64,000 nt of DNA from Hydnum rufescens UP504. Lineage: Eukaryota > Basidiomycota > Agaricomycetes > Cantharellales > Hydnaceae. The notes under the pieces were generated by a model. The model searched no databases, was not told the origin of the DNA, and saw only the letters and a program-made list of their open reading frames with translations. A program made the position numbers and the translations under genes. Within the stretch, counting starts at the first letter, position 1, and each line of letters begins with the position of its first letter. The stretch covers positions 1 through 64,000 of the forward strand of contig MU129062.1 of assembly GCA_014904985.1 (NCBI GenBank), in the 5' to 3' direction. Below are positions 1-64,000 of the stretch, piece by piece.

Positions 1-114
1 ATATAAAGGCCCTTTTGATCAATATTTGATATCAAAGAGAACACAGGCCTATTAGGTCCTATACAAACATCAAAATGACATGCCTTTTGAGATCAATGGA
101 AGTGTCTGACCAGC

Positions 115-1047
115 CTGACGAGATGACATTTTAAATTTGTTAAAAATTAAACATCATGCAAAAAGAGCAGCTTTTGCTGCTCTTTTTGCATGGCTGTAGG
201 TACTGGGGGGGCAGGAACTCACCTAGTATAGAACCACACACCCACCGTGGCAGGTGTGTGATTCCTGGGGTGTTATTTGATGCAGTTGCACCCTCGTTTA
301 GCGCAGTGCCGTATGTTGTGTTGTTGGTGCGTTGGGTTTGGCGCAATGTGGTGGCACATTGCTGTGTGTCACATTGCCATATATTGTGTTGCCATGTTGT
401 GTTTCCATGCATCACATTGCTGTTTGGGCTCTCATTGTTGGATGAGGCCTCAATCTGAAATAAATAAAGATATTAGTAAAATATTCCAAAGCAGCACAAA
501 AAGAGCAGCTTACACTGCTCTTTTTGTGCCACAAGAATAAAAAAGAAAAAAGAAGTCTTACTTTGTAGTACCCCACACCCGCTGCAGCAGGTGTGGGGTA
601 CTGGGGCTGTACTCCAGCCCATGGGCCCATCATTTGGGTGTCAATGGGCGGGTTATGGGGGTTCTTGCACATTGTGTTGTGGGTGGGGTGCCATATGTCG
701 CGTCATTGGGCGGTGCCGTATGTTGTGTCATTGGCATGGTGCCATACGTCACATCATTGGCGTGGTGCTGTACGTCACATCATTGGCATGGTGCCATACA
801 TCACATCGTTGGCGTGGTGCTGTATGTCACGTCATTGGCGCAGTGCTATATGTCACGTCATTTGGCATGTCTTCGTTTGGGGCATTGCCATTTGGGCCCT
901 CATTTCATGGGTTTTTGTCATGCCTTGGACCCCAGGCCTCAATCTAGAAGAATACACAATATGTTAGTAAAAGATTCAAAGAAGCGCAAAAAGAGCAGCT
1001 TATGCTGCTCTTTTTGCGCCGTTGTATCTACAAGCAAAAAAACACAC
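115..1047 (-). repeat. Inverted part-copy of the intron/hairpin modular array
   Basis: Read on the minus strand, three intron-shaped modules are present: 944-1047 (104 nt), 455-561 (107 nt) and 115-222 (108 nt). Each begins GTGTGT, GTAAGA or GTGAGT. Each holds a perfect or near-perfect stem-loop of the form GCAAAAAGAGCAG...CTGCTCTTTTTGC (984-1019, 494-529, 155-192) and an A-rich branch-point-like string (TTTTACTAAC, TTTTACTAAT, TTTTTAACAA). The first two end TTCTAG or TTTCAG before ATTGAGG. Just upstream of each 5' splice site lies a CCACAC...GTGTGG stem-loop. The order and the 104-nt first intron mirror the plus-strand arrays. The flanking exon-like stretches carry no convincing open frame. 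The copy is cut by the left edge of the window. Confidence 0.7.
687..868. repeat. 26-bp minisatellite
   Basis: About seven tandem copies of a 26-bp unit of the form GGTGCCATACGTCACATCAT plus TGGCGT. Copies differ mostly by C/T and G/A changes at CpG positions. It sits inside an exon-like stretch of the left array. A more degenerate relative of the same motif is visible at about 290-440. No coding role is evident. Confidence 0.75.
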
Positions 1048-1144
1048 CTTATGACCACACACCCACATTGGTGGGTGTGTGGTTGCACACTTGCCTTTCC
1101 GGGCAATAACCTGTTGTGGTTGTGGAGAGGAGAAGGAAGATGAG

Positions 1145-1800
1145 AAATTCAATCCCAGCAATTGCCAATACTCAAGAAGTGCCCAAGTGCTGGCACTACA
1201 AGCATAACACACATCCATAGCAAGCATGTAGATATGGAATAAATAGTATATAATAAATATTTTTCCAATAAAATGTGAAGAAAAAGAAGATAATGGGTCA
1301 GAGCTCAATAAGGCATGATATGGTTAATTGCAAAGTGGATTGGGCCAGTTCTATGCATCAGAATTAGCCCAAATTTAAATATAGTGATGGTATATATACA
1401 CCCTACATGGGTGATTAATTATCTCAGATGATTCTCGCATTTTCCAAGTTTTCACACCTTCAATTCCCTAAATAGGGAATTGAAGGTGTGAAAACTTGGA
1501 AAATGCGAGAATTGTCCAAGATAATTAATTGCCCATGTAGGGTGTATATATACCATCACTATATTTAAATTTGGGCTAATTCTGATGCATAGAACTGGCC
1601 CAATCCACTTTGCAATTAACCATATCATGCCTTATTGAGCTCTGACCCATTATCTTCTTTTTCTTCACATTTTATTGGAAAAATATTTATTATATACTAT
1701 TTATTCCATATCTACATGCTTGCTATGGATGTGTGCCATGCTGGCACTAGTGCCAGCGCTTGGCACTTCTTGAGTATCAGCAATTGCTGGCATTGAATTT
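1145..1800. repeat. Near-perfect palindrome, arms about 327 bp
   Basis: Left arm 1145-1470 and right arm 1473-1800 are reverse complements apart from a few substitutions and small indels, concentrated near the outer ends and about 40-65 bp from the centre. The centre is CAATTCCCT-AAAT-AGGGAATTG, so there is almost no spacer. Each arm holds a TATATATA string about 90 bp from the centre. Beyond the palindrome the symmetry continues loosely: the sequence ATAAGGT that begins the first array intron occurs at 1046-1052 on the minus strand and at 1941-1947 on the plus strand. The palindrome could be a foldback insertion or a shared divergent promoter for the two arrays. No target-site duplication was identified. 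Confidence 0.9.
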
Positions 1801-1853
1801 CACAACTACGCAGCCACACCCTGCAACAGAAAGGCAACTGCACAACCACAACA

Positions 1854-1883
1854 CAACAGCAACAGCAGCAGCAGCAACAGCAG
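1854..1883. repeat. CAG/CAA microsatellite
   Basis: A short run of CAG and CAA triplets lies between the palindrome and the first intron module of the plus-strand array. It has no counterpart on the left side, so it partly accounts for the unequal distance from the palindrome to the two arrays. Confidence 0.7.
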
Positions 1884-1945
1884 CCCCAGCACATGACCAC
1901 AGCCACACAACCACATACCTGCTGATGCAAGTGTGTGGTCATAAG

Positions 1946-4330
1946 GTAAGTTTTGTCTCAGTACCTACAATAGTGCAAAAAGAGTAGCGCAAGCTACTCT
2001 TTTTGTGCTGCTGTGAATCTTTATACTAACATAGCCTTTATTATTCCAGATCAAAACCAAAACAAACAACAGGCCACCCAATGAGTGGCCCCAGGAACCA
2101 CACCTGCTGCAGCAGGTGTGGTACTGTTTAAGGTGAGTCCCCCCCCCCCAATAGATACAGCTGCACAAAAAGAGTAGCGAAAGCTGCTCTTTTTGTGTCA
2201 CTTTACATTTTTTAACTAATAATATTTTATTCTAGGTATTGCCACAAATGAAGACCTGTGAAGCAACCCCAACATGCCCACAAAGGGGATCCGCAAATGG
2301 CACACCACATGAAGAGATGAACCACATACCTGCAGTAGTGGGTGTGTGGTTCTATACTTGGTATGTACCCCTAACGATGCAAGAAGAGCAGCAAAAGCTG
2401 CTCTTTTTGCATCGCTTTTAATTTTTTAACTAATTATTTTTTATTCTAGGTATTGTCACAAATGAACACCTGCGAAGTAAGCCCCCCCCAGGACAACAAC
2501 ACCCCTGCAAATGACAACATGCCATGAAGAGAAGAGCCACACACCCGCAGTAGTGGGTGTGTGGTTCTATACAAGGTGTGTAGTGTACCCCCAACACAAT
2601 GCTGAAAGCTGCTCTTTTTGTGTCACTTTTAATTTTTTAACTCATTATTTTTTTATTCTAGGGATTGTCACAAATGAAAACCTGCGAAGCAAGCCCCCCC
2701 CAGAACAACAACATGCAAATGGCGATGTGCCACATGATGAGAAGAGCCACATGCCCACAGTAGTGGGTGTGTGGTTCTATACAAGGTGTTGTACCCCTGA
2801 CAATGCAAAAAGAGCAGTGAAAGCTGCTCTTTTTGTGTCACTTTTAATTTTTTAACTAATAATCGCTTATTCTATGTATTGCCACAAATGAAGCCCCGCA
2901 AAACAAGTCCCCCCAGAACTGTAATGCCTGCAAAGGGGATCTGCAAATGACAATGCACCACACAAAGAGATGAACCACACACCTGCTACTGCAGGTGTGT
3001 GGTTCTATACTCAGTATGTAATGCACCCCCAACAGTGCAAAAAGAGCAGCAAAAGCTGCTCTTTTTGTGTTTATTTTAATTTTTTAACTAACACACGATT
3101 TATTTATTCTAGGTTATCACCTCACCACCCACCACACGAACCCCCTCCCCCCCAGAAATGACAATGTGACCTGCCAAGCTGCCAAAACCAATGCCGAATG
3201 AAGCCTGCCAATGATGACCAGCCAAGGGACACCCACCAGACAAATCCTGCAAATGGTAACACATGACGCAAGACCACGGAACCCCAAGACAAACCACACC
3301 CACTTCAGTGGGTGTGGTAATTTTAAGGTAAATAAATATGATTGCGCCAAAGGAGCAGCATATGCTGCTCCTTTGGCATAGCTTTTCTTTTTGTTTTTTT
3401 ACTAACATAGTATTCCTTATCCTAGGTTTTGATCTACCCCCACCCCCCAAATGAGACCCACAAATGACAGAACACACAAGGCCACAGAAGCCCCGGATGA
3501 AGCCCACACCTGCTTCAGCAGGTGTGATAATAATTTTTAACATAAGTATTTACCATTTAAGTATGACTGCGCAAAAGGAGCAGCATGTGCTGCTCCTTTT
3601 GCATGGTTTTTCTTTTTTTACTAACTTATTACTTATTATCATAGGTATTCTTCTAAACCCTCAATCAAGACTCGCGACCCTGCTGAATAAATATGCAACA
3701 ATGGCAACCCATCCCCCAAATGAAACCTGCAAATGACAGAACACGATGCGAGGCCACAGAAGCCCCAGATGAACCCCACACCCACTTCGGCAGGTGTGAT
3801 AATTTTTAAAGTAAGTATTTGCCCTCTATAAGTATGACCACGCCAAATGAGCAGTGCAAGCTGCTCCTTTTGCGTTACTTTGAATTTTTTTACTAATATA
3901 CACTATGATTCTAGGATCCAAAACAACAACCCACCCCAATGGCAACCTGCAACCTGTGCCCACCTGTGAAGTGCCAAGCCACACCCCCAGTACCACACAC
4001 CTGCCCAAGCAGGTGTGTGGTGCTACTAGATAGTTTTTATTTTAATTTTTGTGTTCTTTTATTTCTATGGACAGTACCACACACCTGCTAGAGTGGGTGT
4101 GTGGTGCTACTAAGTAGTTTTTTTTCTTTGGATTTCTACTGAGTACCACATCAGATACAGTATTTAAATAAATAAATAATAAGAATAATGGGACTGCTGA
4201 ATGAAACCCTGCTGACCTGGGGTAGCATAAGTATAATATAGTGATAATAAATAAATAATTATAAATGGAACATACTATCCCTGATAAGCCTGTATGGCCC
4301 ACTGTCCTGCAAGTCTGAGAATCTCTAAGT
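1946..4330 (+). repeat. Modular intron/hairpin array, copy 1
   Basis: Nine modules run head to tail. Intron-like parts: 1946-2049, 2133-2235, 2361-2449, 2576-2661, 2786-about 2875, 3014-3112, 3328-3425, about 3541-3644 and 3811-3914. Each has a GT start (mostly GTAAGT or GTGAGT), a central stem-loop, TTTTTAACTAA or TTTACTAAC, and usually TTCTAG. The first six carry AAAAAGAGCAG/CTGCTCTTTTT stems (the fourth has lost its left arm); the last three carry AAAGGAGCAG/CTGCTCCTTT stems, the ninth degenerate. The 83-215-nt parts between them end with a GGTGTGTGG-type stem-loop about 8-15 nt before the 5' splice site. Three sites have decayed: the fifth module has TCTATG for TCTAGG, the eighth has AT for GT, the fourth lacks half its stem. 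A terminal block (3915-4330) has two more CCACACACC stem-loops. No frame stays open across the spliced parts. Confidence 0.75.
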
Positions 4331-5068
4331 CAGACTGAAAGACCGTGACTTCTTGCCATTGTCTGAGAATCTCTAAGTCCCAGTCTAAGGTGAGAGGGGC
4401 CCCCAGGGGCCCCTTGTCTCATGCCATGAAATCACCCAGTGGGCCCCAGGGGCCCCCACCTAAAAACCTGCTCTTAGATTGAATAAAAGCAAGGCAAAAG
4501 GGCCTAACTAGATATACAATTATGGCTGACTGGTTTGCACATACCCTTCAATATTCATTCTCCCCAGAATCATATCATCCCCTCCTCGCCCACCAACCAT
4601 CGATGATGGGAAGACTGGGCCATCCTAAAACCATCACCTTTCGAATTGGTATTTCAGTGGCTTGCTCTGACGATCTTCATTGGGCTTGGTGCTTATATGC
4701 TCCTTGCCTATTGTCCCTCATTGCCCATCCCCTCCTCCCATTATGATTGGTTATCTTGAACGTGGAAATGTTGATGTTGATAACGGTCTTGTTTGTTCAT
4801 TGCATTCTCCAGGCTTGGAAGTGTCTTGTAGCCTCCTGCAAGTATGAAAACAGATTTTTGGCCTGGTACATTTCAATGGAGACCACCAATATAATCTCAG
4901 GGCTGATTGGCTCTCTACTGTTGTCAAAAGGAGGGACAAGATATTTGCAAGTCTTGGAAGTGTACTGGAAGAATTATATTATAAGAGGCGAAAAGATGCA
5001 GCCCAGGGTCATTGTGTGTGTGTTGGACCTGGGACCTATCCACCAGGTACTGCCGCACACCATCTATC
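4331..5068. other. Unassigned stretch upstream of the orphan gene
   Basis: Positions 4331-4480 carry repeats of GTCTGAGAATCTCTAAGTC and runs of AGGGGCCCCC. From 4522 there are coding-looking fragments on the plus strand (for example 4522-4746 and, in another frame, about 4850-5060 with the peptide VVKRRDKIFASLGSVLEELY), but stops and frame changes interrupt them. They may be upstream exons of another gene or remnants of one. I recognise no family. Confidence 0.3.
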
Positions 5069-5964
5069 ATGGCTAACATCATTTGTTCTGCCAAGTCTGG
5101 CAGTGACTGGTTGCTCAATGAACTAGACTCATACCACATTAGCCTCAATCTGATAGACCCCCTCACATTCTTTGGCATGCCGGTAGGCGAGGTTACATTT
5201 GTGGTAGCTCTTGGAAAGACTATAACAGCTTTTTGCATCACAGGATTTGCCACAACCATTGGTTGATCAAGAGCTGCTAAGCAATATCAATGCTGGTGCT
5301 ATGCAACAAGACTGCCACGCTGTGTTGATCGCATATCTCAATATCACCATGGTCCCCCAAAAGGGTGAAACCACTGTGGACAACTTTGCCATCAAGCTCT
5401 TCAAGGTTCTGGGTTATGTTGGTCAAGGCCGAGTAGCACACACACAGGTGGATCTGTTGCTTCATATTTGCAGTGAAAACAGGCACACAAAGACCAATGT
5501 GTGTATTGTCGATTGCTCTCAGAACGATATTCTTCTCCTTGTCCAGGAGGACAAGAGGTTTGATGCCAAGCAGCCTGTCAATGCATGGGCTCAGCTGGTA
5601 GCAGAGGCAGTTGCAGCCTTCAACGAGAATAATGCACAATGGGAAGTGGCTGGACTCCCTCCTCTGGTGGAGAAGGCAAGTCATTTCATGAGTTTGTGGA
5701 CTTTTTCTGAGAGTTTGTACTTCTTAGGTCATGCCCAGCATTGTTATGGTCGGCACCTCCCCTGCATTCTTCAAAATCCCCATCACTCAAACTCTGTCAA
5801 CTCATATTTGCCATGGAACCTACCCTGAGGAGGAAACCCGTGTGACCTATTGTTATCTGCCCATTTCTCATTTGCATCAGCATAGTGAAGGGATGAAGCC
5901 TCTGGACAACAGGCATCAGATTTTGAGATGCTATGAAGCATTTAAGGTGATTGTGGGTATATGA
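5069..5964 (+). CDS. Orphan protein of an expanded basidiomycete family, PD-(D/E)XK-like motif
   Basis: Three exons, 5069-5182, 5244-5675 and 5728-5964, give a 260-residue protein in one frame. The start fits the family opening (residues 4-19 IICSAKSGSDWLLNEL, then TFFG near 33). Residues about 60-180 form the conserved core, with VDNFAIKLFKVLGY, then KTNVCIVD followed after about 10 residues by LLVQEDKRF. The spacing D...(E)xK resembles a PD-(D/E)XK nuclease fold; that link is my inference, as the family has no assigned function that I know of. The C-terminus ends GMKPLDNRHQILRCYEAF, which I recall as typical of the family. Intron 1 is GT-AG (61 nt); intron 2 (5676-5727) starts GCAAGT, a GC-AG intron. 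The frame is intact, in contrast to its repeat-filled surroundings, and a 44-bp minisatellite begins at the stop codon. Confidence 0.8.
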
Positions 5965-6403
5965 GTTGGACTCAGTGTATGGGTGAGAATTGTTACTACC
6001 ACTTCATATGTTAGACTCAGAGTACGGACAAGATAGTTACTACCACTTCATATGTTAGACTCAGAGTATGGACGAGATAGTTACTACCACTTCATATGTT
6101 AGACTCAGTGTACAGACAAGATAGTTACTACCACTTCATATGTTAGACTCAGTGTACAGATGAGATAGTTACTACCACTTCATATGTTAGACTCAGTGTA
6201 CAGACGAGATAGTTACTACCACTTCATATGTTAGACTCAGTGTACAGACGAGATAGTTACTACCACTTCATATGTTAGACTCAGTGTACAGACGAGATAG
6301 TTACTACCACTTCATATGTTAGACTCAGTGTACAGACGAGATAGTTACTACCACTTCATATGTTAGACTCAGTGTACAGGCGAGATAGTTACTACCACTT
6401 CAT
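5965..6403. repeat. 44-bp minisatellite, about ten copies
   Basis: A 44-bp unit containing TAGTTACTACCACTTCATAT and GTTAGACTCAGTGTACAGAC repeats about ten times without a break, starting at the base after the stop codon of the orphan gene. The middle copies are almost identical; the first two and the last differ most, the usual pattern of an array that turns over from the inside. If the gene's transcript runs on, this would be its 3' untranslated region. Confidence 0.9.
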
Positions 6404-6945
6404 ATTGTCTAAGGGGGGCGTACCCAGCATGATACTGCTTGTACCCAGCCATGTTGCCGACCCCTAACAATTGCTGTCAACCCTCCATAATTCATCTCCA
6501 TTACACTCCAAATTGCTAGGATGTGTGTGTCTGGTATATATCTAGGACTATGTGCAAAGAGGCAAAAAGAACACCAAGTTGCACCTGTAGGGGTCAATTG
6601 TGGCTAAGAATGCAGCAAATTCACAACTTTTCAGTGATTAAAAATGTATTCACAACTCTCATCATCTCTCCCTCACCATCCTTCTTTCCGCCTCACCATT
6701 GTCTTTCCACATCATCATCATTTCTGCCTCCTCATGATCCATTTCTTCTTGCATATTGGCCTTGCTTATGACCCCTCCCCCATGTGTAAATAGTTATTAA
6801 TTTTCATGAATAGCAGTTGCTCTAAGTTTACATAACTTTGACCAACATTGCAGAAAAGTGTGGACTTAGAAAGAAAAAAGTAAGATGGAGATAAAGAAAG
6901 CCAAGACTGGTGGACTTGTAGTGGACATGAATGCATGGTCATAAG
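6404..6945. other. No gene recognised
   Basis: AT-rich sequence with a TCATCAT/CCTC-rich patch at about 6655-6745. I see no conserved frame. The last 30 bases lead into the first module of the second array, and the match between the two arrays begins abruptly just before ATGGTCATAAGG at about 6935, so this is the left break of the second copy. Confidence 0.4.
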
Positions 6946-9475
6946 GTAAGTTTTGTCTCAATACATACAATAGCGCAAAAAGAGTAGCACAAGCTACTCT
7001 TTTTGCACTGCTGTGAATTTTTATACTAACATAGCCTTTATTATTCCAGACCAAAACCAAAACAAATGACAGGCTGCCCAATGAGTGGCCCCAGGAACCA
7101 CACCCACTGTGGCAGGTGTGGTCCTATTTAAGGTGAGTCTCCTCCCCCCCAATAGATACAGCCATGCAAAAAGAGCAGCAAAAGCTGCTCTTTTTGCACT
7201 ACTTTGAATTTCTTTACTGACCCCCTTCCATTCTAGGTCATGGCATGGAGTCAAATGAAGCCACCAAATGACAAGGCCTGATTGGCCAGGGCCCCAGCAG
7301 AAATACACAAAACCATGTGAAACAAAACAAAACAAAGCCAAATGAAATGACACCCAACCCCATGCCAAACCAATGAAACCACACCACACCCAACAAAACC
7401 ATGCCACACCCAATGAAACCATGCCACACCCAATGAAACCACACCACACCCAACAAAACCATGCCACACCCAATGAAACCATGCCACACCCAATGAAACC
7501 ACACCACACCCAACAAAACCATGCCACACCCAACAAAACAATGCCAAGTGAAAACGCGAGAGGTGGCCATGCGAACCACACACCCACTGCGGCAGGTGTG
7601 TGGTTCTATACAATGTAAGTAATCTTGTGCACCCCCAACAGCGCAAAAAGAGCAGCAAATGCTGCTCTTTTTGCACTGGTTTTAATTTTTTAACTGATAA
7701 TGTTTTATTCTAGGTATCACCACAAATGAAGACCCATGGAGCAAGCCCCCCCCCCCCCTGAGATCAAACTCCTGCAAAACAAGACCTGTGAGCAACAATG
7801 CACCAAACAAAGCCATGAACCACACACCTGCTACCACAGGTGTGTGGTTCTATACAAGATAAGTAATTAGTGCACCCCCCCCCCTCACCAACACAAAAAG
7901 AGCAGCCCTTGCTGCTCTTTTTGTGCTTGTTTTAATTTTTAACTAATAAATTCTCTATTATTCTAGGCTATCGCCTGAACCACCCGCCAAACGAACCCCC
8001 TCTCTGGGAAATGACAACACAACATGCCAAGGAACACCCCCCAGATGAAACCCAGGACCAAGAACACATGATGTGGGGCCCCAGGGACCCCAGATGAACC
8101 ACACCCACTTCAGCAGGTGTGTGATAATTCTAAGGTAAATACAACCATGCAAAAGGAGCAGCATACACTGCTCCTTTTGCACGGCTCTTCTTTTTTTTCT
8201 TTTACTAACATATTTACTATTCTAGATGGTCAAGCAAAATGACAACCGCCAAATGAACCTGCCCAACTCCCCCCTGGGAATGATGATGCAACCACCAAAA
8301 CAACACATGCCAAATGAAACATGCCAACGATGACCAGCCAGACCAAACCCAAGAGAGTCCCACACACCCACCAAAGTGGGTGTGTGGTAATTTTAAGGTG
8401 AGTACAACTGCACAAGAGGAGCAGCGTATGCTGCTCCTTTTGCGTGGCTTCTCTTGTTTTTTTTTTTTACTAACATATTATTTATTATTTTATTTTGTCA
8501 TCTGGACCTAACACCCACAACCCTGCTGAATGAACACAAGAGAACAATGACCACCCGCCAAACGAATCCCACAAACAGCAATGAGTCAAAACCCAATGCA
8601 AGCCCCAGACGCACCCCACACCTGCTTCGGCGGGTGTGTGGTAATTTAAGGTGAGTACAACCATGCAAGAGGAGCAGCATACGCTGCTCCTTTTGCATGG
8701 CTTTCCTTGTTTTTTTTTACTAACATATTATTTATTATTTTATTTTGTCATTTGGACCCAACACCCATGACCCTGCCAAACGAACACAGGAGAATGACGA
8801 CCCACTTGCCAAACGAATCCTGTGAACAGCAACAAGTCGAAACCACGATGCAAGCCCCAGACAAACCCCACACCCACTTTGGCAGGTGTGGTAGTCTTTA
8901 AGGTAAGTATATATGTACATGTCCAACTATGCAAAAGGAGCAGCAGGGGCTGCTCCTTTTGCCTGGTTTTTCTTTTTTTAACTAACTTATTATTTATTAT
9001 CATAGGTATTCTTCTGAACCCACATCCCCCAACTGAAGCCACAACCCTGCCGAGTGAAAACATGCGACCATGGGTGAGGGGGAACCCAACAGTGAAGCAT
9101 GAAATAATGTCCCCAGTACCACACACCCGCCCAAGCGGGTGTGTGGTGCTACTAGATACTAGATAGTTGTTATTTTAATTTTTTTGTTTTTTGATTCACA
9201 TGGACAGTACCACACACCTGCTAGAGTGGGTGTGTGGTGCTACTAAGTAGTCTTTTTTTTTAAATTTCTACAGAGTACCACACACCAGAGTGGGTGTGTG
9301 GTATAATTTTAAATAAATAAATAAATAATAAGAATAAAACATGGGACTCCTGAATGAAACCCCGCTGACCCAGGGTAGCATAAGTATAATATAGTGATAA
9401 TAAATAAATAATTATAAATGGAAGATATTATCCCCAATAAGCCTGTATGGCCTGCTGCAAGTCTGAGATTCTCTA
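6946..9475 (+). repeat. Modular intron/hairpin array, copy 2
   Basis: Eight modules, with intron-like parts 6946-7049 (104 nt, the same length as the first intron of copy 1), 7133-7236, 7615-7713, about 7859-7966, 8135-8225, a part starting 8398, a part starting 8651, and 8903-9005. The first four hold AAAAAGAGCAG (or GAGTAGC) stems, the last four AAAGGAGCAG or GAGGAGCAG stems, the same order as copy 1. The fourth has AT for GT at its 5' end. The sixth and seventh have good 5' ends, stems and TTTTACTAAC, but the 3' AG is replaced in both by TTTTGTCAT(C/T)TGGACC, so one is probably a tandem copy of the other. The terminal block with two or three CCACACACC stem-loops and the following TAAATAAATAATAAGAATAA sequence (to about 9475) matches the end of copy 1. 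Confidence 0.75.
7369..7545. repeat. 20-bp minisatellite with 60-bp higher-order period
   Basis: A 20-bp unit (CCAATGAAACCATGCCACAC and variants CCAACAAAACCATGCCACAC, CCAATGAAACCACACCACAC) repeats about nine times. The variants recur in the order A-B-C, giving a 60-bp super-unit. It expands the exon-like stretch between the second and third introns of array copy 2; copy 1 has nothing like it there. Confidence 0.85.
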
Positions 9476-11334
9476 AGTCCCAGTTTCAGCCAATTTTTGG
9501 CCATTTCGGCCAATTCTGGGCCAGGAGGTGAAATCATAAAAATGGCCATTTCAGCTGAAATAGTGATGGGACCTACTTAGGTACCATTATCTGCCCTGGA
9601 AGTGGTACCTAACTAGGTAGGCTTAGATGACTGACCAAGGTGACAAATTAATGGAAGATGAGAACAAGCTCTCAGTCAATGGTTCAATCCCACTTCACAT
9701 ACTCATGGATTCTCTCAAGTCATCCAACCCAATCACAATTTGGCATCCCATCAATATGACACTCTCACCAAGCAAATATCTTAATGCCAAGGTACATTAT
9801 GCTGTAGTGCCCCAGCAATACAACAATTGATTTGTTCCAGATTCTCTTGGTAAACAATGGCGAAAATGGCAATCCTGGCAATCCCATTACAATATTGTAT
9901 TGTACAAGAGTCGTTGGCAGTGCCTTGAGTCCCCTCAGTAATTACTGCCACCAAGGTGATGGTGCACTTCCTCCTCATGTTTCTAGTTCAATCAATGTGT
10001 ATGTACAATTGAACCTCATTCCGAATTATTGATTTTAATGGCTTGTGTCATGTAGCACACATGAAGTGAACTTCAAAGCACACATGGTCCTTATCCACAC
10101 AGTAAACCCAACATTTATTCATCAAATGCATGTGGGTATTGACTATTAAGACTCTCTATGTGTGTAAATCAATTCTAAACTGGCCCCTAAATAAAGACGA
10201 TTGAGGGTGCATTTGTTGATATGACCAAGTTCAAGAATGTCTCCTCAACAAACCCTCGCAAACAGTGGAATCACCCCACTCCCAGTCTTGTGTCTTATTC
10301 AATTAGCCACAATCTATTTGCCAATCATCATGAAATGGTGAAAATTGGTGCTGATGTTGAAGCACATGGGAGTGTTCATCTGGTGCTTGAACAAGCTGTA
10401 AAGTCATGTGACTCCACTGCCGATCACATGTTTGTTTGTCCCAGTGCTCCCAATATCATCAAGCACGACAACAGTCATTACAGTGGGATACATTTCACTT
10501 CCAACACTGGAGATCAGATCCAACAAGGTGATGTCATTGTAGTCACCACAACTATAACTGGTTGGAAGGGACCAACCAGCTGGCAAGTTGATCTCGAGCC
10601 ACAGGAAATAATTCGAGTGGCTTCATCTTTTATGGTGAGTGTAGCACATTGTAACTTTGGAATTCTCTATTATTAAACATTGTCTATTGAAGCCTGAAAA
10701 TTCCCCAACTTCGAAGAGAAAGCAACTTGGAGAATCAGATGAAAAGTATGGCAATGTCTCATACTTTCCGTGACTGATAAAATTGGGATTCAATGCTGCA
10801 AATACATAGTCTCATCCTAAACAGAGCACAAGATAACATGCCTTCCAACACTACAGCTGGATTGACTACATCTGACACCAAGCTTCATGATGAAGACAGT
10901 ATGGACATGGAGGATGTTCTACCAATGAACAAGGGTAAAACATCAGTCAAAAAGTCAAAAGTGTCCAGTTGAAAATGATCCTCCAGGTCAATGTACACTA
11001 AAATATGCTCTCATGTACTACTAGTTATGAAATACAAATCTCCACTCCATGCCTGTCATTAGAGTCGGGGACTGGCACTTGCTGCCACTACCAATAGTAT
11101 ATGGTGGCTGGAGTGAAAGTAATGGTTCATATTGCCTCAAAATGGGGCCTAGGTGATGGACTCACAAGCAAGATGTAAAGCAAGATTGGCAAGATGTGTC
11201 CTAGGTTCAGGAACTCAACCAAAAAAACAACAAACATGGGGCAAGTGGTCCTATAGTGAGGCTAGTTATTCATAAACACGATATTAGTATAGCAAACCAG
11301 ACAGTAGGATTCTTTTATTGCAAAGGAGCACCCA
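9476..11334. other. Unassigned region with two weak open frames
   Basis: Two plus-strand frames stand out, 9627-9830 and 10221-10676 (151 codons). The second looks protein-like in composition (for example MFVCPSAPNIIKHD and GDVIVVTTTITGWKGPTSW), but I do not recognise a domain, no splice sites join the two convincingly, and the base composition matches the flanking repeats. Motifs such as ACCTACTTAGGTACC and GTACCTAACTAGGTAGG at 9570-9625 are partly inverted copies of each other. The remainder to 11334 shows nothing I can name. Confidence 0.25.
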
Positions 11335-11339
11335 GACAG

Positions 11340-11516
11340 TGTTAAAATGGGCGGTTATCGACTACGGCGTATGTTGTCACGTGCTGCTTGCCCGTCTCTG
11401 CACGTCCGGCCCACTCTAGGGCCGCCCTCCTTTTACTATATATAACATAGGTATTTCATGTACATACCTCACTGGTTTGTACCTCCGCGACACACACGAG
11501 GTTCTTTATCCCAAAA
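11340..11516 (+). repeat. 5' LTR (177 bp)
   Basis: It differs from the 3' copy at six positions. All six are C/T or G/A differences at CpG dinucleotides. It contains TACTATATATAACATAGG, a possible TATA element, about 85 bp from its end. The interior begins CAAACCAGTGAACC; I could not match this to a tRNA primer. Confidence 0.9.
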
Positions 11517-12701
11517 CAAACCAGTGAACCTCTGTGCTGTAATCTGTGGCAGTCAACACCGTGTCCGTGAACCGGTTGTTCCGTTCTCAATCTGTGCGAT
11601 TACCGTGCCTGGGAGTACCTGTCCTATAGGGAAACCTTTGCTCATACCTGGGATTATCTTCCGGCCTGCGTTTGAGGCCCCGTGTCCGTATACATCCCGT
11701 GTCTGTCGCGACTGTTGCGACCATCGTACCCGTGTCCTCTTTTGGGGATTTTCTATTGCCGTTGCGCCATGTTGGTGAGGTGGAGGATTTAGTTGGGTGT
11801 TTGGGTGGGCTCTGGCCCTGGACCCAGAACACTATTTTGAGATGTGCATGAGGAAGTCTCTGGACTTGGCTCACGACTCTCGGGTCTTTTAGGTGGGATG
11901 GAGGTGGTGCCCTGGCGAGGGGATTTCATGGATCCGGCTCGTCGATCGGGGTGTGCAGAGGGGATTTGGATATCCGGCGCACGGCACACGACATCATCAA
12001 GACATCTACCGTTGTTATTCCGGTTTGCACGAGGGAGTTTGGGCTCAGCTCATGGTACCCGCTACTGTTGGCGATTTATCAATCTATGTGGGCCCAGCTC
12101 GCTGTTTTGGGATGCGCATGAGGGGATTCGGTTTTCTGGCTCACGGTTCTCAACATCATCAAGACATCCACCATTATATTTTTTCGGTTTACGGTTCGTG
12201 CAAGGGGATTTGGATATCCGGCTCGCAGTACACAACATTATTTTCGGTTTCCGGTTCGCACGAGGGAGCTCAGTAAGCTCGGCTCGTGGTCCTCCTACTG
12301 AGGGGTTCATTTTTCGATTTCGGTTCACACGAAGGAGTTTTTTGGAGGACTCGGCTTGTGGTACCTGCTATTACTTGGGAGCAATTTTCATTTTCAGTTC
12401 TCAGTTCGCGCGAGGGAGCTTGGACAGCTCGGCTCATGGTCCTGCTACTGACAGGTTTAATTTTTCGGTGTTTATGGTCTCTACTCCAGGGGGAGTATTT
12501 TTTCTTCTTGTTTTCCCTTGCCCCCATTCCTGTTCAAACTGATTTGCTCCAGTGGGAGCCGTTGTCCATGTTTTGCTCACTTTCCTATTTCCCTGTCCGA
12601 ACTCACTTGCTTTAGTGGGAGCATATATGGACTGCCCCATTAATTTTTTTCTTTTGTCTCATGTTTTTCGCTGGTGCCGTAGTCTCCACCATCAAGGGGA
12701 G

Positions 12702-12878
12702 TGTTAAAATGGGCGGTTATCGACTACGGCGTACGTTGTCACATGCTGCTTGCCCGTCTCCGCACATCTGGCCCACTCTAGGGCTGCCCTCCTTTTACTA
12801 TATATAACATAGGTATTTCATGTACATACCTCACTGGTTTGTACCTCCGCGACACACACGAGGTTCTTTATCCCAAAA
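12702..12878 (+). repeat. 3' LTR (177 bp)
   Basis: Same length as the 5' repeat and colinear with it, without indels. It is preceded by a purine-rich tract and followed by the target-site duplication GACAG. About 3.4 percent divergence (6 of 177), all at CpG sites, so the usual molecular clock for LTR age would overestimate its age if methylation drives the changes. Confidence 0.9.
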
Positions 12879-12883
12879 GACAG

Positions 12884-13921
12884 GTCAGGGAAGGTAAAGT
12901 TAGGGGGGAGTAATCCGTGCATAGGTGCGAGTGAGCCAAGGTTTGCGTTGACCTGATTTGATTCTGATGCGGGCTATCCAAGGGCTAGTGGAGCTTGCCT
13001 GAAGCTAATTTCAGCTTACCCAAGCTAAAATTGGTGGCTTCCCAGGGCTAAATTGGGCTGGCCTGACCTAGCTACCCCGGGGCTTCTTGGGGGCTACTGC
13101 CCCTGAACCCCCACCTTTTTCCGTGCAGACCCAGGGCTAAAAAATATGGCCTGGCAAGCCCTATTTTTCAAGCAAGGAAGGACAGTGATCCAAGGTAAAC
13201 TCATATAGATTAGACCTAGTTAGCTAAGATATGCCTATAGGGAATATCCTAGCTAACTAGGTACCTTGGGTTGATTGCCTGAGGTGGGGCCCATGGAGCC
13301 TAATATTCAGGAACTGCCAGAGGGCCATGGTAGGTTCAGAAGACATGTGGGGCCATGGGCCCATGAGTCTTTTAGACTTGATATCATACCCAAAAAACAT
13401 AGTCTAATTAGATACAGAAACCGGGTTGCCTAAGGTGATACAAATCATCAGCATATCATGGCTTGGTTCCTATCTTTTACTCCTCCCATCTCCTGTGCTC
13501 CAGTTTTGCATTCCTGACATTCTCAATGAGCTGTGCTGGCCATCTCATGGCGATAGGATACTTGCTCTTCATAACTCACATGGATACCATTATTTGGTTG
13601 TCTCAGATTATCGGGATCTGCAATGGTTATTCATTCACCACTTTCATGCATACTATCATCATCATATTATACTCTTTCCAATACTTTCTCTACTGTTTGC
13701 TTGGTGTCATGTCTTAGCAGAATAAACTTGAATCTCCATGCTTGGAATAGATTGTAAACAAGGTCATGGGCACTACCACAGTCTGTCTAGTTGTGAAGTC
13801 TCTCAGGACATCCTGGGATGTTCTTGATAATATGTCCGAAACCCCCAGGATACCCTGACTTCGTACTATCATGAAGCCCTACTGTATCTAATCATGGGTA
13901 CCCCTGGGAAGACCCGAAATT
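12884..13921. other. No gene recognised
   Basis: About 1 kb between the LTR element and the broken pirin gene. It holds GGCTACC/CCCGGGGC-rich text near 13060-13120 and a CTAGTTAGCTAAG/CTAGCTAACTAGG partial inverted pair at about 13206-13262. One 99-codon frame (13426-13725) is hydrophobic, but I see no support for expression or homology. Confidence 0.35.
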
Positions 13922-15076
13922 CTAGTTGACTGTGTAGCCATTAGTCCTACTCAATGTCGAAAACGATAACTTCAGCGGGTGCATCGCCACATTTTCCACC
14001 TCAAGCTTATCTCCCTCCTTCCCAAGGGCATACGCACCATCTCCTTCAGCCAACTCGAGTCCCCCGTTGATCTTCACGCGAGCACCCTTAGCAGCGCCAG
14101 TGTTATATCCAGATGTTTGGATGACGTGCACGTACGAATTTCGCATGATTCGGTAGAGTGCCACAGCGGGGAATGAATACAACACATTAGCGGAGGGGAG
14201 ATTATGGTCGCGTAAACAGAGATAGGTGAATGGATCGGTGCTGGCCCCTTGCCCTCCGTGTATCCGTAACCTCGGGAACAGAGAGCGGTGCAACGATGCG
14301 GACTAACTTGTCCTTCTTTTCTTCGTCTGTATAGTGGCTAACGGGCAATACTCTTAATTGGAGTATAGTGTAAGTGAGGAAGAGAAAATGAACACACCGA
14401 GTGTAATACTTGGGGGTTAGTCGGGCTACATTAGGCTTTGCCCATATTTGCAAGAAATGGACTTGCTGGAAAGTGAACCCATAAGTGCCAGAAACGAACT
14501 AAAATTGGTGATGAGACGTGCCTTTTGGGCACTCCTGTTATACTCCGCCTGAGTTATTCCTGTCCCGGCAGAAGTCACCTGCAGATCGCCTCGCTTTAAC
14601 ACTTCCCTGTTGCCCAAAGAGTCTTTGCTACAGTTTTAAATTGTTCTACTGTCAACACAAACTGCGAGGTGCCAAGGGCCATGTAAACCATTGATACTTA
14701 ATACTGACTGTTCCAATTCTCCTGAGACGACATAACTGAATATCTCTATCTCTCGATGACCATACCCCCGATGCCTTTTGAAGGTTCCACACGGTTCTCG
14801 TTGAAGGCGGTAAGGAAGCTCCAAGAGTTCACCGGGGAGCAATAATAGCTGCAAAACGAGGGTGGTAAATTGGTCTTTCCTGCTTTTGAGATAGATAGCC
14901 AATACACACTCGGTGAAATTGGAAGTGCGGAATGTCTTCAACCAGCCATGGTCTGCATTGCCACGTTCCTGCGATAGACGTGGCACAAGACGTACATTTG
15001 GATATCGGGGCGACGGTGCAAGCATGGGGACAGACGTCGAAAAATTGCGAAGAGACTTCAGTTTGGAAGACAACAA
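13922..15076 (-). pseudogene. Pirin-family protein, frame-broken and missing metal ligands
   Basis: The minus strand encodes recognisable pirin segments in order: RGNADHGWLKTFRT (from 15076 downward), NRVEPSKGIG, GHREIEIFSYVVSGELE, REVLKRGDLQVTSAGTGI, then PKYYTR, VRIVAPLSVPEVTD, VVQTSGYN-type text and GDAPAEVIVFDIE. Pirins are nuclear or cytosolic double-cupin iron proteins. Two breaks are clear: one base is missing in the run at 14765-14769 and one near 13988, after which the normal C-terminus is read from another frame (its stop would be at 13947). Independently of the breaks, two of the four usual iron ligands are changed: the first His of HxHxxE-type text is Tyr (GYGHRE) and the His before the conserved Glu is Gln (ITQAEYN). 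That favours a decayed or non-metal paralogue over a pure sequencing fault. Confidence 0.7.
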
Positions 15077-15364
15077 GCAAGTGCACTCTTATATACACTT
15101 TTAGCAATGAACAGTGAGTAAGCCTGATTCACCACAAGTGCTTACGCGCTTGGAGCATGATGTAACCGATAACACCGGAAACGCGCGGGGCTGTGCGTTC
15201 ACGGCGGCAAGCGTGACCATCGTGACACTACTGTGACTGTTGCATGACAAAGCCGTGACAGCCCCAATGGACTCACTGCTCAACCCGACTATCCCAACCT
15301 GGCGTAAGTCTCTCCCAACGCTGCAGCCAGTACGTATATCGCATGTCACAGAGGGGAGGTAGTT

Positions 15365-16501
15365 GTGACTTGTGCCAAGAGTTACTTCACTAGTGCCTTG
15401 TTTGTCGATCCTCTCCGGCGTGACATCGACGGCTTGCTTAAGGCGTTCCTTCGGCGATGCTCTGTGGCACTCCACAGGAAAGAGCAGATCAGTCCTTTTT
15501 CCTGGTTTAAGGCAATATGGAAGGACCAGCGCTGGGATCTGCTACATCTCCGAGTCGTCGAGTCGAGAGCGCGCAGGGCATTCGTTGACACCGTACTGCG
15601 ACTCTTCATTGGTATGCAAAGATTCGGGCTGTGTTTCTATTTAATAAATAGCATTGATACCCCTTTTTTGTGGATAGAACGCATTGTTCCCTCGGAACCT
15701 GGTCTTAACCAGTTGACTGCATTCTTTGGGCTCTACACCTTTTACAATACTCAACCGAGGGCACCTGACTTGGCACTGTATTACCAAGCGCAGATACTTA
15801 TACCGATAGGTAGGTCATTCACTCGTTCCGTTAATGCGCTGCGAGCTCATATATTACGCTCTACAGACACGTACCAGCACTTACTAAGCCTACCCACATT
15901 CCTTCCGCCTGGATTCGACCACTACGCACACTATATTATGCAATCCCTAATCGATAAAGATTCATTTTCTCTCCTCCCACGTTCAGAATTAGGTCCCTTT
16001 AATCCGCGAGTTCTTCCCCACACCACACTCCAAAAAATTTCTTCGGCGCCGCAGCAGGCGAATACCCCTGGAGACCAATCGACTCCCACCCCTTCCTCCA
16101 CATCTGTGGAAGCCTCGATCTCACTACCCACGCCTAAAAACAAACCCGGGCGTCCGAGCGCGTTGGAAATCCAGAAGCGAAACGCGCGTAATCTGTCCGC
16201 TCTAGACAAGTGGGCGACCACGAATCTGGATCCGTCCCGTTCGCTCAACATGTCGATCCACGTGAATCCGTTGGTGCGAGAAGAGGGCTCGTACCTGGGT
16301 GCCAAAGAGGCATTGGTTGAAGCCGTGGCGAAGGAAGAGTTGGAAGAGGCGGAAGAAGTGACGTGGAAGAATATGTTGGAGGTCGATGCGTATGCACAGG
16401 AGAGAGGGCTGAGATACGGACGTGAGGGGGTGGAGAGAGTGGAGCGTGCGCGAAGGGAACCAAATGGTTTGTTGGGTCTAGTAGCCCCTATGAAGAAATG
16501 A
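15365..16501 (+). CDS. SNAPc subunit SNAP43/SNAPC1-like
   Basis: Likely subunit of the snRNA-activating protein complex, which recruits RNA polymerases II and III to small nuclear RNA promoters. The N-terminal part has the SNAP43 pattern: DPLRRDIDGLLKAFL, then WDLLHLRVVESRARRAFVDT, then LNQLTAFFGLYTFYNTQP, and DTYQHLLSLPTFLPPGFDH. Two introns are likely, 15612-15677 (66 nt) and 15810-15866 (57 nt); both are multiples of three and lack stops, so the frame reads straight through them. Residues after about 200 are low-complexity, followed by an acidic/basic helix (about 300-350). No ATG opens the frame: the first codon of the open stretch is GTG, so the true start lies in an unrecognised upstream exon or is lost to a base error. 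It faces away from the pirin remnant across about 290 bp. Confidence 0.65.
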   Translation: MTCAKSYFTSALFVDPLRRDIDGLLKAFLRRCSVALHRKEQISPFSWFKAIWKDQRWDLLHLRVVESRARRAFVDTVLRLFIGMQRFGLCFYLINSIDTPFLWIERIVPSEPGLNQLTAFFGLYTFYNTQPRAPDLALYYQAQILIPIGRSFTRSVNALRAHILRSTDTYQHLLSLPTFLPPGFDHYAHYIMQSLIDKDSFSLLPRSELGPFNPRVLPHTTLQKISSAPQQANTPGDQSTPTPSSTSVEASISLPTPKNKPGRPSALEIQKRNARNLSALDKWATTNLDPSRSLNMSIHVNPLVREEGSYLGAKEALVEAVAKEELEEAEEVTWKNMLEVDAYAQERGLRYGREGVERVERARREPNGLLGLVAPMKK

Positions 16502-16677
16502 GAGGTATTATTGGTTCCGTCGATGAGGGTTCCGTGGCTGTGTCGTGAGAAGTGGAGCAAGCCTCTTTCCGTGTAGGTGTGAAAGGGCGGATGAGTGCAC
16601 CACATCCTTCGTTTCTGGACAACGTCAGCTCCATTTGGGCGCACTCGGGGAGGCACCATACACTGCTACGTTTGAGC

Positions 16678-18293
16678 ATGCCATACCAGGTCCTGCCCAT
16701 CGTGTGCGCTCCGAGTGCTTTGGTACCCGCCACGTCTCCCTGCTTCTCCGACTACTTCACCACTACCCCTAGAAACAAAGGCTGAAGCGGAAGAAGAGGA
16801 TAGGACCAAGCTTGTTATTCATACGGATGGGGCCAACCTTTAGGTGCTCAGGCCATCCGTGGAACTAACAAGGATGAAGGGCCCGGAGCATGCATATTGC
16901 TCTTCATACCCGGTACGTCTTTCTCTATCGAGCAATTCCGTGTTCTATGTTTCTCACTGTTATTCGTTGACGCATAATTTTATCGTAACTATCGACTGTC
17001 GATTGCCGGCAGGAAATCCTGGGATCGTCCACTTCTACACCGAATTTTTGAATGCGATCCACGATGCCTACCCGTCCCTTGGTATTCTAGCCAAGTCGCA
17101 TCTGGGACATACCCCCCGCCTGAATAATTGGGATGTCCAGGGCGGGCCTGGTCCCGGAATGTCAAATCAGGCGGCGGGGCTGGAAGCACAAGTGGAGAGT
17201 GCGATAGAGGTATATGATGCCCTTGCGCGGGAATATCGAGGGTGTAAAAGGCGGGATTGAAGATTGTGTTAGCTGGTCATAGTGTTGGGAATTGGATTAT
17301 TACTCAGGTATGTTTATATGTGCTCCGTATGGTCCACCAGTTCGCCATTGCTCTTCAGGGGATGGTAATTTTTCGCTTCTTTTTTTTTTTTTTCACCTAG
17401 ATTATGAAAGCGCGTCCCGAAGCTGTGGATGGCGCATTCATGCTCTTCCCTACCGTATGCGATATGGCTCAGACACCTAATGGACGTCGTCTTCGGGTGG
17501 GTGCATTTAGGCACTCGCTTGTATCGCTCCTTACTCTTCTCCTTTTTTTCATGCGATTTGGACGGGCCGATCCCTCCGCAGCCATTATTTTTTTTCGTAT
17601 CGGCATACATCCTAGCAGCCGTCGTGGCGGTATTCTTCGTGTACCTTTTCCCCGCGCCATTGACGCTGCGCCTATGCGAGGCGCTCTTCCCAATTTTCCC
17701 ACGCTCGCAGTTGTATGTGTTGAGGAGCCTGATATGTTCACCGCGGACAGTGTTCAGTGCTCTACGGATGGCGAGGGATGAAATGAGGATCATCAAGGGG
17801 ATTCAGGATCTACCGTCATACGACGACCCTCCCCTGGAAGAGGGGGAAGAAATCCGGACAAGCGGAGGCGGAACGAAGGGCGAGAAAGAGGAGTCGTGGG
17901 GGATGGGGGAGGGAGGAGCCGTGGCGGACGTGTTGCGTACGAATGCGAAAGGCATATGGGTATATTTTGCGGAGAGGGATAATTGGGTGGGTGAAAAGGG
18001 ACGAGTGGAGATTTATAGAGCGCTTAAAGAAGGTGGAGGTGCATTTGATGAAGGGATGGGAAACGGCAGTGGGGAGGCTGTGTTTGGGAGTGATGGTGTC
18101 CCTCACGATTTTTGCATCAGTGAGTACTGGGTTTGTTCCGTCGATGGCCTTGCTTAAGTTTGTTTTGGTGGCCCAACCTCGGATCATTGCTTATCTGATC
18201 CTTGGGCTGATCGTTTGGCTAGATCATGATGGTATCATTGCACAGTATTGTATACGATGGCTGCGCGATGGCGGGTTCATAAAGAATATATAG
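16678..18293 (+). CDS. Lipid-droplet-associated hydrolase (LDAH, DUF2305 family)
   Basis: An alpha/beta hydrolase that acts at lipid droplets; the substrate is debated (sterol or triglyceride esters). Five exons: 16678-16912, 17013-17307, 17401-17496, 17582-18119, 18223-18293. Family marks in order are LLFIPGNPGIVHFYTEFL, the nucleophile elbow VLAGHSVGNW, MLFPTVCDMAQTPNGRRL, a hydrophobic stretch with PLFFFVSAYILAAVVAVFF, RMARDEMRII, the acid region FAERDNWVG and the catalytic His in VPHDFCIN. Both Ser and His motifs are intact. Three single bases appear to be missing, in CCCC at 16766-16769, TTT at 16839-16841 and AAAA at 17246-17249; adding one base to each run gives one continuous family-like frame. 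A low-complexity acidic/glycine stretch (EEGEEIRTSGGG region) interrupts the C-terminal half. Confidence 0.8.
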
Positions 18294-19385
18294 AACCAAT
18301 ATGCGATGAGTCATCCAAGGGCTGTTTCAAGTAGCCGACTCCCAAAGGTATAAATTTGGTATTGAAGGCTGATATTTGCGGCTCGGGCTTATAAATCCTA
18401 ATTGGTGATCTATTTCTGGATAGATCCCATTTAATAAGCCAATCCGCCGGCAACCCACAATTGAGCACATATCGGGATGTTGGAGACAACGTGGCCCAAG
18501 AAAGACTGTGAATCAGGAAGAGCGTTGGCGTTGCACGATGAGTAGTGTGAAACGTAATGGCTGTCTGGTTTATGTACATGGATACGTACGAAGAACGACA
18601 GCAGTGAGAGATGTCCGCAGGGGGAGGGGGCGACCAGGGCAGGGAGGACTGATTTGCAGTGTCCGGGGTCGTGGGCGCAGGCGGGTTTCGCGGTCTGAAA
18701 TCCCGGCGACCGACAGCCGAGGCGATCGCACGAAGGAGTGTGTACATTCTTAGTCATCAGCAACGGCACCTACCTATTGAAGGCTTGCAAGCTGAGCAAC
18801 CAACGGAGTGCGAATAAAAGTTCTCCGCGACCCACGAAAGGTGCTACATGGCCGGCCGTGTCGAATCCTACAGCGAGTGATGGGCCGTTTCTCATTGTAT
18901 CCTTGACGCGGGTTATGAATTTGAATAAGGTTGTTATACAATAATAGGATGGATTCCAAGCGACACGGCCGTCATGGCTTTAACAGGAATATTCTCGATA
19001 GACGCTAATGGTGTGTGAAGGTACCCAGGAAGCGGCACGGTTTGACAGATGCATCACTATATCCTAGCGCCGTAGGAGACGGATCGTGGTGAATTATACG
19101 GAAGTTTGGGCCAAAAGATTGGGAAAAAAAAGGTGATGCTGCGGGGGAGAACGTGCGATCATCTACAGAAGCAATCCAAACTGGTCGCCTTGCAAGTCTA
19201 AGAGGTCTCTACTTGAGCGCTTGGAAGATTCAGGGAGGTCCGCGCGGAAATGGGAATTGCCGAAACAGGATCCGACGGCACGAAGGATATAATCGTGAGT
19301 GGTTTGTAATCAGAGAGTTTGACGCTGGACCCTACACAAGAGGCGGCACCCGACCTCACCCTCCCGTCTTCCTCCCACTTCGAAC
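18294..19385. other. Intergenic, no gene recognised
   Basis: About 1.1 kb between two genes on the same strand. Frames on both strands are short and lack family resemblance or matching splice sites. It probably contains the 3' end of the hydrolase transcript and the promoter of the SNF2 gene; a CCTCACCCTCCCGTCTTCC pyrimidine tract lies directly before the ATG at 19386. Confidence 0.4.
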
Positions 19386-22300
19386 ATGATTTCCTCTGCG
19401 CCTGGACCCATTGACCTCACCCAGGCAGATGATGACCAGGATCAGAGGCAAGCAAAGAAACCGCGCACTGACTCTACTTCAACAATCTCCACTCCTCACC
19501 CTCAAAACTACTCCCATATCCCTACAGCTCTCCCACTCTCACCCCCTATTCTCAACAGACATCCTGGGCCTCTTCGAATCCATCGGATCCATCTAGTGCT
19601 CAGTCGCCGTACTCTGGTCCACCGACGTTTTATCGCCAAAACTATCCCCCCCCATCCCCCCATCCCCTTCCTCAACCTTCGTATTTCCCTGAGGGAAGGT
19701 ATGGCCCCCAGCCTCAACAGCCCCAGTCCTCATACGCGCCTCAACGCGCTTACCCCGCGCAACAAACCCAAACCTCACCATCAGCACGACAACCACAGCT
19801 ACCACAGCCATCTCTTCCTTATCCACAACAACCTCCCCCACGCAATGTAATCGATCTCACGGCACACCTCCCCCTGCCCAGAATGGTGCCATAGTAAAAG
19901 ATGTCCGCCGTGATGTTGTTTGCATTGGTCAAATCCAAGCGACAGCTCTCGTTCTCTATCCTATACCTTACGTCTGCCTTCAGCAAGCAGCCGCCTCTGG
20001 GTCGCACGTTGCAACCGGCGAAGATTTCGTCCCGGTCCGGTTAAAGTACGACGATGCAAGCAAGAAGCGAGCCCGCTTTCCTCAGCAGCAACACGAAGAA
20101 ACCATTCAGATCACTGCTCCGACTCAGAAAGGCCCTCAAGGCGAGACCCTTGGTGGAGAAGATTTCGGTGTCGTCGAGCAACGCGTCGCAACTGTCCTTG
20201 GTCCTCTGATGCAAAAGGTCCTGATCCGGTTAGAAGCAGTCGTCAAGCGCACCATGAGTAGCGCCCCGATTTTGCCCTTGCGGATACTGGTCTTCACTCC
20301 TAGGGGCAATGTCCAAGTCGTCGCCACCTACTTATCTGGTGGCAACATTCTGTTGGAGCACCCTGCTGTTCCTTATAATCCCGCAGACCATAGAGATATG
20401 CCCCCTTACGAGAATCCCCACAATCCACCCCCAGGTGGATCCGATCAACGCTACCCTTCAGGACAAAGTCGTTGGAGTCAACAAGCGGTGGCGGGCAAGA
20501 GCGTCGAAGTCCAGCGAAGTCAAGTCGACGAAGTCTTCAAGAGTCTTCGGAGTGGCGAGGACCTCGCCGAGACTGAGGGAGGTATGTGATGTCCGGAACC
20601 CTTCGCTCTTCTGAACCTTCATGATTCGAATTAATCCAGGTTCAAATGTCGCGACGAGTCTTTACCCACATCAGAAAAAGGCACTTACGTTCCTCCTTGA
20701 ACGAGAGAAGGAAAAGAGACCCCTGGTAACTCTGGTTGGCTTTGGCAATCTCGCAAGGATTTATCGGGTCGCATCCGAGCATGGTTCAATCCGGTAACTG
20801 GGAAAGAAGTTACCAAGGAACCCCCAGAAGCAAAAGGCGGTATCTTGGCGGATGACGTGGGTGTCCCTTCAATCTCGTGCATCATCATCGTAGATTTAAT
20901 CCTATGTTTTGTAGATGGGTCTTGGTAAGACCATATCTGTGGTTTCGCTCATGGCCAATACCATGGATGCCGCTCGCGTATTCGCCTATGGCCCAATACA
21001 AAAGATCACTCTTCGTGTTCCTAAAGCTGCTCCTGAACCGCCTCTCACTGCCGCCCATTTTGCTGGGACAGTGTGGGGCATGCCTGACACCTCTGGGGAT
21101 CTTGACCCGACCTCAATAGACTCGACTTCCACCCTCGGAAAGAACGGCAAAGGGAAAGGCAAACGAGAGACGTTGAAGGAACTCATGGAGGCTGCTCGTG
21201 CTGCCCGTATCAAGGCGAAGAGTCGAGCAACGCTGATCGTCTGTCCGCTCTCGACAATTGCGAATTGGGAAGATCATTCAAAGAGCACTGGGCAGGCGAG
21301 GTAACCGTTGTTGGCGGAACGTCTGGGCCCGCAGTCCCGTGTTCGGTTCAACAAGCCGCTAGAGACGCAAGAGAGCGTCATGGGGCCAAGCTTAAACTAT
21401 ACGTCTACCACGGTGCTGCACGACGTCCCGATACGAGCTTCCTTGCGGACTTTGATGCTGTTATCACTACTTATTCGACCTTGGCCACTGAGTATTCCAA
21501 GCAAACGAAGAGTACTGCTCTCTACGAAGATGATGGTGCTGATGGTGCTGGGGGCGGCCCCGACGATGATAGTGGGAGTGAATCCTTCTCAGATGAGGGG
21601 AACGGTAGCATGGTCATCAAGTTGAAGGAGAAGAAGAAACCCAAGAAACGACCCCCTGGGGCCGCTCTCGCTGCTGGCATCGAGATATCCAGCCCGCTTC
21701 AGCAAATCCATTGGTTCCGTGTTGTACTTGACGAGGCGCAGTGAGTAGTACCTTCGTTCGTCCCTCATGATTACTGGAGAGTGAAGTAATGGATATGTAA
21801 TAGTTCCATCAAGGAAACCTCGACAATCGCAAGTCGTGCATGTTGTGACTTGATGGCCGATAGACGACTATGCCTCACGGGAACACCCGTGCAGAACAAG
21901 CTCGACGACGTGTACGCACTTATAAAATTCCTTCGTTTCAACCCATTCGACGACAAAGCCATTTGGTCCGAATACATCGGTGGCCCGGCCAAGTTTGGTC
22001 AACCGCTCGGCGTCGCACGCTTGCAGACGATCATGAAATCAGTCACCCTTCGCCGTACGAAAGAAAGCACCGATGCCGATGGGAAAAAGATTCTCGATCT
22101 GCCACCGCGTCATGACGAAGTGCGGTACCTCAAGTTCGACGATACGGAGAAGACGGTCTATGACTCGTACTATACAGAGTCCAAGGCCGAATTCAGTCAG
22201 CTGCGGAAGAATGGTGAGGTGATGAAGAACTATGTTGGGATCCTGCAGAAGATCCTACGATTGCGGCAGATCTGTGATCACTACGAACTTGTCAAGGGCA

Positions 22301-23718
22301 AGGATGAAGTAGTCTCAGCGGAGGCTATGGATTATGATCAAATCATGTCCTCTATTGCCCGCGAAGGGATCACCATCACCTCTGCGACGGCAATCTTTTC
22401 GCTTCTTCGTGACGCTGGCACTTCCCAGTGTGTGGAATGTGGGCTAGACTTGGCTGCACCAGGTGCTACCGCACTTCTAGATGGCACGGAGCTTGACGGA
22501 CCAAGTACAAGCAAGCGGGCGCGCAAGACGACCAAAGGTCCCGGCGGTTCACGTGGGCCGACGCGCGCCAGCAGTCCCTCAGGCCCTCGACCAGTGATTA
22601 CGCGATGTCAGCACCTGTACTGTATCGAATGTTTCCGACTGAGCATATGTCCCAATTGGCCCAAGGTTCGCGCGGAGATTCACAGGGCATGTTCCGTATG
22701 TCAGGCTGATCTCTCGCCGTTGGCGGATGCGGTCGAGGTCAGCCCTGACGGTCTCATACCGAGCGAGCTTGCCCCCAAGAATCGGCCTGTGAAGAAGGAG
22801 AAACGGCAGAAGGGTGCCGGATTGCTGGGATACAACGCATCGACCAAAGTCCGAGCACTCATTGGGGACTTGATGGCGACATCACAGGTCAATCCGAACT
22901 CTGCCAACTTCGATCCGAACATTGCAAGCGAGATTCAAATGACCGACAGCCATGGACGTGAGACGGATGAGGGCCAGACGAAGACGGTCGTGTTGTGAGT
23001 GCTTTCTTCAAGCTGACGCAACCTTTTTTAATTTGGGAATGCTCACCCAATTTCACCAGCTCTCAATGGACGAGCATGCTCGACAAGTAGGATGTTTCCG
23101 TACTCTATTTCAGTGGATGTCGCCTACTGACCATATCACGGCTAGGATCGAGGATGCATTAGAGGAGGCGAACATCCGATACGATCGGCTGGATGGAACG
23201 ATGAAGCGTGAGGAGCGTACACGGGCGATGGATGCTCTCAAATATGATCCCAAGACCGAAGTACTACTGGTTAGTTTGAGGGCTGGTGGTGTTGGTCTCA
23301 ATCTAACGGCTGCGAGGCGGGTGTACTTGATGGATCCCTACTGGTTCGTTACGCTCCCCCCTTTCGTTTTTCCTCCTTCATGAAGCTTGACGTTTGGAAT
23401 CCATTCAGGAATCCTGCGGTCGAGAATCAGGCAGTAGATCGAATTGTACGTAGCCCTCACTTCATGTCACGAAGGACGATGATTAATCCATTACTCTTTA
23501 TTGCACGCAGCATCGACTGGGACAGAATTTATCCTGTCAAAACCATCAAGATGATCATGGAGGACTCGATCGAGACGCGCCTTCTCGAAGTGCAAGCGCG
23601 CAAAACCCAGCTTGCGAACATGACGCTAGGGCAGCCTTTGAGCAAGGCCGAAATGATGCAACGCCGGATGGAAGAACTGAATGAGCTGTTCCGTGACACT
23701 GACACTAGAGCGCCATAA
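19386..23718 (+). CDS. HIRAN-SNF2-RING DNA translocase, HLTF/Rad5-like
   Basis: Likely nuclear ATPase of the Rad5/HLTF group, which remodels stalled replication forks and ubiquitinates PCNA. After a Gln/Pro/Tyr-rich N-terminus comes a HIRAN-like domain (from about 19880, VKDVRRDVVCIGQIQATAL), then helicase motif I (ILADD split by intron 20857-20914, then MGLGKT), Ia (TLIVCPLSTIANW), II (DEAH, completed across intron 21741-21803), III (RRLCLTGTPVQN), then a RING finger with CVEC, CQHLYCIEC and CSVC, and the C-terminal lobe with FSQWTSML, LVSLRAGGVGLNLT, the DPYWNPAVENQAVDRI block and HRLGQ. Further introns are 22996-23059 and about 23087-23144, 23345-23409 and 23444-23510. Apparent missing bases at 19520-19522, 20720-20723 and 21276-21277, and one oddity near 23526, break the frame. 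The RING has an unusually long insert between its first CxxC and the CxHxxC, rich in Ser/Pro/Arg. Confidence 0.85.
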
Positions 23719-24400
23719 ATTACTTGTACACCGGGCGGTTTGTTTTAGTTTTTTGCACAATGTCCTTTGGTTTGCCTATAGTGCGCGAAGAACTCTCGTC
23801 GCTCGGAACTAGTTTGTGATCTTGCCCCGTTGGCCTTGCCCCCCTAATTATTTACCTATCCTGTAGGCGCAGCTGACCTCGCCTTCCTCTCTCTCTGTCT
23901 CTATTTTTTTTTTTGGACTCCTTGTTTGCTGTTCACACTTTACAGTGCAGTAAAAGAGGCTGTTTGGTCTTTTTGGTTTGCTCCTTTTTATACCTTGCCA
24001 TTCTTCCATCCCATCCCATCCCATCCCCCCCCAACTGTATCCCTTTTCCTAACTACTACCGTTGATTTTTACCACTCAACCCACTTGTACCCTACCCCAC
24101 CCCGAAGTAGAAATCGTCCTTTCTGGAGCCCACCCCTCCTTTTTTTGGTTCCAATGCACACAGCACAACAGCCTTCCAGTTTGTGTACTACATAATAATT
24201 ACACCGAAGTGTCGCGGCCGAAAGCACCTCTTGAAAATGCAACGCAGAGAAGAGAGGTATAATGTAAAAAGAAAACAGAGGAGGCTTCCCCCTCCCCAGA
24301 AAAACTACCAGATCTCTGGGATGGGGCGGGAATCATCGAACTGAGGGGGAATAAGGAAAGCTTCTAAACCGAATTGAGATAGAGCAAGATCGCCTAGATT
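23719..24400. other. 3' intergenic region, pyrimidine-rich
   Basis: Between two convergent genes. It holds poly-T and CCCATCCCATCCC runs (about 23905-24080). No coding feature; the two 3' untranslated regions probably lie here. Confidence 0.45.
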
Positions 24401-24529
24401 AGATTCGGACATCCAAACTAGAGAGAGAAAACCAACAAAAAAAAACGTTAAAAAGTAGCAAAAACCACAGGGAGCCAACCCTCAAAGACGTGGGTTTTTG
24501 TGGAATGAAGAGAGACGCACCTGGTAAGT

Positions 24530-27500
24530 CCTGGTCAGTCATGGAGTCGTAGGCTGGAAGAAGATTACTGTAGTGGAGGTCCTGGGTGTATATCGGGGAT
24601 TGTAGTTGGGCGCCCGCGATAGGATATCGTCGGCGAGGTGACGGTGCGCGAAGCGTCTGAAGGTGTGCGCATGTGAGTTTCAATATGAGCAATTGGTTGG
24701 TCTTGAGAGGGGACTTCACCACCGTTGCTGTGGTTGTCTGACTGATGCGAACGCGGTGGAAGGACCCGGCGTTGTCTAGCTCGCTGGAGCATCAGGCGAA
24801 GAGTTCGCGCATAACGCGTGGCAGGAACTGATCGTAAAGAGTGATGAATCAATTCACACAGCAAAAGAGAACGTGCCCATACTGCGTGATAGCTCCGTAG
24901 CTAATTCTTCGACGTCAATCATGATGGAGCGAAGGTCAACGTCACTAGGGCTGGCCGGACACTTAACATGCCGAACACGGAGAAGATTGGAAAGATTTAT
25001 AGACTTACAAGAGCCGAGCAAGTCGAATCAAGAAGCTGGCCGCAAAAGTAGCACTAACGTGAGTGAAATGAACAGCTAGGGGGGCCTGTCAGGTGCCTTC
25101 CTGGGACCGCCAAAAGAAATGACAGACCATATCTGAGTCCGTCCTTGTAGGCTTGAGTATGCAAGCATAGGCGTAATCCGGCCTTGGCGATTTGGATGGA
25201 ATGGAGCGCCAGCGCCCTTTGCTCTGCGGGCATCTCAGAAACGTCATCAGGGCCCCTAATGCCCCTCAAAGCGGTGGCATTGTGGAACAATTCGGCGAAG
25301 TATCGCTGCACCTCCAGGCTCTCACGTTGGAAATTCTGATAGCCAGGCTCCACTTGACGCCTGGAGAATTCATCGTCCCAGCTCTGGAACCAGCCTTGGA
25401 ATTCTTCCTTGGCTCTATTGAGTATGGCATAGACGTCTGAGGATGCTGATGTAGCACCCGCACTTGTAGAAGATAAACTGTGGTGCAATCGTTCGCGGAT
25501 GATGGCAAGTTCGACCATGGAGACGAGACGTATATCGTCAGGGATTGTCAGAGCTGAGGATAGGAAGAACATGATCAATATACGTGCATCCGCGATGTGA
25601 AAAACGCACGGTGGTCCAAAAAGGCACGGCACTCCTTGATGGACTCGTCTTCATGGAGGATAGCAGGACGCCCCGTCCCGAAGGATAGTCTACAGACCAA
25701 CAAGGCTTATGATTGAACGCATTCGACAATGGGAGATTTAGGCCAGACTGACTGGTGCTCGAAAATATAGAGGCAGAACCACGTTCGAGTTGAGATGACA
25801 AGCTCCCGCTCGTCAGAATCGCCCCGAGTCTTCCTAGTTTTGATCCGCCTTAAGAGTTTGGGCCATGTTTTATGCATACCTGGAGCAATGCCAAGGGACG
25901 ATGGCTGTCAAGAGCGGGGCTATAGGGGTAAATATCGGAGTACGTACTTATTTCAAAGGCCATTCGAACTGCATGGCCCAGGGATAACCAACCCCCGTCA
26001 TCTGACCACCCGGCAATGATGACTGAGAAGAAAGTCAAAGTATGGTCGTCGCAAGAGGAAGAGTGCATGCGTACTGGTGGCTTGGATTGCCTCCTGCCTC
26101 GTTACTGGGGAGAACAAGGTTGCACACGCAATAGCCTGGACCTCATCTAGGAGCTTCTGATAGGTCGGACCTCTGGGACCTGCGTACACGGACGAGCAAT
26201 GCGAATCAAATAATGAGCATTACTATTCAATGTATGTCAGATCGGAGGAAATAACGGACCCCCAGCATCTCGGACTTTGGTGGCGACGAGGCAAATAGCG
26301 TTGACACAGAAGGGGGAGCGCCTGTGGAGGACATCGAACGTATCGACCCGAGAGTCGAAAACGGGCAAGAAGGTGGAACAGCCACGATAGAAACTGTATG
26401 GCCCCACTGATAATGAGAAGGCCGGCTACGATAAGGGATAAATAGTGCATGGGAACGTACATTTCGAACAATTCACGGGCTTCCTTTTCGGTTATAATAT
26501 CCCTGGTGACAACTTCAGCATGCGAGTTGGATAGGATATGTGAATGGGGGGGACATAACGAGGAGAAGGAGACGACTTACCGTCAGGATAAACCTGTACC
26601 TGTGAGACGACCGGGTGTAGATGTCTGGTCTTGCGTCTCTTGGGAGGTCTGCCGCCTTGGGGTCTATCGCGACCATTTCCAGTCGCATCTGGGGACGGAC
26701 TCCGGGTCCTCTCAGTACTCCCAGTTTCTCCCTACAGGCAAAGATTGGAATTTCAGGGACCAGAAATAGATGAACACCGTGGGAAAGAAGCTCAATTGTA
26801 TCCGAATTCTATAGTGCTTCTAACTCACTCTATCGGCACGCTCGGCGAGATTTCGTAACACTGATATCGGAGCTGTTAATCCCGATGTTGGGAGTTCGCC
26901 TTCATCTTCCGATGAGTCTACAGAGGTCACATTCGACGACGGCACTGGTAGCGGTCGCAAGTGCCCAACCGCGGTCGTCCCCGGCAGCATGGAATGATGA
27001 GGAAGAGCAGAGACCTGTCGGTTCGTAGAATACTGCGACCCTGAAGGCCCAGACAACGCAGGGTCCAGGGCCACATTAGAGAACCGAGTTCGATGAGGTG
27101 GTCCCGTGGGCTGAGATGTTGGGCGGTGCAGAGGCTGAGTCGGATGCGGCGGATGCGTCGACGGAGGACGATGGCCTACCGGCGCGGGGAACGGCGGGGG
27201 TATGCCTTGTTGGATAGAGGCAAACGATGGCAGCGGTGTCGAGTTCTGTGGTAGGCTGGGAGGCATCATTTGCCCCTGACCAGGCGGGAATGGAGTCGGC
27301 GAGCTTGTGGGCATGGGACCGTATGCTTGGTTATAGTGCACGCCGTGGGACAGTCCGTTTTCTGAAGTAGATAAGGCACCTATTTGAGATCGAAGCACGG
27401 AGAGGCCCTGGATAAGGGCTTACCTGAAGGATGCGATGGAGGGCGATGGTCCCCGGAAAGGCGGCGTGCTGGGTTGTTGTAGGGCATGTAGTCTCGCTCG

Positions 27501-28328
27501 GAAGAAACATTATCATTTACAGGATATGGGACGCCCCGGCTGGCCAGATGGGGAGGCTGAGACTGATGGGGCGACGCAACCGGAGGAGAGTCATGAGAGG
27601 GGTGGTAGTGTATATAACGCGGCGAAGAGTGATTAGGGTGGTTGGAAGACGAGGGGGAAGCTGCAGATCGAGGGGACGGTTGTGACTGGTTGGAGTGCAT
27701 GGAAGAAACGAGCTCGTTGAGAGTGCTCTGGATATTGGACACGGCAGTCTCAAGACTTCGGATACGTCTGCAGAATGGTCAGATTGGAAATCCAGATGAG
27801 TTGAGGAACGGTTTACATACTCCAAGCCCTGCTCGTTCGCACTCGTATCCCGGACCGGTTTTTCGAAGAGGCATCTACGAAGATGTATTTATTATTTTCC
27901 CCCATCCGGCCCGTAGGGAGTCAAGGGACGCACTCATAACCCGCATGTTTGCACCTGTTGGGGTGTCTGTTAGATTTCTGCCCAAGGCCACGAAAGTAGT
28001 CTGACGGCATACCTCTTGCAGGGTGGATTATCGGCTCCCTCGCAACGCATCTTTTGCTTTCGACAGCCATTCTACGAACAAGATAGAGGGGTCAAATTAG
28101 ACAACCGATTCCTCCATGGATGAGTGAATCAGGGGAACTCACGCAGGCTCCTACACAACAGACGTGGATCAAGCACAAGATGGAGACACGTTGAGTACGG
28201 GAATCATGCCAGGAGCAAGTACTGTAAAACGCACGAGGCACTCGGTTCAAGGCGCGCTGGACCTTGTTGGGTTTCTCGGCGGCGCCTTCGTTGCCTCCTT
28301 TGCCATCGGACAACTCCTTGGTGCTCAT
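24530..28328 (-). CDS. Zn(II)2Cys6 transcription factor with fungal_trans domain
   Basis: A many-exon gene starting MSTKELSDGKGGNEG at 28328. The binuclear cluster is assembled from small exons: GAC, then NGCRKQKMRCEGADNPPCKR, then CKHAGYE, then CLFEKPVRD; together they give the CX2CX6C...CX2CX6C arrangement. A heptad-like linker follows (RRIRSLETAVSNIQSTLNEL, about 27740), then about 150 residues rich in Pro/Ser/His. The middle homology region is visible in pieces: LFEMYVPMHYLSL (26450), RGPTYQKLLDEVQAIACATL (26160), WSDDGGWLSLGHAVRMAFEI (26010) and LTIPDDIRLVSMVELAIIRE (25540). The C-terminal tail near 24530-24860 changes frame, so the 3' end is approximate. It should bind CGG-type half sites and act in the nucleus; the target pathway cannot be read from the sequence. 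It converges with the SNF2 gene. Confidence 0.8.
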
Positions 28329-28588
28329 GCTAGGTGGGGAAAACTGGCGAACAGATATTAGGAGCTAGATCAGATATTAGTGGCCGGAAAGATCAGCTGA
28401 GCAACGGAGAGCACGAGGATGAGCACGGTCTGCCGAAAATCGGGTAGCGCGCAGGAGGGGGACACCAACCAGCTGAAACTAGGCCTTATACAGACACGCT
28501 GCGCAGTCGCCGAAATTCTCGCCAAACGACGACTCGGTGACGGGGAAATGTACTGGCAGTGGCCGGTTGCATCCGGGGCACAGGGCGT

Positions 28589-31500
28589 TTATTTACTCTT
28601 GTTGCGTTGCATATTGAAACACATCTCGACCTCCCCCACAGTGTAGTCCAGGGCCAACCCACTCCCCTCGTAACACTGTCCAATCAGACGGTTAAATGTT
28701 TCCGTGTTCCTCACCATCTCCTCTTCGCACGCCTTCCACACCCCAACCATGACCGTGCCTGAGGGAATAATCCCCCCTTCCTCTACTCCCCCACTCCCGT
28801 CAGTGAGAGTAAAATGCTTGTCAACACGTTTATGCAACGCTTCCACATGGCGACGCACTTCCTTGGATGAGTATTCTTTTAGCACCCGTTTAAGTGCCGA
28901 CTTGTTGTAATTCCCGTTATTGTGCACTTCCGAAGGTGCCGTCGTCTTGAGCAATCTCTCCACCCCTTCAAAGTAATCCTAAAATGTTCAAGCATGAGTG
29001 ACATGAATTTCAAAGCGGCAAAGCCGATTCACCAGAATCTTCCCCATGGGGCGCCGCATCACGAGCTTGACGTAAGCGCTCAAATTCTCATCGTAGATTG
29101 CCTCTGCCCGTCGCAAGAAACCTTGGATTGCGCCGAGTTCTTGCTGAGAGATCTCCCCAATAAAATAGTGCATATTTTCTTAGCGAAATTATTAGTTCAA
29201 CCCCACACATTTAAATAAAATGAATTACTGACCGATCAGGATGACGTGATAATTCAAATGTTCTTTGTCGTCTGTGGCCTGAGCGTCCACTCCGTCCATT
29301 TTCGCCATTTGTTGCAACGACTCGAACATGACCTGCACGATCTGCTCGTATGCTCCGTCGACGGTCCCCCGGATCTCCAGGGTATCCGCCCGACCATCTG
29401 GCTCTCAATTCGGCTCACGAAGATCTGCAGGGTTCATTTCAGGGGTAGCCCAATAAATGCAACGCCACTGTACTCACGGGAAAGTACTTGATGAAATGTG
29501 CCACTCCCTTCCGCTTCTTGGTAGTAAGTTTGTTTTGCTCGACAGCCTTAATTTGTTCATCCTGAACAAGGAACAATGATGAGGCAATTTCCACTCATGG
29601 GCGGTTGAAACAAAGGACAGGACAACGTACCACCAGACGATTCAGTAAGCTCGACAGCCGCTGAGTTTGCCTATGCAACAGCTTCTGGACGAACAAATTT
29701 CCCCGTTCCTCCGCATCTACAGTGAACCTTTCCAGATTTGACATGATCCCAACCAATTGTCTAGGCCATCAATCAGATATCCCGCTCTCCCATAATAGGA
29801 TCAATTGAGCTTACAAGTTATCCTTGGCAAGCGCCCCGTCAATCCAAACTTTCAATGCCTCCGGCAAGAAGCCAAATATGAGATCCAACGCTCCGCGCAC
29901 AAGTTTCGCCGTTGCTTGTCCAACACCAAGTGTGCGGGCCGCTTGACGGCGGAAGTAGCTCTCCAGGACCATGTAATCGGCAAAAGATATAGACTGATCA
30001 TTGATCTGCAAAAAGTCCGCAATGAAGTTTTCCTCGCGGTAAATCTGAGGAGTGATTTGACCCAGCACTCGGCCAAAAGCCTGGATGTTTTCGGGCGAGT
30101 GATCAGCAGACTCGGTCAAAATGGAAAGACGCTGAGAAATCCCTAGACCTCAGATGCAGACAGGCTGCCAGTATTGCGCTCTCTTTCTTTACGACCTTCC
30201 AAGGGCGAACGGATAAGTGTGTTGCTCCTTTTAACCTGCGTGTTAAGGCGCGACAACCCGGCCGGACTGAAGCCAGCTGTATCACGGAATCAAGATTAAT
30301 TCTGAGAACTGGGAACAGAAGACGTACCCAAGTCTTCTCCGTCGTCAGTAGTTCTCTTAGTCAAGTCCAAGTATGCCGTCATGAGTACCTTCATCTGGTT
30401 TCCATGCAACTCGCTAGCAACAGAATAGTACGTCTGCAACACATATAATGAGCGAAGACATCAATTGACAAAATAAGTGTCACGCGTAGTACCCCACAGA
30501 GCTTTGAATATTTTGTCTCATCCATCTCACGAAGGTAGAGGATGAGACCAGAATACCGGCCAATGTACGCCTCAAACTTCTCATGAGGTGCAAGACTGGG
30601 ATATGGTGCACCTCGACCACTTCGCACTGACTCGGCATCCTTGGTGGTCAGCGTTGCCTAATGACGTCCGTACACTATCTTAGCACCGGAGAGTGCGAGT
30701 GCTGTGAAATTTCCGCGTACCTGGGCACTGAACATGACAGATAGGAAACCGAGAAGGCGGGTCGCGAATTGGCCATTATGCGTTCGATACTCGTCCAATC
30801 TCTCCATCGTCGCAGCCATATCTGCATTCCAGATCGTGGTCAGGAGTTCCTCCAGTGGCATTTTGAAAACCTAGCAGGTTCGGAGACATACCAGTCTCCC
30901 GTGCTGCCTGCATCGCCTTATATAGCTCTGCAGCGGCTTGTTCGAGCTTCCCAATACCCGCATCTGTCTCCAGTGATCCTTGTGTTAAGACGATAAGGGC
31001 TTCCCGGTCGACATGGACCGTTTGCTAAGACATTTGATCCCCTCTATCAGAAAAGCTATGGAAGAAGGTTCAATTACGCACGAGGAGCTGCTGAATCTCA
31101 TTGAGGAGGGCACTTTGATTTTGCGTTTGTACCTGAAGACCCCGATCTCTAGATTGAATAAAACTGATATCGTCACTAACGGCCTATCACAGGGTTTAAT
31201 TCATCAAGCACAAGAGTACTGAGGAACATAAGTAACTGACATTTAATTGGATTTTATACGAGGACACCAACCCATCCATTTCATCCAACGCGTTTACAGC
31301 TTCATCGATAAGTCTCATAACCGCAAGTACTCGATCATCGGATTCAAGAAATGAATGGATATTCGCCTATTCCTTGAAGGTCAGAAACACGTAGAGTCGA
31401 CAGCTGTAAATGACCTTGCACCTTTTCCAGTGCCATGAGCTCATCCTGGAGGCGAGCCTCAATCTGATCAGCAGCACCGCGCGCCCGTTTCCGACCAATA

Positions 31501-32939
31501 GATTTTGGCCCGATCGATGGACCATCCAGGTCAACTTGAATGGCGCTCCACTCAAAACCGTCTATCATCTCTTCCACGTTCGCCATTGTGGCCTCGACGC
31601 CATAATCGTCCTCTTGTGTGGGGCCGAGATCGCTAGAAGGAGAGAGAAGGTTATCTGTGGCACCTTGATTTGGGTTGTCAAAGGAGGAGACTACCGCGTC
31701 GGGATCACGGTTCGAGGATATGGTATCGGACGTGCCTGGGGTTGACGAGAGGGACTGGGAGGGGTGCGTGGTGTTGGAGTGGATGCCCTTTCATTATTTA
31801 GAAGCATATTTGATTTATTCGATCGAAGGGTCGAAGGTGGTTGGGGAGTTTGCGAACGTGATCTTGGAGACTCTATTGGGTGTACATACGGGAGGCTGGG
31901 GGGTGCCGGTAAGGTATCATCCCCATTGGAAAGAGAGGATAAAGAAGGGTTTGCAAAGCGAGTAGCAGATGTCGTGGAGGAACGGAGAGACAACACCGGC
32001 GCCGGCGTACGGGGACGCACGTTTAAAGGTTGCGAAGGAATAGGGAACGAATCCCTTGTTGCAGAAGCACTCGGTACGGAACCGTTGCTGCTGAAAGATG
32101 TCTGCCTAGTTGTTGGTCGCCTCAAGGGGGAGGCCACTGGTAATGGAGGGGGATTGGAGGCATTGGCTACAGACGTTCGGTCTGCCTCAGGAATCATTTG
32201 CCGTCTCCCAGAAACATTTGGAAGGGAAGAGGAACTTGCTTGACTTTGTCTGTCGAGCAAGCTCTGTCGTTGATCGTCATAATTAGACCTCCCAGATGTG
32301 AAGTTGCTATGTTTATGGAAGGAATGTGATGACTGTGAGATTGAGTCTGGAATAACGCACTCACGTGGGACTGGGGGGAGGGACATCCCAGAAACTTTCA
32401 ACGATTGTCCCGGGTGCAGTCGCGCAAAAAGATGTGCCGTTGCAATGGCAAAATTAGTCTGTTCCGCCTCCCGCTCAGTGTACCATCTGTACGTCCGATT
32501 GATGGTCATTTTGAACGATTTTGCCTATTGAAGTAACGGGAAATAATTATCTAGTGACCCCAGACATGAAAGAATAACGTACATCAATGACTTCGATGCC
32601 TTTCAGATCATCCAAGGACCACGACTTTCCGATGGAGAAGGTCCCGTTTGCATTCCTCTTGCCTTTGTAGATGCTTCCAACACCTGCTGCGGACACTACG
32701 GTATGATGCAAACGCATCGATGCAGCTCATGCAGGAATAAAAGTCAACTCCTTACCTGCAACCATGATGTACCTAGGCTTCATGCCATTCACTTCAGAAA
32801 GTTGAGTCGTCCCAACAGGCACATCCTCCCAAATTTTGACATGGGTCACATAGGTATCCTCAAGCACTCCGTCCGTGTTGACTTTGCGGAAGAGTGAGGC
32901 GATGATGTGCTCGCGAGTGGTGGAATAATCTTCAGACAT
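28589..32939 (-). CDS. SEC3: Exocyst complex component Sec3 (EXOC1)
   Basis: Subunit of the exocyst, which tethers secretory vesicles at growth sites on the plasma membrane. The start at 32939 opens the N-terminal PIP2/Rho-binding PH-like domain: REHIIASLFRKVNTDGVLED, THVKIWED, KPRYIMVAG, GKSWSLDDLKGIEVIDA, TYRWYTE. A Ser/Pro-rich linker with several TPxPP repeats follows (31700-32400). Then NVEEMIDGFEWSAIQ (about 31580), a coiled-coil stretch, and the Sec3 C-terminal domain to the stop at 28589: IYREENFIADFLQIN (about 30030), NYNKSALKRVLKEYSSKEVR (28910) and VEALHKRVDKHF. More than ten short introns divide it; the exact boundaries in the middle were not all fixed. It shares a 256-bp divergent upstream region with the PFK-2 gene. 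Confidence 0.85.
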
Positions 32940-33195
32940 GGAACGGGACTGGCTAGAGACGTCGCTCCGAAAACGGAAGGAAAATCCAAAACCTTAGATA
33001 TGAGGTACCAAAGCACTGTTGACACCAGGCAACCTGTTGTTTCCTTATGTTCGGAGATTTCCGCGTCTTTCCAGACCTCGATCTGAGATAACGTTTCGGG
33101 AACTATTCAAGCTTTGACTTCTCTTCGAGACCATAGCGCTTTCCTCTGGGCCCCTTTGTTGTGATTCCATCTGAAGATTTCCTGGTATTTGAACG

Positions 33196-35156
33196 ATGGC
33201 AGCCCCTTTGTACACCACAGAATCTGGCCGACTGTTCCATGCAGGAAAGATCCTTATCGTATGCGTAGGACTGCCAGGTAAGCGGCGGTTCAGATGATAT
33301 AACTTTTGAAACTGAAAGGGATTTAAGCCCGTGGAAAGACACATATCTCTCGTGCTCTTGAACGATACCTCCGATGGATGGGTGTTAAGACCCAAGTGTT
33401 CTCTTTGGGCGATTATCGTCGGAAGCAGCTCGGCTCTGCCAAGGATCTACCACCGGACTACTTTACGTATGGTGTGCCCCATCCCTTTGTCTTCCTGTTG
33501 TCTATCCTGCTCACACGATGCAAAGGTCGGAAATCTCCCGAGACAGAAACCTTACGCCGGGGGATCAGAAATGGTTGCGAGCAGCTTATTTTTGACTTCT
33601 TCGGGAAAGAACGCGGTCAAGTAGCAATATATGATGCCAATAATGGAACCATCGAGAGCAGAAGACTGATAGGGGAAAAATTCGAGAAGGATGGAGTCCA
33701 TGTTATTTTTCTAGGTACGGAAAATCCTGCGACCCACAACTCTTCCCATTTTTGAATTGAATGTTCTTGGACCTAAAGAGTCTATGTGCGATAATCAGGA
33801 GATCGTGCTCGCCAATATTCGAAGTGTCAAAATTACATCCCCTGATTATAAGAATTTCGAACCAGAGAAAGCGGTGGAGGATTACATGAGCAGAATTCGG
33901 GACCACGAAAAGCACTATCAACCGGTGAACGAGCTGGATCGGCCATATATCAAGATTATCAATGTGCCTAGATATCGCAGTGCCCCTCTTCCTTGATTGT
34001 TAATGAGACTCTCCCAAACAGGTAGCAGAGAAAATTATGGTTAATGTGAGTGCAAATGTACCGAATTTGAAGGTTTTTTTTTTTTCCAAATCCACACTCT
34101 TCTTTAGAAAATCCGAGGATACTTGCAGGTCCGTTTCTATCATGGGAAGCCACGGTGTGGTGCTTGACGATGATACCATTAGTCCCGTATCATTTTCTTC
34201 CTGATGAACATTCACAACAAACCCCGCACGATCTATTTCGCGAGGGTGCGCCCCCACCATTTTCTGGATCTAAATTGCCTAATTTGCTTAACTGGATCAA
34301 TAGAGCGGCCAATCCCTCATTGAACACTCTTACAAAGCCGACTCCGACCTCTCACCAGCCGGCTGGGAGTATGCAGAGAAACTTAAAGAATTTGTTCTTG
34401 AGCGCCGCGCCAAAAACCTAGAGTCTCGGAAGAAGATGGGGCTAGCTGTCGATGAAAACAAGAAGTTGGTCGTAAGTGTTTGGACCTTGCGAGAAACCAA
34501 TTGAATACAATGATTGAGAGAGACCAGGTCTGGACATCTGCCCGTCGACGATCACATCATACTGCTTGGCCTTTCGTTCATCAAGGCTACCGGGTCATCG
34601 AAAAACCAACCATGAGTGAAATTAACCCCGGGGTTTGGGACGGTCTTTCTCCTGAGCTGGCCCGCGAACGTTATCCGGACGAGTGGGAGCGTTTCCTAAA
34701 AGATCCTTATGCTCACCGAGCTCCCCGTGCTGAGAGTTACCACGATCTCAGTGGTATGTGATGCACTCTCTTATTGACTGCTTTGGAGATAATCTTGTGG
34801 CCAACGTAGTACGCCTGGAGCCCATCATTATCGAGCTGGAACGTGAACAGAACGACCTCCTTATCATTGGACATGCTTCAGTCATCCGCTGCCTACTTGC
34901 ATATCTTATTGGGCTTCCGGCCAGTGAGGTGCCTGCTGTTGAGATTGCTCGAGGAGATTTGGTCGAGGTCCTACCTGCATCATATGGGGTCCATTCTCAG
35001 GCGTTCCACTTTTGGAGTGGTCCTGGTCGAAGTCATGACGAAGAAGGCGAAGACGGCATGACGTACTATGAGAATTACGCCGAAGCCACTGCGGGGAAAC
35101 GCAAAGACGCAGGTTCGGGACCACCGATGCATATCGTGGAGACGGAGCAAACGTAG
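33196..35156 (+). CDS. 6-phosphofructo-2-kinase with altered bisphosphatase site
   Basis: Makes fructose 2,6-bisphosphate, the main activator of glycolytic phosphofructokinase, in the cytosol. Ten exons: 33196-33277, 33328-33471, 33526-about 33714, 33780-33963, 34022-34045, 34108-34128, 34183-34245, 34304-34471, 34528-34753, 34810-35156; the frame is continuous. The kinase part has VGLPARGKTHISRALERYLR (Walker A), VFSLGDYRRKQLG and VAIYDANNG. The phosphatase part begins RTIYFARSGQS, where active bisphosphatases have RHGE: the phospho-accepting His is Ser and the Glu is Gln. The later IIGHASVIR keeps the second His. Yeast PFK26 is known to have the same His-to-Ser change and to act only as a kinase, so I infer the same here. 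Exons five and six are only 24 and 21 nt. Confidence 0.9.
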
Positions 35157-35330
35157 GCTGTATAACGTGGCCCTGGATCATGTATGATATAGACTTGGTA
35201 TCTCTCCGATCGGATTGGGATTGCGCAGATATACTTTTGGGGAAACTCTAAATGACTAATTCCAATGATCTGTAAAAAGTCGCGTTGCCAATAACCTTGA
35301 TCCCACGGCCAAGAAAGTCAACTATCTCCC

Positions 35331-37593
35331 TCAAATTCTGGTTTCGTTGCCAACAGCATTCCAAAATGCACATCGGCGATCGTGTTTTGCGTCGATGTCC
35401 TCTACGAACGACGAAGTGCCGGCAGAATCGCCCTGTTGGAGAACCAAACGAGCGGCACTCCGACGTATGGGAGGCCAGTGCACAGTGCTATTAACACCTA
35501 CGTTGGGATCAAAGAACCGCGCGAAAGAGGTCCACCGCGCTATCGTTTCCGTCGCCAGTGGGCGCTGTGCCGGCGTAAAAGGCACGAAGGCCCCCAGGGC
35601 ATTAGAAGAGCTGGGCCCGGAACTGATCGGGAACCTTCATTAGTCGCCTGTGAAGTTGAGACTGCTTCGACTTACTTTGTGCCTATACGGTCCCAATAGT
35701 ATTTAGCATCTCACAAAAAATAAAACACGAGAAGAGCGAAGGGGACTACTAAACGCACCATCAAAAAGAAAAAAGAGTTCAGAGGTATGCATAACGCCTT
35801 TCCATGGAGCGGCTGCAAGTTGAACAGGATCCGGTGTATTGAATCGATAGTTGTACACATTCTTGGATATACTTGAGTTACTCATGGAAATGGTTTTTGC
35901 AATCAACCAATCTCTGTTAGGATGTGAGCGAAACTGTGGGACATAAAACTGTTCGTGATCAGGGCTTACTGGCAAGCGAAAACCGTATCAGCGAATGCTG
36001 TAGTGACGCGCTCCCATTGAGACGAGAATTCGTTTTCTGGATACAAAGCAATCATGGCTTCCAGAGTAGCATTCGACTGTTGAAAAGACAGGGGTGTGCA
36101 ATGTAAGGCATAATGCCCACACACGTAGAGACTGGAAGGTGGTTCTCACTAGTTTTGTATAACGGTTTGTAATCGCGCGAACAAATCCAACAGTGTCGTT
36201 TTCCAAATTGCTGGGGGGGCCAACGAATATGGAGCCATCATTAGTGGTATGTCCGGCCATAAAGTGTACTGGAGAAGAGGTGAGCGGTATATTGGGAATG
36301 AGACGGGAAGGCAATTCTCGGACAAATTCTCCATCGATGACTGGCCCGAATTTGCATGTGCCGCGATTATTTACTGCAGATACTACAGCTCCAAGCGAGG
36401 CACCCCTCAGGCAAGACAAGACGTTGCCGGAGTTACCACACCCTGCTGATCGAACAACACCATCAAAGCAAGCCTGGTACTCCTCGCTGGTGTAGATTGG
36501 ATCGGTTCCGATGCTCTGAGCAATCTATGAACCATATATAGAAGGAAATATACATAAGTTGAAGATAGCACTGTTACTTACAGCCCCTTGAACTAGACTT
36601 TGCTTGCCACCGTATGCGAGCAGGTGGAATACGACGTCTGCTCCCCCCTAACAAAAACCTAAGTCAATTCGGATCGCGCGATAAATGGGGTATTTCACGA
36701 AAAGTACCGAACTCTCCCCCGCGATAGTCACATGATTGGGGTCCCCGCCAAAGTTACCGATGTTCCTATCATCCAAATCGGATGAGCATGCATCTATGAC
36801 TGCATTGTTCAGATAAAGGTAGCCACCGGTTGATCCAGCCGAGGGCTGCACGTTGGTCCAACAAACCGACATTAAGGTCTCCATCATTGGCGACCTCGGA
36901 ACTCGCAAGAAATCCGAGCAATCCAAGTCGATATTGAATGCTTACTGCAATAACAGAGCCGTTTGACTGTGGGATCCAGTCGTTCATAGGAAATCCCTGG
37001 GCACTCTTTGAGACTTCGATGAGAACATTACAACTCGGGAAACGAGATTCTTTACGTACGTTGTAGTAGTGCCCGCCCCCTACATGTTCGTTTTTCCAAA
37101 TGCGAACCGATAGGTGTCAGTGTCTGTCGCATAGTTCAAGAAGACGAGGCACATACATGGATATACACAAATACCGGCAGTTGCGACGTTTTATCCGCCA
37201 TTGGCGGCTTCCATATGTTCAAGGTGAGACAATCTGGATTGGCCACATTGGCCAAAGATGTGTTCAAATAAGTCCTGTGCATCGGCAACAAATCTAGCCC
37301 TTGCCTTCACTACCAATCCCTACTGTGGCGGGCTGTTGTAGACAAATTGGGCCCCAATTCCTTGAGTCTATAATCCCATCTGTTTTGCTAGATTCATCTA
37401 CAGTCTGGGGACGGCGAAACCTGAGGTTTCCCAAAGGCGGCTGGGCATAGGGTATGGCTCCAAAAAAGTGAACTCCTGGTAGACTGGCGTTACCCCAGTA
37501 CTTTGCGTATCCTACGCTTATGACAGGATCCACATGATTTGCTAGCACGCCAGCGATAAGGAGGAAAATCGAGTATAGGGAGACCCAGGACAT
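35331..37593 (-). CDS. Secreted type-B carboxylesterase/lipase
   Basis: Probably extracellular ester hydrolase of the carboxylesterase B family. The chosen start at 37593 gives a signal peptide, MSWVSLYSIFLLIAGVLA; an in-frame ATG 11 codons upstream would place a charged stretch before it. Next come VHFFGAIPYAQPPLGNLRFR, the EDCLTLNIWKPP-type text and PVFVYIHGGG-type oxyanion region (37100-37250), SIQYRLGLLGFLAS, the nucleophile elbow HVTIAGESSGG (completed across an intron near 36660-36710), and the catalytic His in GVMHTSELFFLF (about 35780). The C-terminal exon (35331-about 35585) supplies ARWTSFARFFDPNVG and ends NAVGNETRI, typical for fungal members. Several introns of 50-60 nt interrupt it. 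The acid residue was not pinned down. Confidence 0.8.
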
Positions 37594-37626
37594 AATGTTG
37601 GCGAATACGCAAGCTCTATCCCTCAC

Positions 37627-38541
37627 TATTCAGTCGACACAACGCAATAAATTTGAATATAGGAAGTTCCTTTAGGCGGTTGCTTGAACAGACCCTGCCA
37701 CTGCTCTCGTCGTAATCTCCAAGTGCCGCGCGACGGTTCTTCAATAATTATGGGCATAGAGCCCACAGTCCTACAGTCATGCGGCCCGCGCCAACGCGCC
37801 CATTTGAATAAATCATTGCCAGCGGATCGACTGGACCGCCGGGAAACTAACACAACCATCACGGAGACATTGCAGTGAATCCCAGGACGGATGTGATTGT
37901 TTCCATGCCCAAGTCTGCACCACCAAGCAAGAGACTCCGGATGGGCCGCAACTGAGAGGTGTCAGTGTGCACGCCTACGTCGCCAAGTGTCGATCATATG
38001 AATCGAGACAGAAAAACACCGGATATAGTGCCCGAGCAGAAGCAGAGAGTTCAGAGACACAGGATGAGTAGCTTGATCATGGGATTTCTGAGTTGATTTG
38101 AACCTAATATATGCAAGAGAGGCTGAAAAGTCTCGACAACATTTGGGGAAAAACCCTCCACGTAGGTCTTGTTTAACGAGTATAGAACGCCAAAGGACTG
38201 GATGGGATCTGTCGTACCCAAAGCTGATCATGGCTTACATACAAGTAGGTGTGATTGTTCCTTCAACGACTGTTATCTAGCTAGGATTAGTAGAACTGCC
38301 CTCGGCCTTGCGCATCTACCGGTGTAGAACCCAGACATTTCCCCCTCTCTCTGCACGGCCTCAGCCGCGAATTACTGTAAAAAATGAGGGCTAGAATATC
38401 TTCCAGGTGTGAAGCGTGGGGAAGTTAAAAGAAAACCGCTGCGGAACTCAGGCAACTCACTACCAGACTTAATGCTCGTTTCGTAGGCGCATCTCGGGAA
38501 CTGCCGTGGCGCCATAGAACTCAGTTGCGGAAACGAAAGAG
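37627..38541. other. Divergent intergenic region, no gene recognised
   Basis: Lies between the carboxylesterase (-) and a membrane protein gene (+), so it should hold both promoters. Frames of 60-90 codons occur on both strands but have no family resemblance. Confidence 0.4.
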
Positions 38542-39458
38542 ATGCCTGAACCAGAGGACAGACAACGCCTGGTGGGAGGCGAACTTGATGAGGAAGCCGG
38601 TTTGGGGCTTCCACCACGACCTATCCCTTCGTCAACGTCAGTAACTCATACGCGGTCCACGTGCATGGGCTCGGGTTTTGATATTCTGGCTTCAGGCCTG
38701 CGAGATCCCATTATGCGCTCACTCGACGAGAAGCAGTTAGATCTCTCGCCAACCGTCTTATACATTCCCGGGCATACATCTTCCTCTACCTGGGCCTGAC
38801 CGCACTCTCTTTGACGACTGTCGTGCTTAGCCTTGTCAAAGGATGCCCCGGTCTCCCTTTTTACATCCTTGAAATCATAATAAATAGCGCCATGATTATC
38901 GAAGTGGCCATTCGTATGGTTGCATTATCTAAGGTATAGCCCTTCTTCATTCCCGCTCAAAGTTATTGAGCATATTTGTCTCCAGCTGTTTTGGAAATCA
39001 CTATTTAATTGGGTGGACATGGCCATCACACTATTCTGCATTGTTACCCTGCTCATCATTGCCTCTACCCCATGCGAAAGCAAAGGGGAGGAGGTCTTTG
39101 ACACCCTCATCCTGGTCGCGCGTAATTTTGTTCAATTTGGCCGTCTGGCGGCTATCATGCGCAAGTAAGACAGCATTTTGTTTCTGTTTCTCTTGGAATT
39201 TAACGAATTCGATAATCATAATGTTCATATAGGTCTGGAACAAGTATATTTGCGCGACCCAAGCCCATTGATCTACTCCAATCTCGCGCGATGGACATTG
39301 ACATGGACGACGACGGTGACGAGGTTGTAGCAGAGCAAGGATTTCGGCCGATCCCTCATAATGACGTTCTCTTTGATATGAGAAGGGACAGGCCTGCAAA
39401 ACCTCCTGGACCGGCACCCCCAGAAGATCAGGAGGACCTATGGGCCAGCGTCGGTTAA
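38542..39458 (+). CDS. Small membrane protein resembling a voltage-sensor (ion-transport) domain
   Basis: Exons run from 38542 to about 38934, about 38991 to 39166 and 39233 to 39458. After a cytosolic N-terminus (MPEPEDRQRLVGGELDEEAG) there are four predicted membrane segments: FLYLGLTALSLTTVVLSLV; FYILEIIINSAMIIEVAIRM; FNWVDMAITLFCIVTLLIIA; and the weaker TLILVARNFVQFGRLAAIM. The acidic residue in S2, the Asp in NWVD of S3 and Arg-containing S4 fit the voltage-sensing half of ion channels; no pore helix follows. The acidic C-terminal tail (MDIDMDDDGDE) ends after about 70 residues. The first exon and the first membrane segment lie in different frames; one base seems to be missing from GGG at 38770-38772. 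I infer the fold from pattern only. Confidence 0.55.
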
Positions 39459-39584
39459 GGTATCTACAGCGATTTTATGTCCTCAGCGCATATTATAATG
39501 CCCTTAAGTCCAATTCCAAAACATCCTATCGATTCGGACAATGTAATGTTGGGTCACCGAGCTGTTTAATAACATTCACGTAGT

Positions 39585-40684
39585 CTATGATGATGAATTA
39601 CGTTGGAATATCTGCGTAGCGAGACCATTTGCCCTTCGCTGTCGTGATGTTTTCAGCAAGTAATAGAACATGACACCCGTCGCAGCAGATAGTGAATACC
39701 TAAACAAAAAAGGCATGTTAAAAGGGGTTCATGAACTCAGGACAAAGCGAGGACGCGCCACGTGATAGCGTATGTAGCATGCATATTTCTTAGCTCGACG
39801 TTTGGGACCCGACCGACGGGGACACCTGCAGCTACGCGTTCAGATGCTTCCCCAGAGTTGCCGTCTATAATGGAAGCAAAGTAAGCGATTATGTCCTGTA
39901 GCATACATGAACACGCACCGAAGATCGCCTCGATCAAGACTGGCTGCACTCCAACGTGTGGCCCTCCAGCATGCTGAGCAAGCGCATCTACATCGGCCCA
40001 GTACCACTCTCCCTTCTCAACGTTATTATCTGGGGTGAATCGATTTCGGGTTTGGGATTGCCGCAGTAGCCCAACCACTTCCACAATCGCATTCGATCCA
40101 CTGCCCTTGGCGAAGATTGATGGGTCATTTTTCACCAGGTCACGGGAAACAAACCCTCTGTCTACGAGGACAGTTGATGCCCCGTCTCCCCGTCGCAGTG
40201 GGGTTATGATATGATAGCCAATGACATTATCGCGCGTACGGGGACCGAGAAGAACAGAGTGTGCATGATCCCATGTTCCAAAGATTCGGACCTTTCGATA
40301 CTCAAAGCTAGGTATGGATGAAAGACTGTTTATAGACCACATAAGCTGGAAGTGCGTACGGGTCATGCAGAAACAAACATTAACCTACTGCACATTGCGC
40401 GGCAAGCTCATTGGATCCCGACTCAGTTTGTCATGGAGGTCCTCAATCAAATTGACTTTCCATTGCAGTCGCTGAATCTGCCAAGTCCCCAGACCAGCAC
40501 AAACTATAGGCATGCAGCCAAGGAAGAAAATTGGCAGTTTAGCCAGGAATCGATTTTCACGTTTTCCTTCTGGTCCAGAATAATGTGGGTGGTGATCATG
40601 GTGCCATCCGTAACCCTGTTTTAAAGGACTTGAATGGATATCGCGACGGAAGAGCAGCCCTAGACGAGTAACTCGTTTCGCCAT
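39585..40684 (-). CDS. SHY1: SURF1/Shy1, cytochrome c oxidase assembly factor
   Basis: Mitochondrial inner-membrane protein needed for assembly of the Cox1 module of complex IV. The start at 40684 (MAKRVTRLGLLFRRDIHSS) gives a basic presequence. Then come the first membrane segment (LPIFFLGCMPIVCAGLGTWQ), the conserved WQIQRLQWKVNLI, the intermembrane domain with YRKVRIFGTWDH, GPRTRDNVIGYHIITPL, VLVDRGFVSRD and GEWYWADVDALA, and YAITW. After this the frame would stop at once, but splicing from TG|GCGCGT (39758) to TTTAG|G (39699) gives YSLSAATGVMFYYLL, the expected second membrane segment, ending at 39585. That intron (39700-39758, 59 nt) would be GC-AG. A further upstream ATG at 40735 lacks a presequence-like start. 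Confidence 0.85.
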
Positions 40685-40799
40685 GCTTGGGCGAGATTTG
40701 AATCCGCATTGCTGCGGTTTCATGCATGCATTCAATGCTGTGGGAACGGCATTCGGGCTCGTACGACTCCGTCATCTCTTACTCAAAATATTCCTGTAC

Positions 40800-42283
40800 T
40801 CTAAGGATTGGACGAACATGAAATGGAATTTTGTGGGGTGTTATGCGTATCAACTTCCCATAGGTGCCAGTGCGCCAGATTTCTGGATTCGCTCCAGTCA
40901 CTTTTGAACATCAGTTCGACCATCCCTGAGGTTTTGCTAGCCCCCCCTAGGGTATGATTCCACATCTGTCTGGTGGCTCTCAACCACCAGAGGATCTGCC
41001 ACCTGTGTTCGGCATCCTCAAGCTGTGCCCAAATGCCCAAATATTTGTTCACTCCGCAAGCCGATGGCGATGTGGGGAATAATGGATTCACACAACATGA
41101 GCGACATGCTGGAGAAGCAATGGATTTATCGAAACTTGTATTCCACGCACTCTTTGCACATAAGAAATACACTCCTATTCAAGAGATGCAGACTTAGGAA
41201 GGCACAGTGAGTGGGATGAAGCAACTGTGATAAACATACTGTACCGTCGGCCATCCATCCAAGGCTCAAGACGGTCTGCGTCGGTTGATTCTACCCACCA
41301 TGAAGCCCACCCCGAATATAGCATTTCTGGCCTGTGCGGCGTCGTCCAAATAACCGAGCCTTCGCCTTTTCAGCCCTCACTTGGGAATCTCAACTGTAAG
41401 GAAATACAAGATTAGCAAATGCTTCCCTTGTTATTCGCCATTGGTATTGTAGGCCTCGGCAGCAGAGGCTGTCATCAGTGACGCGAGAACTCATGGAATC
41501 CCCGAAAGACTTCAGGGGGGGTTTTTGAGGTAGCTGTGCTGTCACACTCACGGAGCACCAACCGCGGATCCTGTGGGACCTTCCACTCCTTACAGACAGA
41601 AAGTCAGTTGTTGCGTAGCCCACGGAGCCGTGAAAGGGCCGGAGGCTTGTACATAATGCTGGGGGACATGTTCTCATCATCGGGAAGATTGCACACAAGC
41701 AAAGACGATAGTCTTCCGTGAATATATGGCCAATTTATAATGTTCCTGAAGAAGAGTGAAGGCACTGGGCGGGTCTCATTGATCATGAGAAGAATGTCCG
41801 GGGAGAGGACGCTGCGAACAACGAAGTCCAAATGCCGTAGGAACGGAAGAGACAGACGAGATCAAGAGCCACGAGCCAAATCAGTGGTACCATCCGAGAG
41901 TGGTTCAATCGACACATGAGTGATTCTGTGCATCTATCACAACCATGAAAATGGGAGAAGAAATCATGAATGGCGAATATGAACCACAGCGCAGTCAACA
42001 CCAGCGATGCGTGTGGTGGATGCATGCTGATGCGTGTACTCGCCGATGCGTTTCTGCTGCTGATGCTGATGTCGATCTGCGAACAGCGCATCGAATGAGT
42101 CATGGGAAGTATGCGACTAGCATCGGATGCACATTTCTACTGTCCCCGGAAGTTGCCGTCGGGAGACAACTCAACTGCGGTGCACAAGGCTCCAGTTCGG
42201 AAGATGCAAGTATTTCCCTGCTCTGGGGATAAGGAAGTTCCTGATTCTTCGTCCCAGGTGGACGGCCCGTGGTGATAATCGGG
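40800..42283. other. Unresolved region, possible gene remnant on the minus strand
   Basis: No reliable model. Minus-strand pieces at 41604-41831 (LDFVVRSVLSPDILLMINET, INWPYIHGRLSSLLV) and 41390-41698 have a protein-like look and could be joined by introns near 41560-41600, vaguely like the C-terminal half of an F-box/leucine-rich protein. Frames on the plus strand over the same stretch are poorer. Treat as unknown. Confidence 0.25.
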
Positions 42284-45200
42284 ATGACATCCACTATCCA
42301 ACCCGACCGGTTGACAAGGACAAGGCTGAAGCTGAACTAGCCATCAATATTAAGAAAGCAACGAATCCTGAGGAAACTGCACCCAAGGCTAAGCATGTGC
42401 GAAGTGAGGCGGACAATGTCATTTGACTCCCCTTGTCGCTGTACATTGACCAAACTCGATCCCCTACATACAGAATGTATCGTATATACGTGGGATTATC
42501 ACTCTTCGATCTCAATTTGGTCTGGTTTACGGGTCCAACCAATTCTCGCGGATGAAGTACAGACGTATAAGGCCTTGATCACTGTGCATAAGATTCTCCA
42601 AGAGGGGCATCCCATAGTACGTCGGAGGACAGAATTCCGACTCCACAGAGCTAACTTTCCCTGGTTTTCTGCAGACGTTAAAAGAGGGCCAGAATCAAAC
42701 TGGATGGTTGGAAACATGCGCTCGTACCGTTGGGCACGATGCGGGCCGAGGTGAATGTGGCACGTGCAAGTGCCATCCATGTCCTACTGATCTGTGGAAC
42801 AGGGTATGCTTCTCTTATCCGCGCTACGTATCATTTATCCTGGCCAAGCTTCGGTTTCACCGGCATCACCCCGAATTCAACGGACTCTTCGAGTATGAGG
42901 AATATATCAGTCTTAAAAATATTGACGATCCAACGAGGGGTAAGAGGCACAGCTCCTTCATGTACTCTGTGTGCCACTAATGAGACATCCTTTTGAAGAT
43001 ACGAAACTATTTCCGACCTGATGAACCTCCAGGACCAGATCGAATCTTTCCAAAAACTCGTCTTTGCACACTTTTCCGGAGCTTCCAACAACCAATGTCG
43101 AATATCGTCCTTGGTACCTTTAGTCAAGGAGAGCTATGGTATATATCGCTTCATCACCAGCATGATGCGCGCTATGCACAGAAGTGCGTCGACATGTAAT
43201 CCGGATTCCGATCGAGATATTGATGCTGCCATTAAGGATTGGACGACATGGAAGTATTAGACCCATTACGACAGCGATATAATACTCAACATCACAATCT
43301 GCGAAAATTCTATTATGAATGTTCAAATCTCAAATATTTGACCTCCCTCATCAATGTCCCTAAACTCGGCCAGGTCCGAAGTTCGTTGTCTTTCATGTAC
43401 CAGGATTTACCTTCCTTGTTCTCTAGGAACCGCCCAACTTGGCTGATAGTGGCTCTCCTCCCGATCTTCCGAAACGACCAACCACCGCCGCTCCCAAACC
43501 ATCCACACCTCCTCCTTCCGCCCCACCCCCTCCCGATGCCGCAATGATATTAGAACAGGCGCGCATGCTCAAAGAGTATGAGGAGAAGCAGGCAGCTCTC
43601 CTTGCTGCACAGCTTGCGGAGGACAGAGCGCGCCAGGAACGTGATGCCGCCCGACAAGCGTGAATTCGAGGAAGCCAACGGCAACAGGCCGAACGGGAAC
43701 GTTTGGCCCAAGAAAGGCTCCTTCAAGAACAAATGAATCAATATAACAATCAAGTTGTCGGGAGAACCCAGGAGTTGGAGCGGGAATTGTTGGGCATGCG
43801 CGGCCAATTTGAACGTGATCAACTACTGCTGGAACAATACGATCGAGTAAGTCCTCTTGGCTTTAGTGGACGTCTTTGTTCTTACATCCTGTTGTCAGAG
43901 AGTAAAAGCCCTCGAAGGAGAGTTGGGTGCCGTAGCCGCAAACGTTGGGTCGCAGATAGCGACAAAAGATGAGCTTATCAAACAACTTCAAGATCAAGTC
44001 GTCTTGTGGAGAAACAAGTACGAGGCTCTGGCGAAGCTTTACAGCCAATTGCGGACGGAACATCTCGACATGTTGTCCAAATATAAGCAAATGCAACTGA
44101 AAGCGAACTCGGCTCAAGAAACAATAGACAAAATGGAGCGGATGGAGCGAGATGTCAAGGCCAAAAACCTTGAGCTCGCTGACATGATCCGGGAGCGTGA
44201 CCGTGCGCGTTTCGATGTCGATCGCATGAAGGCGGTAAGCATACTGCGCCTGTATCCTTGTTTGTTGCGTAGAATTAATCCCCAACGTTCTATAGAGCCA
44301 TAAAGATGAAATCGACCGATTGAAACGGGAGCTTTCGTTTGCGAACGAGCGTCTCGACGATGCTACCCGGAACAAGAGCTCGGAGGTTTCCAGTATGATG
44401 TCGAAGTATAATCGACAGCTCAACGAGTTGGAAGATTCCTTGCGAGTGAGTTGAATCTATGCATTCGAACATCCCCGATACTCAAATCATACATTTCTCT
44501 AGAGTAAACAATACCAAATCGATGATCTGTTACAGAAAATTGACAGCCATGCAGACGAGTTTGAGCGTCTTCGAGAGGAGAAAGATCAAGAGATCGCCAT
44601 CATCCAAGAGGGCATGGATCATACAATTCAGCAACTTGCTGAGACTCAGCAGGTCCGCTCCAATGTCATTTCCGTGGGAATTGTGTTGCTCACCTCGTTT
44701 ATTAGAACCAAGGCTTCGCGAACCAAGCAACGGATGTTCAGATTGACACATTGATATTGGACAACCGCAAAAAGCTGAATCAAATCATCGGTGCGGTATT
44801 AGAGGGTATTCACTTACTTTAGCTCTCATCTGACCCCACATCCAGATTCCATTCTTCAGGCCTGTGTGCAGAAAGTCGATGATGCGATTTACGAACTTGA
44901 GTCGGTCACTCAAGCCGGAAATCTTAATTCTACGCCAGAATACACATTGTCGATGATCGAAAAGGCGACAAATAACGCCACCGAATTCGCCACCACGTTC
45001 GTTCTGTACCTAAATGCTGAGGAAGGTGGAGACCATGTCGACGTGATTAAGGGGGCAAACGAATTTGCTCAATCGCTATCCGACGTGCTGATCAGCGCAA
45101 AGGGGATTACCCGTCTTGCTGTCGACGACGACGCCTCCGATCGACTCGTTAGCATTGCCAAAGCTGCTGGAGATGCGGGACTGCGGTTCTTCCTCAACCT

Positions 45201-46077
45201 CCAGTCTTACAAGCTGGACCTCGTCAAGCTTCCTCAGAGAGAAGAGGTCATCGCCCGAAACAGCGGTCAGTCTCGAATGGCATTGACCAAGCTCTCGGAG
45301 GTCGTCGATCTCCTGGTGCCGAAAGGGAAGGGTGGTTCGCTTGCCAAGTCAAATGGCGATATCGGTGACATCGTCGAGCGAGAAATGTTGGGCGCAGCGA
45401 ATGCTATTGCTCTTGCTACCCAGCGATTGCAAGATCTTATCGATCGACCTCGAGACTCATCCAAATATCATGCGATGGACGTCAAGGTGCACGATGCCAT
45501 CCTAGCGCGGCTCTAGCGATCACTAGTGCCGATCGGACGACTTATCCAGGCGGCTACAGACTCCCAAAAGGAGATCGTTGCCCAGGGTCGAGGATCCAGC
45601 ACCTCTCAGCAGTTCTATAAACGGAACAACCGATGGACAGAGGGTCTCATATCCGCCGCCAAAGCTGTCGCTTTTGCGACCAACTTGCTTATCGAGAGTG
45701 CTGATGGCGTGTTGTCCGGAACACATTCACTGGAGCAACTTATTGTGGCTTCCAACGAGGTTGCGGCTGCCACTGCACAATTGGTTGCGGCTTCTCGTGT
45801 CAAAGCCTCTTTCATGTCCAAGACGCAAGACAAACTCGAGGCGGCGGCGAAGGCTGTGACCGATGCGTGCAAGGTGCTGGTCCGGCAGGTCAAGGATATT
45901 TCCGCGAAACAAGTCGACGATCTGCCGGTGGACATCGGAGCGAACGCCCATGAATTCAAAGTGCGGGAAATGGAGCAGCAGGTGGAAATCCTCAAACTCG
46001 AAAAGGAGCTTGGGGCAGCTCGCCACCGCCTTGGGGCGATGCGCCGCGCCGGTTACCACACAGACGAAACAGAGTGA
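42284..46077 (+). CDS. SLA2: Sla2/HIP1R (End4) endocytic adaptor
   Basis: Links clathrin coats and PIP2 membranes to actin at endocytic sites. N-terminal ANTH domain: AEAELAINIKKATNPEETAP, CIVYTWDYHSSISIW, ADEVQTYKALITVHKILQEG, LAKLRFHRHHPEFNGLFEY. Then a proline-rich stretch (PKPSTPPPSAPPPPDAA, 43490), a long coiled coil (about 43550-44650, e.g. IATKDELIKQLQDQVVLWRN), and the talin-like THATCH/I-LWEQ module (44866-46077) with NNRWTEGLISAAKAVAFATN and HSLEQLIVASNEVAAATAQL. Introns include about 42401-42473 and several near 43840-44860. Frame faults: one base missing near 42309 and one in GCGCTACG at 42821-42828. Inside the THATCH module a TAG (45514-45516) appears, but reading about 30 nt there in another frame restores the expected ALAITSA, so a pair of compensating indels is likelier than a true stop. 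Confidence 0.85.
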
Positions 46078-46287
46078 GCGGACTACATGTATGCCTTTAA
46101 TGTACATATTCTTTCAATGATCAATACCCGACTCATGTAATGGAGAATTGGGAGCCCCCGCATTTCAAGGAAGAGGGCCAGTGTGAAGTCTGCTTTTATT
46201 TCATGCAATTGCAGAAATTTCTCTGGAGGCCGGTTCAGGGCCAGAGCCAAAGAGCCAAGTTGCTTCCGCTTGATTCCCTGAGTCTAT

Positions 46288-47960
46288 ATGGCCTTCCACA
46301 GATCAGCCCCATCAGGCCCTGGGTCAACGGCGACACAAGTTCCAGATGTGAAAGACGTGGAGGTGTATCCCATTGACCTCACAGAACTGACACATTCCCT
46401 AATCGGTCATGGTGGCTAGCTAGTAAATCCTCCAAGTGACTCTATATCCAAAGTCGCCTTCAGTCCAACTGCCGATGTGCTTGCCGTAGCGAGCTGGAAT
46501 AACGAAGTCCGGCTCTACGGTGTAAGTCCCACCGGGCAGACCTCTCCCACGGCCATGTATACGCATAAGGGTCCGGTACTCGATATCTGTTGGAGCAAGG
46601 TGCCCAAGTCCCCGTAGCCTCTTTCGTTGTTCCTAACTCCCCCTTATTCGATATAGGATGGCTCTAAACTATTTAGTGCTGGTGGAGATAAGTCAGCTCG
46701 TATGTTTGATATGACGACCGGCCAGAACCGTCAAGTGGGCGGCCACAACGAAGCTATAAGCGCCGTTAGATGGATCGAGGCGCCCACAGGCGGCATTCTT
46801 GCCACTGCTAGCTGGGATAAGACACTGCGGGTATGTGTCAATCTCTGAGTGTTGGCTCACCTCTCGACTGACTTGCTTCGACTCAATACATCAATACAGT
46901 ATTGGGACCTGAAAGGCTCCGCACCAGTTTCTACAGTGGCACTCCCAGAAAGATGCTACAGTATGGACGTCGCATACCCTCTAATGGTCATCGGAACAGC
47001 TGAAAAGCATATTGTTCTTATAAAGTGAGTACGCTTTTGTCCTCTATCCCGGTCGACTGAATGACATCCTCTAGTCTCACAAATCCTACGACTATATTCA
47101 AAGTGAGCGCTTGTTTCTAACTCTAGAGAGCTCTATCCTCTTAACAAACAGTGATCTCGAGAGACTGTACCCTCTCCACTGAAGTGGCAAACTCGCGTTG
47201 TCTCATGCTTTCCAGGTGCCAATGGGTTCGCCGTCGGTTCGATAGAGGGAAGAGTTGCAATACAGTAAGACCGTGAAACGTACTAACAGTATCTGACTGT
47301 CCTGCTGATCTTGAAACATTCGTCTGTCAAGATATGTCGAGGAGAAAGACATTGCGTACATCTTTTCCAACTGGTTCAAATATCCCCTCTTATATATCTC
47401 CCCTTCAGACTTAATTTTAGCTTTCGATGTCATCGGAAAGACATGAATCCGCCTACGAAAGACGCATCTCTTGTCTTTGCTGTGAACGCCATTATCTTCC
47501 ACCCCCAACATGGGACGTTTGCGACATCAGGTTCGCAGTGATTCTCTCAGGGCCCTCACATAATTCAATATTCCAATGTTATATTTTATCAGGTAGTGAC
47601 GGTACTGTGAGTTTTCAATTGAATCAAAATCCTTGATACATCTATCCGTATACTAACAAATCCCTGCCTGTGTCAGACGTCTTTCTGGGACAAAGACAGC
47701 AAGATCAGGTTGAAGACATTTGAAGCCGCCTCTGGCTGTCAGTTGCAACGTTTGAATATCTCTGAATATTCCTATTGCTGATGACTTGAGCACACCTAGC
47801 GATCGTCAGTACTTCCTTCGATCGTTCTGGGAACATATTGGCATATGCAATTGCGTACGATTGGGGAAAGGGCGTTACTGGGATGAATCCCACATATCCA
47901 AACAAGGTCCTCTTGCATGCATGCAAGGATGAAGAGATCAAGGGGCGGTCGCGGAAGTGA
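46288..47960 (+). CDS. RAE1: Rae1/Gle2 mRNA export factor, WD40 propeller
   Basis: Seven-bladed WD40 protein of the nuclear pore that binds a Nup98-type GLEBS motif and takes part in mRNA export. The start at 46288 gives [14 protein letters not shown]...VPDVKDVEV, like other Rae1 N-termini. Next comes [163 protein letters not shown] and [15 protein letters not shown]. At least eight introns divide it, several about 50-70 nt. The boundary of the first intron (46363-46428) is uncertain because no canonical site gives a clean frame. The stop is at 47958-47960. Confidence 0.85.
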
Positions 47961-48836
47961 CTGGTTTACTGGCTATTAAGTGTTGTTGGACCCGGTTCCA
48001 TCGAGGACGTGCTGCGCCCTTTTCGTTGAACGGTGTCGCTGTGCCAAGTGGGACTTCCATTGTTTGCGCCATTAATCAACACGGTTATTCTGGTGTTTGC
48101 AATTGTACACAGATTCTTGCATAGAGAAGTCCTTATAGCAGAGATTGTTGTGTTCGTATTCTGGGAGCCAACTCGGACGACTCGAATTCAACGCCACTAG
48201 CCCGTGGTTCCGGAGCACAAGCTCCCGTCGGTGCAAGGTGTGATAGCGTGCATGGTGTTGTATTTATTTGTTTCGCACGCCTCTCGCCACAGACCGTGAG
48301 CCGAGCGTTTTGGTTGATTCATTTCGAAAAATATATTCGTTGTCGGGTGTGGACAATCAAGTACAGTTCGGACGCCCAAGAATTCCGAACGCGAGCGTTA
48401 GCCTGCTGCTACATGCAACACTCGGCCGGGTTCCGCGGGGGGTTGTTGTTCTCAGTACCTTCTGAGTAGTAGTGTTCCGAAGGATTGACGAAGCGAACGA
48501 TGGTGAGGGGTAAATATGGGCACAACAGCTAATAGCCCAGACAATGGCAGATAGCACTCTGATTATACAGTACAAACAAGGCCTGCCCATCAAGCGTCCA
48601 GATAACATTGGTCAAATTGTTGGTACCAAAAAAAAAGCCACCCATAAGGTATATTAGGAATCATAACTTTAATCCCTGGAGCGCCAGAACAGATAGACAA
48701 TCAAAAGTGTGCACCTTCTAGCGGTTCACTCATCACCTCGACCCGCAGATTCCTGATAGAGAGTGGTGCTGATGCTGTGATTTACGAATTTCTACCCATC
48801 CAGATCCGTCTGTGGTTCCCCGATCTTATAGGGGTT
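47961..48836. other. Convergent intergenic region
   Basis: Lies between RAE1 (+) and the carrier gene (-). No coding feature was recognised; it should hold both 3' untranslated regions. Confidence 0.4.
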
Positions 48837-50402
48837 TCACCCCTGCCAGCTACCAGACACGTAGAAGGCAAATATCGGTAAGAGAGAGGACATTACGATG
48901 GGTCCCGGAATGCCCACCAATCGCAGTTGCTCATAAATCATATACGTAACGATGGTATGTGTGCCTAGCTGTGTAAGAATAGGGAAAAATCAAGGATCAG
49001 GCCGTGCCGTCAGTGAAGGTTCAAGCGGAAGCATGGAAGGAACAAATCCAACCCGAGCCCAACACATTCCGAAACCTTTATAAAAGGCTGTAGGCCCTTC
49101 ATACCGCATGATAGACATGACGCAATGCCATATTCCACGGTATTGACTAGTCGTATCATTCATGATACGCACCTTGACTACATCAACGGGATTCGAGGCG
49201 AGGGATACCACCAATCTTTCCGCGTCGATGAAATATCCTCGTTAGACGAGAAGCAATGGGATGATGTAAAAAGTGGGGTCACGCATACCCCGCGAAAGAG
49301 CTCGCAGCGAGATGAGCGTAAACTCCTTCTCGCAATAGATCCCTCCGCTTCAACCATTGCTTCGTGTGATCATAGGCGGGCATCTGGCATGCAGCTACGG
49401 CCCAACCTCTTGCGACAGTAGGTATGACTCCCCTGTACATACTCTGCATCCCATTGATGAGAGAACTCCGTGGGGGGCCCACTGATCCGGGCAGAGTTTC
49501 ATGGTAGATAGATGCAAAGGCATGGCGCATGGACCGGTATGGAGACCCTGAAGGATAGTATGCTTGCATCCTAATCTTTACAAGGTCTGTAGGATTGGCG
49601 ATCGCGCTGAAGGGAGAAGGCTTAGCATTGGAAATATAGTGTACCATTAAAAATGCGCCCAAAAGTCACCTGCCAAGTGTGCCTGCAATGATGGACGAAG
49701 TCACTTTGAGAGGAAGTCCCTCCGAATCAAAAATCCCCTGAGTATTCTTCTTTAATCTGCACAAAATGACGATAAAATATACTCATGTCTTGGAGAGAGA
49801 GCACTCTTACAAATCTTTGAACATTTCGTACGTGCCGAGTCTGATTGTAGAATACGTGCCTTCCCGAAGTATCGATGCACTCGTGCCCTTCATGAGACTC
49901 ATGAATCCTTCGGTACGCAGCATTCGGCTCGTTACACTCCACACGGAGCCAGGTCCTTTGGCACGATGGCACAGATGAACGGATGGAAGAAAATATTAAA
50001 TATGGATCACTTACCTTGAGTCTGGAGTTGCTGTCGGACCTATATTCATAAACGTTATCAACAAATAATCTGGGATGAGAGGCCCTAAACCTCACCGACC
50101 TTGACTATATCTACAGGATTCGTCACAACGGCAGTAAACATACCTGGTATCATAGAGCCATCAGCCAGTGGCATGGGGCGAGTGCTACAGGGACACTGAC
50201 TTGCAATTCCCGCCCCGAAGAATTGAGTTCCACGTTGAAAGCGTGGATCATCACTCAGCCACTGGGGGGCGATGGCCCTCGAACGGTCGTCAGTGTTAGT
50301 GAGTGATGTGGACACTGAACCAGGAACACGCTGCGGGGGTAGGGCACCAGTTGCAATCCCCGTAGCCAAGTCGTCAGAATTATCCCCCTCGGCCATTCCC
50401 AT
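48837..50402 (-). CDS. Mitochondrial carrier family (dicarboxylate/UCP-like group)
   Basis: Transporter of the mitochondrial inner membrane. The start at 50402 (MGMAEGDNSDDL) opens a long hydrophilic N-terminus, unusual for the family. The three carrier signatures are present: VTNPVDIVKVR (about 50110), NPTDLVKIRMQAYYPSGSPY (about 49590) and NPVDVVKVRIMND (about 49195), each a PX[DE]XX[KR] motif. Second-half repeats SILREGTYSTIRLGTYEMFK (about 49860), YRGVIPTVARGWAVAACQ and YKGFGMCWAR are visible. A last exon from about 48969 to 48837 adds LGTHTIVTYMIYEQLRLVG, the expected sixth membrane segment. The substrate cannot be fixed; signature spacing is closest to dicarboxylate, oxaloacetate or uncoupling-type carriers. 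Part of its 5' end is duplicated at 51968-52300. Confidence 0.75.
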
Positions 50403-50569
50403 ACCCTCCAGAGGGCTATCGGGGTATGGAGGTCCCCGGAAAACAGATCATCCGGGGCACCTCTTGAGGCATGTTCCCACGCTTCGGCAGCAGTGCTACT
50501 TGCTTACGTACGAACAATGTTCACATGACCAGGGCTTGCCCCAATGAGGACTGGCTGGGAAGACGATCG

Positions 50570-51060
50570 CTATTGTCTCGCTAGTTCACGACACTTCTTA
50601 GCCGAGTCTTTGGCCCCCTTTACCACATGACAAAGAGCGGCAATCCACACGGATGCAGCGCTTATACTCCATTCATATTGATTATCCGTACCGGCCACCA
50701 AAACATTGGCCAAGAGAGGACGAAGAATTGGATAATTGGATTTTAAATGCACTCACTTGGGAGTTAAGACATCATTCGGTTCTGTTGGCGACCAGTCGTG
50801 CAGAATATCTTCCACGGGGCGATTGAAAGCATAGAGATCGACCCCTAGACGGTGCGTGATCTCTGGTAAACAGGAACGAAAAACGAACACCACAAAGAGA
50901 GAGCTATTGTCGTTTATCTTTAAGTCTCGAAAAGCAGCCAGTAGATTCGCAGCGTAAACCGGAAGTGGGTCATCAATCACAGAGTAACTGAAAACAATCA
51001 TAATTTCTATGTGAGAGCCAACAGAGTTGAAGTTGCGTGCACCATGGTGTTCAAGGACGT
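50570..51060 (-). pseudogene. Truncated copy of the OTT_1508-like deaminase gene
   Basis: Closely similar to 53620-54020 of the intact gene, with matching pieces FRSCLPEITHRLG (about 50875), RPVEDILHDWSPTEPNDVLT and TDNQYEWSISAASVWIAALC, then a stop at 50570. It lacks the N-terminal part and the whole catalytic HCE and CWCC region, so it cannot be an active deaminase. It sits directly upstream of the carrier gene. Confidence 0.8.
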
Positions 51061-51542
51061 GATCGATCTGGTGGAATCACAATGGGTGTTTCCGGGACTT
51101 GAATCTTGAATTTTGGATCCGCGTCCCTCGCAACCAATAGCTCCTCAACAACGCAATGCAGTGACAAGTGGTCTATTGCAACGCCCCGTCTCGTCAATAT
51201 ATTAGGTTCGGGATGGTCAGATCCTTGAAAATCTCAAAGATGCTGTATCCGCCCTTTTCCCAACCTTCGGCGGAGGATTGCAGCTGAATGGCTGCACCGT
51301 TCAGCGTCATTTTTTTAGATGTTGTTGGGGATAATATTATCTACCACCGCATACTTCCTGCGAGTGTTTTGGATTAGTTTTGGATCGGATATGTACTTGA
51401 GGGTCAGTAGCCAGAGTATTATTCAATGCTTGTTGCTTGCGTTCGATAGCTACCTCAATTCCACATGTACTCATTCTATCTACAAAGGGTATCAAAATGA
51501 AGGAATTCACATCCCTATCTCTACGTAGTCTGTGTGCACAAT

Positions 51543-51962
51543 CTACTTAAAGTAGGGCAAAATGAACAAAAGTTTCTTGCGGTCTTCCTCCGATTGACGC
51601 TCTTGCGGAGTAACGATGGAGAACCTCATGCCACCAATTGCATTCGTAAGCATGGTGTCCTTCTCTAAAATGCCGTGCACGCGTCCCATGATAGCGACTG
51701 AAACGCGACGCGATGTGGCAGCATTGTCTTGAATACCCCGGAGACCGTCACATGGTCCTCGCCAACGCGCCAAGTGTCATAGTCTGTCGATGCAGCGATC
51801 AAAAAATAACCAGAGAGAGACGATGGGCAGAAAATGAGATCGAAAAACACACAATATCAAATACCTATAGGGGGAGGGGAAGAGGTCCCACCTAAGTTCG
51901 GCCTCGCGGGCCAACGTGGCTTCCGGAGTGGCGCTCGTATCGCCGCCCCGCGCACGATACAT
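51543..51962 (-). pseudogene. Truncated copy of methylthioadenosine phosphorylase
   Basis: Matches the last two exons of the intact gene at 54599-55050, including [43 protein letters not shown] and the same C-terminal LPYFK and stop. The phosphate- and nucleoside-binding N-terminal half is absent. At about 51967 the similarity ends abruptly and carrier-gene sequence begins, which marks a rearrangement junction. Confidence 0.85.
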
Positions 51963-51967
51963 TGGAC

Positions 51968-52300
51968 TTTCTGTGCGAGACCTTGACTATTTCCACAGGA
52001 TTCGTCACAACGGCAGTAAACATACCTGGCGCAATAGAGGGATCAGTGAGTGGATAGGGGAAGCACTATAACGTGACTGAACTGTCCCCCTCGGCCATTC
52101 CCACACCCTCCAGAGAGCTGTAGTAATATAGCGGGGCATCGGGATATCGAGGTCCTTGGAAAACAGATCGCTCTGAGAAACCTCTTGATGTACGTTCCCA
52201 TGCCTCGGCAGCGGAATTATTTGCTTACGTACGGTCAATGTTCACATCACCAAGTGTTAATCGTCTTTCGTGTTCGCTACAGAGACTGATCTAAATCAGT
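51968..52300 (-). pseudogene. 5' fragment of the mitochondrial carrier gene
   Basis: The sequence GACCTTGACTAT...AGGATTCGTCACAACGGCAG repeats 50098-50150 (the first carrier signature, minus strand) almost exactly. After an internal deletion, CCCTCGGCCATTCCCA onward repeats the first codons and upstream region of the carrier (50385-50560). So promoter and first exon are present but the body of the gene is missing. Confidence 0.8.
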
Positions 52301-52530
52301 CTAGGCAAGTGTCACTATTGCCCCGCTAGTAACAGGCCTTGAAATGGATGGAGGTATTGTCCAGGGAGGATTTTTACAAGTTTGTACAACAGTGTGAACA
52401 CCACCGTATGTGCTAATTTTATTGGCTACTGAGACCAATATGTCAGTCGTCACAGCCGCCCAAACGTCTGGGGACGATACTACATTCTTAGTAAGAAAGT
52501 AAGAAAGTACAATGATGGCTATGTAACATG

Positions 52531-54436
52531 TTATCTTCTTCGCGTTAGTAGTTCCTCTGCCAAGGCATCCAGCGCAGCCTCAGATATTGAGTCGGATGGC
52601 GAACTCATCCCACTCTGAATACCCCCTGATCGTTTATCAAACTCTTCAGCAAATTTTCCCACTTGCTGGTGCCATACCTCCTTCAGGGCCGTCTCCAGGG
52701 ACTCTGCAATGGCCAGTGAGATTCCGATGCTGGGCAATGCCCACGGGAACACCAGTCCATGAGATGCTGGAACCTGGAGAGATATGTGCGGATGGGCGAT
52801 GTTCAACTGCTCGGCAAGTTGAGAACAACACCAGCAACACTTCTTCCCCACCCCTATCACACCCACACCATTGTCTGTCACCACATTCTATAATTAAATA
52901 TCTCAGCGAAACAAGTTGATATGAAATTACTTGCTACGTTACCTTAAATACTTCGAGTTCCTCGCGCCTCACCCCAGTTGGAAGCGGTATCGTAGAGTCT
53001 TTGCATGCGACAATCATCCCCATTAGGGACGCTTCGCAATGTACAGTTCCTCGAAAGGCGACAGGCAACACAGTCTTTTTAAATTCCTCAATCAGCTCCT
53101 TGGCTTTTTCAGACTGAGCACCAGATCCAAGCTTCTTGAGCATGTACGTGACGGCGCCGTCTACGAAGGGTCCCTCGGGGGCACATTCATTGGGGGAGGC
53201 AAGAGGAGTCATGGCAAAGTTGAGGGTGATATCCTTGAAGGTACGAGAGGACTTGACGCCATGGAAAATATAATTCATGGCACTGACCCAAGCCACAGCA
53301 CTACGGAGATAACGCAGGAACATTGAAGAAGCATCTTCACCACGCTCGGGTGCCATTTCCGCACCGTCTAGAGCGATAACTGTCAGACAACGAGACTGAG
53401 GCATTGGAATCAGACTGACTTACCGTCGGGGGCCGTCGAGTAGTCGACAAAATACTTGCGCGCACGGTTAAGCGCAACCTGTATCGAATTCAATGAAAGA
53501 AGCTGACGGATGGGTATACCGAACGACAAGAAATGTAGACTGCTGGACGTGAGGATAAGTCTGCCCAGAGCATCTGGGTCGATAGTTTTGTCGCTGAGGA
53601 TCAGGGATGACGACACATCCTAGCCGAGTCTTTGGCTCCTTTATTACACGACAAAGAGCGGCGATCCACACGGATGCAGTGCCTATACTCCATTCATATT
53701 GATTATCCGTACCGGCCACCAAAATATTGGCCAAGAGAGAACGAAGAATCGGATAATCGGATTTTAGATGTACTCGCTTGGGAGTTAAGACATCATTCGG
53801 TTCTGTTGGCGACCAGCCGTTTAGAATATCTTCGACGGGGCGATCGAAAACATAGACATCGCCCGCAAGACGGTGCGTGATCTCTGGTAAACAGGAACGA
53901 AAAATAAACATTCCGAAGCGAAGGCCATTGACGTTCATCTTTAAATCTCGAAGGCAGCCAGTAGCTTTGCAGCATACACCGGGAGAGGGTCATCAATCGC
54001 GAGGTAACTTGAAACAATCATAATTTCTATGTGAGAGAAACAGAGGCAAAAGTGTCACGCTCGGAACGCACGGAAGCGCCGTTAATTCGTCCAGCGTTGT
54101 CGAACTAGGTGTAATGGTCTCGATTTTGAATTTGGGCCGATCTTTAGGGGTAGGATTTTGGGTTAGGGTATGCAGAGGGCCCACTTCATCGGCATCCACA
54201 GCCATGGCGAGGGAGAGCTTCGAAGTCAATTTGCCACTGACGGCAACAACTTCCCGCGCGGGGCCGAACGGCCTATTGTTCGCACCTTCAATTCCACGTG
54301 TGAGGAGAACAGCAATATGATTACAAGCAACAAGAGCAGCGGTAGTCTTGCGAACATCGGTGGGTTCGGGACTCTCGACTCTTGTGTTGAGGTTTGCTAT
54401 CAGGGAGGAAAGGGTCCTGATTCCTGAGGTCGACAT
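52531..54436 (-). CDS. OTT_1508-like deaminase-fold protein
   Basis: The start at 54436 (MSTSGIRTLSSLIANLNTRV) opens an alpha-helical N-terminal region of unknown role: CNHIAVLLTRGIEGANNRPF, then FRSCLPEITHRLAGDVYVFD, TDNQYEWSIGTASVWIAALC and SLNSIQVALNRARKYFVDYS. The last 300 residues carry the deaminase pattern: FRGTVHCEASLM (HxE-type HCE zinc/proton-shuttle motif, about 53040) and, after one intron, VIGVGKKCCWCCSQL (CxxC zinc ligands, about 52840), followed by VPASHGLVFPWALP. The order HCE...CxxC places it in the fungal OTT_1508-like branch of the nucleotide/nucleic-acid deaminase superfamily, an assignment from memory of the motif. Substrate unknown. Introns of about 50-60 nt lie near 52885-52935 and 53405-53425. 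It is the intact partner of the truncated copy at 50570. Confidence 0.7.
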
Positions 54437-54598
54437 CCAACAGAGTCGAAGTTAGCGTGGGCCATGATGTTTAAGGACGTCTGGTACCGAACAACGGTCA
54501 TGTGACTCGCCTGCCTTGATGGACTCTTCTATCTATGTGTATCAAAACACAGGAATTTACATCCTTATGTCTACGTAGCCTGCACAATGAATCTACAT

Positions 54599-55732
54599 CT
54601 ACTTAAAGTAGGGCAAAATAAACGAAAGTTTCTTGCGGTCTTCCTCCGATTGACGCTCTTGCGGAGTAACGATGGAGAACCTCATGCTACCGATTACATT
54701 CGTAAGCACGGTGTCCTTCTCTACAATGTCGTGCACGTGTTCTATGATAGCGGCTGCAACGCGACGCGATGTGGCAGCATTGTCTTGAAGAGTCTTGAAT
54801 ACCTCGGAGACCGTGACAGGGTCCTCGCCAACGCGCCAAGCATCGTAGTCCGTCGATGTAGCGATTAAAGCATAACTAGCGAGAGAGGATGGGGAAGTGA
54901 ATGATATCGAACAGCGCACAACATCAAATACGTATCGGGGGGAAGGGAAGAGGTCCCACCTAAGTTCGGCCTCGCGGGCCAACTTGGCTTCCGGAATGAC
55001 GCTCATGTTAATGATGTCGCCACCCCACGCACGATACATTAGGCTTTCTGCGCGAGTCGAAAACTGCGGTCCTTCCATGCACACCACAGTTTTGTCCAAA
55101 TGGAGTTGCCTCTTCTCACTGGCAAGCGCTTCTTTGATCAGAGGCGTTATGAAATTCACAAGCTGGGTGTCGAAGGGATCGCCAAACATGGCATGGGCGA
55201 CGACGCTTGTACCATCGAAAAAGGAGGCAGGACGAATCCCCTTGGTGCGATCGATGATCTGTGAGGGGATAACGAAATCTCCTGGTGCAATTTCCTCACG
55301 TAGAGATCCTACGGCACTAAAAGCGATGATTGCTTTCACCCCGATCGAGGACAGTGCCGCTATGTTGGCCCGGGCAGGAACAGCAGAGGGATTGACGGAA
55401 TGGGCTACACCGTGTCGCGCCAGGAAGGCGACCTGCGCGCCATTAGGAAGAGAGGCAATGGTAATCGGGGAACTAGGGTAACCCCAGGGCTAAGGACGGG
55501 GGAGATGGCAAGATCAGTGCAATCGGTCTAGCAACGAATGTGCATGGACGTGCCGTCTCGGGGTTGATCGTTTCGCTGGATGTCACTTACATATGAGTAA
55601 TAACAGGATGACATCTGGGCTTATGGGTGGCTGCAGCACGCTGACTTACACGAATGTCAAGACGTCGAGTTTGTACAGTCCACTACCTCCGATAATGCCC
55701 ACCAAAGGTGCTGAAATTTTAACCCTCAGCAT
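54599..55732 (-). CDS. S-methyl-5'-thioadenosine phosphorylase
   Basis: Cleaves methylthioadenosine to adenine and methylthioribose-1-phosphate in the methionine salvage pathway; cytosolic. The start at 55732 gives [20 protein letters not shown], the phosphate-binding GGSG motif. After an intron (within about 55460-55655) come [107 protein letters not shown] and then the last exon ending ILPYFK at 54599. Active-site residues of the family (RHG, EGPxFSTRAE, N-M-S, SD/STDYDAW) are present. The frame is intact apart from spliced introns. A second, truncated copy lies about 3 kb to the left. Confidence 0.9.
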
Positions 55733-58587
55733 CCGTATAGGAAAGGGAGTGAACTTTCGACGCACGTCTTGTGTTTGGAGAGGCCATTAATGCAATATTC
55801 GCGCTCCAAAGAACTGGAGATAGTACTAAGCGCCGGGAGTTGGGAGGACGTGAACTTTTCGGCAAACCCCTAGAACGGCAATCACGGCCCGTCATACGGG
55901 GACTTCGGCAACTCGACCAAGAGTGAAATCTTCGCTCTGTAGCTCTCCACATCAAGAGCTTTATTTCCTCCGCCTTCAACCCCCTGTGAACACAAGACAT
56001 GTTTCCATGCGATCCCGGGATTGTCCGGGATCCCGTGACTTTCACTCTTTGGATGCGGAAGCAAATCTTGACTCCAACTGAACCTCTCCATCGAGCCTTA
56101 ATGCCCGTTTGCGTCCTTCTGACTGTCACCACATGTATTTAGGTACAGCAGACCGCTCTCGGTGCCTTTCGCGCCTACGCGGCATATAAATAAGACTCTC
56201 CGTTGTACTTGCTGAATCCGCCCCGATGGATTGGAATCTCGTTGCTTGTAATTCTGTTAATCAATCCCATCAAGGACACTTGAAAAGAGCACGGAACGAA
56301 TGTCTTCGAGCTGCGAGTCTCTTTTTTTGTCCAGTACCGCACCTGACGGCCACGTAGACTGTTTTCTTACGTTCACCCCGCTGGTCTGTTATTATATCCC
56401 CCGGGACATCTCGAAGTCAGGGCAAAGGTTTCCAAATCCCGGAAAGGCACCCCCACTTCCATCTTCCCTCATGTATTTTCTCCTCGGTATGTTGAGTAAC
56501 CTTCTTGTTAAGAATTTTAACTCTCTTTCATATCTACATATATTCATGGTCCACCAAAAAGGACCGTGAAATAAGAGCCTCGTGCGCCAGAGATGTCGCT
56601 CGCTCCTCCGGTGAACTTGCGACCCCTTTATAATTGTATAATGAGCCAAAACTCAGTTATCAGTTTATTCGCCGTGTCTACACCCCCCATGCTTACACAG
56701 TGAATATTTTCCCTTTCTTTATCTTATCAGTGAGGTGTCCCTCGTGCTGGGGCTATGTCGCACATTAGCTGCCTCTTGCACCGTCGCTCGTCAAGGGGGA
56801 CCCATCTCTTCTTGGCAATAGGGACGCGGATGGTTGCACTTCTCTGCAAGTCGCAACTTCCCCTGGAGCCCTTGATGTCACTCTATATCTTATTGCTCAG
56901 AGGGCGAACGTCAACGCAAGGGATGCTCTGGGTCGGGCGTCCATGATGGCTGCTGGTGAGGGTCACTTAAGTCGGCTTAAGTCCGAGTCCACGGAAACAC
57001 TATGGTGAGGTGCCAGTGTTGGCAATCATGCCTGATGATCTCGCTGAATTTTCGGGGTCAAAGTTGGTGCCGGATATGAGCCTATTTTGCGTGAACTAGC
57101 TGCTGCGGGCCCCGGCCTTGATGCTGCAAATAACAAATTGTGAAAGGCTACGGGTGAAAAGTAGTATTTCCCCTGATGACTAAGCGGACGTGAGCGACTT
57201 CGATAGACCGGAGAGCCCTAGTAGCTCGAGTGAAAGATAGCAGGAAGGATATTATTTAGAAAGTCCTTAGATCTGTTGGCGAGCTCAAGCTCGCCCTTTT
57301 ACACTATGTACAAGATATTACTGTAAAGAAATTACAGGAGTGCAGTAGAGTGTTCGGGTGCTGTACTAGTGGCACCAACCAGAAAGGTATAGAATATTCT
57401 CTTAGGTATATCATTACCATAAGAGGGTGGTAGGGGAGTCGCGCTTGGTCCGCCGTTAAGCCCAAATAGGGGGTATTGACTTTTTGGGTCGATTACATAG
57501 TCAACACTTCGTTTTTTATTCCAACAAAGGCATTACACCATTGTGCGTTGCCTTGACAAACTCTCGGTGTCTGGTGCCCAATTATTCCCATCCCAATTAT
57601 CCAGAAACCATGCCACCTCTGACGGGTTGACGTGCGCCTCATTAATATCTTTCCCACACCATTATAATCGCTAGTCTAGATCGGGAAGCTTCTGAGTGAA
57701 CGAGAAGACGTATGTGACCTCTGTTCACGGTTCATCGCTATGGCGCTTGATGAAAGCGTCGCAGGTTAACGCTAAAGACGATGGCCACCAACACCCACTG
57801 TGTGTCAAGGGCTCGTACATAATGTCTTCCAGCTATTTACTCTTTTCATGTCCAGACATCGCGATCGGGCAGTAATGGCAAATTCCCCCGAAGCTATAAA
57901 GTTCGTCTGCGACTCAAAAGGGGCAGTGACCGGGCCGGCCGGGTGCGACTATGTGGCTTGAATCTTAAGAATGTAGGCAGGTCGAGTTGTGGCACCATTA
58001 TGTTCGCAGGTGCTAGAAGCTTCTCGAGTCTTATGAAGCCTCTGGAAATACAACTGTATATGGTAATTATGGTCAATAACCATCAGTAATTCAGATCGAA
58101 AGGCATACAACCGTTATGCCTAGGTGAGACCAAGCCAGCTGAGTTTGCTAATAAATATTGAAATTATCGTGAACGGGGTGTAAGCTTGTACAGAACAAAA
58201 CAACATGAAAGCACAGAATCGCCACATCTGTTTCACAACCAGTGGAGACAGAATGGCAGGACCAAAGGCCTGGAACGGAACAAAATATTGCGACTGGGGG
58301 ATATCATGAAAAACTCAAGGAAAAGAGGTGCTGATGAATAGAAAGCTTGAAAATCGTGCTACAACAATTGCGAGAGGGGTGAGGGTATCCGAGAATCCGG
58401 GAATCCAAAGATGAGCGATGAAATTAGAGTTGGAGCAACGTCGGGAACAACAGGGAAGGATCTAATTGCTGGGGGAGATGCAAGAATCAGCAGCGAGCAT
58501 GTCGGGATCGATAAGAGACAGGCTTACTTTTATTGGAGAGGAGATCGGAAAGTTAAGCAATAACGACAAGATATGCGGATGGCCTGT
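55733..58587. other. Gene-poor region, possible ankyrin-repeat remnant
   Basis: 2.9 kb without a supported gene. On the plus strand around 56870-56980 one frame reads VTLYLIAQRANVNARDALGR followed by ASMMAAGEGHL, which has the ankyrin pattern; it has stops on both sides and is probably a relic. The rest, including 57100-58480, shows stops in every frame and no repeats that I recognise. Confidence 0.4.
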
Positions 58588-59410
58588 TCACCATACTGAA
58601 GGTTTGGCGTAAGCGAAGTCGGATAGGGGGGAAGATGTGGTCGGAATCGTGATTTTATCTTCGTAACCGAACTGGATTCCATCATCCGACGTGAGTGAGG
58701 ACGAAGCACTGCCTGGCGCCGACCATTTGCCAGAACCATCATAAGAACTGCTGCTGCTGCTGCTCCTGCCTGAAGGACTCGAAGCCGGGGGCCACTGATC
58801 CGCCTCATCAGGCATCCGGTACTCCGATCTCCCTTCCGCGAGCAACACCTTGTCGGAAGTGGCAGTCGACTGAGGTCCACCTTTCGGCCTCTCCGTCAAC
58901 TTTTCCAGCTCATTTGGGGGTATGTGAACTTGCCAGTCCAAGCACTCAATCATCTCTCGCTCCATTTGGTTAAGTTCGGAGATGGAGAACAGCTTTTGTC
59001 CGACCTCGTACCATGACTTGGTCGAGTATGTGTTGTCGCTGATAAGTTTGGACGAGAGCATGAAAGCGGTGAGGAACAGGCGGTGTCCACTCATTGCTCG
59101 CGTTTTGGGATGTCGGGTATGTAGGCGCTTGAGGAGATAGAGAGCTGCGAGGGCGATTTCTTTGTCATATTGAGTTCGGTGAAGGGCGTGCACGATGAAG
59201 TCGGCGAGGGGGGGTGACGAAACGAGAGGCGATCGAGAGGTTCGAAGAGAGGGAGATTCATGGCACATGGTGCTGATTGACTCAGCCATCATGGTGGCGA
59301 TTTCTTCTCGCCAGGAAGGTATGGGAGGCTATACCAATGTAAGACAAAGAGCACGTTAAAGCGGGTCCAGGCGCGTTAACGCGGCAAAGAAATCTTCTTA
59401 CCGTAGACAT
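58588..59410 (-). CDS. PHO80/PCL-type cyclin
   Basis: Regulatory partner of a PHO85-like cyclin-dependent kinase. The coding region starts MST at 59410 in a first exon of only 9 nt (59402-59410); after a 73-nt intron the second exon (58588-59328) continues PPIPSWREEIATMMAESI. The cyclin box is clear: YDKEIALAALYLLKRLHTRH, RLFLTAFMLSSKLISDNTYS, TKSWYEVGQKLFSISELNQM and EREMIECLDWQVHIPP, matching the PCL1/2 group. The C-terminal 90 residues are Ser-rich with a run of seven Ser and potential phosphorylation sites. The short first exon is the only part I am unsure of; a later in-frame ATG (59292) would remove it but also 15 conserved-looking residues. Confidence 0.8.
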
Positions 59411-59891
59411 CGAAAGAGATGGTGGTGGTACTAATGCATAATGAGCGCGCGGCCTCTGGCGATTTGGGATATATGAGGCGTGGAATTACGTAATTCACTG
59501 GCGCCAATGACTCGGGCAAAACGTGGAAAAAAGCTAGAGGGAGATCGAATTTGGTTCATTACATGTAGCGGTTAAGGTCGAGCTTTTTATTACACAGATA
59601 GGGTGTCGGTTGTTTCTAGATTAGCTGGCAGGAACAACCCAGTACCTCTACTGTATGTATCATCGTCCATGGCATCCTAGATAGGACACCTGGAGAAATC
59701 GATGGATGTAGGTATTAGGGTACGTTACTACACAACTGACACAACTGCTTGGCATCTGCGCAATCATAAAATCTGGGGTGTGGCACGGGAACTTCCGAGG
59801 CTTTACAAGGAAGGCAGACAGTCAAGTCATGTATGTTGCCTCGACAAGAGTTGGTGCGCACTGGAGACAATCGTGTGCGTGTGTGCATTAA

Positions 59892-61365
59892 ATGCTCCCT
59901 ATGCTAGACAAGGGTAAAACCAAGTTTAAACCCACATTCAAGAGTCCTCGACGACCTGGTGGTTCCCTCAGCACACCCAAGCCTCCGTCTGTCTCTCGAC
60001 AAACCACTGCTGCACCGTCAGAGGTGGCTTCTAGGAGTCTGGCACCGCTCGCGACTGATGAGTGGAGTGTTAGTGGCGATGTATCACACGACCAAGGTGA
60101 TACTCGGCCGTCCTCTGTGCCTCCTCCGACCACCAATGGACATACAGGGGAAGGGTCTGCCTCAGCACTCTCCCCCGTAGTTGCCCCTCCCCCCTCACAG
60201 CAGGTTGCGATCACTCGGCCAGAGGATTTCGAGCTCGAGGAAGCCGAGGCCGCTGAGAAGGAACACGATCCGACCCAGACATCCATGGCCTCCTTGGTGC
60301 GGGATCTCCCCATCGGTAGATCCACCTCTACTCGGCTGGAAAAAATTAAGAAGTTGCGGGAATCGCGAGCCCGTGATCGTGTACTACGCTCGAAACTGAA
60401 GGAGATTGATAAACGCATCTCCCTGGGCCTGCCTAAGGAGGGTATCGAAGGACAAGATCCTGCTGATCAAGTCCCTCCAATCCCTCCAATTGAGCAGGAT
60501 TCTCGTGAAGACGGTATCGACGGAGCGAACCAGGAGACTGGTGCATCGAGTACCGACACTACTGTCAATGACGATGACTGGCTCAGCTCGTTGAAGGATT
60601 CTGCATTCGTTCCCCAATCCGTCTTGATGACGCGGGGAATATTGTCACCGATGACTTACACATGGAAATTGACCGTGACGCCTCCGTTCACGAGGAGGAC
60701 TATGAACACATCACCGAACGTGAGACGGATCGCTTCGTCAACTCAATGACTCACAGTCGAAAGCATCGCGGTGGGAGCCGTTGGAGTAAAGATGAAACCG
60801 CGATGTTTTTCCACGTGAGTGTTGAGTGTGCAATGGCACCAGAGATAGTGGTACTGAGATAAAAATCGAGTAGTATCTCGCCATGTACGGCACCGATTTC
60901 GAAGCCATCGCTAGGCTCATGACCTTTCGTACTCGGGCTGAAATTAAGCGCAAATTTAATGCCGAAGACAAGAGGGATCCGGCTCTCGTAACTGATTGTC
61001 TACTTCACAGGAGGGTACCGATTGGTTTGTGATGGTTTTCATTGTTTTCTCATTATGATCGCCGACTTTTAAACGATTCAGACATCGAAGAGCACGGGCG
61101 CATAACTGGGAAGGATCTTTCTGGGCCACCCCCTGAAATTCGCAGGCCGCTGGCCCACCTTGCCGAGAATGAGGCGGGAGCAAATGGTGCAGAATATGAA
61201 CATGATGCTAACGACTCTCACGCGACCAATGATGGCGGGAGGGGTAGGGTGGGGCTTTTTTTGGACAGTCCCCAAGCTCAAGACCTCGACGACATGGAAA
61301 GTGAATACGAGCCGGTCCTGACCATGCAGGACGCTCACCATCCCCTCTATCTCCGGATGTGCTGA
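59892..61365 (+). CDS. BDP1: TFIIIB subunit B'' (Bdp1)
   Basis: Subunit of the RNA polymerase III initiation factor TFIIIB, nuclear. The N-terminus (MLPMLDKGKTKFKPTFKSPR) is basic, and a long disordered Ser/Pro/Glu-rich region follows. The family core is found further on: VRLDDAGNIVTDD, then RWSKDETAMFFH, an intron (about 60815-60872), YLAMYGTDFEAIARLMTFRT and RAEIKRKFNAEDKRDP, i.e. the SANT-like domain that binds TBP-Brf1-DNA. A stop just before VRLDD is explained if one base is missing near CAATCC (60615-60620). After a second intron (about 61007-61078) an acidic tail follows, ending at 61365; the end is approximate. It shares a 480-bp divergent upstream region with the cyclin. Confidence 0.8.
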
Positions 61366-61432
61366 TCGACTCGTTCAGGTCTTCAGTATCTGGAGGATTT
61401 TCCCTGCGACTTGAGGATACTGTCTCTACAGA

Positions 61433-62730
61433 ATGCCGTGGCGTTCCGTCGAGGACGTGCATCACACGCAGGCCTTCTGGAGGGACACCTGGTCCGTGTT
61501 TCTCCCTAAATGCCAAGCCATTTTCATCGACCTGGTCCCCACAACAAGCTATGGGACCCTTACTACCCGGGACTTGTGGAGAAACGGAATAGGTCCCTCT
61601 TTTATTGGGTTGGTCGTGACAACAATTCTGTCAGCGAATTTGGAACGTCCAGGATGATTCGTACGCTTAGCGAAGAAATCCATAGTTGATGTATTAGCAC
61701 CATAGGAACAAGAGATATTCCATAGTAATTGCCTACATCCTGCACTCGAACTTCGAGGTGCGGGACAAGTTCTACTTACGTAATTAGTCGCAGACCACCA
61801 GGAGACGGCCGTCCTCTAACCATGAATCACGCTGTTCAGACTGTGAAAATTCCTGTCGGAGACAAGCCAGACTGGGAGGAGGGCGAAGGTGGGACGAGTA
61901 TGATCGTTGAGGACGACGAAGACGAAGAAGACGAAGTAAAACTACTAAAATCTATTCCCGAGGCGAGTTCCTCCACGTCTCGCAGATTCTCTCGCTGCTG
62001 ATATCAACATGTCTTCTAGAGGTGAAGTGATGCCTCTTGTCTTTTTAGCTTGTCATGTGCTTGACCGATCCACCATGGTTGCAGTTTGATCCTGCTTCAT
62101 TCGCTACGCCAGTGTATGCCAGGAGTCCCCATAAAATACCCTCATCATCTTACTCTCAACGTCTCTCCCATAGCTCGACAAAAATGGCTTAATGCACCGC
62201 CCCTTGTCAGATTTTCCATCAGATCCAGAGCTAAGAATGCCGTCGAGATTCCGCAGCCGCCTCATAATTTGAACTTTCTCGGACGCTCTGACGTCGAAAT
62301 TGGACCCCATATCTTCCCCGATACAAAGCTCGTCGAGGTTCAGTATGACTCCCTACCTGGAATGCCAGTTTACGTAGGGAGCGTCCCTCAGTATCCTCCC
62401 ATACGGACCGACGTCCTTATCGAATTCAAGGAGAACACGGCGGAGCGATTCCTTCTGCCTTTAGACTGTGCTCTCGTTGAGCGCGTCATGGAGCACGGTA
62501 GTCCCACTGTGTTGCTGTCTACAATAGTTTCAGGTACACCCACCGAGCCTATTGAGGGTCCACTCCCACAGGAGCCCATCACATTTCGATTCGTGCATGC
62601 CGGTGCTTCGATGTGGGAGGCGATAGAAAGAAGAGTGAAAGCTTCCCCACTCTCATTATCACAGATACAGCAGTCGCTTCAACAGGCCGTCAGTGACCTC
62701 CTGAAGGCCCAATTGTGGTATCGGAACTGA
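61433..62730 (+). CDS. Unidentified gene, several exons
   Basis: Three coding-looking blocks: 61433-61657 (FWRDTWSVFLPKCQAIFIDL, LTTRDLWRNGIGPSF), 61820-62001 (GDKPDWEEGEGG, then an acidic run DDEDEEDEV), and 62086-62730 (HLTLNVSPIARQKWLNAPPL, MPVYVGSVPQYPPIRTDVLI, ENTAERFLLPLDCALVERVM). Short introns join them, probably with one frame fault near 61605, after which WVGRDNNSVSEFGTSRMIRT would continue the first block. I do not recognise a family. It may be the upstream part of the next gene, since the last block ends with a possible 5' splice site at GTATCGG (62717). Confidence 0.45.
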
Positions 62731-62875
62731 AAATGCCCTCCTAGATTTCATCTCCTCGACCCCGTGTCTATATACCCCATCGCTTACCCGAGGGTCCTTT
62801 GTTCAATAACGTATCCGAAGTACATCGTCCACCCTCGTCCATTGATGTACTCCCCGTCTCATTATTTTTTTTAGG

Positions 62876-64000
62876 CTGTACTCGATAAATTTGCTCCGAA
62901 GCCCCTCGTATTAAAGGAGCTGCGGGTTGGGCCTCCGGTTCCGGTGAAGCCGGATTTCTACGTCCAAGCGCAAAGCACCTGCCGCTACTGCAGCATCAGG
63001 GGCGCAACGCGAGTCCAGCGCGGCGTCCGGCTCCGCAGCAGGGACGACAGGCGAGGGCGGGGGCTGAAGGCGGTGCACCCAGGAAGAAATACGAGAGACG
63101 GATCAAGGTGCAGTGCTCGACGTGCGGAAAGCAGATCGCGAGGAAAGCACAGGACGTGGGAAAGGACAGCTACAGTTCAGTATTTGATGTCTTTTCTCTT
63201 GTTTTCAATGCACCGGTATCGCATCTAACGTTCTTTCTTTCAATGATTTATTTGTGTAGAAGCCTACTGTCGTTCTTGTGCCACTGAAGCCAAGAAAAGT
63301 GGAGTGTCATCAAAGACTACTACGTCTACTTGCACTTCTAACCATATTTCTCGTCCTTTGCCCCGGCACTGTGTAGAGGTGGTTATATCTGGTCCACGTC
63401 GTTCTCCCCACCCAGCTTCCTCGGTTCCCCTTCCAGCGCATTGGACTTCGGGAACTAGCCAACATCCTCCGCCTTCTTATAATTATTACCCCTCAAGACC
63501 ATCCACCCACCCAGTGAATTCGCCATATGCAAGTACATACCCGCCTCATCCGGCTCAAGCATACGGGCAAATGACAGGAACAGGAGCACCATCAACCACC
63601 CAGTCGTCTTCATCTTCGCAGCAGCCACCTCCTCCACTTCCCTATCCCGTCCAAGCGATCTCGTCGCCCTATCCGGCCCCGGGGAACCCTTATGCGTACG
63701 CATACCGTCAGCCTGCTTACCCGCCCGTCGCATCCCCCTACTCCGGGAGCCCCTACGGACCACAAGGATACTATGGTGCACAAGCTTGGCGCAGTGCATA
63801 CGCACCGTCTGCCTCTATACTACCACCTCCCGGATCTCGTTCCCCGCGAAGTTATGTCCCACCGCAGCGCGCTCCTCCTCCCACGGATCCCCAAGCGACC
63901 ACTCGCTATCCACTACCACATCCAGCTTTACCGCCTCATTTGCCCTCCAGTCATCACCACCCCTATTACCAAACATATCAACCACTGCCACCGCCTGTGG
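62876..64000 (+). CDS. Pro/Tyr-rich protein with two CxxC pairs, runs off the window
   Basis: An exon follows TTTTTTTTAG at 62874 and reads AVLDKFAPKPLVLKELRVGP, then a Gln/Ala/Arg-rich stretch. A conserved-looking block APRKKYERRIKVQCSTCGKQ (about 63085-63135) holds the first CxxC. After an intron (about 63177-63260) comes EAYCRSCATEAKKSG with the second CxxC. Together the pairs could bind one zinc ion. From 63410 to the window edge the frame is open and rich in Pro, Tyr, Ser and Gln (e.g. YPVQAISSPYPAPGNPYAYA), a likely disordered or activation-type region. One frame change near 62970-63000 is needed to join the two halves of the first exon. Function unknown. Confidence 0.5.

Follow-up and report, generated by a model that had tools for sequence, protein, structure and literature searches.

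Hairpin-bearing intron-like units of Hydnum rufescens form divergent arrays within a dispersed DNA transposon, probably of KDZ type

Introduction

The window analysed here is a 64,000-nt stretch of Hydnum rufescens UP504 (positions 1 to 64,000 of contig MU129062.1), and its first kilobases raise an unusual question: what kind of sequence repeats, unit after unit, an exon-side hairpin followed by a small intron that itself encloses a hairpin? An original prediction made from the sequence described about twenty such units and proposed either a multi-exon structured non-coding RNA or a repeat that persists because splicing removes it. These units are parts of a dispersed DNA transposon, 4.7-6.7 kb long when complete. 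The transposon itself, its ends and target duplications, its inverted left arm, its central palindrome and its link with Kyakuja-Dileera-Zisupton (KDZ) elements had all been missed.

Array units in the window

The core pattern of the intron hairpin (AGCWGY-N4-GCTGCTC, at most one mismatch, searched on both strands) occurs 35 times in the window, whereas 100 shuffled sequences averaged 0.22 matches. Of these, 34 lie before 9 kb, while the remaining one (58749) resembles a CTG run. The predicted number of about twenty units agrees with our count: three in a left arm, nine in a right arm and eight in a second, partial copy. A single plan had been claimed for all of them; this holds for most, but the three units before 1.1 kb (hairpins near 165, 503 and 993) face the opposite way, on the minus strand.

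The left arm, read outwards on the minus strand, contains a first exon hairpin (1052-1085), intron 1 (944-1047, 104 nt, GTGTGT..TTCTAG), another exon hairpin (566-603), intron 2 (455-561, 107 nt, GTAAGA..TTTCAG) and intron 3 (118-222), with its 5' splice site at 222-221, its hairpin at 154-193 and its acceptor side cut off. The introns were read from the sequence and the exon hairpins come from the hairpin search. A 26-bp tandem repeat occupies positions 686-862 of a left-arm exon. The arm is truncated by the end of a neighbouring KDZ-type element (12-117, minus strand, CAGGCTGGTCAGAC); this end motif covers 102-117, and the sequence from 117 to 12 matches the terminal part of L031, a KDZ-bearing stretch, at 80%.

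A central palindrome (1138-1807), whose halves are 94% complementary and which is a putative bidirectional promoter, separates this arm from the right one. The right arm lies on the plus strand and its nine introns (1946-3914) face right. It begins with a first exon hairpin (1910-1939), intron 1 (1946-2049, 104 nt), a further exon hairpin (2097-2122), intron 2 (2133-2235, 103 nt) and intron 3 (2361-2449, 89 nt). Intron 4 (2576-2661, 86 nt) has a branch site reading CTCAT and a degenerate stem near 2604, and intron 5 (2786-2875) has lost its acceptor (TCTAT instead of TCTAG). Introns 6 (3014-3112, 99 nt), 7 (3328-3425, 98 nt), 8 (3546-3644, 99 nt) and 9 (3811-3914, 104 nt) follow. Two terminal exon-type hairpins (3989-4024 and 4073-4108, together spanning 3989-4108 on the plus strand) and an AATAAA at 4167 precede the right end of the element, TGGCTGACTGGTTTG (4523-4537, plus strand), which coincides with a sharp alignment border in 6 loci.

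The second copy (6936-9642, plus strand) is left-truncated. Its eight units (6946-9005) include the introns 6946-7049, 7133-7236 and 8903-9005, and it closes with the right end of a second subfamily, TGACTGACCAAGGTG, at 9628-9642. One of its exons is long and carries a 20-bp tandem repeat of the CCACACCCAAT/CAAAACCATG type (7370-7549).

The five junctions originally named (1946/2049, 2133/2235, 3014/3112, 6946/7049 and 8903/9005) are all GT..AG pairs, both by direct reading and by script. Every unit had further been said to carry a splice-competent intron; most have the signals of one, but several have lost a signal: besides the introns from 2576 and 2786, those from 8398 and 8651 have no acceptor. 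An exon hairpin in every unit had likewise been proposed; many units have one, but in the wider collection described below the search found it for 152 of 240 introns, in the 110 nt that precede them. For 141 of these 152 introns the hairpin stops 3-16 nt short of the chosen 5' splice site.

A dispersed transposon with defined ends

A 401-base probe compared with the genome (63.2 Mb, 539 contigs) gave at least 149 matches, the best 40 of 1459 candidates being scored. Positions 1-10000 of the window were then compared with 20 loci picked from the best probe matches. The alignments end abruptly at element borders, marked by imperfect terminal motifs of approximately 15 bp. The left end reads CAGGCTGGTCAG[TC]CA (CAGGCTGTCAGTCA in locus L023), and the right end takes one of the two subfamily forms given above. 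Within the window plus these 20 loci, two ends on the same strand, separated by 1.5-9.5 kb, occur at 11 loci and make up 13 pairs. An exact 8-bp target duplication surrounds the nearest end pair in 7 of these 11 (L009, L010, L013, L020, L022, L023 and L026, the flank of L023 being a simple CAA-type repeat), and L011 has an 8-bp duplication with one mismatch. L016, L017 and L021 possess both end motifs and no matching 8-bp duplication. The seven loci with an exact duplication are referred to as complete copies. The target duplication of the window copy itself is unreadable because its left part is cut, at 117, by the end of the other element.

Genome-wide, the left-end pattern occurs 691 times, KDZ elements included, while the exact right ends are found at 77 sites for TATGGCTGACTGGTTTG and at 318 for the form of subfamily 2. 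Exact stems number 3319 for the intron type and 3642 for the exon type over the 63.2 Mb, with none for a reversed-pattern control. Scaling these exact counts by the fraction recovered in the compared sequences gives about 7,500-7,600 intron-type and approximately 7,300 exon-type hairpins, rough totals since the loci were chosen for their similarity to the window. Variation among copies largely resembles CpG decay to TpG or CpA, which in our reading suggests that the element is methylated at cytosines. Among ORFs of 90 aa or more in two complete copies (L009 and L013, read by eye), the longest lying wholly inside an element is repetitive and 210 aa long. Rfam gave no match in the window at gathering score.

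The internal plan is strictly ordered. All 75 oriented introns of the seven complete copies (12, 12, 11, 8, 9, 12 and 11 per copy; 3-4 in the left arm and 5-8 in the right) point outwards, those on the left facing left and those on the right facing right; this count takes in oriented hairpins only, and 33 of the 271 in the whole set could not be oriented. In 6 of the 7 complete copies the centre is a palindrome of about 0.65 kb, which has been lost in L022. Altogether 24 palindromes of about 0.4-0.67 kb were found in 20 of the 21 sequences. Their halves are 86-98% complementary within copies, whereas the window palindrome shows 92-94% identity to those of its own subfamily and 81-84% to most others, which indicates that the two halves evolve together. 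The first exons of the left and right arms also share sequence, as judged by reading.

Foldback-like elements have large inverted arms and a palindromic centre, without a recognisable protein. The array elements resemble them in these three respects, the last judged by eye from the ORFs of two copies, but their terminal repeats are short and their arms carry ordered splice signals together with two kinds of hairpin. The proposal of a repeat surviving by being spliced out is not supported: the units sit inside one 4.7-6.7-kb element, and exons with a median of 142 nt would remain in the RNA.

Relationship to KDZ elements

The 8-bp duplications and CAGG ends suggested a hAT origin. This was dropped since the ends occur near KDZ domains and not near hAT domains: none of 18 PF05699 matches has an end within 6 kb downstream facing inward. 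The genome contains at least 154 KDZ transposase matches (best 150 of 584 candidates scored). For the comparison, 99 of the 100 end sites listed (on contigs up to C29) were set against the 23 KDZ matches listed on contigs up to C26. An inward-facing end motif was observed 1.6-3.0 kb downstream of 7 of the 23 KDZ domains, where the genome average predicts 0.28; in one of these seven pairings the more distant of two candidate ends was used. In a local control, the motif lies upstream, in either orientation, of 2 of the 23 domains, so that repeat clustering explains part of the association. Two KDZ-bearing stretches, L030 and L028, share a 2.0-kb segment with 96% identity whose alignment opens precisely at the end motif; over its initial 100 bp, L030 also matches array elements at their left ends (76-80%). 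Three stretches of 9.4-9.6 kb yielded no opposite KDZ end of the kind that closes the array elements on the right.

The position of the end motif downstream of KDZ domains suggests that the array element is likely a non-autonomous DNA transposon of KDZ type. Target duplications of 8 bp have been described for Zisupton, and of 7 bp for Kyakuja (PMC12730594); KDZ elements with 8-bp duplications are also reported in PMC12810828. The array elements share with the KDZ group the 8-bp duplications and, in this genome, the CAGGCTGGTCAG end motif. They differ in having no KDZ domain or other recognisable protein (ORFs of two copies, by eye), in carrying arrays of hairpin introns and in being 4.7-6.7 kb long, as compared with approximately 9-11 kb for KDZ1-3 of Cryptococcus according to PMC12810828. 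In L029 (C26:386500-396000), near 9369, the end motif of a KDZ stretch adjoins array-intron-like sequence (89% to window 2007-2140), an arrangement that looks like a KDZ element inserted in an array element.

Splice signals and non-coding exons

A strand-symmetric search identified 271 intron-type hairpins, 238 of which have a branch-site motif on exactly one side, in agreement with the prediction of structured units with spliceosomal signals. In a separate, earlier search, 240 strand-hits had a branch motif, 16 of them on both strands. The first acceptor lies 16-24 nt after the branch A in 224 of the 240 and an upstream GT is present in 239, giving a median intron length of 104 nt; the 5' splice site consensus is flattered by the choice of the best-scoring GT. 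Hairpins elsewhere that keep their stems and lack GT, branch point and AG would have spoken against the original prediction. No such class emerged in the 20 further loci, the hairpins that could not be oriented being the 33 mentioned above. In L033 (C1:104000-106500), an intron hairpin at 730-779 has an enlarged, partly duplicated palindrome within an otherwise regular array.

The signals vary less than their surroundings. Across 24 copies of introns 1 and 2, the 30 signal columns taken together have 23 minor cells out of 715 where random columns would have 52 (P 0.026), and the ten core columns (GT, branch A, AG) contain 2 against 17 (P 0.034). When four loose consensus columns are left out, a choice made after two of them had been seen to vary, the remaining 26 columns have 4 minor cells of 619 against 45. 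With possible-CpG columns also removed, 3 are left against 18 (P 0.024), and against the other intron columns the same CpG-free signal columns show 3 versus 25 (P 0.0008). The copies are related, so that unit counts are not independent.

The sequences between the introns show no coding sign, as originally predicted. The 137 internal exons lying between introns 40-320 nt apart (median 142 nt) are A/C-rich, and their lengths modulo 3 are distributed 38/36/63. Stops occur at 0.033 per base, against 0.035 after shuffling, and 70 of the exons have an open frame where 62 are expected. Exon lengths and stop frequency thus give no support for coding exons, and this reading was dropped. A generally well-folded exon RNA was also considered and rejected, as sense exons fold less than antisense ones in 57 of 60 cases.

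Hairpins as probable RNA structures

The stems change in pairs, transversions among them. At position 8 of the intron stem A-T (185) alternates with G-C (52), with one A-C; position 12 is A-T in 186 and C-G in 22, and position 4 C-G in 206 and T-A in 21. In the exon stem, position 10 is A-T in 119 and C-G in 40. Paired change is compatible with selection on RNA and also with the main rival, unlikely but the most serious, which is that the units are DNA-level repeats: protein-binding or recombination-prone palindromes, for example transposase-binding arrays, whose pairing is kept by template switching and whose splice signals are left over from part of an ancestral gene that tandem duplication has multiplied. 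The stem sequences are more constant than pairing alone requires, the units are repeated in tandem, and the large palindrome is homogenised within copies, so that a DNA process correcting its halves could also keep short stems paired. Mismatches are divided on this point. Outside CpG, exon stems contain 29 G-U against 2 A-C mismatches, while intron stems show no G-U excess (22 against 23), as DNA-level maintenance would have it. The asymmetry therefore holds for exon stems only and was rejected as a general test for RNA.

The loops point the other way. Of 238 intron hairpins, 108 are capped by GNRA loops (GAAA, GCAA, GTAA) on the predicted sense strand and 5 on the antisense strand. For UNCG loops the corresponding figures are 23 and 1 among 163 exon hairpins, the orientation of 70 of the 233 exon hairpins being unassignable. 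After clustering by relatedness, the majority loop is of GNRA or UNCG type in sense in 18 of 60 intron clusters and 8 of 49 exon clusters, and in coarser clusters in 6 of 16 and 5 of 28, the antisense strand giving none at either level. Many of the other loops look to us like products of CpG decay, from C(GAAA)G to T(GAAA)G or C(AAAA)G. Tetraloops that are cluster majorities on the sense strand only, splice-signal columns less variable than others, a strictly outward order and units that fill the arms and not just the ends all argue against repeats kept at the DNA level.

It had also been proposed that the stem could bring the 5' splice site and the branch point together. In yeast, a stem in this position can aid splicing, presumably by shortening the distance (PMC2536676). 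The present introns resemble these zipper-stem introns, of the RPS17B type, in the placement of the stem, but here the hairpins are repeated, tetraloop-bearing and part of a transposon. For 216 introns of 85-125 nt, folding reduces the distance from 80 to 20 nt, but with the intron middle shuffled it falls to 18 nt, so that a special shortening role is not upheld. Among the 216 folds, 57 leave the 5' splice site unpaired, compared with 31 of the 216 shuffled ones, and a freer 5' splice site is a weaker possible role of the stem.

Interpretation

Considered together, these features are probably best explained by a non-autonomous, probably KDZ-type transposon carrying two divergent, heavily spliced, structured non-coding RNA units. 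The central palindrome would act as a bidirectional promoter from which both arms are transcribed outwards. Hairpins would fold in the nascent RNA and the small introns would be taken out, leaving as cargo an A/C-rich RNA with exon hairpins. Removal of introns may favour accumulation of this RNA, as is possible in basidiomycetes: in Cryptococcus, introns raise RNA accumulation cumulatively, according to PMC3744415. Such an effect could be an advantage to a non-coding RNA that contains numerous small introns, and we therefore favour divergent, heavily spliced RNAs as the cargo. The DNA of the array would be moved in trans, through the shared ends, by the KDZ transposase of other elements.

A more specific version of this model is more tentative. 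The element might be an "RNA-gene transposon", mobilised by KDZ transposase, with a divergent pair of intron-dense, structured non-coding RNAs as its sole cargo. Selection would work at the RNA level, on GNRA-capped intron hairpins and UNCG-capped exon hairpins, because the spliced RNA itself might act for the element, for instance in escaping or countering host RNA surveillance.

Two further explanations are much less convincing than DNA-level repeats. It is improbable that the element is mainly a source of small RNAs, in which read-through of the palindrome or pairing between arms would yield double-stranded RNA that silences the element or its relatives. The near-universal palindrome (20 of 21 sequences) and the mutually complementary arms of all units would suit this, but it leaves the splice signals and sense-strand tetraloops unexplained, and the stems of single units, at roughly 9-18 bp, are rather short substrates for Dicer. 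Least probable of all is an introner-like origin, with hairpin introns spreading singly into genes and the arrays as their nursery: thousands of copies with strong fungal splice signals around a stable stem would fit, but window genes beyond 9 kb have no core-stem match except the one CTG run, and the one isolated-looking exact match examined (L032) proved to be a short array. Introners sit in genes, and those of ascomycetes are described in PMC9860276 as lacking target duplications and terminal repeats. The likeness lies in the large number of nearly identical introns of spliceosomal type, which here enclose a stable stem, but these introns are part of a long non-coding element which has both target duplications and terminal repeats.

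Non-autonomous DNA transposons are a known kind of element. Our searches of open-access papers brought up no element matching the array transposon, and its contents matched nothing there. If its transcripts are spliced as predicted, it would be a case of a DNA transposon that spreads a non-coding RNA unit rich in introns instead of a gene for a protein. Its thousands of related hairpin introns would then offer a natural test bed for the way RNA structure guides splicing, and would bear on whether introns shield transposon RNA from fungal RNA surveillance.

Neighbouring sequences

Between the two array copies of the window, positions 5989-6405 consist of a 44-bp tandem repeat with about ten copies. 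From 10 to 64 kb the window is ordinary gene-bearing sequence. A SNF2 protein encoded there has a named relative, at 59% identity, in the mushroom Sphagnurus paluster (Agaricales). Among ten ORFs scanned, Pfam matches correspond to SNAPC1 (15308-16501), LIDHydrolase (17408-18157), SNF2 (21790-22998) and PNP_UDP_1 (54599-55489, minus strand).
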